Shown: positions 1-33,427 of the stretch, in pieces
Layout: every line of letters starts with the position of its first letter
Position numbering within the stretch: the first letter of the stretch is position 1
NCBI GenBank assembly: GCA_019694855.1
Contig: JAIBBD010000023.1
Location: 1-33,427 of the forward strand
Source: Dehalococcoidia bacterium
GTDB lineage: Bacteria; Chloroflexota; Dehalococcoidia; UBA2979
Direction: 5' to 3'
Length of the DNA: 33,427 nucleotides
The notes under the pieces: generated by a model
Seen by the model: the letters and a program-made list of their open reading frames with translations, nothing else
Databases searched by the model: none
What the model was told of the DNA's origin: nothing
Translations under genes and position numbers: made by a program

Positions 1-1
1 G

Positions 2-211
2 CGCGAGCTGGACGAGGAAGGGCCCCGGCGTGGCGGCCCGCCCGCGCGGCGCGGCCGGCGTGGCCCGGCGACTCCTGAGCGCGTGCGCCCGGCCGCGGCG
101 GGACGACGCAGCCGCCGCTTCGAGGTGGACGACGACGAGATCGAGGAAGGACTCCAGGAGCTGCACGGCGAGGAGTTCGACTTCGGCTTCGAAGACCCGG
201 ACGAGGAATGA
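2..211 (+). CDS. nusA: NusA C-terminal tail (partial, cut by the left edge)
   Basis: An open frame enters from the left edge (first full codon at base 2) and ends with TGA at 209-211. The visible 69 residues have no folded domain: an Arg/Gly/Pro-rich stretch is followed by a strongly acidic end (VDDDEIEEGLQEL, then EEFDFGFEDPDEE). An acidic, disordered tail directly upstream of ylxR and infB is what is expected of the transcription elongation/antitermination factor NusA in the classic nusA-ylxR-infB-rbfA order. The S1/KH core lies outside the window, so the name rests on synteny and tail composition. YlxR begins 9 nt after the stop, which fits one transcript. Confidence 0.6.
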   Translation, partial: RELDEEGPRRGGPPARRGRRGPATPERVRPAAAGRRSRRFEVDDDEIEEGLQELHGEEFDFGFEDPDEE

Positions 212-220
212 GGTACGCGC

Positions 221-607
221 TTGGCCACACCTCCCAGCCCTCGCTCCGGGACGCCTCGTCCCGGGAAGGTCCGCCGGCAGCCGCAGCGGACGTGCGTTGC
301 CTGCCGTGACACCAGCGACAAGCGCGCACTGACGCGGCTCGTCCGCGGGCCGGACGGGCATGTGCACCTCGACCGCACGGGCCGCGCGAACGGGCGCGGC
401 GCTTACCTGTGCGACCGGCCGCAGTGCTGGGAGCGGGCGCTCGGGCGCGCGGACGTCCTCGGGCGGGCGCTCAAGGCGACGCTCTCGGCCGAGGACCGCG
501 CGGCGATCCGCGAGGAAGCGCCATCCCTCGAGGCGGCCGACGCACACGACGACACGAACGAACACAAGGACGCAACCGCAGACGAGAGAGCAGGTGAGGA
601 CGCATGA
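221..607 (+). CDS. ylxR: YlxR-family (DUF448) RNA-binding protein
   Basis: This 128-residue protein starts at TTG 221. The YlxR core spans about residues 22-65 and carries the family signature [20 protein letters not shown], with Cys25 and Cys28, followed by [16 protein letters not shown]. Family members are small RNA-binding proteins encoded between nusA and infB; some work links them to RNase P function. The last 35 residues are acidic, His/Asp/Glu/Thr-rich and probably disordered, longer than in many homologues. The stop overlaps the infB start as ATGA (604-607), indicating translational coupling. I see no ATG alternative that keeps the conserved N-terminus; a later start would cut into the core. 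Confidence 0.88.
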
Positions 608-2394
608 CCCAGGCCGAACAGCGAGTACGCATCCCCCAGGCGGTCATCGTCAAAGACCTCGCTGACCTCCTCGGCGTGACGCCCATCGACGTGATCAAAG
701 AGCTGATGAAGAACGGCGTGATGGCGACGATTAACCAGGTCGTCGACTTCGACACCGCGGCGGTGGTCGCCGCGGACCTCGGCTTCTCGCCGGAGGAGGA
801 AGGCGCCGCGCCCGCAGCCGCTGCCGAAGCGGCGGAGGAGGCCGCAGCCCCGGAGAGCACCTCGCGGCGCATCATGGACGAGAGCGCGGACGCGGTAACG
901 CGGCCTCCCGTCGTGACGGTGCTGGGACATGTCGACCACGGGAAGACGACGCTGCTCGACTCGATCCGGCGCGCGAACGTCGCCGGCGGTGAGGCGGGCG
1001 GCATCACGCAGCACATCGGTGCATACCAGGCGGCGGCGCCCGACGGGCGCACCGTGACGTTTATCGACACGCCGGGCCACGCCGCGTTCAGCGAGATGCG
1101 GGCACGCGGCGCGCAGGTCACGGACGTGGCCATCGTCGTGATCGCGGCGGACGACGGCCTGATGCCGCAAAGCCGCGAGGCGATCGACCACGTGCGGGCG
1201 GCGAGCGTGCCGCTCGTGATCGCGCTCAACAAGATCGACGCCAACAACGCCAACCCCGACCGCGTGAAGCAGCAGCTGATGGAGGTCGGCCTCGTCCCCG
1301 AGGAATACGGCGGCGACACCGTCGTCGTGCCGGTCTCCGCGCTGCGCGGAGAGGGGATCAATGACCTGCTCGAGAACGTGCTGCTGGTCGCGGACCTGCA
1401 GGAGCTGCGCGCCAACCCGAAGCGCGACGCGGTGGGCGTAGTCCTCGAGGCGTCGACGGACCGCCACCGCGGCGTCGTGGCGACCGTGCTCGTGCAGACG
1501 GGGACGCTGCACGTGGGCGACACCATCATCGCCGGCCTCGCCTACGGCAAGGTGAAGGCGATGAACGACGAGAACGGCCAGCGCGTGAAGAGCGCCGGCC
1601 CCTCGACGCCGGTCATGGTCCTCGGGCTCAGCGAGGTGCCGCCGGCGGGCGAACGCGTGACCGTGCTCAAGGATGAGAAGGAAGCCCGCGCGGAGGCTGA
1701 GACGCGCCGCCGCCGGCTCGAGGAGGCCGGGACGCAGACCGATGGCGTCACCCTCGAGAGCCTGTTCGGCGAGATCCACCGCGGCGCGGTGCGCGACTTC
1801 AACATCGTGCTCAAGACGGACGTGCAGGGCTCGATTGAGCCGCTCGTCCGGGCGCTGGAGGGCGCGAGCGTCGAGGGCGTGAACGTCAAGGTGATTCACG
1901 CCTCGGCGGGCTCGATCAACGAGTCGGACGTGAACCTCGCGGTCGCCTCGAAGGGCGTCATCATCGGGTTCAACACCTCGCCGGAACCGGGAGCGCGCAA
2001 GCTCGCCGAGCAGGAACGCGTCGAGATCCGCGAGTACCGCGTGATCTACGACATCCTCGACGACGTCGAGAAGGCCGTCCGCGGCCTGCTGCAGCCGGTG
2101 TACGAGGAGGCTGAGGACGGGCGCGCCGAGGTGCGGCAGGTGTTCCGCCTCGGACGGCGGAACGCGATCGCGGGCTGCTACGTGCGCGAGGGCAACATCC
2201 GCCGCAACTCGCTGGCGCGGGTGTTCCGCGGCGGCGAGCTGGTGCACGAGTCGCGCATCGACAGCCTGAAGCGCTTCCAGGAGGACGCCCGCGAAGTGGC
2301 CTCCGGCTTCGAGTGCGGCATCCAGGTCGATGGCTTCAGCGACTTCCAGGAAGGCGACGAGGTCATCGCGTACCACATGGAGCAGACGCGCTAG
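604..2394 (+). CDS. infB: Translation initiation factor IF-2
   Basis: IF-2 is the GTPase that delivers fMet-tRNA to the 30S subunit and promotes subunit joining. The 596-residue product begins with the IF2_N module ([20 protein letters not shown]) and a short Ala/Glu linker at about residues 65-85. The G domain follows: G1 GHVDHGKT at 108-115, [10 protein letters not shown] as switch I, DTPGH at 155-159 and NKID as G4. Domains II, III ([16 protein letters not shown]) and IV complete the usual C-terminal half. The N-terminal region is compact compared with E. coli IF-2 (about 890 residues) and closer to short bacterial forms. The start overlaps the ylxR stop by 4 nt. The stop codon sits in the loop of a 12-bp hairpin (separate entry). 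Confidence 0.97.
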
Positions 2395-2407
2395 TCGCGT
2401 CTGCTCC
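2379..2407 (+). promoter_or_regulatory. Perfect hairpin spanning the infB stop codon
   Basis: Bases 2379-2390 (GGAGCAGACGCG) pair perfectly with 2396-2407 (CGCGTCTGCTCC), leaving a 5-nt loop CTAGT that contains the infB TAG. No T-tract follows, so a standard intrinsic terminator is unlikely. It could be a processing site, a pause or partial attenuator before rbfA, or an mRNA-stability element. Transcription apparently continues into rbfA 37 nt later. Confidence 0.55.
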
Positions 2408-2443
2408 GGCCGGACGATCGCGGGGACTACCGAGGACACCTCG

Positions 2444-2806
2444 ATGACGCGTCGGATGGAAAAGGTCGCGGACCTGCTGCAGTCGGAGATTGCCGAGCTG
2501 CTGCTGCGCGAGGTGAAGCACCCCGCGCTGTCGGACGTCATGCTCTCGATCACGCACGTCGAGGTATCGCCGGACCTCAAGTGGGCGCGCGTGCACGTCA
2601 GCCTGATGGGAGACCAGGAGCGCATGCCCGAGGTGCTCGCGGCGCTCGCGCGGACGGAGCCGTTCCTGCACCGGAACCTCGTGAAGCGGCTGCACATGCG
2701 GACGGTGCCTCGGCTCTGGTTCCACCCCGACCATTCGATCCAGGAAGGCGACCGCCTGACGAGCATCATGCGCGAGGTCGCGGAGTCGGAAGGCCGCGAG
2801 CTGTAG
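2444..2806 (+). CDS. rbfA: 30S ribosome-binding factor A
   Basis: RbfA is a KH-fold factor needed for late 16S rRNA/30S maturation. The 120-residue product starts MTRRMEKVADLLQSEIAELL and has the characteristic segment DVMLSITHVEVSPDLKWARV followed by LKxxPxLxFxxD-like RTVPRLWFHPDHS near the end. Length matches the family (about 115-135). ATG 2444 is chosen because GAGGA at 2432-2436 gives a 7-nt Shine-Dalgarno spacing and the N-terminus fits homologues; the frame is open further upstream into infB, but those extra residues are not RbfA-like. It lies between infB and truB, the standard ribosome-biogenesis operon order. Confidence 0.95.
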   Translation: MTRRMEKVADLLQSEIAELLLREVKHPALSDVMLSITHVEVSPDLKWARVHVSLMGDQERMPEVLAALARTEPFLHRNLVKRLHMRTVPRLWFHPDHSIQEGDRLTSIMREVAESEGREL

Positions 2807-2830
2807 CGGCTGGGCCGGTCTGATACCTCG

Positions 2831-3739
2831 ATGCGCGGCTTCCTGAACATCGACAAGCCCGAGGGCATGACCTCGTTCGACGTCGTGCGGGCGGTGCGAC
2901 GCGCCGCGCGCGTGAAGCGCGTCGGGCACGCTGGCACGCTCGACCCGCTCGCCACGGGCGTGCTGCCCGTGGCGGTCGGCGACGCGACACGGTTGATCGA
3001 TGCCCTCGTGGACGCCTCGAAGGCGTACACAGCCGAGGTGACCTTTGGCAGCGAGACGACGACCGACGATGCCGCCGGCGAGGTCGTCGTGCACGCGGAT
3101 GCGAGCGCGCTCACCCGGGACGAGGTGGCGCGTGCCCTCGAGGCGTTCGTGGGCCGGCAGCTGCAGACACCGCCGGCATTCAGCGCGCTCAAGCTCGATG
3201 GGGTGCCGGCCTATCGCGCGGCAAGGCAGGGGACGCCTCGCGAGATGGTGGCTCGCGAGGTGGTCGCGCACGCGCTGACGTTGCGCAGCTTTGTGGACGG
3301 GCGGGCGACGATCGAGATCGAGTGCGGCAAGGGCTACTACGTGCGGTCGCTGGCCCGCGAGCTCGGGCGGGCGCTGGGAGTGTATGGGCACGTCAGCGCG
3401 CTGAAGCGGACGCGCGTCGGCCCGTTTCGCATCGAGCGCGCGACGCCGCTGGCCGAGGCGGTGCGGCTCCTCGAGGCGCGCGACCTCGAGTCGCTGTTGC
3501 AGGCTCCGGACGCGGTGCTGGTCGACTGGCCGGCGGTGATCCTCGGTGCGAGCGAGCTCAGCGACGTGCTGCTGGGGCGCGAGCTGGCGCCGGAACCAGT
3601 GACGGGGAGTGTCGTAGAAGCGGGCCGGACGGCGCGCGCCTACACCTCGGACGGCGTGTTCGTGGCGCAGATGGAGGCGGTGGAGGGGGCGCGATGGCAC
3701 CCGTACCGCGTGTTTCGAGAAGAGACGCAGTCTCAATAA
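2831..3739 (+). CDS. truB: tRNA pseudouridine(55) synthase TruB
   Basis: TruB isomerises U55 in the T-loop of tRNAs. The 302-residue product begins GFLNIDKPEGMTSFDVV (motif I). The catalytic motif is GHAGTLDPLATGVLP, where Asp38 is the nucleophile. Further conserved parts are PPAFSALKLDGVPAYRAARQG and GYYVRSLARELG. The C-terminal 80 residues resemble the TruB C-terminal/PUA-like extension. It is the last gene of the nusA operon here, 24 nt after rbfA. The segment 3740-3876 that follows carries no gene I can support; it contains an isolated TTGACA at 3755-3760 without a convincing -10 partner. Confidence 0.96.
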   Translation: MRGFLNIDKPEGMTSFDVVRAVRRAARVKRVGHAGTLDPLATGVLPVAVGDATRLIDALVDASKAYTAEVTFGSETTTDDAAGEVVVHADASALTRDEVARALEAFVGRQLQTPPAFSALKLDGVPAYRAARQGTPREMVAREVVAHALTLRSFVDGRATIEIECGKGYYVRSLARELGRALGVYGHVSALKRTRVGPFRIERATPLAEAVRLLEARDLESLLQAPDAVLVDWPAVILGASELSDVLLGRELAPEPVTGSVVEAGRTARAYTSDGVFVAQMEAVEGARWHPYRVFREETQSQ

Positions 3740-3876
3740 GTGGCCGTTTGTGGTTTGACAGGCCCTCTCAGGCTGAAGTACCCAAGGTGTGTCCCGGGGC
3801 GCGAACGCCTCGAAGCGGCCCGGGGTTCGTAGTCAAACGACCGCGAAACGCAGCGCATGATCGCAAGGGAGGAACG

Positions 3877-4023
3877 ATGGAGGCCTACTGCCTGAAATGC
3901 CGCGTGAAGCGTGAGATGGTCGCCCCGACGGCGGTCACGATGAAGAACGGGAAGCCGGCCACGTCCGGGACGTGCCCGGTCTGCAGCACGAAGATGTTCA
4001 AGATCGGAAAGGCGGCCGTCTAA
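3877..4023 (+). CDS. DUF5679-type zinc-ribbon mini-protein
   Basis: A 48-residue protein with two CxxC knuckles, Cys5/Cys8 and Cys33/Cys36, separated by a Lys-rich strand-turn region (MVAPTAVTMKNGKPATSGTC). This is the pattern of the short DUF5679 family, known to me mainly from Chloroflexota and some archaea or actinobacteria. The function is unknown; the fold is likely a rubredoxin-like zinc ribbon that could bind nucleic acid or protein. A strong Shine-Dalgarno (GGGAGG, 3867-3872) sits 4 nt before ATG. The gene stands alone between truB and a strong terminator, so it is probably a monocistronic unit and quite highly translated. Confidence 0.85.
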   Translation: MEAYCLKCRVKREMVAPTAVTMKNGKPATSGTCPVCSTKMFKIGKAAV

Positions 4024-4051
4024 CCACCCCGGCGGTCATCTCGACGCATCA

Positions 4052-4075
4052 CGGCCGGCTCGGGAGAGCCGGCCG
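4052..4075 (+). terminator. Intrinsic terminator after the DUF5679 gene
   Basis: A perfect 10-bp stem, CGGCCGGCTC (4052-4061) with GAGCCGGCCG (4066-4075), closes a GGGA tetraloop. It is followed by CTTCATTTCG, a modest U-rich tail in the plus direction. It lies 28 nt after the DUF5679 stop and just beyond the LysR stop on the other strand, so it may stop both converging transcripts. Confidence 0.75.
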
Positions 4076-4077
4076 CT

Positions 4078-4992
4078 TCATTTCGAGGTGTCCGGGGCAT
4101 CCTCGTGACGTTCGCGGGCGAGAGCCAGGAATGCCTCGACGCGAGCGTTCTCCGCACGTCGCCGCACGCCCACGAGCGAACGTTCGGTGACGAGCGGGCC
4201 CTGCCGGAGCCGGGGTGCGCGGCCGGCGCTACGCTCCTCCGCGACCGGGAGCGGAAGCACGGTCCAGCCGAGGCCGAGGGCGACCATCTGGCGCAGCACC
4301 TCGGGGTTGTGACTTTCGAGGGCGACGCGCGGCGCGATACCGAGCGAGGCGAGGCCAGCATCGATGACGGCCCGAGTGCGGGAGCCGGCGGGGTAGAGCA
4401 CCCAGTCGGCGTCAGCCGGGGGGGTGCGGAGGCGCGAGGCGGGCGGGCCGAAGACGTACAGCGGCTCGCGAAGCACCTCGTCGGCGCGCAGGTCGCTGTC
4501 CGCGGGCGCGCCGACCACAAAGACCAGGTCGAGTTCGAACGCGCGGAGGCGTGCGGTGAGCTCGGTGCTCGTGTCGACGACGAGGCTGAGTTCGACCTCG
4601 GGGTGCTGGAGGCGGTAGCGGCGGATGACCTCGGGGAGGACGTACAGGCTGGCGGCATCGATCATGCCGACCCGCAACAGTCCGGCCTCGCCGCGGCGAC
4701 GGGCGTCGAGGCGCTCGCGCAGCGCCGCGAGGTCGGAAAGCGCGCGCTCCGCGAAGGCGAGCACCTCGCGGCCCTCGTCCGTCAGGCGGCGGTGGCGGCC
4801 GTCCGGCTCGAAGAGCGGCACCCCGAGGCGGCGTTCGAGGTCGGCGAGCGACTGCGACAGGGCGGGCTGGCTGACTCCGAGCGCCTCGGCAGCTCGAGTG
4901 AAACCGTCGAGGCGTGCGACCTCGCGGAGGTAGGCGAGCTGGCGAAGGTGGAACAGTCCGGCGTCGAGGGCCAGAGCCTCAGGGTTGGGCAC
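4078..4992 (-). CDS. LysR-family transcriptional regulator
   Basis: A winged helix-turn-helix N-terminus (LREVARLDGFTRAAEALGVSQ, continuing PALSQSLADLERRLGVPLF) is followed by a substrate-binding domain with the LysR-type TELTARLRAFELDLVFV segment. I place the start at GTG 4992 (304 residues) because a TATACT -10 box ends 6 nt upstream, implying a leaderless message; ATG 5010 or 5034 in the same frame are alternatives without a good Shine-Dalgarno. It diverges from the inositol-phosphate synthase gene across about 110 bp, the usual LysR arrangement, so it may control the lipid operon. The effector cannot be read from sequence. Confidence 0.9.
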   Translation of the reverse strand: MPNPEALALDAGLFHLRQLAYLREVARLDGFTRAAEALGVSQPALSQSLADLERRLGVPLFEPDGRHRRLTDEGREVLAFAERALSDLAALRERLDARRRGEAGLLRVGMIDAASLYVLPEVIRRYRLQHPEVELSLVVDTSTELTARLRAFELDLVFVVGAPADSDLRADEVLREPLYVFGPPASRLRTPPADADWVLYPAGSRTRAVIDAGLASLGIAPRVALESHNPEVLRQMVALGLGWTVLPLPVAEERSAGRAPRLRQGPLVTERSLVGVRRRAENARVEAFLALARERHEDAPDTSK

Positions 4993-4998
4993 GGACCG

Positions 4999-5004
4999 AG
5001 TATA
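4999..5004 (-). promoter_or_regulatory. -10 box for the LysR gene (leaderless)
   Basis: TATACT on the minus strand, with 6 nt to GTG 4992, predicts transcription starting at or next to the start codon. No good -35 hexamer is seen 16-18 nt upstream (CGTGTT is the nearest). Confidence 0.5.
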
Positions 5005-5038
5005 AGTCATGGTGATGGAAGAACACGAAAACATCTAT

Positions 5039-5068
5039 TTGTCGAATGCTGGACGGACGGGCTAAGGT
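5039..5068 (+). promoter_or_regulatory. Candidate promoter of the inositol-lipid operon
   Basis: TTGTCG (5039-5044) and TAAGGT (5063-5068) are separated by 18 nt, a plausible sigma70-like pair. It overlaps the upstream region of the divergent LysR gene. A strong Shine-Dalgarno GAGGAGG (5086-5092) lies 8 nt before ATG 5101. Confidence 0.4.
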
Positions 5069-5100
5069 GACTGGCGAACGTTCACGAGGAGGAACCGGCC

Positions 5101-6171
5101 ATGGGTGAGCCCATCAACGTCGCGATCATCGGAGTTGGCAACTGCGCCTCGTCGCTCGTGCAGGGCGTCGAGTTCTACCGGAACGCGGAGGAGGGGCAGG
5201 TCATTCCCGGCCTGATGCACCCCGTCCTCGGCGGGTACCACATCAACGATATCCGCTTTACGGCGGCCTTCGACATCGACATCAACAAGGTGGGCAAGGA
5301 CCTGTCCGAGGCCATCACTGCCGCGCCGAACAACACGATCAAGTTCGCCGATGTGCCGCACACGGGTGTGCGGGTCGAGCGCGGGATGACGCACGACGGC
5401 CTCGGCAAGTACCTGTCGCAGATCATTACGAAGGCGCCTGGGCCCACGGCGGACATCGTCGGCATCCTGAAGAGCACGAACACCCACGTCGTCATCAACT
5501 ACCTGCCGGTTGGCTCGGAGCAGGCGACGAAGTGGTACGTCGAGCAGGTGCTGGCTGCGGGCTGCGCGCTCATCAACTGCATCCCGGTGTTCATCGCCCG
5601 CGAGGAGTACTGGGGGAACCGCTTCAAGGAGGCGGGCCTGCCGATCGTCGGCGACGACATCAAGTCGCAGGTCGGGGCGACGATCCTCCACCGGGTGCTC
5701 GCGCGGCTGTTCCAGGACCGCGGCGTCCGCATCGACCGCACCTACCAGCTGAACTTCGGCGGCAATACGGACTTCCTCAACATGCTCGAGCGGGAGCGCC
5801 TTGAGTCGAAGAAGATCTCGAAGACGAACGCGGTCACCTCGCAGATCGACTACGAGATGCCGGGCGCCGACGTGCACGTCGGGCCGTCCGACCATGTGCC
5901 GTGGCTGCTCGACCGTAAGTGGTGCCACATCCGGATGGAGGGCACGACCTTCGGCGAAGTGCCGCTGAACCTCGAGACGAAGCTCGAGGTGTGGGACAGC
6001 CCCAACTCGGCGGGCGTGGTCATCGACGCGATCCGCTGCGCGAAGCTCGGCCTCGACCGCGGGCTGGCTGGCCCGCTGATCGAGCCCTCGGCGTACTTCA
6101 TGAAGTCGCCGCCGCAGCAGCTGCACGACGACATCGCTCGCGACCGCCTCGAGGCGTACATCGCGGGCTAG
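5101..6171 (+). CDS. ino1: Inositol-3-phosphate synthase (actinobacterial type)
   Basis: This enzyme converts glucose-6-phosphate to 1D-myo-inositol 3-phosphate with NAD+, the committed step to inositol lipids. The 356-residue product has the N-terminal Rossmann motif [17 protein letters not shown] and the diagnostic catalytic segments [29 protein letters not shown] and [13 protein letters not shown]. Length and motifs match Mycobacterium Ino1 (about 367 residues) rather than the longer eukaryotic enzyme. It heads a run of lipid genes; the next start is 26 nt after its stop. The actinobacterial flavour in a probably non-actinobacterial genome suggests old transfer or shared ancestry. Confidence in family is very high. 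Confidence 0.95.
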
Positions 6172-6197
6172 CGCTCCCCGGTCCGGCGGACGCCGCC

Positions 6198-7064
6198 GTG
6201 GTCTATCGGGCGTTTCGATTTGGCTCCTGGCTGGCGCGGGCGGTTCCCGTCCGCGTCAGCTACCGGGTCGCCGCGTTCTTCGGGCTGCTCGTGTACTGGG
6301 CCTGGGCCGGCGGGCGCAGGCGCTGCATCCGCAACATGACGCATGTGACCGGCGGCGACGGTGCGCGGGCGCGGACGCTCGCCCGCCGTTCCTTCTCCAA
6401 CTACGCGATCTATCTCGTTGACTTCCTCCGCTTCACGACCGTGACGCCCGAAGAGGTGCGCGAGCGCGTGGTGTTCGACGAGTGGGATCGCCTCGATGCG
6501 CAGCGCGCGGGGCAGGGCATCGTCTTCGTGACGATGCACTTCGGGAACTGGGACCTCGGCGCGGCGGCGCTCGCCGAGCACGGCATCCCGATCTCGGTCG
6601 TGGCGGACACGTTCGGCGATCCGAGACTGAACGACCTCGTACTCGGAGCACGCCGGCACCTGGGCATGGAGATCCTGGCGGCGGAGCGGATGGGGCCGAG
6701 CATCCTGCGCTCGCTGCACCGCAACAACGTGGTCGCGATGCTGATCGATGTGCCGCAAGAGGGGCCGGGCCTGGAAGTGCAGTTTTTCGATGGCCCCGTC
6801 GCCGTCGCGGACGGTCCGGCACGGATCGCGCTGCGCACGGGCGCGCCGGTGGTGGCGGTGCTGCTGCCTCGCATCGGCCGGAGCGAGCGCGTGTTGGGGC
6901 GGATCGCCCCGGTCGCGTTTGTCCCGAGTGGCGAGCAGGAGCGTGACGTGCGCGAGCTGACCCAGGCGACGATGACAGCACTCGAGGCGATGCTGCGCGA
7001 GCATCCCGATCAGTGGTACATCTTCCGCAACCTCTGGGTAGCCGACCGGAAGGGCGGGCGGTAG
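6198..7064 (+). CDS. LpxL/PatA-like lysophospholipid acyltransferase (H4D type)
   Basis: A 288-residue member of the bacterial LPLAT (LpxL/HtrB, Lip_A_acyltrans) superfamily, which transfers acyl chains to glycolipids. The catalytic motif is MHFGNWDLG with His114 and Asp119 (Hx4D), the form seen in mycobacterial PatA, which acylates phosphatidylinositol mannosides. Other conserved pieces are IRNM near residue 45, a VPQEGPGLEVQFFDGPVAVA-type third motif and a C-terminal HPDQWYIFRNLW. The N-terminal hydrophobic stretch (residues 20-37) suggests membrane association. Start GTG 6198 fits homologues. The next acyltransferase begins 3 nt after the stop. Given the adjacent inositol and PimA-like genes, an inositol-lipid substrate is inferred, not shown. 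Confidence 0.85.
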   Translation: MVYRAFRFGSWLARAVPVRVSYRVAAFFGLLVYWAWAGGRRRCIRNMTHVTGGDGARARTLARRSFSNYAIYLVDFLRFTTVTPEEVRERVVFDEWDRLDAQRAGQGIVFVTMHFGNWDLGAAALAEHGIPISVVADTFGDPRLNDLVLGARRHLGMEILAAERMGPSILRSLHRNNVVAMLIDVPQEGPGLEVQFFDGPVAVADGPARIALRTGAPVVAVLLPRIGRSERVLGRIAPVAFVPSGEQERDVRELTQATMTALEAMLREHPDQWYIFRNLWVADRKGGR

Positions 7065-7067
7065 TCC

Positions 7068-7943
7068 GTGCTCCGCTACGCGTGGCTCTGGTTCCTGGTC
7101 CGCGTGGTAGGGCGGGCGCCTGACTGGTTTCTGATGGCCGCCGCCGACCTCGGCGGAATGCTGCTGTGGTACGCGTCGCCCCGGGTGCGGGCGGTGACAA
7201 CCGACCACATGCGCCACGTCCTCGGCACGTTGAGCACTGCGAACGAGCGAATGCGGGCCGCGAAGGGGTGCGTGCGCACGGCGGGCCGCTACTATGCCGA
7301 CTTCTGCCGCGCGCCGCACCGGCCCACCGGCGCCGCCTTCGATGAGCTCGATGCCGTCGAGGGGCTCGACCGCTGGTTCGAGGCGCTCGACCGCGGCTGC
7401 GGCCTGATCGTGTGCTCCGCGCACCTCGGCAATCCCGAGTTCTTCGTGCGGGCAGTCGGCCAGCTGGAGATCGACCTGCTCGTGCTGACGGAGCCGCTCT
7501 CGCCGCCTCGCGTGCACCGCCTGGTGCACGAGGCGCGCGCTGCACGCGGGGTGCGCTTCATGCCGGCTGGGCTGAGCGCCGTGCGCGAGGCGATCACGCA
7601 TCTGAAGCAGGGCGGCGTGCTTGCGGTCCTCGGCGACCGGGACGTGCTGCACAACGGGCGACCGACGGTGTTCTTCGACGAGCGTGCCCGTCTGCCGAGC
7701 GGCGCGGTCGACCTCTCGTTGCGCACCGGCGCTCCGATCCTGCCGGTCTTCGTCACCCGGACGCCTCGCGGGCGCTACCGCGTGTACATCGACGAGGCAT
7801 TCCAGGTGCAGCGGACCGGCGACCACGAGGCGGACATCGAGGCGGGGATGCGACAGGTGGCCGCGGCGCTCGAGACCGGGATTCGCCGCGCGCCGGACCA
7901 GTGGTTCCCGTTGCAGCCGGTGTGGAGCGGACTTGCGCTCTGA
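7068..7943 (+). CDS. Second LPLAT acyltransferase (H4E type)
   Basis: A 291-residue paralogue in the same LPLAT superfamily. Its catalytic motif is SAHLGNPEFF, with His119 and Glu124 (Hx4E, as in E. coli LpxL/LpxM), unlike the Hx4D of the gene before it. Other motifs include VLGDRDVLHNGRPTVFFDE and a C-terminal APDQWFPLQPVW equivalent to the HPDQWYIFRNLW of its partner. An N-terminal hydrophobic stretch (residues 3-35) suggests membrane association. Starts at GTG 7068. The tandem placement argues for two acylations of one lipid, but the two proteins are clearly diverged, so different acceptor positions or acyl donors are likely. Confidence 0.82.
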   Translation: MLRYAWLWFLVRVVGRAPDWFLMAAADLGGMLLWYASPRVRAVTTDHMRHVLGTLSTANERMRAAKGCVRTAGRYYADFCRAPHRPTGAAFDELDAVEGLDRWFEALDRGCGLIVCSAHLGNPEFFVRAVGQLEIDLLVLTEPLSPPRVHRLVHEARAARGVRFMPAGLSAVREAITHLKQGGVLAVLGDRDVLHNGRPTVFFDERARLPSGAVDLSLRTGAPILPVFVTRTPRGRYRVYIDEAFQVQRTGDHEADIEAGMRQVAAALETGIRRAPDQWFPLQPVWSGLAL

Positions 7944-7988
7944 GCGCCCGCCGAGGGGGCCGCGGTGCTCCGCGCCCCGATGCGCCCG

Positions 7989-7994
7989 TACAAT
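7989..7994 (+). promoter_or_regulatory. -10 box before the PHP gene (leaderless)
   Basis: TACAAT followed by a 7-nt spacer and ATG 8002. It lies in the 50-nt gap after the second acyltransferase and could start a separate transcript for the PHP-GT-phosphatidyltransferase genes. No good -35 is visible. Confidence 0.4.
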
Positions 7995-8001
7995 GGCTTC
8001 G

Positions 8002-8802
8002 ATGACCGCTGAGTCGAATCGCGCGCATACGGACAGCCTCGGGCCACGTCGCTTCGGGACCGCCGACCTCCAGATCCATACGTCCTACGGCGACGGCATG
8101 GCGGACGCCCGCGAACTCCTCGCACGCATCGAGGAGCGGACCGACCTCGACATCATCGCCGTGACCGACCATGACGACGTGGGCGGGGCGCTCCTCGCGC
8201 GCGAGGTACATGCGCGCGGCAACTACTCCTTCGACTTCGTCCCCGGCGTCGAGCTGACGACGCGGGCGGGCCACCTGCTCGCGCTCTGGGTCGATGAGCC
8301 GCTGCGGCCGCTGCGGCCCCTCGGCGAGACCGTCGCGACCATTCACCGTATGGGCGGAGTCGCGGTGATACCGCATCCGTTCTCGTACCTGACGCGCTCG
8401 GTGGGGCAGCGCGCGCTCGAGCGCCTGATCGCGGAGGGCGACCCGGAGACGCTGCCGGACGGCATCGAGGTGGCGAACCTGACGCTGGCCGGCCGAGTGA
8501 CGGGGGCGAAGGCGTTGCGGTTGAATCGCGAGCGCTACGGCCTCGCGGAGACGGGGGGCAGCGACGCCCACTTCCCCGAGGAGGTCGGCACCGCTCGCAC
8601 GGTGTTCGCCGGGACGACGGCAGCCGAGCTGCGCGCGGCCATCCTCGCGCGGACGACAACGGGTCTGCGCGCGCACCAGGTGGGCCTGCGCACGATCGGT
8701 GTGCGCCGGCTCGCGGCGCAACAGGTGCGCGGGCTCTCCGTGACCCCGAAGAAGGTCCTGGGTCCGCATGTTCGGCGGTTGGCCGGCGCGGTGCGCCGAT
8801 GA
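8002..8802 (+). CDS. PHP-domain metal-dependent phosphoesterase
   Basis: A 266-residue PHP (polymerase and histidinol phosphatase) protein. The metal-site motifs are DLQIHTSYGDGM (the canonical first His of HxH is Gln24, while His26 is kept), VTDHDD (Asp56, His57), PGVEL, IPHPF and GSDAHFPEE. The first motif variant occurs in other PHP proteins, so activity is not excluded. ATG 8002 is chosen for the 7-nt spacing from TACAAT; ATG 7993 is in the same frame. It overlaps the next gene as ATGA. Placed inside an inositol-lipid cluster it could dephosphorylate a phosphatidylinositol-phosphate intermediate; that is inference. Generic nucleotidase or phosphoesterase roles are the alternative. Confidence 0.85.
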   Translation: MTAESNRAHTDSLGPRRFGTADLQIHTSYGDGMADARELLARIEERTDLDIIAVTDHDDVGGALLAREVHARGNYSFDFVPGVELTTRAGHLLALWVDEPLRPLRPLGETVATIHRMGGVAVIPHPFSYLTRSVGQRALERLIAEGDPETLPDGIEVANLTLAGRVTGAKALRLNRERYGLAETGGSDAHFPEEVGTARTVFAGTTAAELRAAILARTTTGLRAHQVGLRTIGVRRLAAQQVRGLSVTPKKVLGPHVRRLAGAVRR

Positions 8803-9971
8803 AGGTCGCCCTGGTTTCGCCCTACGACTGGCTGACGCCAGGGGGGGTAAACCAGCACGTCGACCAGCTCGCGAAGCAGCTCGTCATGCGCGGCCACGAG
8901 GTGCGCATCCTCGCGCCCGCGACGGGGCCGGTCGACGACCCGCGCGTCACGGTCGCGGGGACACCTGTGCCGGTTCCTGCCTCGGGGTCGCGCGCTCGCA
9001 TCACGTTCGATCCGCGGCTGGGTCGCCTCGTACGGCGCTTCCTCGAGGCGGAACAGTTCGATGTAGTGCACCTGCACGAGCCGCTCATGCCGACGCTGCC
9101 GTTGCAGGTGCTGCGCCATTCGCGCGCCGTGAACCCGGACGTGGTGAATGTGGGGACATTCCACGCGCACAGCGCGGGCGGCAACCGCATGTACTCGTAC
9201 TGGCGCATCGTCCTGAAGCGCTGGTTCCGCGAGCTGGACGGCAAGATCGCGGTGTCCCCGCCGGCGGCGGAGTACCACCACCGCTACTACCCCGGTTACT
9301 ACAACGTGATCCCGAACGGCATCGACGTCGAGCACTTCGCGAGCCGCGACATCGAGCCGCTGCCGGAGCTCGAGGATGGCTCGGTCAACATCCTCTACGT
9401 TGGCCGGGCCGAGAAGCGAAAGGGACTGCCCTACCTGCTGCGGGCCTTCGGGACGGTCAACGCGCGTAACCCGAACACCCGTCTGATCATCGTCAGCCGC
9501 GATTCGAGGCGGCTCCGGCGCTACCGTGACTCGATCGAGCGGCAGGGGCGGCGCGGCATCGTGTTCGCGGACGACGTGTCGAACGCCGACCTGCCTCGTT
9601 ACCACCGCAGCTCGCAGGTCTTCTGCTCGCCCGCCACCGGCAACGAGTCCTTCGGCTACGTCGTCGTCGAGGCGATGGCGGCGGGGCTGCCGGTGGTGGC
9701 CTCGAATATCGAGGGGTACGCCTACGTGATGACGCACGGCGTCGAGGGGCTGCTCGTGCCGCCCGAGGACACGTTCGCGCTCGCGGATGCGTTGACCGCG
9801 CTGGTGCGTGACCACGACGCACGGGCCGCGATGGGCGCGGCAGGGTACAAGCGCGCGAACGAGTTCTCGTGGCCGCGGGTGACGCAGCAGGTGCTCTCGT
9901 ACTACGAGCGGCTCCGTTACGCCCGCGGCGCCACCCCGCGCGCCGACGAGCGCGCGCGATGGCACGCGTGA
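8799..9971 (+). CDS. PimA-like GT4 glycosyltransferase
   Basis: A 390-residue GT-B enzyme of family GT4. The N-terminal domain has SPYDWLTPGGVNQHV and VVHLHEPLMP, the C-terminal domain has VIPNGIDVEHF, YVGRAEKRKGLPYLL and the EX7E motif NESFGYVVVEAMAAG. These segments correspond well to mycobacterial PimA (phosphatidyl-myo-inositol mannosyltransferase, which uses GDP-mannose at the inner membrane face). Co-location with inositol-phosphate synthase, acyltransferases and a phosphatidyltransferase supports a PimA-type role, but GT4 donor and acceptor cannot be read with certainty, so another glycolipid mannosyl- or glucosyltransferase is possible. It starts within the PHP stop and overlaps the next gene by 13 nt. 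Confidence 0.85.
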   Translation: MKVALVSPYDWLTPGGVNQHVDQLAKQLVMRGHEVRILAPATGPVDDPRVTVAGTPVPVPASGSRARITFDPRLGRLVRRFLEAEQFDVVHLHEPLMPTLPLQVLRHSRAVNPDVVNVGTFHAHSAGGNRMYSYWRIVLKRWFRELDGKIAVSPPAAEYHHRYYPGYYNVIPNGIDVEHFASRDIEPLPELEDGSVNILYVGRAEKRKGLPYLLRAFGTVNARNPNTRLIIVSRDSRRLRRYRDSIERQGRRGIVFADDVSNADLPRYHRSSQVFCSPATGNESFGYVVVEAMAAGLPVVASNIEGYAYVMTHGVEGLLVPPEDTFALADALTALVRDHDARAAMGAAGYKRANEFSWPRVTQQVLSYYERLRYARGATPRADERARWHA

Positions 9972-10579
9972 CGTCGATGAAGCTGCTGCCCTCGCGAGCG
10001 CCGGCGAGCGTGCTCGGGCCGATCGTGGCCGTGCTGGCGCGCGCCGGCGTGACGCCAAACATGCTGTCGGTGACGGGGCTGCTGGGAAACGGCGCGGCCG
10101 GACTGCTCGTTGCCCGGGGCGACCTCATCGCGGCGGGCATCGTGATGCTGCTCGCGAGCGGCCTCGACATGCTCGATGGGGCGCTGGCACGGGCGACGGG
10201 TAAGGCCGGCCCCGTCGGCGCGCTGCTCGACTCCACGTTCGACCGCGTATCGGAGGCCGCGGTGCTGTTCGGCGTCCTCTGGTACGCCCTCGACGGCGGC
10301 CACGACGACCAGGCGGCGCTTGCGTTCGTGGCCATCGTCGGCTCCCTGCTCGTCTCCTACGTGCGCGCCCGCGTCGAGGGCCTCGGCGGGCGGCTCACGG
10401 ACGGCCTGTTCACGCGCGCCGAGCGGGTCGTCCTGCTGGCGCTGGCGCTGATCTTTGGGTTCCTGCGTGGCGCGCTCTGGGTGCTCGCGGTGCTCACGCT
10501 TGTGACCGCGGCGCAGCGCCTGTACCTCGGTGCGCGGGTCCTCGGTGGACCCGGTGGCACGGCGGGAGGGACGCCATGA
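9959..10579 (+). CDS. CDP-alcohol phosphatidyltransferase (probable PI-phosphate synthase)
   Basis: A 206-residue integral membrane enzyme with the complete CDP-alcohol phosphatidyltransferase motif DxxDGxxARx8Gx3Dx3D: Asp70, Asp73, Gly74, Ala77, Arg78, Gly87, Asp91 and Asp95. About six hydrophobic helices surround it. The family joins CDP-diacylglycerol to an alcohol phosphate. With ino1 and a PimA-like gene in the same run, the likely acceptor is inositol 3-phosphate (actinobacterial PgsA1/PIPS type); PGP synthase is the main alternative. Start ATG 9959 overlaps the upstream gene by 13 nt; ATG 9977 is a possible later start. It overlaps the next gene as ATGA. Confidence 0.88.
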   Translation: MARVTSMKLLPSRAPASVLGPIVAVLARAGVTPNMLSVTGLLGNGAAGLLVARGDLIAAGIVMLLASGLDMLDGALARATGKAGPVGALLDSTFDRVSEAAVLFGVLWYALDGGHDDQAALAFVAIVGSLLVSYVRARVEGLGGRLTDGLFTRAERVVLLALALIFGFLRGALWVLAVLTLVTAAQRLYLGARVLGGPGGTAGGTP

Positions 10580-11385
10580 CCCCGAGCGCGCTCAGCCGCG
10601 AGGAGCAGGCGCAGGTCATGGCCTACCTCGAGCAGCAGATCTCAGGCTCGGTCTCCCTCGAGGTGTGGACGCGCAAAGAGTCGCCGCTGATCCGCACGGA
10701 CCGCGAACCATGCGTGCACTGCGAGGACGTCGTGTCCGTGGCGCGGCAGGTCGCCGCGCTCCACCCGGCGCTCTCGGTGACGTTGTACGACCTCGACCGG
10801 CACGAGCGGCGCGCCCAGGAGGCCGGAATCGACCGGCCGCCCACGACGGTGCTGCGCGGGCGCGGGGGTCGTCAGTTCCGCATCACCGGACTCTGGGCGG
10901 GACTGCTGTTCCCGCCGACGCTCGACGTGATGGCGATCCTCAGCGCAGGCGCGACGCCGCTCTCAGACGACACACGCGCGGCGCTGGCCTCGCTGGAGCA
11001 GGACGTGACGGTCGAAGTCCTCGGGGCGGCCTACGACGCCTACTCGGCGCACATGCTGCGGCTCGTGGCGGCCTTCGCCGTCGAGTCGAAGCGAGTGCAG
11101 GCCTCGTTCGTGAACGTGGCGAACTACCCGTTGCTCGCGGCCGCCCGCTCCGTCGAGGAGATCCCCGTCGTGTTCATCGGCAACAAGCGTTTCGTCGGCG
11201 TGTGGGACGGGCCGGAGCTGGCCGAGCAGATCCGCCGCGTCGCCGGTGGTGACGACACCCCGGTCAGCCGAGGCAACCCGATGTCGGGTCCGTTCTACAC
11301 CGACGAGGAGATCGCGGCCCTCGCCGCCGAGCGCCTCGAGGAGCCGCCTCGGACCGCGGGCGGGCTCTACCTTCCCGGCCGCTGA
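10576..11385 (+). CDS. Tandem thioredoxin-fold (PDO-like) protein
   Basis: A 269-residue cytoplasmic protein with two glutaredoxin/thioredoxin-like folds in a row, as in protein disulfide oxidoreductases and the AhpF N-terminal domain. The first unit carries a redox motif CVHC (Cys46-Cys49) and a following PPTTVLRGRGGRQFRITG. In the second unit the position where a CxxC would sit reads VLGAAYDAYSAHML, so the second active site is gone, while the cis-Pro region EIPVVFIGNKRFVGVW is kept. A C-terminal tail of about 45 residues follows. It is translationally coupled (ATGA) to the phosphatidyltransferase gene, yet no link to lipid synthesis is evident. Function: probably thiol-disulfide exchange; partner unknown. 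Confidence 0.75.
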   Translation: MTPSALSREEQAQVMAYLEQQISGSVSLEVWTRKESPLIRTDREPCVHCEDVVSVARQVAALHPALSVTLYDLDRHERRAQEAGIDRPPTTVLRGRGGRQFRITGLWAGLLFPPTLDVMAILSAGATPLSDDTRAALASLEQDVTVEVLGAAYDAYSAHMLRLVAAFAVESKRVQASFVNVANYPLLAAARSVEEIPVVFIGNKRFVGVWDGPELAEQIRRVAGGDDTPVSRGNPMSGPFYTDEEIAALAAERLEEPPRTAGGLYLPGR

Positions 11386-11407
11386 GGGCGCCCGCGCAAG
11401 CTCGACG

Positions 11408-12820
11408 CTACGCCCGCCGCTTCCGCATCAGGTAGAACCCACCGCCTCCGAGCGCGACCGCGAGGGCGACCGTGACCGCGAGCACGAGGATGGCGGTTGT
11501 GGCGTTGGAGCCGCCGTCCGAGTCCTTGCCGGCCGCGCTCGTGTCGCCGCTTGAGGGCGCCGGAGTCGAGCCGCCAGGTTGGCTGCTCGTGGCGCCGCCG
11601 CTGCTGCTCGTCGGCACGCCGAGGGGCGCGCGCGTGCCCTCGGCGATGGCCGTGCCGTTCGTCGAGGGGCCGCTGGTCGGGACGGGCTGCAGTCCGTTCT
11701 TGGCGCGCCAGGCGTTGTAGAGACCTTCCTGGTTGAAGCCGTAGGTCGTCTGCAGCGCGTCATCGATGCGCGCGCCGCCCTTGATGGTCGTGAACAGCTG
11801 AGCGAACTTCGGCTGCCCGAACTCGTCGACGAGGAACTTCACCGTGGACCAGGACTGCCCGTAGAAGAGGTTCACGTCCTCGGGGCGGGTGGGCGAGGTC
11901 TGCATCGACCGCAGCGAGAGCGTGCGGTTGGACTGCACCGCGGCGCGCACGGCCGGCTCGTACCCGCCGGGGCTCTTCTGCATGTAGACGGCGGTGCCCT
12001 CGTCGAGCCAGGAGGGGAGCCCAACGAAGGGGCCGTCCCCGGCGACGTGGGTCACGATGTGACCGGTCTCGTGGCGGACGACGTCGGGGACGTTGTCGAA
12101 GACGAACAGGATGTCGGGCGCGACCCGCTGCCCGCCGGTCTGAATCTGCGCGTCGAAGGAGGCGCTCTGCTGGCGCATCGCCAGCTTGCCCTCGTCCTCG
12201 CTGCGCCAGACGACGACGCGGATGTCGTAGGGGACGTTCGTGTTCAGCAAGGCGCCGGTGTCCTGCAGCGAGGACTTCGAGGCCTGCAGGGCGGCCGTCG
12301 CGCTGACGTCGTTGGTGCCGTACCAGTAGACCGTCACGGGCCCGTCCGTCTGCGAGCGCCACTGGTAGCGGCCGTCGAGGAACAGGTACTGCTCATCGTT
12401 GGTCTGGGTCGAGCCGCCTCCGGTCGAGACGAGCAGCCAGTGGTAGGTGAAGCGCGAGCCGACCGGGATGTAGCGCTGGGCGTCGCGCGTGGTGAGCGTG
12501 AAGCTGAGGTCCTGTTCGGCGCCGGTCGTGACGTCGACGTTGCCGCCGCCGCCGACGCTGCCATCGGGGTTGCGCACCTGGTACTCGAGGCGGGCCGATT
12601 TGAGGCCGCCCGGCGAATTGACGCGGATGCCAAACGTGATCGAGGTCGGATCCTTCGAGGTGACCGTGACGTTCGAGGTCTGAATCGTCTGCGCGTGGGC
12701 CGGACGCACCCCGATGCCGCTGAGAGCAGCGAGCCCCAGCGCGCCGGCGAGTGCGAAGGCCGCGATCCAGGCCGCGCTGCGCCGCGCGCGGCCTCCGAGT
12801 CGAGTCTCCTGCTTCGTCAC
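11408..12820 (-). CDS. Secreted peptidase MA-like metalloprotease with C-terminal anchor
   Basis: A 470-residue exported protein. Residues 1-44 form a signal peptide (Arg-rich start, hydrophobic core, AHAQ cleavage region). The N-terminal half is a beta-rich region (about 45-150). The zinc motif HETGH at about residues 249-253 with WLDEGTAVYM about 20 residues later is the gluzincin-like peptidase MA pattern. A Ser/Gly/Pro/Thr-rich linker and a C-terminal transmembrane helix ending MRKRRA anchor it. GTG 12820 overlaps the prfB stop (GTGA), so it is probably translated from the prfB transcript. The substrate is unknown. It converges on the thioredoxin-fold gene, 22 nt away. Confidence 0.82.
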   Translation of the reverse strand: MTKQETRLGGRARRSAAWIAAFALAGALGLAALSGIGVRPAHAQTIQTSNVTVTSKDPTSITFGIRVNSPGGLKSARLEYQVRNPDGSVGGGGNVDVTTGAEQDLSFTLTTRDAQRYIPVGSRFTYHWLLVSTGGGSTQTNDEQYLFLDGRYQWRSQTDGPVTVYWYGTNDVSATAALQASKSSLQDTGALLNTNVPYDIRVVVWRSEDEGKLAMRQQSASFDAQIQTGGQRVAPDILFVFDNVPDVVRHETGHIVTHVAGDGPFVGLPSWLDEGTAVYMQKSPGGYEPAVRAAVQSNRTLSLRSMQTSPTRPEDVNLFYGQSWSTVKFLVDEFGQPKFAQLFTTIKGGARIDDALQTTYGFNQEGLYNAWRAKNGLQPVPTSGPSTNGTAIAEGTRAPLGVPTSSSGGATSSQPGGSTPAPSSGDTSAAGKDSDGGSNATTAILVLAVTVALAVALGGGGFYLMRKRRA

Positions 12821-13948
12821 CCCGCCGCCCCCTCGCCGTCCTGCCCCACCTGCGCACGCAGGTAGGCGGTGATGAACTCGTCGATATCCCCGTCGAGCAC
12901 TCCGCCGGTGTCGCTCGTTTCGACGTCGGTGCGGAGGTCCTTCACCATTCTGTACGGTTGGAGCACATAGGATCGGATCTGATTTCCCCACCCAGCCTCG
13001 ACATGTTCGCCCTTGATCGCGGCCCGCTCTGCCTCGCGACGCTCGATCTCGCGCTCGAGGAGGCGCGAGATGAGGACCTGCATCGCCATGTCGCGGTTGC
13101 GGCCCTGCGAGCGCTCGTTCTGGCAGGTGACGACGATCCCTGTCGGCAGGTGGGTGATGCGCACGGCGGTGTCGTTCTTCTGGACGTTCTGGCCGCCGTG
13201 CCCGCTGGCGCGGTAGGTGTCGATGCGGAGGTCGTCTGGCTTCACCTCGACAGTCGGGTCGCCGGCCTCGACCTCGGGGACGACCTCGACGAGGGCGAAG
13301 CTCGTGTGGCGGGAGTGCGAGGCGTCGAAGGGGGAGATGCGCACGAGGCGGTGCACGCCGCGCTCGGAACGCAGGAGGCCGTAGGCGTTCTCGCCCTGCA
13401 GGCGCACGCTGGCGGACTTCACGCCCGCCTCCTCGCCGCCGCTGAGTGAGAGGATTTCGCTCCTGAGGCCTCGACGCTCCGCCCAGCGCAGGTACATGCG
13501 CAGCAGCATCTCGGCCCAGTCCTGCGCCTCGGTGCCGCCGGCCCCGGCGTGGATGTCGACGACGGCGTTGTGGTCGTCGTAGGGCCCACCGAGGGTCAGC
13601 GCGAACTCGAGGCCGGCGAACTGCCGCTCGAGGCCCTCGACCTCCCCGCCGAGGTCGGCGAGCAGCGCCTCGCGCTCGGCCTCGTCGCTGTCCTCGGCGA
13701 GGGCGAGCAGCTCCTCGAGGTCGGTGAGCCCGCGTTCGAGGTCGGCCCAGGTGCCGGTGACGGACTCCAGCTTCGAGACGCGTTTCATCAGCGTCTGGGC
13801 CTGTTGCGGGTCGTCCCAGAGGTCTGGTGCGGCGGTTTGTTCGCGGAGGGTGGCTAGTTCGTGCTGTAGACCGGGCAGGTCAAAGTCGCACCTGCACATC
13901 TCGCACGCGTTCCAGGAGCTCGGCGACGCGCTGTCTGAGTTCGTCCAT
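12817..13948 (-). CDS. prfB: Peptide chain release factor 2 (needs +1 frameshift)
   Basis: RF2 releases peptides at UGA/UAA. The specificity tripeptide SPF (in RISPFDASHSRHTSF) and the catalytic GGQ (SGHGGQNVQKN) are both present. The gene is in two frames: ATG 13948 begins MDELRQRVAELLERVRDVQV and reads into an in-frame TGA at 13882-13880; a +1 shift then continues with DLPGLQHELATLREQ to the stop at 12817. The product is about 376 residues, normal for RF2. The shift site is the classic CTT TGA C (separate entry), so this is autoregulation, not a broken gene. The frame upstream of the shift site in the downstream frame is not coding. Confidence 0.96.
13879..13885 (-). promoter_or_regulatory. 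Programmed +1 frameshift site in prfB
   Basis: The minus strand reads CTT TGA C (13885 to 13879). An internal Shine-Dalgarno-like CAGGTG ends 3 nt before CTT, the same spacing as the AGGGGG of the E. coli prfB site. When RF2 is scarce, slow decoding of UGA lets the ribosome slip +1 and make more RF2. Confidence 0.93.
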
Positions 13949-14005
13949 AGGCCCCCATGTTCGCACGATGAGGCGGATGGGGGCGAGTGAGTACGAGTGT
14001 TGTGC

Positions 14006-14011
14006 GAGAAT
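14006..14011 (+). promoter_or_regulatory. Possible -10 box before the 14018 lipoprotein gene
   Basis: GAGAAT matches the conserved A2 and T6 of a -10 box and is 6 nt from GTG 14018, the same leaderless geometry as other genes in the window. Weak evidence by itself. Confidence 0.3.
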
Positions 14012-14017
14012 CCGCGC

Positions 14018-14506
14018 GTGAAGGTGATCGCCGGCGGAGCTGGTGTCTGTTTTCTGTTGGCTTTCGCTCTGAGCTGTTCCGACTCTCGTACCGTCATCGC
14101 GAACCTGACCGCGCCGGCCTCGACCCCGACAGCGCGCGATGAACTCGACCCGGAACCCGGCCTGGCGGCGGAACTGGCGCTGCTGCCCGTCTACCCCAAT
14201 TGGATTGTGAATGAGCCGGGAGCGATGCAGGGGACGGATCGACTGGGCGCGGCATTCTTCACCAATGACTCCCCCGAGCAGGTGCTGCGCTTTTTCGAGG
14301 CACGCCTTGAATCCTCGGGCTGGGCGGCGACCGCGCCCGCGAAGTCCACGACCTCGCAGCCGAAGCTAGACGGGACAGCGGCAACGGGGCTGTCCGAGGA
14401 GTTCACGAAGCCAGGCTTTCGACTCTTCGTCTCAGCCGGGCCGACATCGAAGAACCCTGCTCAGTACCAGACGGCGATCGGCCTCGTCCTCGACCGGGTG
14501 AAGTAG
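14018..14506 (+). CDS. Small lipoprotein, unknown function
   Basis: A 162-residue protein with a signal peptide (MKVIAGGAGVCFLLAFALSC) ending in a lipobox-like ALSC, so the mature protein probably begins with a lipid-modified cysteine. The -3 residue is Ala, a little off consensus. The body contains LPVYPNWIVNEPGA and SPEQVLRFFEARLESSGWA, a segment like those in small Chloroflexota/actinobacterial lipoproteins that compare polymer or pressure-type 'bA' domains; I do not recognise a named family. A similar 'Y/F..ARL...W' segment occurs in the lipoprotein at 28894-29274. Start GTG 14018 is preferred over GTG 13997 because it gives a compact signal peptide and a 6-nt distance from GAGAAT. Confidence 0.7.
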   Translation: MKVIAGGAGVCFLLAFALSCSDSRTVIANLTAPASTPTARDELDPEPGLAAELALLPVYPNWIVNEPGAMQGTDRLGAAFFTNDSPEQVLRFFEARLESSGWAATAPAKSTTSQPKLDGTAATGLSEEFTKPGFRLFVSAGPTSKNPAQYQTAIGLVLDRVK

Positions 14507-14510
14507 CCCC

Positions 14511-14966
14511 CTACCCCGTGCTGTCCAGCACGATCGTCACCGGCCCGTCGTTCTCGCTCCTGACCTGCATGTGGGCGCCGAAGCGGCCCGTCGCCACCTC
14601 GATGCCGCGCGCCTGGAGGGCCGCGGCGAGGGCGTCGAGGAGAGGGACGGCGGTCTCGGGTGGGGCGGCGTCGAAGAAGGAGGGGCGGCGGCCCTTCCCC
14701 GTGTCGGCGAGCAGGGTGAACTGCGACACGAGGAGCACCGCGCCGCCGGCGTCGAGGACGGAGCGCTCCATGCTGCGGGCGCCTTCGGCGGTGTCGCCGG
14801 GGAAGAGGCGGATGCCGGCGAGCTTGTCCGCGAGCCAGGCGGCCTCGGCCTCGGTGTCGGTGCGGGCGACGCCGACATACACGAGCAGGCCGCGGCCGAT
14901 CGCGCCGACGACCTCGTCAGCCACGACGACACGCGCCGAGGTGACGCGCTGGACCACGGCGCGCAT
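14511..14966 (-). CDS. dtd: D-aminoacyl-tRNA deacylase
   Basis: Dtd hydrolyses D-amino acids (and glycine on tRNA-Ala) mischarged on tRNA. The 151-residue product starts [15 protein letters not shown] and has the two signature motifs, [20 protein letters not shown] (SQxxL) and [12 protein letters not shown] (the Gly-cisPro motif as GP). Length matches the family (about 145-150). It lies 30 nt downstream of the FmdB-type gene on the same strand, so the two are probably co-transcribed. It converges tail-to-tail with the lipoprotein gene, leaving only 4 nt between stops. Confidence 0.96.
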
Positions 14967-14996
14967 CGGAGGGGCGGTTTCGAGGAGCGGGCGGGC

Positions 14997-15341
14997 CTAG
15001 TCGTCCGAGCTGGCGGCGGCCTTCTTCTTGGCGCTCGACCGCGCGGGCTTCTTCGTCGCAGTCTCGCTCGCGGCGTTGGAGGTGGGGGCCGCCTCGGTCG
15101 CGCTCTCGCCGCCGTCCGAGGGGAGGTCGGTGCTGGAGGCGGGGGAGTCGGCGCCGGGGCGGAGGGTGCGCTTGCTGTCGGTGACGTACCAGCCGGAGCC
15201 CTTGAAGACGATCGGGGGGGCGTTCAGCAGGCGGCGCGCAGGCTTGCCGCACTGGTCGCAGGGCTGCTGAGCGGGGGCGCCGAACGACTCGCGCTTCTCG
15301 TAGCGGTGCCCGGCTTCGCACTGGTAGTCGTAGAGCGGCAC
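14997..15341 (-). CDS. FmdB-family zinc-ribbon protein
   Basis: A 114-residue protein beginning MPLYDYQCEAGHRYEKRESF, the FmdB/CxxC_CxxC_SSSS signature. The first knuckle has Cys8 and His12 but lacks the usual second Cys; the second knuckle is Cys28/Cys31 (CDQCGKPARRLLNAPP), and FKGSGWYVTDSK completes the family end. The remaining half is a low-complexity Ser/Ala/Thr then Lys-rich tail (KKPARSSAKKKAAASSDD), a common feature of high-GC homologues. Function is unknown; nucleic-acid association is plausible from the basic tail. Start GTG 15341 is fixed by the conserved N-terminus and a GGAGG about 9 nt upstream. It is probably co-transcribed with dtd. Confidence 0.85.
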   Translation of the reverse strand: MPLYDYQCEAGHRYEKRESFGAPAQQPCDQCGKPARRLLNAPPIVFKGSGWYVTDSKRTLRPGADSPASSTDLPSDGGESATEAAPTSNAASETATKKPARSSAKKKAAASSDD

Positions 15342-15484
15342 GGCAGCATCCTCCACGTCGCCTGCGCGCAGGTCGCGCGGCGGATTGGTACTCCGATGGG
15401 GTCGGGGTGTCCAGTGTATGCAGGCGCGAGGCCATTCACAACATTCGAGGGGTGGCGCGCTGTCGCCTTCGAGACGAGGCGGGC

Positions 15485-15638
15485 TATACTCGAATGTCCC
15501 GGACGTGCGTGGCCGGCCGAGCGCCGGCGTGAGACTCACACCCGAGCAGCATCCACCCAGGCAGCTATCGAGGAGATAGCGCAGAACCGCGCCCGCTGTG
15601 GGCCGGGCATCGCCCAACGAGGGCTGAGGAGGTTTGTC
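15485..15638 (+). promoter_or_regulatory. rpsB promoter and structured 5' leader
   Basis: TATACT at 15485-15490 is a good -10 box (no clear -35). The leader of about 140 nt before rpsB contains possible hairpins: GCCGGC (15512-15517) with GCCGGC (15523-15528), and GCTATC (15564-15569) with GATAGC (15575-15580) around a GAGGA loop. The real Shine-Dalgarno GAGGAGG is at 15626-15632. In many bacteria rpsB leaders bind S2 for feedback control; whether this one does is not shown. The rest of the gap 15342-15484 shows no gene. Confidence 0.4.
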
Positions 15639-16415
<777 letters not shown>

Positions 16416-16431
16416 TCCATCGCACGTACTC

Positions 16432-16462
16432 GTGGCCGCGCTCACGTATTGGGCGCGGCCAC
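16432..16462 (+). terminator. Hairpin between rpsB and tsf (attenuator-like)
   Basis: A perfect 10-bp stem: GTGGCCGCGC (16432-16441) pairs with GCGCGGCCAC (16453-16462) around an 11-nt loop. No T-run follows (TGCTTGAA), so partial termination or RNA processing is more likely than full termination. Differential rpsB/tsf expression through such an element is known in other bacteria. Confidence 0.5.
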
Positions 16463-16517
16463 TGCTTGAACCCCTATGCCGCCTCGAAGCGACGGCGGCT
16501 CAGCTGAGGAGCGATCA

Positions 16518-17021
16518 GTGGTCACAGTCGACGATGTGAAGCGCCTGCGCGAGGAGACCGGCGCGGGCGTCATGGACGCCAAGCGCGCCCTCGATGAGGC
16601 GGGCGGCGACTTCAACAAGGCGAAGGAGCTGCTGCGCGAGCGTGGCATCGCCGCCGCGGCCAAGCGCGCGGAGCGCTCGACGGGCCAGGGCGTCGTCGAG
16701 GCGTACATCCACGGCGGTGGCCGCATCGGCGCGCTCGTCGAGGTGAACTGCGAGACCGACTTCGTGGCGCGCACGGACGCCTTCCGGACGTTGGCGCGCG
16801 ACATCGCGATGCAGGTGGCGGCGATGAACCCGGCGGCGCTGACGCCGGAGGACGTGCCGGGCGACCTGCCGGGCGAGGCAAAGGACCACGCGCTGCTCAC
16901 GCAGACCTTCATTAAGGACGGCAGCCGCTCGATCCAGGACCTGGTGCAGGACGTGATCGCGCAGACGGGCGAGAACATCCGCGTCGCGCGTTTCTCGCGC
17001 TTCGAACTCGGGGGCGCCTGA
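16518..17021 (+). CDS. tsf: Elongation factor Ts (short form)
   Basis: EF-Ts recycles EF-Tu-GDP to EF-Tu-GTP. The 167-residue product has the N-terminal UBA-like domain (DVKRLREETGAGVMDAKRAL) and the nucleotide-exchange signature NCETDFVAR within VEVNCETDFVARTDAFRTLA. It is much shorter than E. coli EF-Ts (283 residues) and nearer the Thermus type (about 196), keeping one core subdomain and the C-terminal IRVARFSRFELG strand. GTG 16518 is supported by GAGGAG 6 nt upstream. The next expected gene, pyrH, is absent; frr follows at 17199. Confidence 0.95.
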   Translation: MVTVDDVKRLREETGAGVMDAKRALDEAGGDFNKAKELLRERGIAAAAKRAERSTGQGVVEAYIHGGGRIGALVEVNCETDFVARTDAFRTLARDIAMQVAAMNPAALTPEDVPGDLPGEAKDHALLTQTFIKDGSRSIQDLVQDVIAQTGENIRVARFSRFELGGA

Positions 17022-17040
17022 CCCGCGCTCCTCGAACGCG

Positions 17041-17065
17041 GGGACGCTCGATGTGAGGGCGTCCC
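17041..17065 (+). terminator. Weak hairpin after tsf
   Basis: GGGACGC (17041-17047) pairs with GCGTCCC (17059-17065) around an 11-nt loop. Only TGCGTTAT follows, so termination would be weak. It occupies the 177-nt gap where pyrH usually lies; I see no gene in that gap. Confidence 0.35.
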
Positions 17066-17198
17066 TGCGTTATCGTGACAGACAGGCTCCCACCTCGCGC
17101 ATACCCGTGCTTTCGGCCGGGCATACGCTGGAACAGGTCAGTGCACGCCGATCCTCGGACGCGGCGAGCGGGCCTGCGAGCAGGACAGGAGGACACCG

Positions 17199-17756
17199 GT
17201 GACCGATGACATCCTCCTCGATGCCGACGACCGCATGGACAAGGCCGTGCTGGCGTTCCAGCACAATCTCGACACGATCCGCACGGGCCGCGCGAACACG
17301 GCGCTGGTCGAGCACCTGCAGGTGACGCATTACGGACAGACGTTGCCGCTGAACCAGCTGGCGACGCTCGCGGCGCCCGAGTCCACGTTGATCACCGTCC
17401 AGCCGTGGGACCGCGGCGCGATGGACTCGATCATGAAGGCGATCCAGACGAGCGACCTCGGCATCAACCCCTCGAACGACGGGCGGTTGATCCGGCTGCC
17501 GATCCCGCCGCTCACCGAGCAGCGCCGGCGAGACCTCGTGAAGCAGGTGCACACGCGGGCCGAGGAGGCGCGCGTCGCGATCCGCAACATCCGGCGGCAC
17601 GCCATCGACGAGGTGAAGAAGGCCGTGAAGGCCGGCGACGTCCCGGAGGACGATGGCCACCACGCCGAGGACGAGGTCGAGAAGCTGACCCACGCGCAGA
17701 CCGACCGCATCGAGCAGCTGAGCAAGACCAAGGAGCGCGAGCTTCTTGAGGTCTGA
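17199..17756 (+). CDS. frr: Ribosome recycling factor
   Basis: RRF splits post-termination ribosomes with EF-G. The 185-residue product matches the family length and has FQHNLDTIRTGRANTALVEH, INPSNDGRLIRLPIPPLTEQ and RRDLVKQVHTRAEEARVAIRN-type segments (read in pieces), the long three-helix bundle and hinge of RRF. GTG 17199 is supported by AGGAGG at 17187-17192, 6 nt away. uppS starts 27 nt after the stop, consistent with one transcript. Confidence 0.97.
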   Translation: MTDDILLDADDRMDKAVLAFQHNLDTIRTGRANTALVEHLQVTHYGQTLPLNQLATLAAPESTLITVQPWDRGAMDSIMKAIQTSDLGINPSNDGRLIRLPIPPLTEQRRRDLVKQVHTRAEEARVAIRNIRRHAIDEVKKAVKAGDVPEDDGHHAEDEVEKLTHAQTDRIEQLSKTKERELLEV

Positions 17757-17783
17757 GCGCCGCCCCTCCTTCGAGCCCGCCCG

Positions 17784-18539
17784 ATGGTAGTGCTGCCGCA
17801 GCGCGCCGAGCTGCCGCTGCCCCACATCCATTCATTGCCGAGGCACGTCGCGATCATCATGGACGGCAACGGGCGCTGGGCTCGCGCCCGTGGGTTGTCG
17901 CGCAACGATGGACATCGCGCGGGCGCCGAGGCGCTGCGCAGCGTCATCGAGCGCTTCGCCGAGCACGGCGTTGAGGCGGTGACCCTGTTCGCGTTTTCGA
18001 CGGAAAACTGGGGCCGTCCTCGCTCTGAGGTCGATGGGATCATGCGCCTCGCGGCGCGCGTCATCGACCGCGAGCTGAACACATTCCATGAGTCGGGCAT
18101 CCAGCTGCAGCACCTCGGCGACCTTGCCGCGCTGCCCAAGGGGCTGCAGTCCCGCGTCGCGAAGGCGGTGCGGCGGACGCAGCAGAACACGGGCATGACC
18201 GTCAACCTGGCCTTCAACTATGGCGGCCGCGCGGACATCGTCGAGGCGGTGCGCCACCTCGTCGCTGCCGGGGTGCGCCCCGAGGACGTGACCGAGGCGG
18301 CGATCTCCTCGCACCTCACGACGGCGGCGCTGCCGGATCCCGACCTGCTCATTCGCACCGGCGGCGAGCGGCGCATCTCGAACTTCCTCGTCTGGCAGGC
18401 CGCCTACAGCGAGTACTACTTCACGCCCGTGCAGTGGCCCGACTTCGGCGCGGCCGAGGTGGACGAGGCGCTGCTGGAGTTCAGCCGCCGCCGGCGACGG
18501 TTCGGCCTCGTCCCGGAGGACGTCGGGACGGACGCCTGA
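17784..18539 (+). CDS. uppS: Undecaprenyl (polyprenyl) diphosphate synthase
   Basis: A cis-prenyltransferase that adds isopentenyl units to farnesyl diphosphate to make the carrier lipid for cell-wall glycan synthesis. The 251-residue product has the catalytic motif HVAIIMDGNGRWA with Asp27, FAFSTENWGRP, the FNYGGRADIV motif and the C-terminal DLLIRTGGERRISNFLVWQ, all hallmarks of UppS. Membrane-associated but soluble fold. It lies between frr and cdsA, the usual order. The first 18 residues are not conserved, so ATG 17784 is provisional; a start at a later codon is possible. Confidence 0.96.
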   Translation: MVVLPQRAELPLPHIHSLPRHVAIIMDGNGRWARARGLSRNDGHRAGAEALRSVIERFAEHGVEAVTLFAFSTENWGRPRSEVDGIMRLAARVIDRELNTFHESGIQLQHLGDLAALPKGLQSRVAKAVRRTQQNTGMTVNLAFNYGGRADIVEAVRHLVAAGVRPEDVTEAAISSHLTTAALPDPDLLIRTGGERRISNFLVWQAAYSEYYFTPVQWPDFGAAEVDEALLEFSRRRRRFGLVPEDVGTDA

Positions 18540-18542
18540 GCG

Positions 18543-19337
18543 GTGCTGAAGCAGCGGCTCGCGGTCGCCGCCGTCGGGCTGCCGCTGCTCGCCCTCCTTG
18601 TCGCCTCACCTGAACGGGTCTTCGGCCTCGGCGTGGCGCTCATCCTCGGCGCGGCCACGTACGAGGTCGTGCACGCCGCGATCCCGGCGACCACTCGCAC
18701 TTCGGCGCTCGCCGCGGGCGTCCTCGCCGCGCTGCTCGCCACCTCCTTCCGCACGCTCGAGGAGATCCCGGTCTGGTCGCTGCCCGCAATGGTGGCGGTC
18801 ACGCTGTTGCTGCTCGCGCTGCTGCTCTGGCCCGGCCCGGGGCAGGCGCCGGCGGGCGCCTGGTGGCTCGGCGCCGTGCTGTACCTCGGTGTGCTGGGGG
18901 CGCACTGGCTGCTGCTGCGCAACGAGGATCACGGGCAGGCCTGGGTCGTAGTCGCCTTCGCGGTCACGTTCGCCACGGACACGGGGGCGTATGCGGTGGG
19001 ACGCCTCGTGGGCCGGCATCTGTTCTGGCCGGCCGTATCGCCGAAGAAGACGTGGGAGGGCGCGGGCGGAGCCGTCGTGTTCGGCGGGGCGATGGCGGCG
19101 GGCCTGCCCTTCGCCCTCGGCATCCAGCCGGAGTGGCCCTGGGTCGTCGCCATCGCCGCGACGCTGCCGTTGGCGGCCATCGCCGGGGACCTGCTGGAGT
19201 CGGCGCTCAAGCGACGGCTCGACGTGAAAGACATGTCGCATCTGTTACCCGGCCACGGGGGCCTCCTCGACCGTCTCGACTCGCTGTTGCTCACCGGGCC
19301 GTTGCTATACTGGTTATTGCAAGGAGCGCAGCGATGA
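18543..19337 (+). CDS. cdsA: Phosphatidate cytidylyltransferase
   Basis: CdsA makes CDP-diacylglycerol from phosphatidic acid and CTP, the substrate of the phosphatidyltransferase at 9959. The 264-residue polytopic membrane protein has about seven hydrophobic segments and the complete signature at its end: SALKRRLDVKDMSHLLPGHG continuing GLLDRLDS. The earlier DTGAYAVGR and SPKKTWEG motifs are also present. GTG 18543 begins 3 nt after the uppS stop; the stop overlaps dxr as ATGA. A TATACT at 19306-19311 inside its 3' end could give an internal promoter for dxr, but without a -35 I do not list it separately. Confidence 0.96.
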   Translation: MLKQRLAVAAVGLPLLALLVASPERVFGLGVALILGAATYEVVHAAIPATTRTSALAAGVLAALLATSFRTLEEIPVWSLPAMVAVTLLLLALLLWPGPGQAPAGAWWLGAVLYLGVLGAHWLLLRNEDHGQAWVVVAFAVTFATDTGAYAVGRLVGRHLFWPAVSPKKTWEGAGGAVVFGGAMAAGLPFALGIQPEWPWVVAIAATLPLAAIAGDLLESALKRRLDVKDMSHLLPGHGGLLDRLDSLLLTGPLLYWLLQGAQR

Positions 19338-20476
19338 TCGGCCTGGCCATCCTTGGCTCGACCGGGTCGATTGGCGAGCAGGCGCTCGACGTCGTCCGCG
19401 CGCTTCCCGGCCGCTTCCGGGTCGTCGGCCTCGCTGCAGGCTCAAACACGGGCCGTCTCCGCACCCAGGTCGAGGAGTTCCGTCCCGCCGCTGTCTGGGC
19501 ACGCCCGGGCCACGAGGCGGACCTGCTCGCCGCGCACGTGGGCCGCGAGGCCTGGCAACCCATGGAGGAGATGGCCCGCCGGCCCGATGTCGACGTGGTG
19601 CTGGTTGCCACCTCGGGGCGGGCGGGGCTGGGCCCCACGCTCGCCGCGCTCGAGGCGAAGAAGGCCGTGGCCCTGGCGAACAAGGAAGCCCTCGTCGTCG
19701 GCGGGCGGGCTGTCCGCGAAGCGCTGGAACGGGGCGGCGAACTGCGGCCGGTGGACTCGGAGCACTCGGCGATCTGGCAGTGCCTGTGGGGCGAATCGCC
19801 GGAGTCCATCTCGAAACTCACGCTCACCGCGTCGGGCGGGGCGTTCCGCGACTACGACCTCGAGGCCCTCGACCGTGTGACGCCGGAGCAGGCGTTACGG
19901 CATCCCACCTGGCGCATGGGCCCGAAAGTGACGATCGATAGCGCGACGCTGTTCAATAAAGGGATGGAAGCGATCGAGGCGCGCTGGCTCTTCGATGTCC
20001 CGCTGGAGCGGGTGGACGTTCTGCAGCATCGCGAGAGCGTGGTGCACTCGCTGGTGACGTTCACCGACGGGTCGGTGAAGGCGCAGCTCGGCGAACCGGA
20101 CATGCGGCTGCCGATCCAGTGCGCGCTCACGTATCCCGAGCGCGGCGAGGTGCCGGCTCTGCCGCCCCTCGACCTCGCAGCGCGCGGAGCGCTGCACTTC
20201 GGCAAGGTCGACGACCAGCGCTTCCCGGCGCTGCGACTGGCGCTCGAAGCCGGGCGGCGCGACGACACCTCGGCGGCGGCGCTATCGGGGGCGGACGAGG
20301 CGGCGGTCGAGCACTTCCTCGCGGGCCGCTGCCGGTTCACCGACATCGCGCGGCTGCTCGAGCGGACGCTCGAGGCGCACCGGCCGGTGGTCGAGCGTCG
20401 CGTCGATGACCTGCTGGCGGCCGAGCGTTGGGGGACTGATTTCGTGAATACGGCCGTGACGGCGGGGATCGCATGA
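19334..20476 (+). CDS. dxr: 1-deoxy-D-xylulose 5-phosphate reductoisomerase
   Basis: Dxr (IspC) makes 2-C-methyl-D-erythritol 4-phosphate with NADPH in the MEP isoprenoid pathway. The 380-residue product has the NADPH motif LGSTGSIG at the N-terminus, ALANKEALV, the metal/substrate motif VDSEHSAIWQCL, LTASGGAFRD, and NKGMEAIEARWLF. Length is typical (about 385-400). ATG 19334 overlaps the cdsA stop; an open frame extends upstream through cdsA but is not Dxr-like. Its stop overlaps rseP as ATGA. With ispG at 23502 and uppS upstream, three isoprenoid-related genes cluster here. Confidence 0.97.
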   Translation: MIGLAILGSTGSIGEQALDVVRALPGRFRVVGLAAGSNTGRLRTQVEEFRPAAVWARPGHEADLLAAHVGREAWQPMEEMARRPDVDVVLVATSGRAGLGPTLAALEAKKAVALANKEALVVGGRAVREALERGGELRPVDSEHSAIWQCLWGESPESISKLTLTASGGAFRDYDLEALDRVTPEQALRHPTWRMGPKVTIDSATLFNKGMEAIEARWLFDVPLERVDVLQHRESVVHSLVTFTDGSVKAQLGEPDMRLPIQCALTYPERGEVPALPPLDLAARGALHFGKVDDQRFPALRLALEAGRRDDTSAAALSGADEAAVEHFLAGRCRFTDIARLLERTLEAHRPVVERRVDDLLAAERWGTDFVNTAVTAGIA

Positions 20477-21660
20477 CCGAACCACAGCAGGAGCCGCAGC
20501 AGGGACCTCAGCCCGAGGTCACGATGTCAAAGTGGCGCGCGCTGAGCATGCTCGGCATGGTGGTTGTCGCCCTCGCGCTGGCGCTCACGTTCGCGCGCGA
20601 CGCCACCTCGTCGGCGCTGCTCTTCGTGCTCATCCTCGTGGGGCTGGTGGTTGCGCACGAGTTCGCTCACTTCATCACCGCGAAGCTGTTCGGCGTCTAC
20701 GTGATCGAGTTCGGCATCGGCTTCCCGCCAAAGATCTGGGGGAAGCGCTTCGGCGAGACCGAGTACACGATCAACTGGCTGCCCATGGGCGGCTTCGTGC
20801 GGCTCATGGGCGAGGAAGACCCCACCCATCCTCGTTCGCTCGCCTCGCGTCCAAAGTGGCAGCGGCTCATCGTGCTCGCCTCGGGTTCGGTGATGAACCT
20901 GCTGCTGCCGATCCTGCTCTTCGCGATCGCCTTCACCATTCCGCACGAAGAGTCCGTCGGACGGGCCATCATCTCGGAAGTGGCGCCCGGCTCTCCCGCC
21001 GCTGAGGCGGGACTGCAGCCGCGTGACATCATCTACGAGATCGGCGGGCGAGACGCCAAGAACTCCATCGACGCGGGGCGGCTGATCCGCATCAACATGG
21101 GCCATGAGACCGACATCCAGGTGAAGCGCGGCAACGAGTTCGTGACGGTGCAGGTCACGCCTCGCTGGACGCCCCCCGCGGGGCAAGGGCCAACCGGCAT
21201 TCGCATTGCGCCGCAGTACGGCTTCACAGAGACGGTTTCGCAGCCGCCCTGGGAGTCACTCCCGAATGGACTGCGGACGACGGTCGACACCATGATCCTC
21301 GCGCGCAACGAGTTCATCTCCTGGTTCAAGGGCGGCAGCAGCCCCGAGGTAGCGGGCCCGGTCGCAATCGCGCAGACGACCGGCGAGGTCGCACGCGACG
21401 GCGGCGTCTCGCCCGTCCTCGAGCTGGCTGCGTTGCTGTCGATCAACCTCGGCATCATCAACCTGCTGCCGCTGCCGATGCTCGACGGCGGACGGGTGTT
21501 CTTCCTGCTCCTCGAGGTGCTGCGCGGCGGCCGCCGCATCGCGCCGGAGAAAGAGGCGATGGTGCACCTCGTGGGGTTCGTGGTGTTCATCGCGCTCGCG
21601 ATCGTCGTGACCTTCGCGGACGTCTCCCGCATCGTGAACGGCGAGTCGCTGTTCCGGTAA
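20473..21660 (+). CDS. rseP: RIP zinc metalloprotease RseP/site-2 protease
   Basis: An intramembrane protease that cleaves membrane substrates such as anti-sigma factors after site-1 cutting. The 395-residue product has HEFAH (His62-His66, in VVAHEFAHFITAKLFGVYV), a single PDZ domain (VAPGSPAAEAGLQPRDIIYEIGG region) and the second metal-ligand motif LLPLPMLDGGRVFF (LDG) near the end. A 17-residue Gln/Glu/Pro-rich start precedes an extra hydrophobic helix (about residues 24-40) before the HExxH helix, so ATG 20524 (MSKW) is an alternative start. It follows dxr with an ATGA overlap, the common dxr-rseP order. A short hairpin (21672-21685) lies after the stop. Confidence 0.95.
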   Translation: MTEPQQEPQQGPQPEVTMSKWRALSMLGMVVVALALALTFARDATSSALLFVLILVGLVVAHEFAHFITAKLFGVYVIEFGIGFPPKIWGKRFGETEYTINWLPMGGFVRLMGEEDPTHPRSLASRPKWQRLIVLASGSVMNLLLPILLFAIAFTIPHEESVGRAIISEVAPGSPAAEAGLQPRDIIYEIGGRDAKNSIDAGRLIRINMGHETDIQVKRGNEFVTVQVTPRWTPPAGQGPTGIRIAPQYGFTETVSQPPWESLPNGLRTTVDTMILARNEFISWFKGGSSPEVAGPVAIAQTTGEVARDGGVSPVLELAALLSINLGIINLLPLPMLDGGRVFFLLLEVLRGGRRIAPEKEAMVHLVGFVVFIALAIVVTFADVSRIVNGESLFR

Positions 21661-21715
21661 CGGGCCCGCGAGGCGACACGTCGCCCCTCGACGTCCGCGC
21701 GCGGCAGGGCGCTCG

Positions 21716-22183
21716 ATGACGCTCTCCGCGATCGAGATACGGCAGTTGCCGCCGCAACCGACGGCATGTATCCGCCGCAGCCTCCGTTACAGTCAGACCT
21801 CGACGATTCCAGAGCTGATTGGCAGGGTCGCCGAAGCGCTCGCGGAGGCCGGGCTCGAGCTCGTGGGCCGGCCATATACACGGGTGCTCTCGCTCGGCCT
21901 GCTCTCGATGGAGGTGGAGGTCGGCTGGCCCGTACCGGCGCCATTCGCCGGGCGGGGCGAGGTGACTGCGGGGGAGTTGCCGGGCGGCCCAGCCGCCGTG
22001 GCGTCGTACTTCGGCCCCTACGAGGACATCCGGCCCGCCTACGAGGCAATCGCCGCCTGGTGCAGGGATCACGGCCGCGCGGTCGCCGGTTCGCCCTGGG
22101 AGTCCTACTGCACCGACCCCGGCGAGGAGCCAGACTCCGCGAAGTGGCGGACTGATGTCGCGTTCCCGCTGCGGGACACGTAG
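21716..22183 (+). CDS. GyrI-like small-molecule-binding domain protein
   Basis: A 155-residue single-domain protein of the GyrI-like/AraC effector-binding fold (SHS2 duplication). The segment IRRSLRYSQTSTIPELIGRV, then EVEVGWPVPAPFAG and ELPGGPAAVASYFGPYEDIR, is the typical 'xxGxxxxxxHxGPYxxLxxay' pattern of this fold, followed by SPWESYCTDP. No helix-turn-helix is attached, so it is a stand-alone ligand-binding module, perhaps a hydrolase or sequestering protein as reported for some GyrI-like members. It starts 55 nt after rseP. The Shine-Dalgarno is weak. The ligand is unknown. Confidence 0.78.
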   Translation: MTLSAIEIRQLPPQPTACIRRSLRYSQTSTIPELIGRVAEALAEAGLELVGRPYTRVLSLGLLSMEVEVGWPVPAPFAGRGEVTAGELPGGPAAVASYFGPYEDIRPAYEAIAAWCRDHGRAVAGSPWESYCTDPGEEPDSAKWRTDVAFPLRDT

Positions 22184-22244
22184 TCAGCGAGCTTCATCCG
22201 TACGGATGAGGCGGCGCCGGTCGCGCCGGCTCACGCTCCGAGGC

Positions 22245-22838
22245 ATGGCGACACATGGGGCTGCGGGCAGCACATCGCGCTTCAGCGCGTGGCGACCGGG
22301 CGCATTCGCGGCGGCCCTTGCCGTGCTCGGCGCACTCACCGCGGCAGCGGTTGCCTCGATGCTCTGGCCGGACGTCGAGGACCGTCGGGATGTGGTGGTG
22401 CAGTTCGATCCGGGCGGTCCGGTCGCGCAGCCGTTTCAGCTGTTCGACCTCGACGGGTGGCTGGTGCGCCAGCCGGATGAGAGCGTGCGTGCGTTCTCCG
22501 CAGCGGAGGCGCGGACGGCATGCGGCATCTTCTTTGTGAGTCGCAATGATCGGTACTTTGGGCTGACAGGCGCGGCCCGTCGGGGTGAGCAGGGCTTCTT
22601 CACCGACCACTGCTGGGGCTCGACGTGGACACTCGAAGGTGCGATTACCTTCGGGCCGAGCTGGCGGGGGATGGACGAGTTCGAGGTCCGTCAGAGCACG
22701 GGCGGACGCGTGAGTCTCGACCTGAGCCGTGTGCGCCTCGGGATGTGCGCACGCGGGGCCGAGGACCTGGATTGCTCGCTTCCCGGTCACGCGCGCTATC
22801 GACGGCCACGGGCCGGGCATGCCTGGTCGTTCTGGTGA
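22245..22838 (+). CDS. Membrane-anchored Rieske-fold protein without Fe-S ligands (copy 1)
   Basis: A 197-residue protein with one N-terminal transmembrane helix (about residues 18-41) and an outward domain. The text [20 protein letters not shown] and GSTWTLEGAITFGPSWRGMD follows the Rieske pattern, but all four cluster ligands are changed: box I CxH reads Glu88/Arg90, box II reads Asp121/Trp124. The two cysteines that form the Rieske disulfide remain (Cys93, Cys123). A second pair, Cys168/Cys177, lies near the end. ATG 22245 aligns with the start of the next gene, a tandem paralogue (stop and start overlap by 1 nt); ATG 22206 is an alternative. Function unknown; it cannot bind a normal [2Fe-2S] cluster. 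Confidence 0.7.
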   Translation: MATHGAAGSTSRFSAWRPGAFAAALAVLGALTAAAVASMLWPDVEDRRDVVVQFDPGGPVAQPFQLFDLDGWLVRQPDESVRAFSAAEARTACGIFFVSRNDRYFGLTGAARRGEQGFFTDHCWGSTWTLEGAITFGPSWRGMDEFEVRQSTGGRVSLDLSRVRLGMCARGAEDLDCSLPGHARYRRPRAGHAWSFW

Positions 22839-23467
22839 TGGGTGCGATGGCCGGTGACGGCGCGGTGCACCGCTCGTCGCGATCGGCGTGGAGACGACTC
22901 ACCTTCGGACTGGCGCTGCTCGGTCTGGCCGTGCTGGTCGCCGTCGCGGTCGCCTCGATGCTCTGGCCGTTGGTCGAGGACCGCTCAAACGTGGATGTGC
23001 CGTTCGAGGCGAGAGGAGCCGTCGCTCAACGGTTCTCGGCGTTTGGCCTCGATGGGTGGCTGGTGCGGCAGGCCGATGGGAGTGTGCGGGCGTTTTCGGC
23101 CGCTGACGCGCACCTCCGATGCCGTGTCGAGTTCATTCCGGTGGGGCACCCACTCTACGCCGTGCGCAGCACATGGAAGGGTCTCGAACGGGGGATGTTC
23201 GTCGACCGCTGTATGCACTCGCTCTATGACGCGGACGGCAAACCACTGTACGGGCCGGCGCCGTGGGGTCTTGATGAGTTCCTCGTGCACGAGGTACACG
23301 GCGGGCGTCTGTACCTCGATTTGTCACGGGTGATGCGGGGCGAGTGCTCCCCCGGCCTTTCGTCGACGCAGTATTGTTCGGTGCCCGGACGACCGAGGTT
23401 CGGCGAACCAGCTCGTGTCGATGAGGGGTATACGTCGCGGTTCATCTGGCCGGTTGCCATCCGGTAG
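22838..23467 (+). CDS. Membrane-anchored Rieske-fold protein without Fe-S ligands (copy 2)
   Basis: A 209-residue paralogue of the preceding gene. A transmembrane helix covers about residues 21-43. The domain aligns to Rieske proteins without gaps: [20 protein letters not shown] then CRVEF for box I, and [20 protein letters not shown] for box II. Box I has Asp90 for the first Cys but keeps His92; box II has Asp123 for Cys and Met126 for His. The disulfide cysteines Cys95 and Cys125 remain, as does the GPAP turn. Cys170/Cys180 form a possible second disulfide. It starts on the last base of the upstream stop (TGATG), so the pair is co-translated. Role unknown; perhaps a structural or binding module. 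Confidence 0.72.
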
Positions 23468-23501
23468 CCAAGCCCGGCCCCGACATGCGAGGATCGAGGG
23501 A

Positions 23502-24659
23502 ATGGCAGACATCCACCTCATCGAGACCAAGCCCCGCAACGAGACCCGAGCCGTGCGCGTCGGCAACGTCACGATCGGCGGCGGAGCGCCGATCGCCGTG
23601 CAGTCGATGGCGGCGACCAAGACGCAGAACATCGAGGCGACCGTGCGGCAGGTGCAGCTCCTCGAGGCGGCCGGGGCAGATCTCGTGCGCATCGCCGTCG
23701 ACTCGCGCAAAGACGTCGAGGCACTGGCGGAGATCCGCGGGCGTACCTCGGCCGTGCTGTCGGTGGACCTGCAGGAAAATTACCGCCTGGCGGAGTTCGT
23801 CGCCCCGCACGTCAACAAGATCCGCTACAACCCGGGGCACCTCTACCACCACGAGCGCGAGAAGCCGGTGCGCGACAAGGTCGCCTTCATCGCGGAGATC
23901 GCGCAGCGCAACGACTGCGCCCTGCGCGTCGGAGTGAACTGCGGCTCGGTGGACCCGGTGATGACCGCGAAGTTCGGCGACGACGATGTCGGCGCGATGG
24001 TCGCCAGCGCCCTCGAGCACTGCGCGATCCTCGACGACCTCGGGTTCACCCGCTACGTGGTCTCGATGAAGGACTCGGACTGGAAGAAAGTCGTCGAGGG
24101 CAATCAACGTTTTGCGGCCCAGCGGCCGGACGTCCCCCTGCACCTCGGCGTGACCGAGGCGGGGATGCCGCCCGAGGGCATCATCAAGACGCGCGTCGCC
24201 TTCGAGCAGCTGATCCCGCAGGGCATCGGCGACACGATCCGCGTCTCGCTGACGCTGCCGTTCGAGCGCAAAGGCGAGGAGATTGCCGTTGGGCGCGAGA
24301 TCCTCGCGGACATCGCCGCGGGACGGTTCCGCTCCGTGCCGCCTCGATTCGGCGAGGGGCTGAACATCATCTCGTGCCCCTCGTGCTCTCGCGTGGAGAA
24401 CGAGGCGTTCATCGAGCTGGCGCAGCACGTCAAGGAGATGGCCGCGTACGCGCAGGACTACGCGATCACGATCGCGGTGATGGGCTGCCGCGTGAACGGC
24501 CCCGGCGAGACCGACGACGCGGACCTCGGTCTGTGGTGCGGGCCGGCGGCGGTGAACCTCAAGCGCGGCGAGGAGTCGCTGGGCGCCTACCCGTACGACG
24601 AGGTGCTGGACCGGCTGCGCGTGGAGCTCGATGCGATCATTGAGGCGCGCCGCAGGTAG
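23502..24659 (+). CDS. ispG: (E)-4-hydroxy-3-methylbut-2-enyl-diphosphate synthase
   Basis: IspG (GcpE) makes HMBPP from MEcPP, the penultimate MEP-pathway step, using a [4Fe-4S] cluster. The 385-residue product has [17 protein letters not shown] at the N-terminus, the barrel segments [16 protein letters not shown] and KIRYNPGHL, and the cluster ligands in [12 protein letters not shown] and the third Cys in [10 protein letters not shown]. It is the short two-domain bacterial form. ATG 23502 fits the conserved start; the open frame upstream is not IspG-like. GAGGAT 7 nt before ATG could be a -10 box or, as GAGG, a distant Shine-Dalgarno. It is followed by the left palindrome of the DUF559 unit. 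Confidence 0.97.
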
Positions 24660-24684
24660 GTCCTGCCCGGGCCGGGCTTCGATC

Positions 24685-24708
24685 CCCTCCCCCCTTTGCG
24701 GGGGAGGG
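24685..24708. repeat. Left palindrome of the DUF559 unit
   Basis: CCCTCCCCC (24685-24693) and GGGGGAGGG (24700-24708) form a perfect 9-bp stem around CTTTGC. The same arms occur at 25081-25103. The inner flank (GTGAGGGAGGGGG) resembles, in reverse complement, the inner flank of the right copy (CCCCCACCCCCACC), so the two face each other. It may also end ispG transcription. Confidence 0.8.
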
Positions 24709-24711
24709 TGA

Positions 24712-25068
24712 GGGAGGGGGCTTCCCGTCACCACGACCGGACGCGCGAGAGCACTGCGGGCCCATGCCACCGACGCGGAACGCGCGCTGTGGCAGGCCTT
24801 GCGTCGGCGGCGGTTTGCGGGCCACAAGTTTCGCCGGCAGCAGCCCCTAGGCCATTACGTGGTTGATTTCGTCTGCCTTGAGCAACGACTCATTGTCGAA
24901 GTCGATGGCAGCAGACATCGAGGATCGATGGATGCGCGTCGCGACGAGTGGCTGAGGGCCGAGGGTTTTCGGGTCCTCAGGTTCTGGGATTCGGAAGTGC
25001 TCACCCAGCTCGATTCGGTTGAGCAGACGATCTGGAACGCGCTTGGGGACGAGGGGGGACGCGAGTGA
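24712..25068 (+). CDS. DUF559 / Vsr-like endonuclease-fold protein (start codon unclear)
   Basis: The open frame runs from the codon after an in-frame TGA (24709-24711) to TGA 25066-25068. It encodes a full DUF559 domain: GRARALRAHATDAERALWQA, FAGHKFRRQQPLGHYVVDFV, then LIVEVDGSRHRG and LRAEGFRVLRFWDSEVL. The PD-(D/E)XK-type residues (Asp in VVDFV, Glu and Asp in VEVDG) are present. There is no ATG or GTG before the domain; TTG 24799 would delete its first third, CTG 24754 would keep most of it. So either a rare start is used or the start has been lost. It is bracketed by inward-facing palindromes. The biological role of DUF559 proteins is poorly known. Confidence 0.7.
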   Translation, partial: GRGLPVTTTGRARALRAHATDAERALWQALRRRRFAGHKFRRQQPLGHYVVDFVCLEQRLIVEVDGSRHRGSMDARRDEWLRAEGFRVLRFWDSEVLTQLDSVEQTIWNALGDEGGRE

Positions 25069-25080
25069 CCCCCACCCCCA

Positions 25081-25103
25081 CCCTCCCCCCTGAAGGGGGA
25101 GGG
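25081..25103. repeat. Right palindrome of the DUF559 unit
   Basis: CCCTCCCCC (25081-25089) and GGGGGAGGG (25095-25103) form a perfect 9-bp stem around CTGAA, arms identical to the copy at 24685-24708. Read as protein in the downstream isomerase frame it gives PTPTLPPEGGGG, a translation often produced by such repeats. Confidence 0.8.
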
Positions 25104-25193
25104 GGCCGAACGGATGCCGTGGCCCAGACGGACACCCGGGAGGACGACCCCGAGACACCGACAGCGCGATCCCCCCTCCCTGCCCTCAGCACG

Positions 25194-26087
25194 ATGTGGG
25201 CCATGCAGCCGCGCTTTCAGCACGACCTGCACGCCTTCCTCGAGCGGGCGGCGGAGCTGGGGTATGGCGGCGTCGAGATCAACCACTCGATGGATGCGCA
25301 GATGGCCGGAGCGATCCTCGCGAGCGGGGTGCTGCCGGTGACGAGCGTGCACGCTCCCGCGCCGCTCGAGCGGCACGCGACCGCGGGGTGGAATCGCGAG
25401 CTGAACCTCGCTTCAACTGACGAAGCGGAGCGGGCGCTGGCCGTGCAGTACACGACGCGCACGATCGACCTCGCCGCGGAGGCGGGGGCGCGCTTCGTCG
25501 TTGTGCACCTCGGCGGCATCGCGGCGCGCATTCTGCCCGGGGAGCGGCGGCTGCGTGAGCTGTGGCCACGCCGCGACCTGGCGCGCGAGGAGTGGGACGC
25601 GCGTCTCGACGAGGCGGTGCGCGAGCGCGCCGGACTGATCGAGCCGTACCTCGGACCCGCGCGGCGGTCGTTCGACGAGCTGGTCGAGTACGCCGGCCCT
25701 CGTGGGGTGGCCATTGGCCTCGAGTGCCGGCTGCATTACCACGAGATTCCCTCGCCCACGGAAGTGGCCGAGCTGATCGCCCCGTATCCCGCCTCGGTCG
25801 CAGGCTACTGGCATGACGTCGGGCATGCCGAGGTGCAGCATCGCCTCGGATTGGTCGACCGCTCCGCGTGGTTCGACCTCCTTGGCGAGCGGCTGCTCGG
25901 GACGCACCTCCACGACGTCCGAGGGCTCGTCGACCACCGCGCGCCGGGCGCGGGGGACGTCGACTACCCGTGGCTGGCGGCGCGGGTGGCGCCCTCCGCG
26001 GCGCGCACCCTGGAGATCGACCAGCACGAGCCCGACGAGAGCGTCGCGCGAGCCCTCGACGTGCTGCGCGGAGCAAACCTGCTGTAA
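25194..26087 (+). CDS. Sugar phosphate isomerase/epimerase-like TIM barrel
   Basis: A 297-residue xylose-isomerase-like (AP endonuclease 2 superfamily) TIM barrel. Likely metal ligands are the Glu of IGLECRLHYHEIP, Asp/His of WHDVGHAEV, His of THLHDVRG and the Glu of LEIDQHEPDESV; VVVHLGG is the strand-3 motif. The substrate (sugar, inositol-type or keto-acid) cannot be told. Start choice is open: ATG 25194 begins the conserved barrel, but GTG 25065 in the same frame has a better upstream GAGGGG and overlaps the DUF559 stop (GTGA); using it would add 43 residues partly encoded by the palindrome. I prefer 25194 because that extension looks like repeat translation. Confidence 0.8.
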   Translation: MWAMQPRFQHDLHAFLERAAELGYGGVEINHSMDAQMAGAILASGVLPVTSVHAPAPLERHATAGWNRELNLASTDEAERALAVQYTTRTIDLAAEAGARFVVVHLGGIAARILPGERRLRELWPRRDLAREEWDARLDEAVRERAGLIEPYLGPARRSFDELVEYAGPRGVAIGLECRLHYHEIPSPTEVAELIAPYPASVAGYWHDVGHAEVQHRLGLVDRSAWFDLLGERLLGTHLHDVRGLVDHRAPGAGDVDYPWLAARVAPSAARTLEIDQHEPDESVARALDVLRGANLL

Positions 26088-26173
26088 CCGCGAGGGTGGC
26101 CCGCTCGGGCCGCTACCGATCAGGCCGTGGATCAATTGTGCCCAATCGAGGTCCCGCAGCCCTCTGCGTCCGT

Positions 26174-26199
26174 TATGATGCGGTAAGTCAGTAGGAGGG
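26174..26199 (+). promoter_or_regulatory. -10 box and Shine-Dalgarno of the surface-protein gene
   Basis: TATGAT (26174-26179) is a fair -10 box without a clear -35. AGGAGGG (26193-26199) sits 7 nt before ATG 26207 and is the strongest ribosome-binding site in this half of the window, pointing to high expression. Confidence 0.45.
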
Positions 26200-26206
26200 A
26201 CGAAAG

Positions 26207-27826
26207 ATGCGATTCTTCCTGATCGTGTCGGCTCTGGTAGTGCTGGTGGCCGCGGTGGCGAGCTACGCGATCCGCACGGAGACGGCACCGGCGAACGCGC
26301 AACATGGCGGCCCACACATCACCGTGAACAAGGAATGCGTGCCATCGCCGCCCGCGGGCGACACATCCATCTTCAACGTGCAGGTGGTCAACGCGCAGGC
26401 GACGGTGGTCGCCGGGCCTTCGCCGCTCCAGTGCGGTGGCTCGGTGACGTACGACCTGCAGTTCAACACGAACTACACCCTGCAAGAGACGGTCGTCCCG
26501 CCCGGTTGGCTCACTGGCGGCAACAACGTCAGCATCCGCGGAGCCTGCAACGGTGACGGCACCATCATCGTCTCCTCGACGCAGCCGAACCCGGACGGGA
26601 CGTGCGTGATCCGCAACACGCCGGACCTGCGGACGTTGACGATCACGAAGGTGTGCAACCCATCGAATCAGCCCGGCACCTTCACGATCCAGGTGCGCGA
26701 CCTGAACCAGAACATCGTGGCAACCGTGCAGCTCGCCTGCGGCCAGACCAGCGCGCCGATTTCGGTGCTCAACAACATCTCGTACCGCCTGGTCGAGCAG
26801 GGCAACGTCATTCCGACGTTCGGGGGCCTGTGCGACGTCGAGGGCGTCTTCCACCTCAACGACGCGAATGGCAACTGCACGGTGACGAACGACCTCAGTG
26901 ACACACCGACCGTGCAGCTGCAGAAGCTCTGCGTCCCGGCGAACATCCCCGGCCTCTTCACGCTCAACCTGTTCGCCGGAAACCTGCTGGTCGCCTCGTA
27001 CGACCTGGCCTGCGGACAGCTGAGCCCCCTCATCCCGATTCAGCTCGGCGTCCAGTACACGGTGGTCGAGTCGCCCAAGACCGGGTTCCCGCCGCCAACG
27101 TGGAGCAACCTCTGCACGCAGAGCGTCCAGGGCAACGGCCAGTTCACGATCCCTCTGAACTCCGAGGTGATCCACGGCATCTGCACCGCGACGAACCGCG
27201 TGCCGACCGTGACCATCCGCAAGCTCTGCGACACCACCACGAACGACATCTTCCAAATCAACGTGACGCAGCAGGGTTCGAACCAGCCGACGCATGTCGT
27301 GAACATCGGGTGTGGCGGGACCAGCGGCGAGCTGCCGGTGCTGCCGAACATCGTGTACGTGGTCACCGAGGTGCCCGAAGCAGGCTGGCAGTCACAGCCG
27401 ACGTTCGACATCGACTGCGCGCCCAACGGCGTGTTCTCGCTCACGGATGGCGACATCTCGGACGCGTGCATCGTGATCAACCACCGGCAGCAGCCGACGC
27501 CGACGCCTACGCGCACGCCGACGGCGACGCCGACCTCGACGCCGACGCAGACCCAGACCGCGACGCCGACCTCGACGCCCACCCAGACGGCCACGGCGAC
27601 GCCGACGCAGACGGCCACGCCGACCTCGACGCCGACGACGGTGACGACACCGACGCCCACGCAGACCTCGACCTCCACGACCGTGTCCACGGGCCCGACG
27701 GTGACGCCGGTCCCGCCGAAGACGGGAAGCGGCGGCATCGATGAGAGCGCGAGCGTCCCGTGGATGCTCATCATGGCGCTGGCCATCGGGACGCCGGCGG
27801 TGCTCGTCCTGCGACGCCGCGCGTAG
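26207..27826 (+). CDS. Four-repeat secreted surface protein with Thr/Pro stalk and C-terminal anchor
   Basis: A 539-residue exported protein: signal peptide (about residues 1-32, ending ANAQ), four tandem beta-rich repeats at about 38-140, 143-231, 235-330 and 331-425, a Thr/Pro stalk (430-502), then PPKTGSGG, a hydrophobic helix and RRRA. Each repeat begins with a strand plus Lys-x-Cys (KEC, KVC, KLC, KLC), has a central CG (QCGG, ACGQ, ACGQ, GCGG) and two later cysteines, suggesting two disulfides per unit; the fold resembles prealbumin/SpaA-like or Cna-B modules. The tail order (PPKTG, helix, Arg) mimics a sortase signal with Pro for Leu. No sortase is in the window. Likely an extracellular stalk or adhesion protein; ligand unknown. 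Confidence 0.85.
   Translation: MRFFLIVSALVVLVAAVASYAIRTETAPANAQHGGPHITVNKECVPSPPAGDTSIFNVQVVNAQATVVAGPSPLQCGGSVTYDLQFNTNYTLQETVVPPGWLTGGNNVSIRGACNGDGTIIVSSTQPNPDGTCVIRNTPDLRTLTITKVCNPSNQPGTFTIQVRDLNQNIVATVQLACGQTSAPISVLNNISYRLVEQGNVIPTFGGLCDVEGVFHLNDANGNCTVTNDLSDTPTVQLQKLCVPANIPGLFTLNLFAGNLLVASYDLACGQLSPLIPIQLGVQYTVVESPKTGFPPPTWSNLCTQSVQGNGQFTIPLNSEVIHGICTATNRVPTVTIRKLCDTTTNDIFQINVTQQGSNQPTHVVNIGCGGTSGELPVLPNIVYVVTEVPEAGWQSQPTFDIDCAPNGVFSLTDGDISDACIVINHRQQPTPTPTRTPTATPTSTPTQTQTATPTSTPTQTATATPTQTATPTSTPTTVTTPTPTQTSTSTTVSTGPTVTPVPPKTGSGGIDESASVPWMLIMALAIGTPAVLVLRRRA
27494..27712 (+). repeat. Low-complexity Thr/Pro-coding repeat
   Basis: Imperfect tandem copies of ACGCCGAC-type units encode PTPTPTRTPTATPTSTPTQT and similar text. 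It forms the extended, probably O-glycosylatable stalk between the fourth domain and the membrane anchor. Such DNA is prone to length change by slippage. Confidence 0.85.
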
Positions 27827-27848
27827 CCGCTGCGCCCGACTGCATCCG

Positions 27849-27878
27849 AAAGGGGGCGGACCTGAGTCCGCCCCCTTT
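27849..27878. terminator. Strong bidirectional terminator
   Basis: A perfect 13-bp stem, AAAGGGGGCGGAC (27849-27861) with GTCCGCCCCCTTT (27866-27878), closes a CTGA loop. TTTCTTCG ends the plus-strand arm; the minus strand has a TTTCGG tail. It lies between the converging surface-protein gene and the minus-strand gene at 27902 and serves both. Confidence 0.9.
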
Positions 27879-27901
27879 CTTCGTTGACGTCGATTCGCGG
27901 G

Positions 27902-28606
27902 CTACGAGGTCTGCGTGATCGCGGCCGCGTAGATGTGCCAGTGCCGCTGCTCGAGGGTCGTGCCGGGGATGTTCGCGGTGTGGTGCAGCGTGAACGTCCC
28001 CTCGAACGTCTGGTGCGTACCGTCGTCGAGGGTCGCGTGGATGACCACGGGCACCTCGATGAAGCGCTGGCCGGCGCCGGCGTTGATCGGGCCCGGGACG
28101 CCGATGTCGACCGAGACGGCGGTCGTGTGCGCGTACCCCGCCACAAACTGCGCGTACGTGAGGGGATTGCGTCCCGGCTCCCACGCCGCGTACGCGTCGC
28201 TGTAGCGATGCCCGTCGATGTCAGCGATGTACTTGCGAATCAACTCGACGGCATCGTCGGCGGTCGGTTCGCGCTCGCAGAGGATCACGAAGGGTGCGCC
28301 GCTCGCGAGGGAGGGCGGGAAGGCGGCATTCACGAGGGCGGGCGCGCCGGGGATGTAGATGACCCACTGGCCACCCCCGGTGACGGCCATCAGCCGCAAC
28401 GTGCAGCCCGCATCGATGATGGCGACGCTGAGGTCGGTGGCCGATACGGGGGCCGATGTGATGAGGAGGGCGACGCCGCCGGGTGGTGGAAGCGTCCCGG
28501 TGAAGGGCGGCGTCTGTGCTTCGGCGTTCCGGGGCGGTCCGCCGACAAGGACCGCGGCCAGGATAGCGGCGGCAACTACCGCAATGATCGGGGTGGGTCG
28601 TGGCAT
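27902..28606 (-). CDS. Secreted YIP-domain protein with NTF2-like C-terminus
   Basis: A 234-residue exported protein. Residues 1-30 are a signal peptide (ending NAEAQ). About residues 35-112 hold a domain also present at the C-termini of the proteins at 31619 and 32676: a Cys (DAGCTLRLMAV), a strand pair, QWVIYIPGAPALVNAAFP and a closing Cys (FVILCER). The remaining 120 residues (ADDAVELIRKYIADIDGHRY, then DAYAAWEP and a beta sheet ending WHIYAA) look like an NTF2/SnoaL-like cone fold, often ligand-binding. AGGAG 6 nt before ATG 28606 supports the start. No catalytic residues can be claimed. The shared domain is described in the findings. Confidence 0.75.
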   Translation of the reverse strand: MPRPTPIIAVVAAAILAAVLVGGPPRNAEAQTPPFTGTLPPPGGVALLITSAPVSATDLSVAIIDAGCTLRLMAVTGGGQWVIYIPGAPALVNAAFPPSLASGAPFVILCEREPTADDAVELIRKYIADIDGHRYSDAYAAWEPGRNPLTYAQFVAGYAHTTAVSVDIGVPGPINAGAGQRFIEVPVVIHATLDDGTHQTFEGTFTLHHTANIPGTTLEQRHWHIYAAAITQTS

Positions 28607-28703
28607 GTGAGGCTCCTGACGCCCGCGCGCCAGCCCGGCCGCGGGCGCCGCTATCCTGCCACGCGAGCCGCCCCGCGTGTGTACCGCCTCGTTCGTCCGC
28701 GGA

Positions 28704-28853
28704 TCAGCCGGTGTAGGTCTTGTGGGGGAACTCGTCGTCGTGTCGGGCCTGGCAGCGGCTGCAGACGTGGTGCGCGCATGCGACGCACGCCATCGCGGTC
28801 TCGGCGTTGCAATGGATACAGCGGCCGGGCACGGGGGCTTCTCGGTACGGCAT
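28704..28853 (-). CDS. 49-residue B-box-like zinc-finger protein
   Basis: Nearly the whole protein is one zinc module: Cys12-x2-Cys15-x7-Cys23-x2-Cys26-x4-Cys31-x2-Cys34-x3-His38-x5-His44. That spacing fits the eight-ligand, two-zinc B-box pattern (C5(C/H)H2), usually known from eukaryotic TRIM proteins but also found in short bacterial proteins. The N-terminal MPYREAPVPGR and the end HKTYTG are the only extra residues. It starts at ATG 28853, 7 nt after TACCCT on the minus strand, implying a leaderless message. An open frame continues upstream antisense to proS but is a shadow. Role unknown; a protein- or membrane-interaction adaptor is plausible. Confidence 0.75.
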   Translation of the reverse strand: MPYREAPVPGRCIHCNAETAMACVACAHHVCSRCQARHDDEFPHKTYTG

Positions 28854-28860
28854 GCGGTCT

Positions 28861-28866
28861 AGGGTA
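28861..28866 (-). promoter_or_regulatory. -10 box for the B-box mini-protein gene
   Basis: TACCCT on the minus strand with a 7-nt spacer to ATG 28853. No convincing -35. It fits the leaderless spacing seen at other unit heads. Confidence 0.35.
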
Positions 28867-28893
28867 GCGCGGCTGCGAGGTGGGCGCGGACGG

Positions 28894-29274
28894 TCAGTCG
28901 CATTCCTCGGCGCCGGTTGCGCGGACGGTAACGGTGAACGTGCCACGGGCGGCCACGTCGGCGGCGTCGACTCGCACGAGACTGCCGTCGCGGCACAGTG
29001 CGACGGCCTCCGGGTCGTCGCCGAGCGGCTTGGCCAGTTCCCACTCGGCGGGCAGTGAGGCGAGGTAGAACTCGAGGACGGCCGTGCCGGGTACCTCCTC
29101 GATCCCGTACCCCACGACGGTGCTCGCTCCGTCCTGCGTGCGTCCCACCTCGACCGCACCGGGCACGGCATGGAGTTCTTCGAGCAGCGCGTCGTTTGCG
29201 CCGCCGGATGAACCGCCGCTGGAGCACGCGAGGACCGTGACCGCCAGGAGCATCGAGAACGCCATCCTACGCAT
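28894..29274 (-). CDS. Small lipoprotein, unknown function
   Basis: A 126-residue protein with a lipoprotein signal peptide MRRMAFSMLLAVTVLACSSG; the lipobox VLAC gives Cys17 as the mature N-terminus, followed by a Ser/Gly linker. The body includes ELHAVPGAVEVGRTQDG and AVLEFYLASLPAEWELA, a segment similar in spacing to VLRFFEARLESSGWA of the lipoprotein at 14018. Two further cysteines (in ALCRDGS and EECD) may form a disulfide. ATG 29274 is chosen because it gives a compact signal peptide and lies 6 nt after GACAAT; an earlier ATG at 29349 would spoil the signal peptide. It is divergent from proS. Function not recognised. Confidence 0.72.
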   Translation of the reverse strand: MRRMAFSMLLAVTVLACSSGGSSGGANDALLEELHAVPGAVEVGRTQDGASTVVGYGIEEVPGTAVLEFYLASLPAEWELAKPLGDDPEAVALCRDGSLVRVDAADVAARGTFTVTVRATGAEECD

Positions 29275-29280
29275 GGCCCG

Positions 29281-29286
29281 ATTGTC
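29281..29286 (-). promoter_or_regulatory. -10 box for the 28894 lipoprotein gene
   Basis: GACAAT on the minus strand, 6 nt before ATG 29274. It has A2 and T6 of the consensus but not T1, and no clear -35. Confidence 0.35.
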
Positions 29287-29333
29287 GTCGCTGATAGGGT
29301 TCGGGGCCTCCTCGCGTTGGGCGTCGCGGCTCG

Positions 29334-29362
29334 TTGCCCGCCCATGCACGCGCCCATAGACT
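29334..29362 (+). promoter_or_regulatory. proS promoter with leaderless start
   Basis: TTGCCC (29334-29339), a 17-nt spacer and TAGACT (29357-29362) make the best two-part promoter in the window. Only 7 nt (CAGCCGC) separate the -10 box from ATG 29370, so the mRNA should begin at or next to the start codon. Confidence 0.6.
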
Positions 29363-29369
29363 CAGCCGC

Positions 29370-31118
29370 ATGAGAATGACGCGCTGGTTCGGACGGACGT
29401 TGCGAGAGGCCCCTGCGGAGGCGGAGACGGCCAGCCATCAGCTGCTGCTGCGCGCGGGGGCGATCGACCAGCTGATGGCGGGCGTGTACACGTACCTCCC
29501 GCTCGGCTGGCGGGTGAAGCGCAAGGTCGAGGCGATCGTGCGCGAGGAGATGGACGCCGCGGGCGCCCTCGAGATCCACATGCCGGCGATCCAGCCGCTC
29601 GACATCTGGGAGCGCTCCGGCCGCGCTGACGCGATGGGGCCGGTGCTGTTCCGGCTCACCGACCAGCGCGAGCGGCCGCTCGCCCTCGGGCCGACGCACG
29701 AGGAGGTCGTGACGCAGCTCTTCGCCTCGCAGGCGCAGTCGTACCGCGACGTGCCGGTCACGCTGTACCAGATCCAGACGAAGTTCCGCGACGAGGCCCG
29801 CCCGCGCGGCGGCCTGGTGCGGGTGCGCGAGTTCACGATGAAGGACGCGTACTCGTTCGACGCGGACGAGGCGGGCCTCGATGCGTCGTACGGCGCGATG
29901 TTCGAGGCATACAAGCGCATCTTCGCCCGCTGCGGCGTGCCCACCGTGCCCGTCGAGGCGGACTCGGGCGCCATCGGTGGGAAGGAGTCGCGCGAGTTCA
30001 TCTACCTCAGTGACACCGGCGAGGACACCATCGTCATCTGCGACCGCTGCGGCTACGCGGCGAACACGGAGAAGGCGGAATTCGTGCGCCCGCCCGTCCC
30101 GCCCGAGGAGCCGCTCGAGGTGGAGCCCATCGAGACGCCCGGCACGACGACCATCGAGGCGCTGGCAGCGTTCCTCGGCGTGCCCGCCTCGAAGACGGCG
30201 AAGGCCGTCTTCTATATGGCGACCGACCCGCATGACGCCTCGGCGGCGGCGGAGCCCGTGTTCGTCGTCGTGCGCGGCGACCTGCAGGTGAACGAGGTGA
30301 AGCTGCGCAACCTCCTCGGCGGCAAGGACCTGCGGCCGATGACCGACGCCGAGTCGGCGTCCTACGGCATCGTGCCCGGCTACGCCTCGCCGGTCGGCAT
30401 CGATGAGCGCGTGCGCGTGGTCGTCGACACCTCGATCGCGACCTCGCCCAACCTCGTGGCGGGCGCCAACGTCGCAGGGCGACACCTGCGCAACGTGAAC
30501 CTGAGCCGCGAATACCACGCGCACGACGTGATCGATGTCGCGCTGGCCGAGGCCGGGCACACCTGCGCGCGCTGCGGCGAGGGCACGCTCGGCACCGCGC
30601 GTGGCATCGAGATGGGGCACGTGTTCCGCCTCGGATACATCTACTCCGAGGCCTTCGAGGCGCGCGTGCTGGACGAGGCGGGCGAGCAGCGCACGCCGAT
30701 CATGGGTTGCTACGGCCTGGGCGTGGACCGCGTGATCGCGGGCGCGGTGCAGGAGCACTACGACGAGCGAGGCATCATCTGGCCCGCCTCGATCGCGCCG
30801 TTCGACGTGCACCTCGTCGCGCTCGGCCTTGGGCGCGACGCCGAGCTTGCGTCCGACGCCGACGCGCTCTACACGGAGCTGACGGCGGCGGGCCTCGAGG
30901 TGCTCTACGACGACCGCGACGATTCGCCCGGCGTGAAGTTCAACGACGCCGACCTGATCGGCGTCCCGCTGCGCGTGACGGCGTCGAGCCGGAACCACAA
31001 GGCGGGCGTTGTCGAGGTGCTGCGCCGCGCCGGCGGCGACCCGGACCTCGTCCCGCGCGCCGAGGTGGCGTCATACCTCGTGGCGGCGCGCGCGGAGCTG
31101 CTGTCGGCGCTGGGGTAG
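29370..31118 (+). CDS. proS: Prolyl-tRNA synthetase (bacterial type with editing domain)
   Basis: A class II aminoacyl-tRNA synthetase that charges tRNA-Pro. The 582-residue product has motif 1 region LPLGWRVKRKVEAIVREEMD, motif 2 LYQIQTKFRDEARPRGGLVR, and motif 3 MGCYGLGVDRVIAG. Between motifs 2 and 3 lies an INS/YbaK-type editing domain (TTIEALAAFLGVPASKTAKA) that clears Ala-tRNA-Pro. The anticodon-binding domain is at the end (VHLVALGLG to LLSALG). Start ATG 29370 matches the family start and the promoter spacing. Long antisense open frames over this gene are shadows of GC-rich codon use. A SnoaL-like gene follows 4 nt later. Confidence 0.97.
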   Translation: MRMTRWFGRTLREAPAEAETASHQLLLRAGAIDQLMAGVYTYLPLGWRVKRKVEAIVREEMDAAGALEIHMPAIQPLDIWERSGRADAMGPVLFRLTDQRERPLALGPTHEEVVTQLFASQAQSYRDVPVTLYQIQTKFRDEARPRGGLVRVREFTMKDAYSFDADEAGLDASYGAMFEAYKRIFARCGVPTVPVEADSGAIGGKESREFIYLSDTGEDTIVICDRCGYAANTEKAEFVRPPVPPEEPLEVEPIETPGTTTIEALAAFLGVPASKTAKAVFYMATDPHDASAAAEPVFVVVRGDLQVNEVKLRNLLGGKDLRPMTDAESASYGIVPGYASPVGIDERVRVVVDTSIATSPNLVAGANVAGRHLRNVNLSREYHAHDVIDVALAEAGHTCARCGEGTLGTARGIEMGHVFRLGYIYSEAFEARVLDEAGEQRTPIMGCYGLGVDRVIAGAVQEHYDERGIIWPASIAPFDVHLVALGLGRDAELASDADALYTELTAAGLEVLYDDRDDSPGVKFNDADLIGVPLRVTASSRNHKAGVVEVLRRAGGDPDLVPRAEVASYLVAARAELLSALG

Positions 31119-31122
31119 GACG

Positions 31123-31530
31123 TTGGGCAACAAGACGAACGTCGACCGGCTGCGGACGGCCATCGAGCGGTTCAACACGCCAGATGAACGTGAATCCTAC
31201 TTCGAGCTGTACGCGCCGGGCGCGGTGTTGCATCGCTCGCCGCCGCTGGAGCCCGGACTGGACCACATCAAGGTCTTTTATCGCGGGTACTGGACGGCGT
31301 TTCCCGACATCGAGCTCACGATTCAGGCCATCTTCGGCGCGGACGACTTCGTCGGCTGCGCCTTTCGAGCAGCGGCGACGCATCGCGGCGAGTTCCTCGG
31401 CCGTCCGGCCACAGGCCGGAGCGTCGTGTACGACGGCGTCACCCTCCTGCGTTTCGAGGGCGGCCGTTGCGTGGAACGCTGGAGCCAGACCGACCTGCTT
31501 GCGGTGCTGCGTCAGATCGAAGGCGGTTGA
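31123..31530 (+). CDS. SnoaL-like / NTF2-fold protein
   Basis: A 135-residue protein with the SnoaL-like cone fold: helical start VDRLRTAIERFNTPDERESY, YELYAPGAVLHRSP-type segment (FELYAPGAVLHRSPPLEPGL), YRGYWTAFPDIELTIQAIF, then GEFLGRPATGRSVVYDGVTL and a C-terminal strand CVERWSQTDLLAVLRQI. This resembles ester cyclase or nuclear-transport-factor-2-like proteins of polyketide and general metabolism, but the family is functionally broad. Start TTG 31123 lies 4 nt after the proS stop, with no strong Shine-Dalgarno, suggesting coupling to proS. No substrate can be assigned. Confidence 0.75.
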   Translation: MGNKTNVDRLRTAIERFNTPDERESYFELYAPGAVLHRSPPLEPGLDHIKVFYRGYWTAFPDIELTIQAIFGADDFVGCAFRAAATHRGEFLGRPATGRSVVYDGVTLLRFEGGRCVERWSQTDLLAVLRQIEGG

Positions 31531-31563
31531 GCCAGCGAAACCCTCGCGCGCGAAACACAGAAA

Positions 31564-31583
31564 GGGCGGCCCGGAGGCCGCCC
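31564..31583 (-). terminator. Terminator of the 31619 gene
   Basis: GGGCGGCC (31564-31571) pairs with GGCCGCCC (31576-31583) around CGGA. On the minus strand it is followed by TTTCTGTGTTT, a good U-rich tail, so it ends the gene at 31619-32452. An outer 9-bp repeat, ACCCTCGCG (31540-31548) and CGCGAGGGT (31611-31619), could enlarge the structure. The same hairpin core occurs at 32613-32638. Confidence 0.75.
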
Positions 31584-31618
31584 CTTCGCATGTCCGCCTC
31601 GCGAGGTGGTCGCGAGGG

Positions 31619-32452
31619 TTACTTACACTTCCCGGTGAAGATCGTGCTGGTCTTGATGTCCGGGTCGGTGTTGAAGATGCCGAGGAACTCGGCGTTCACG
31701 ACCACGACGGCCGAGCCCGGGATGTAGACGGCGAAGCCGCCGTCCGGCTTGTTGTAGAAGAAGGTCGCCGTGGCCTGCGGGCAGCCGGACACGGTCACGA
31801 GGTCGGCCACGTCACCACAGTTGATGGCGAACGTGCCAAACCCGCCGGCCGCCGGGGGCTTGCTGCCGAAGAGCAGCTTCCCGCACTCGGTCGGTACGAC
31901 CGGCTCGTAGTACGTCTTGAAGAGGAAGTCGTACGTCTTGGGGTAGAGCAGGCCCGCGGCGACGGTAGCGCCGGTGCCGCCGGCGTAGGCGGCTGAGTTG
32001 CTGTAGCCCCAGGCGAGCTTGTGCGTGTCGTTGTCGACCGACGCCTCGATGGCGTACTGCTGGCCGACTTCAACCGTCACGGTCGGGATATCGAACGTGA
32101 TCCAGGCGCCCGTCGTGCCGTTCGGCACGTTGACGATCTCGGTGGCGACGATGGTCCCCGTCCCTGCCTTCTTCACGTTGACCGTGACGAAGACGTCGGC
32201 GTTGGTCGCCGCGCCGTCAGACAGGAGGTACAGCTCCACCTTGGTCAGCGAGGCCTGCGTCGGCGTGAACGTCTGGCGCAGGATGTCGACGGCGTTGATG
32301 CCTTCGGTTGCGTTCCAGTTCGTCAGTCCCTCGGGTGGGATGGCGTCGACGTGCTGCTCCAGCGTGTCGGCCGCCTGGGCCGGCAGGAGCAGCAGTGCGA
32401 GCGCGACGCCGGCGATGGCCGCCGACACCAGGGCATGCTTCATGAATCTCAC
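31619..32452 (-). CDS. Secreted beta-sandwich protein with C-terminal YIP domain
   Basis: A 277-residue exported protein with a signal peptide (about 1-27, ending AQA). Residues about 28-185 form a beta-sandwich of the carbohydrate-binding or anchor type (ILRQTFTPTQASLTKVELYL, WITFDIPTVTVEVGQQYAIE, GYSNSAAYAGGTG). The last 90 residues are the shared domain: ECGKLLFG, a Gly/Pro loop, INCGDVADLVTVSGCPQ, FFYNKPDGGFAVYIPGSA, VVNAEFLGIF and a final GKCK, with four cysteines. GTG 32452 has AAAGGA 7 nt upstream. It is a close relative of the next gene (32676) in this tail. Role unknown; extracellular or cell-surface is likely. Confidence 0.8.
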   Translation of the reverse strand: MRFMKHALVSAAIAGVALALLLLPAQAADTLEQHVDAIPPEGLTNWNATEGINAVDILRQTFTPTQASLTKVELYLLSDGAATNADVFVTVNVKKAGTGTIVATEIVNVPNGTTGAWITFDIPTVTVEVGQQYAIEASVDNDTHKLAWGYSNSAAYAGGTGATVAAGLLYPKTYDFLFKTYYEPVVPTECGKLLFGSKPPAAGGFGTFAINCGDVADLVTVSGCPQATATFFYNKPDGGFAVYIPGSAVVVVNAEFLGIFNTDPDIKTSTIFTGKCK

Positions 32453-32612
32453 GGGCGAGTCCTTTCTTCGCTGCAGGCTCCGAGGCGCGGGCGCGCCTGC
32501 CGAGCCGGAACTCGTCGTGCTGGTGACCGCCGCACCACCCGCAGCGAGATTATGCCCTTGGTCAGGTGCGCCTTGGCAACCCGCCTGCGAGCGCTGACGC
32601 CCGCTGTACGAC

Positions 32613-32638
32613 CAGGGGCGGCCCGGAGGCCGCCCCTG
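32613..32638. terminator. Hairpin after the 32676 gene
   Basis: A perfect 11-bp stem, CAGGGGCGGCC (32613-32623) and GGCCGCCCCTG (32628-32638), closes a CGGA loop. It shares its core with 31564-31583. The minus-strand tail is GTCGTACAG, poor in U, so termination is probably less efficient. It sits 38 nt beyond the stop of the 32676 gene; the rest of the 32453-32675 gap shows no gene. Confidence 0.6.
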
Positions 32639-32675
32639 ATGCGTCTATCACGCCTCGATCAGCCGGAGATCGAGG

Positions 32676-33427
32676 TCATACGCACTTCACGCTGAAGATC
32701 GTGTTGACCGGGATCTGCGGGGTGCCGTTGAAGATGCCCAGGAACTCCTGGTTCACCGCCGACACCTGCGAGGCCGGGATGTACACGGCGTACCCGCCGC
32801 CCGGCTTGTTGTAGTAGATGGTCATTGTCGACTGCGGGCAGGCGGTCACCGCCACCAGCTGCGCGATGGTGCCGCAGCTGAAGGCGAACGTCCCGACCCC
32901 ACCACCGGGCGGCGGCGTAGTGCCGAAGAGGATCTTGCCGCAGTCGGTCGCGGTGTCGAGCACCTCGTAGTTCACGGTCACCGTGGTGGTGTTGCCCGCC
33001 TTGTCGGTGGCCGTGCAGGTGGTGGTGTGCGGGCCCTTCGGCGTCGTCACCATCGCCGCGCAGCTCTGGCTCGCGATGCCCGAGGTGTCATCGGTGGCGT
33101 TCGGGGTCGCGGTGACGACCGAGTTGAGAGCGATGGCCGCGGGCACCGTCGGCGAGAGCGTCGGCGGCGTCTTGTCGAGCTTGACGGTCAGCGGCGCCGC
33201 GTCCGCCTTCAGGCCGGCGTCGTTGGTGCACGAGCCGTTGAAGACCTGGCCGGCCGTGTCCGTCGTCTGCTGCTGGTCCGCGGTGCAGGTGACCGGGTCG
33301 CTGATGGTCTCGGCGTCCGAGGTCGTCGAGACGGTGACGTCCGACTTGTACCAGCCGTTGTCGCCGAGCGTCCCGGCCGTGACCGCGAGCTTGACGTTCG
33401 TCGGCGCGGTCTTGTCGACCTTGACGT
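32676..33427 (-). CDS. Secreted Ig-like repeat protein with C-terminal YIP domain (5' end outside window)
   Basis: The frame enters from the right edge (first full codon at 33425) and ends with TGA at 32676-32678, giving about 250 visible residues. Reading from the edge: two Ig-like beta units starting VKVDKTAPTNVKLAVTAG and VKLDKTPPTLSPTVP with regularly spaced cysteines (DPVTCTADQQ, NGSCTNDAG, SQSCAAM, TTCTATDKAGN), then the shared tail DCGKILFGTTPPPGGG, FSCGTIAQLVAVTACPQ, YYNKPGGGYAVYIPAS, VNQEFLGIF and VKCV. Repeats of this type are typical of secreted or surface multi-domain proteins. The GTG at 33146 is an internal codon, not the start. The signal peptide and further repeats should lie beyond the window. 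Confidence 0.82.
   Translation of the reverse strand, partial: VKVDKTAPTNVKLAVTAGTLGDNGWYKSDVTVSTTSDAETISDPVTCTADQQQTTDTAGQVFNGSCTNDAGLKADAAPLTVKLDKTPPTLSPTVPAAIALNSVVTATPNATDDTSGIASQSCAAMVTTPKGPHTTTCTATDKAGNTTTVTVNYEVLDTATDCGKILFGTTPPPGGGVGTFAFSCGTIAQLVAVTACPQSTMTIYYNKPGGGYAVYIPASQVSAVNQEFLGIFNGTPQIPVNTIFSVKCV

What the first reader, a model, noticed from the sequence alone, without database searches (positions are those of the whole stretch)
8002..8802. PHP protein as candidate for the missing PI-phosphate phosphatase
Seen: a PHP phosphoesterase translationally coupled to the PimA-like GT and just upstream of the phosphatidyltransferase. Established: PIPS enzymes yield phosphatidylinositol phosphate, which must be dephosphorylated before PimA acts; as far as I know the phosphatase is not firmly assigned. 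Inference: this PHP protein could be it. The first metal His is Gln24, so metal use may differ from the textbook PHP site.
Basis: inference. Interest (0 to 1): 0.6.

Follow-up and report, generated by a model that had tools for sequence, protein, structure and literature searches.

The report
PHP phosphatase candidate for phosphatidylinositol synthesis
A small metal-dependent enzyme gene sits inside the gene cluster that builds inositol lipids in Chloroflexota bacteria, across many lineages, and is a good but untested candidate for the phosphatase that bacterial inositol-lipid synthesis needs and that in most bacteria has never been identified.

Summary
In detail: 8002-8802 (+) encodes a 266-aa PHP protein with Gln24 at the first metal position, overlapping a PimA-like mannosyltransferase by ATGA, with a PIP synthase (PIPS) next. 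Gene order is reshuffled between clades but the PHP stays. A minimal Ino1-PHP-PimA-PIPS operon leaves one pathway step open: PIP dephosphorylation. Active-site residues are nearly invariant except position 24, Gln in 57 and His in 36 of 94 linked copies, so Gln24 is a tolerated ligand swap. Against: the gene is patchy. Only 16 of 54 sampled genomes of the class have it, yet all 54 have PIPS, and close relatives carry the same operon without it and without another phosphatase among the neighbours scanned. It would be one lineage's solution, not a universal enzyme; Bacteroidetes already have an assigned one (PgpA-type BT_1525). Pathway membership is near certain; PIP phosphatase activity is probable (about 0.55) and untested.

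The parts
8002..8802 (+). PHP-family phosphoesterase, 266 aa; candidate phosphatidylinositol-phosphate phosphatase
8071..8073 (+). codon of Gln24, first metal-ligand position (His in other PHP proteins)
   Evidence: Q/H alternation
8701..8796 (+). basic C-terminal helix (residues 234-265 in the model), possible membrane contact
   Evidence: helix; tail charge +9 and comparison; membrane role is inference
8799..8802 (+). ATGA overlap of PHP stop and PimA start
   Evidence: the same 4-base overlap in 41 of 74 loci
8799..9971 (+). PimA-like GDP-mannose:phosphatidylinositol mannosyltransferase
9977..10579 (+). PIPS-like CDP-alcohol phosphatidyltransferase (start codon uncertain: 9959 or 9977)
5101..6171 (+). 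Ino1, inositol-3-phosphate (1L-inositol-1-phosphate) synthase
   Evidence: TIGR03450 545.8 bits (cut-off 638); Pfam Inos-1-P_synth
6198..7064 (+). PatA-type acyltransferase (start uncertain)
   Evidence: Pfam Lip_A_acyltrans 9.7e-38; best NCBIfam match PIM acyltransferase 143 bits, cut-off 209
7068..7943 (+). second PatA-type acyltransferase

Best explanation
The protein is a compact, cytosolic, metal-dependent PHP phosphatase dedicated to inositol-lipid synthesis. [quoted passage not shown] PIPS joins it to CDP-diacylglycerol to give phosphatidylinositol phosphate (PIP); the PHP protein removes the ring phosphate to give PI; PimA mannosylates PI and the PatA-type enzymes acylate the product. 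The basic C-terminal helix may hold it at the membrane, where PIPS and PimA work. Shown by sequence: gene identities, conserved linkage, conserved PHP active site, conserved inositol-phosphate pocket of PIPS. Inferred: that the substrate is PIP, the metal content, the cytosolic place and the membrane contact.
For: Linkage: of 80 named loci, PimA in 74, PIPS in 68, Ino1 in 65 (many contigs truncated); with 6 kb visible on both sides, PIPS 32 of 32, PimA 32 of 32, Ino1 31 of 32. The linked state needs 4 changes on a tree of 118 PHPs against a shuffled mean of 22. The PHP stays while gene order changes: PIPS is downstream of PimA in most loci and upstream of Ino1 in the clade with the CF_ soil MAGs. 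Six loci carry Ino1-PHP-PimA-PIPS with no acyltransferase detected (L081, L082, L083, L085, L086, L097), so the PHP fills the one open step. ATGA overlap with PimA in 41 of 74 loci. Ligand residues H26, D31, H57, E84, H125, H190 in 94 of 94 linked PHPs, H91 and D188 in 93 of 94. PIPS of PHP-plus and PHP-minus loci has the R94 equivalent wherever the motif could be read, 80 of 85 and 36 of 37, the other six being unread, so its product is expected to be PIP. No PgpA homologue in 60 of 60 genomes; 6 of 30 PHP-bearing genomes also lack any PF00459 inositol monophosphatase. A myxococcal PHP of the subfamily lies next to a nucleotidyltransferase and two CDP-alcohol phosphotransferases, one PIPS/AIPS-like: another context where an inositol-phosphate adduct may need dephosphorylation.
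Against: No activity data. The gene is patchy: 16 of 54 genomes of the class (E<=1e-80) have it while 54 of 54 have PIPS. The same RbfA-TruB-Ino1-PimA-PIPS locus occurs without it in close relatives with no phosphatase among the ten neighbours scanned, and 9 of 30 PHP-minus genomes also lack inositol monophosphatase, so some other enzyme must do the step there and could do it here too. Three subfamily members (L050, which is the same copy as L014, then L064 and L068) have unrelated genes on the side that is visible. The hydrophobic moment of the tail is no higher than in unlinked copies. Some PHP relatives (CehA, PsfC) are not phosphatases, by recall.
Confidence: 0.55

Rival explanations
1. 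The PHP hydrolyses something else in the inositol-lipid pathway that is not a phosphate monoester: it deacylates PIMs or cleaves PI as a turnover or editing enzyme.
For: Its best NCBIfam model is CehA/McbA metallohydrolase, below cut-off; PsfC is a close structural match (Z 19.0); CehA and PsfC are recalled as non-phosphatases. Patchy presence suits an accessory function.
Against: Six loci have no PatA/PatB hit in the operon, so deacylation is not the common role. The PHP ligand positions are kept, as in RNase AM and Cv1693, which act on phosphoesters.
Confidence: 0.17
2. It is a soluble inositol monophosphatase that dephosphorylates inositol phosphate before PIPS, supplying free inositol for another use.
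For: Ino1 is in the operon; 6 of 30 PHP-bearing genomes lack PF00459 monophosphatases.
Against: PIPS keeps the inositol-phosphate pocket, so such an activity would drain its substrate; coupling is to PimA, the enzyme that uses PI; the tail is longer and more basic than in unlinked copies.
Confidence: 0.12
3. It is a general nucleotide phosphatase or nuclease (RNase AM or 3',5'-bisphosphate phosphatase type) whose place in the operon is incidental.
For: RNase AM and Cv1693 are the nearest characterised sequences.
Against: Scores 51 and 50 against cut-offs of 375 and 400; it lacks the insertion those enzymes have before the HP motif; linkage survives gene reshuffling; a paralogue in the same genome is unlinked (L172 linked, L173 not).
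Confidence: 0.08
4. The PHP is a non-catalytic partner that scaffolds or regulates PimA or PIPS.
For: ATGA coupling; one member, L022, has lost D188 and H91 beside PimA and Ino1.
Against: Ligands are invariant in nearly all others.
Confidence: 0.05

Closest known systems
BT_1525, PgpA-family PIP phosphatase of Bacteroides thetaiotaomicron (PMC9246714, passages read)
   Same: Proposed step (PIP to PI) and a cluster with inositol phosphate synthase and PIPS; the knock-out accumulates PIP
   Different: Unrelated protein family; PgpA found in 0 of 60 Chloroflexota genomes tested
RNase AM / Cv1693 3',5'-nucleoside bisphosphate phosphatase (PDB 7ug9, 9etk, 2yb1)
   Same: PHP fold and ligand set; 28-31 percent identity in the structure alignments
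   Different: They carry an extra insertion before the HP motif; model scores far under cut-off; Gln24 for His
TM0559 (PDB 2anu), compact PHP protein without assigned function in the entry title
   Same: Best structural match, Z 21.4 over 192 residues
   Different: 21 percent identity; no functional information in the entry title
Mycobacterial PI/PIM pathway (PgsA1, PimA, PatA)
   Same: Same enzymes around the missing step; PimA 204 bits, PgsA1 164 bits; phosphatase called yet-unidentified in 2019
   Different: No PHP gene is recalled beside mycobacterial pgsA1-patA-pimA (not tested: no actinobacterial genomes were reached)

Membership tests
PHP superfamily | PHP barrel fold | tested here: met
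   AF2 pLDDT 88; Z 21.4 to 2anu, 18.5 to 7ug9, well above non-PHP rows near 6.5
PHP superfamily | Nine-residue metal site over four motifs | tested here: inconclusive
   Eight of nine present in the window protein; position 24 is Gln. Syntenic orthologues have His or Gln there (57 Q, 36 H, 1 P of 94)
PHP superfamily | Metal-dependent hydrolase activity | not testable with these tools
   needs an enzyme assay
PIP phosphatase (functional class) | Genomic linkage with Ino1, PIPS and PimA | tested here: met
PIP phosphatase (functional class) | Present wherever PIPS is present | tested here: not met
   16 of 54 genomes of the class, PIPS in 54 of 54; not required if unrelated enzymes do the step elsewhere
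PIP phosphatase (functional class) | Releases phosphate from PIP | not testable with these tools
   needs an assay
PgpA-type PIP phosphatase (BT_1525) | PgpA domain PF04608 | tested here: not met
   No PgpA hit in the protein; 0 of 60 genomes
RNase AM / nucleoside bisphosphate phosphatase equivalogs | Score over NCBIfam cut-off | tested here: not met
   51.1 against 375; 50.3 against 400
CehA/McbA metallohydrolases | Score over NCBIfam cut-off | tested here: not met
   66.5 against 80

The most novel reading that the evidence does not exclude
This is the first PHP-type PIP phosphatase: Chloroflexota recruited a PHP hydrolase, non-orthologous to the PgpA-type enzyme of Bacteroidetes, for the last open step of bacterial PI synthesis. 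The same subfamily acts on inositol-phosphate adducts in a myxococcal cluster, so PHP enzymes include a wider class of inositol-1(3)-phosphate monoesterases working on membrane-bound or phosphodiester-linked inositol.
Probability: 0.45. Interest if true: 0.7.

Novelty: new variant of a known kind. Interest (0 to 1): 0.55.

Why it matters
PI synthesis through PIP is used by mycobacteria, other bacteria and archaea, and outside Bacteroidetes the phosphatase is still named as unidentified in a structural paper and a review (PMC6506517, PMC9385802; passages). A specific, well-bounded gene family with conserved coupling to PimA makes the step testable by a small reconstitution in E. coli. In the window's genome the PIPS is the only CDP-alcohol phosphatidyltransferase found, so the enzyme may serve the main membrane lipids there. 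The patchiness suggests that the step has been solved more than once, which warns against looking for one universal enzyme.

Tried and rejected
Gln24 as a sign of different chemistry: rejected, because Q and H alternate among syntenic orthologues and some copies are H inside Q clades (L045, L112).

MshA-like reading of the glycosyltransferase (inositol phosphate as acceptor, with the PHP acting on GlcNAc-inositol phosphate): rejected, PimA scores 204 bits against 75 for the 3c48/3c4q group.

Gene fusions (long open frames around some PHPs, 681 aa in L175 and 450 aa in L166): rejected, no second domain of the cluster was found in the extra part of the four frames tested.

A second, unlinked PHP family as the stand-in in PHP-minus genomes (alignment A4): rejected, present with E below 1e-45 in 19 of 30 PHP-plus and 18 of 30 PHP-minus genomes (my count). 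Inositol monophosphatase as the stand-in: no clear pattern, absent from 6 of 30 PHP-plus and 9 of 30 PHP-minus genomes. A stand-in phosphatase next to PIPS in PHP-minus loci: the ten neighbours scanned were adenylosuccinate synthetase, GNAT, DHDPS, TruB, Lgt, ParA, ParB, MEDS, RbfA and DUF1611; not every neighbour of every locus was scanned.

A membrane-binding tail: net charge median +7 in linked and +3 in unlinked copies, but the hydrophobic moment did not differ (0.128 against 0.132 above shuffles), so amphipathicity gives no support.

Myxococcota beyond L105: 2 of 235 genomes have a match at 1e-35; the second (L179) sits next to an unrelated gene that looks like glycogen phosphorylase by eye. 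A paper search for PsfC found nothing. The motif search was uninformative. Reports of inositol lipids in Thermomicrobium were looked for in PMC2615216 and no inositol was mentioned. Actinobacteria could not be reached.

The 40 PIPS regions, the 20 PHP regions and the two sets of 30 genomes were chosen by hand from the hit lists, so they are not frequencies. For the tree, 132 PHP hits were reduced to 118 by removing near-identical ones.

Full report
What is there. ORF 8002-8802 (+) encodes 266 aa and overlaps the next ORF at 8799 by ATGA. The order is LysR (-, 4078-5034), Ino1 5101-6171, two PatA-type acyltransferases (about 6198-7064 and 7068-7943), PHP, PimA 8799-9971, PIPS (to 10579), and a protein-disulfide-oxidoreductase-like gene 10576-11385. 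The PHP match in Pfam is weak for the N-terminal model (0.03) and clear for PHP_C (3.4e-13), but the AF2 model (pLDDT 88, alignment of 31 rows) is clearly a PHP barrel: Z 21.4 to TM0559, 19.0 to PsfC, 18.5 to RNase AM, 17.4 to Cv1693.

Who the neighbours are. The glycosyltransferase is closest to mycobacterial PimA (204 bits), far above the 3c48/3c4q group, MshA by recall (75), and PimB' (47). A profile of the phosphatidyltransferases finds M. tuberculosis PgsA1 best (164 bits). PgsA1 lines its inositol-phosphate pocket with R94, K135, R137, R152, R155 and R195 (PMC6506517, passages); by my reading the alignment has Arg or Lys at these positions of the profile. A motif scan of PIPS proteins reads R at position 94 in 80 of 85 PHP-plus and 36 of 37 PHP-minus loci, the remaining six being unread by the pattern (the other positions were read less completely). 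The expected product is therefore PIP, which has to be dephosphorylated before PimA.

Linkage. A scan of the species genome collection returned 80 loci, all but one titled as Chloroflexi/Chloroflexota members, many of them Dehalococcoidia, and one myxococcal MAG; the window's class is taken as Dehalococcoidia from these names. Within these loci PimA is found in 74, PIPS in 68, Ino1 in 65, PatB in 64 and PatA in 62; many contigs end inside the cluster. Restricted to non-redundant named loci with at least 6 kb on both sides and to genes on the same strand within 6 kb, PIPS and PimA are present in 32 of 32 and Ino1 in 31 of 32. Another 20 PHP regions from unnamed Chloroflexota genomes, picked by hand from the best hits, show 12 linked and 8 not linked; the unlinked ones fall in separate branches of the tree, and one genome (G119) carries both a linked and an unlinked copy. 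On a tree of 118 PHPs the linked label needs 4 changes against a shuffled mean of 22.1 (quick method, many deep forks open). The gene order differs between clades, yet the PHP remains. In 41 of 74 loci the PHP stop and PimA start overlap by four bases.

The active site. In 94 linked PHPs the ligand positions H26, D31, H57, E84, H125 and H190 are invariant, and H91 and D188 are kept in 93; position 24 is Q in 57, H in 36 and P in one. At least six Q/H changes are needed on the tree, including H within Q clades (L045, L112). Gln24 is thus a repeated, tolerated ligand substitution. One member (L022) has lost ligands and may be inactive.

Against a simple story. PIPS is in 386 of 400 sampled Chloroflexota. 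The PHP profile matches 350 of 400 at 1e-20, but many of these are unlinked paralogues. In the window's class, counting E at or below 1e-80, 16 of 54 sampled genomes have the PHP and 54 of 54 have PIPS (my count). In the window's own family, 13 of 18 genomes have it (E below 1e-80; several of the rest are incomplete). Of 40 hand-picked PIPS regions, 37 lack the PHP, although three of those genomes (G318, G228, G315) have a PHP linked to PimA elsewhere. In Dehalococcoidia the same locus, RbfA-TruB-Ino1-PimA-PIPS, occurs with and without the PHP, and the neighbours scanned in PHP-minus loci are housekeeping or unrelated genes. PgpA, the family of the assigned Bacteroides PIP phosphatase, is absent from 60 of 60 genomes. 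Inositol monophosphatase and a second PHP family do not show a complementary pattern. So if the PHP is the phosphatase, other lineages use something else that is still unknown; if it is not, that unknown enzyme may act here too.

The myxococcal case. In L105 a PHP of this subfamily (44 percent identical to the window protein) is followed by a nucleotidyltransferase (weak match to inositol-1-phosphate cytidylyltransferase among other sugar nucleotidyltransferases) and two CDP-alcohol phosphotransferases, one matching archaetidylinositol/phosphatidylinositol phosphate synthase models below cut-off. The genome has an Ino1-type gene elsewhere. This is a second context in which a PHP goes with inositol-phosphate transfer; it is one locus, in 1 of 235 genomes searched in that phylum, and the substrate is inferred.

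Mechanism and confidence. Membership of the PHP in the PI/PIM pathway is near certain (my estimate 0.93). That it is the PIP phosphatase is the simplest reading, because in the Ino1-PHP-PimA-PIPS operons it is the only gene without a step and PIP dephosphorylation is the only step without a gene. I put this at 0.55, limited by the patchy distribution, the chemical breadth of PHP enzymes and the lack of any assay.

What is known. Heaver et al. 2022 assign BT_1525 as PIP phosphatase from PIP accumulation in the deletion and complementation (PMC9246714, passages). The mycobacterial enzyme is called yet-unidentified in 2019 (PMC6506517, passages) and a 2022 review still writes of an unidentified phosphatase (PMC9385802, passages). 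In M. tuberculosis impA, suhB and cysQ are dispensable with normal PIMs (PMC2834668, passages). The nine-residue, three-metal PHP site and its phosphatase activity are described for PolX (PMC6616362, passages). Searches of the held library (listings only) showed no paper whose listing names a PHP protein as PIP phosphatase; subscription papers are mostly not held.

Noticed in passing
window 10052-10498: The PIPS is the only CDP-alcohol phosphatidyltransferase found in the genome, so no PgsA-type PG synthase was seen; in 31 of 60 genomes only one such enzyme was found (my count). Inositol lipids may be the main phospholipids.
   Followed up: partly
window 4078-5034 (-): A LysR-type regulator divergent from Ino1 has a match in 24 of 80 related loci, on the opposite strand upstream of Ino1; a possible regulator of the lipid operon.
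   Followed up: no
window 10576-11385: A protein-disulfide-oxidoreductase-like gene overlaps the PIPS stop and has a match in 38 of 80 loci, not always in the same place or strand; no role in lipid synthesis is obvious.
   Followed up: no
L105 956-4963: Myxococcal cluster: flippase-like gene (opposite strand), PHP, nucleotidyltransferase, two CDP-alcohol phosphotransferases; looks like an unrecognised inositol-phosphate lipid or solute pathway.
   Followed up: partly
L022 1423-2190: A linked PHP that has lost D188 and H91, beside Ino1 and PimA matches: possibly decaying in a lineage on the way to loss.
   Followed up: no
L038 and L063: One Dehalococcoidia MAG (Baikal-deep-G124) carries two copies of the PHP-PimA cluster.
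   Followed up: no

Follow-up and report, generated by a model that had tools for sequence, protein, structure and literature searches.

The Rieske-like Gene Pair

The window is a 33,427-nucleotide stretch of DNA from a Dehalococcoidia bacterium. It carries two adjacent genes, referred to here as copy 1 and copy 2 (Table 1), whose junction reads TGATG, such that the stop codon of the first overlaps the start codon of the second. The open reading frames, coordinates, and residues named in an earlier note on this DNA are all as claimed there, as is the architecture that it assigned to both proteins, namely a single N-terminal membrane helix and an extra C-terminal cysteine pair. The latter is found in 16 of 18 close homologues (the window copies counted), whereas both true Rieske proteins used for comparison lack it.

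Table 1. Features of the gene pair and its flanking genes, in window positions.
Feature	Position	Strand	Basis
RseP-type M50 site-2 protease	20473..21660	+	PF02163, E 2.5e-55
GyrI-like small-molecule-binding domain protein	21716..22183	+	PF06445, E 5.3e-17
Copy 1, 197-aa membrane-anchored Rieske-fold protein without cluster ligands	22245..22838	+	ORF and translation; Rieske-only profile; AlphaFold model
Copy 1, membrane helix, residues 16-40	22290..22364	+	Model secondary structure; hydropathy
Copy 1, box I, E88-A-R90-T-A-C93 replacing C-x-H-x-x-C	22506..22523	+	Residue reading; homologue ligand table
Copy 1, box II, D121-H-C123-W124-G-S replacing C-x-C-H-G-S	22605..22622	+	Residue reading; homologue ligand table
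Copy 1, C-terminal cysteine pair, C168/C177	22746..22775	+	Residue reading
Copy 2, 209-aa membrane-anchored Rieske-fold protein without cluster ligands	22838..23467	+	ORF and translation; Rieske-only profile; AlphaFold model
Copy 2, membrane helix, residues 15-42	22880..22963	+	Model secondary structure
Copy 2, box I, D90-A-H92-L-R-C95	23105..23122	+	Residue reading; homologue ligand table
Copy 2, box II, D123-R-C125-M126-H-S	23204..23221	+	Residue reading; homologue ligand table
Copy 2, C-terminal cysteine pair, C170/C180	23345..23377	+	Residue reading
ispG (GcpE)	23502..24659	+	PF04551, E 2e-101

The immediate neighbors of the pair are rseP, the GyrI-like gene, and ispG, with no cytochrome b gene and no redox operon among them. 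In most relatives whose flank reaches that far, rseP lies close upstream of ispG, and the pair is therefore regarded as a lineage-specific insertion. A tie to isoprenoid or RseP function was considered and rejected as a general explanation, since most relatives have no such gene between rseP and ispG. In G041 and G007, which belong to two other genera, the same gap holds a single Rieske-like gene (L162, L177) that is more degenerate and lacks the loop cysteines. The GC3 of the window copies is 0.77-0.78 versus 0.85-0.93 for the adjacent genes, a difference that fits weaker constraint.

The insertion, the lower GC3, and the still more degenerate single genes of G041 and G007 would agree with a decaying or weakly constrained duplicate without present function, within a wider family that is functional. 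Such decay is nevertheless unlikely for the window pair, in which the frames are intact across 406 codons and, at only 47% mutual identity, the disulfide and C-terminal cysteine pairs and a good part of the turn described below are kept, an outcome not expected of drift alone.

Farther along the window (26207-27826) lies a gene for a 539-aa repetitive, cysteine-containing protein whose linker is rich in Thr/Pro and whose C-terminus forms a hydrophobic anchor. It has no Pfam match and is apparently extracellular.

A Rieske Fold without Cluster Ligands

Relative to the Rieske boxes, four of four cluster ligands are replaced in copy 1 and three of four in copy 2, where His92 of box I remains. Residue reading confirms the occupants of the ligand positions that the earlier note had listed (E88/R90 and D121/W124; D90/H92 and D123/M126). 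The second cysteine of each box, characteristic of the disulfide of high-potential Rieske proteins, is present in both copies as C93/C123 and C95/C125, which align on the disulfide cysteines of Rieske proteins in the PDB, as had been proposed. Because the C-x-H and C-x2-H ligand sets were tested for and are intact in neither copy, the pair, judged by its residues, is not a functional member of the [2Fe-2S] Rieske family.

Single-sequence scans of copy 1 and copy 2 against Pfam and NCBIfam return no Rieske match at E≤10. Profiles are more sensitive. An alignment of 14 homologues (A1), used as a profile against the PDB, ranks Rieske chains first (E 3e-11, 1e-10, and 3e-9), with both cysteines falling on the Rieske disulfide cysteines and the ligand positions substituted. 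With a profile made of ligand-bearing Chloroflexota Rieske proteins alone, copy 2 reaches 46.0 bits and copy 1 38.2 bits, far above the respective maxima of 12.5 and 7.1 bits obtained with 2,500 shuffles of each copy. The profile search that had been suggested as a check thus fails for single sequences in the public libraries and succeeds with the Rieske-only profile. The hhalign probability rises from 98.5% for copy 1 and copy 2 as a pair to 99.7% with the 14-row alignment. Eight of the 14 A1 members match NCBIfam PetC models (best E 2.7e-6), although below the curated cut-offs, and PF13806 (Rieske_2) gives a weak match in one family member only (E 0.0055).

The AlphaFold2 models consist of the N-terminal helix and a beta domain, with a mean pLDDT of 85.4 for copy 1 and 84.1 for copy 2. 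Structural comparison with Rieske domains, the other check proposed beforehand, gives a clear superposition on PetC3 (5cxm) over 96 residues, with Z 11.2 and an rmsd of 2.1 Å for copy 1 and Z 10.6 and 2.2 Å for copy 2. In a structure search with the models, Rieske-fold entries account for all of the 50 matches listed for each copy. The assignment of a Rieske fold to both proteins is secure. Sequence comparison further shows the pair to be related by descent to cytochrome bc/b6f-type Rieske proteins. That neither protein is called by Pfam or NCBIfam might suggest a chance resemblance with no Rieske kinship, but this explanation is refuted by the Rieske-only profile against its 5,000 shuffles, as well as by the A1-PDB and structure matches, and its probability is negligible.

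With the Rieske subunit of the bc1/b6f complexes (QcrA/PetC), the window copies share the fold, the geometry of the boxes, the inter-loop disulfide cysteines, the single N-terminal anchor, and a GPAP-type turn. The turn had been described as GPAP-like, and its exact letters can now be refined to GPSWRGMDEF in copy 1 and to a corresponding ten-residue sequence in copy 2. The copies differ from QcrA/PetC in their replaced ligands, in the lack of a clear Tat motif, in the C-terminal cysteine pair, and in the segment between the boxes. The alignment to the Rieske boxes, held earlier to be gapless, is so within box I and box II; between them it is not, the spacer being longer in both copies than in true Rieske proteins. 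The two copies are also encoded by separate genes, while a ligand-bearing bc-type Rieske protein (C47, L002; boxes CPHLGC/CPCHGS) is encoded elsewhere in the same genome.

Distribution and Conservation of the Family

Every one of the 44 genomes in the taxonomic family has a match to the A1 profile when true Rieske proteins are counted, and cluster-less homologues verified by box reading occur in 38 of the 44 (a hand count from the locus list). Cluster-less members also reach beyond that family, both within the class (L187, L188, L190) and elsewhere among the Chloroflexota families (L191, L199). A scan of genome contigs with the subfamily pattern NPWPRLL places the named relatives in Dehalococcoidia/Chloroflexi MAGs; the corresponding pattern scan of genome contigs with copy 2 yields no relative. 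The genome of the window itself (2.46 Mb, 130 contigs) also harbors a suf-linked copy (C35) and a second tandem pair (C53).

The ligand table spans about 110 homologues, of which 70 cluster-less rows were used for the conservation counts. The two disulfide cysteines are retained in 66 and 67 of these rows, and in A1 they make up two of only five invariant columns. A few members of the family (L030, L026, L113) have lost the disulfide too. Among 13 close pairs of relatives, dN/dS is 0.13-0.46, from which it follows that the cluster-less family is under purifying selection in these relatives. A search of openly licensed papers found no description of a Chloroflexota cluster-less Rieske family, which is conserved and apparently undescribed so far.

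Aspartate occupies the position of the ligand cysteine in 60 of the 70 rows for box II and in 25 for box I, and the box I histidine is retained in 23, as in copy 2, so that the homologues with partial ligands sought by the earlier note do exist. These substitutions could indicate a converted ligand site, in which Asp90 and Asp123 of copy 2, with His92, Met126, or His127, would bind another metal ion in a metal-binding or metal-sensing domain; some members even keep one or both histidines. However, the residues of copy 1 (Glu88, Arg90, Asp121, and Trp124) are unlikely to form a metal site, the box II histidine position is mostly Ser, Thr, or Gly across the family, and the conserved aspartate could equally stabilize the loop through hydrogen bonds. 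A converted metal site is accordingly quite unlikely.

Two relatives, L030 (G015:C95; STHLGR/EPSHSE) and L026 (G020:C200; SPHIGN/EARHGE), keep both ligand histidines together with a glutamate and have lost all four cysteines, possibly creating a two-histidine, one-carboxylate site. Further variants of the L030 type, with both histidines, were searched for and occur only sporadically. In L114 (G058:C20) and L115 (G059:C61), box I (SPHRGC and SPHLGC) keeps its histidine, and box II reads DPCTGS and DPCYSS; these proteins are possible intermediates of ligand loss.

The conservation of the cysteines admits a different interpretation, in which the disulfides are redox-active and the proteins act outside the membrane as thiol-disulfide oxidoreductases or redox sensors. 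Few features are conserved as well as the disulfide cysteines, and the C-terminal pair is specific to the family. Yet the cysteines of the Rieske disulfide are structural in true Rieske proteins (PMC12219900), there is no CxxC motif, and the neighborhoods read contain no pointer to a disulfide relay. A redox-active role is hence improbable.

Export and Membrane Anchoring

Bacterial Rieske proteins acquire their cofactor in the cytoplasm and are exported in the folded state by the Tat pathway, as stated, with reference to earlier work, in PMC12219900. The presence of a Tat-like sequence was defined as an RRx[FLIVM] motif ahead of the anchor, a test of sequence motif only. The motif is found in 33 of 36 ligand-bearing Rieske proteins versus 4 of 70 cluster-less rows (Fisher p 1.4e-19), and the median hydrophobicity of the anchor is 2.60 in cluster-less versus 1.90 in ligand-bearing proteins (p 5e-16); the contrast is large, although both p-values overstate independence because the rows are related. 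Copy 1 has no RR, and copy 2 has WRRLTF, which lies outside the usual SRRxFLK context.

Proteins that no longer receive a cofactor before export would be expected to lose the Tat motif alongside the ligands, and this loss may be taken as an independent sign of cofactor loss. Together with purifying selection on the relatives, this parallel loss supports the earlier proposal that the fold has been reused outside the membrane without its cluster.

Ligand Loss and Duplication

A tree was calculated from the 81 columns left after removal of the six diagnostic columns; it is weakly resolved and has long branches. The window copies are each other's nearest rows (SH-aLRT 88), and next to them fall one tandem pair (G012) and one further pair (G001). 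A single clade of all cluster-less proteins is not rejected (p-AU 0.51). Since the close relatives of the window pair also lack the ligands and a single clade is compatible with the data, ligand loss most likely predates the window duplication. Differences between the copies, such as H92 versus R90, thus look like drift after ligand loss. The earlier note had read the duplication and its differing losses as suggesting divergence of function, a claim that is unsupported as stated, given the probably older date of the loss. Several independent losses of the ligands were also considered; the free tree needs three changes, and the one-clade tree is no worse.

Gene Neighborhoods of the Relatives

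The core subfamily is convergent (tail-to-tail) with sufT-sufU, and with sufS where the flank extends, in 18 of 18 named loci and, with few exceptions, in the family loci read. As the neighbor is convergent and cytoplasmic, this adjacency need not mean a common function, and a role of the core subfamily in SUF assembly was not adopted. The core gene (L032/L033, C35:10072-10632 in the genome of the window; L119-L136) also adjoins genes for an ABC-type substrate-binding protein and a GlcF-like protein.

A second subfamily is itself a tandem pair (L034:4042-5187, C53 in the genome of the window; L099-L108, L013, L025, L027). It adjoins an acyl-CoA ligase gene in 14 of 14 loci checked and an enoyl-CoA hydratase gene wherever the flank extends. 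In the five loci with a longer flank, the next gene encodes a 740-aa NarI-like/4Fe-4S/CCG protein with the architecture of EtfD/EMO, followed in three of the five by ETF genes. EtfD/EMO is the ETF:menaquinone oxidoreductase of beta-oxidation (PMC13083937), and the beta-oxidation operon context points to this enzyme as the putative partner of the tandem-pair subfamily.

Precedents and Proposed Function

Precedents for ligand-less Rieske domains exist in PSB33/TEF5 and in some NirD proteins. NirD, the small subunit of assimilatory nitrite reductase (Rieske_2), is cytoplasmic and tied to NirB, unlike the membrane-anchored window pair. It resembles the pair in having a Rieske fold with substituted ligands in some members, as in Bacillus bataviensis, where ligand Cys and His are replaced (PMC3475470).

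PSB33 (LIL8/TEF5) of plants and green algae is a photosystem II assembly factor with a membrane-anchored Rieske-like domain that lacks the cluster ligands (PMC12164590, PMC8003979), an organization similar to that of the window copies. Its anchor, however, is C-terminal and the protein faces the stroma, whereas the window copies have an N-terminal anchor and Dehalococcoidia relatives. PSB33/TEF5 also keeps only the cysteine of the second motif (PMC8003979), in contrast to the two kept in each window copy. Common descent of PSB33/TEF5 and the Chloroflexota family is not supported by the evidence presented here.

The window pair consists of duplicated members of the Chloroflexota cluster-less Rieske family. 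The two proteins probably derive from the Rieske protein of the bc complex and serve as a redox-silent extracytoplasmic scaffold, or help membrane redox complexes to assemble or remain stable. By analogy with PSB33/TEF5 and photosystem II, such a scaffold or assembly role would be the most likely one. It is hypothesized that the proteins are inserted unfolded via Sec/YidC and fold outside the membrane, upon which the Rieske disulfide and the second, C-terminal disulfide would form. Electron carriage would be impossible. Instead, the conserved aspartate and the disulfide may fix the two loops of the former cluster site to each other in a rigid tip for protein-protein docking, and the former cluster tip would present the docking surface for a membrane complex.

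A broader and more tentative proposal, for which the case is at present doubtful, is that the Rieske protein of the bc complex has been converted in Chloroflexota into a class of several redox-silent extracytoplasmic subunits that serve iron-sulfur-dependent membrane oxidoreductases. This class would include an obligate two-subunit cluster-less module of EtfD, with the window pair as one more such module.

Textbooks present Rieske proteins as electron carriers. An entire family is described here that lacks the cofactor ligands, with its fold and disulfide cysteines under selection and its Tat motif lost alongside. Two ideas could be put to a natural test in this family: that cofactor insertion is what obliges Rieske proteins to use Tat, and that their docking surface is of value even without electron transfer. 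In addition, a Rieske-like fold in a Chloroflexota protein should not be taken to indicate an electron carrier, and the beta-oxidation/EtfD operon gains a candidate component that had gone unrecognized. In other families of the class (L209/L210; G345:C19, G038:C49), cluster-less Rieske genes lie beside a gene for an FAD-dependent, geranylgeranyl-reductase-like protein.
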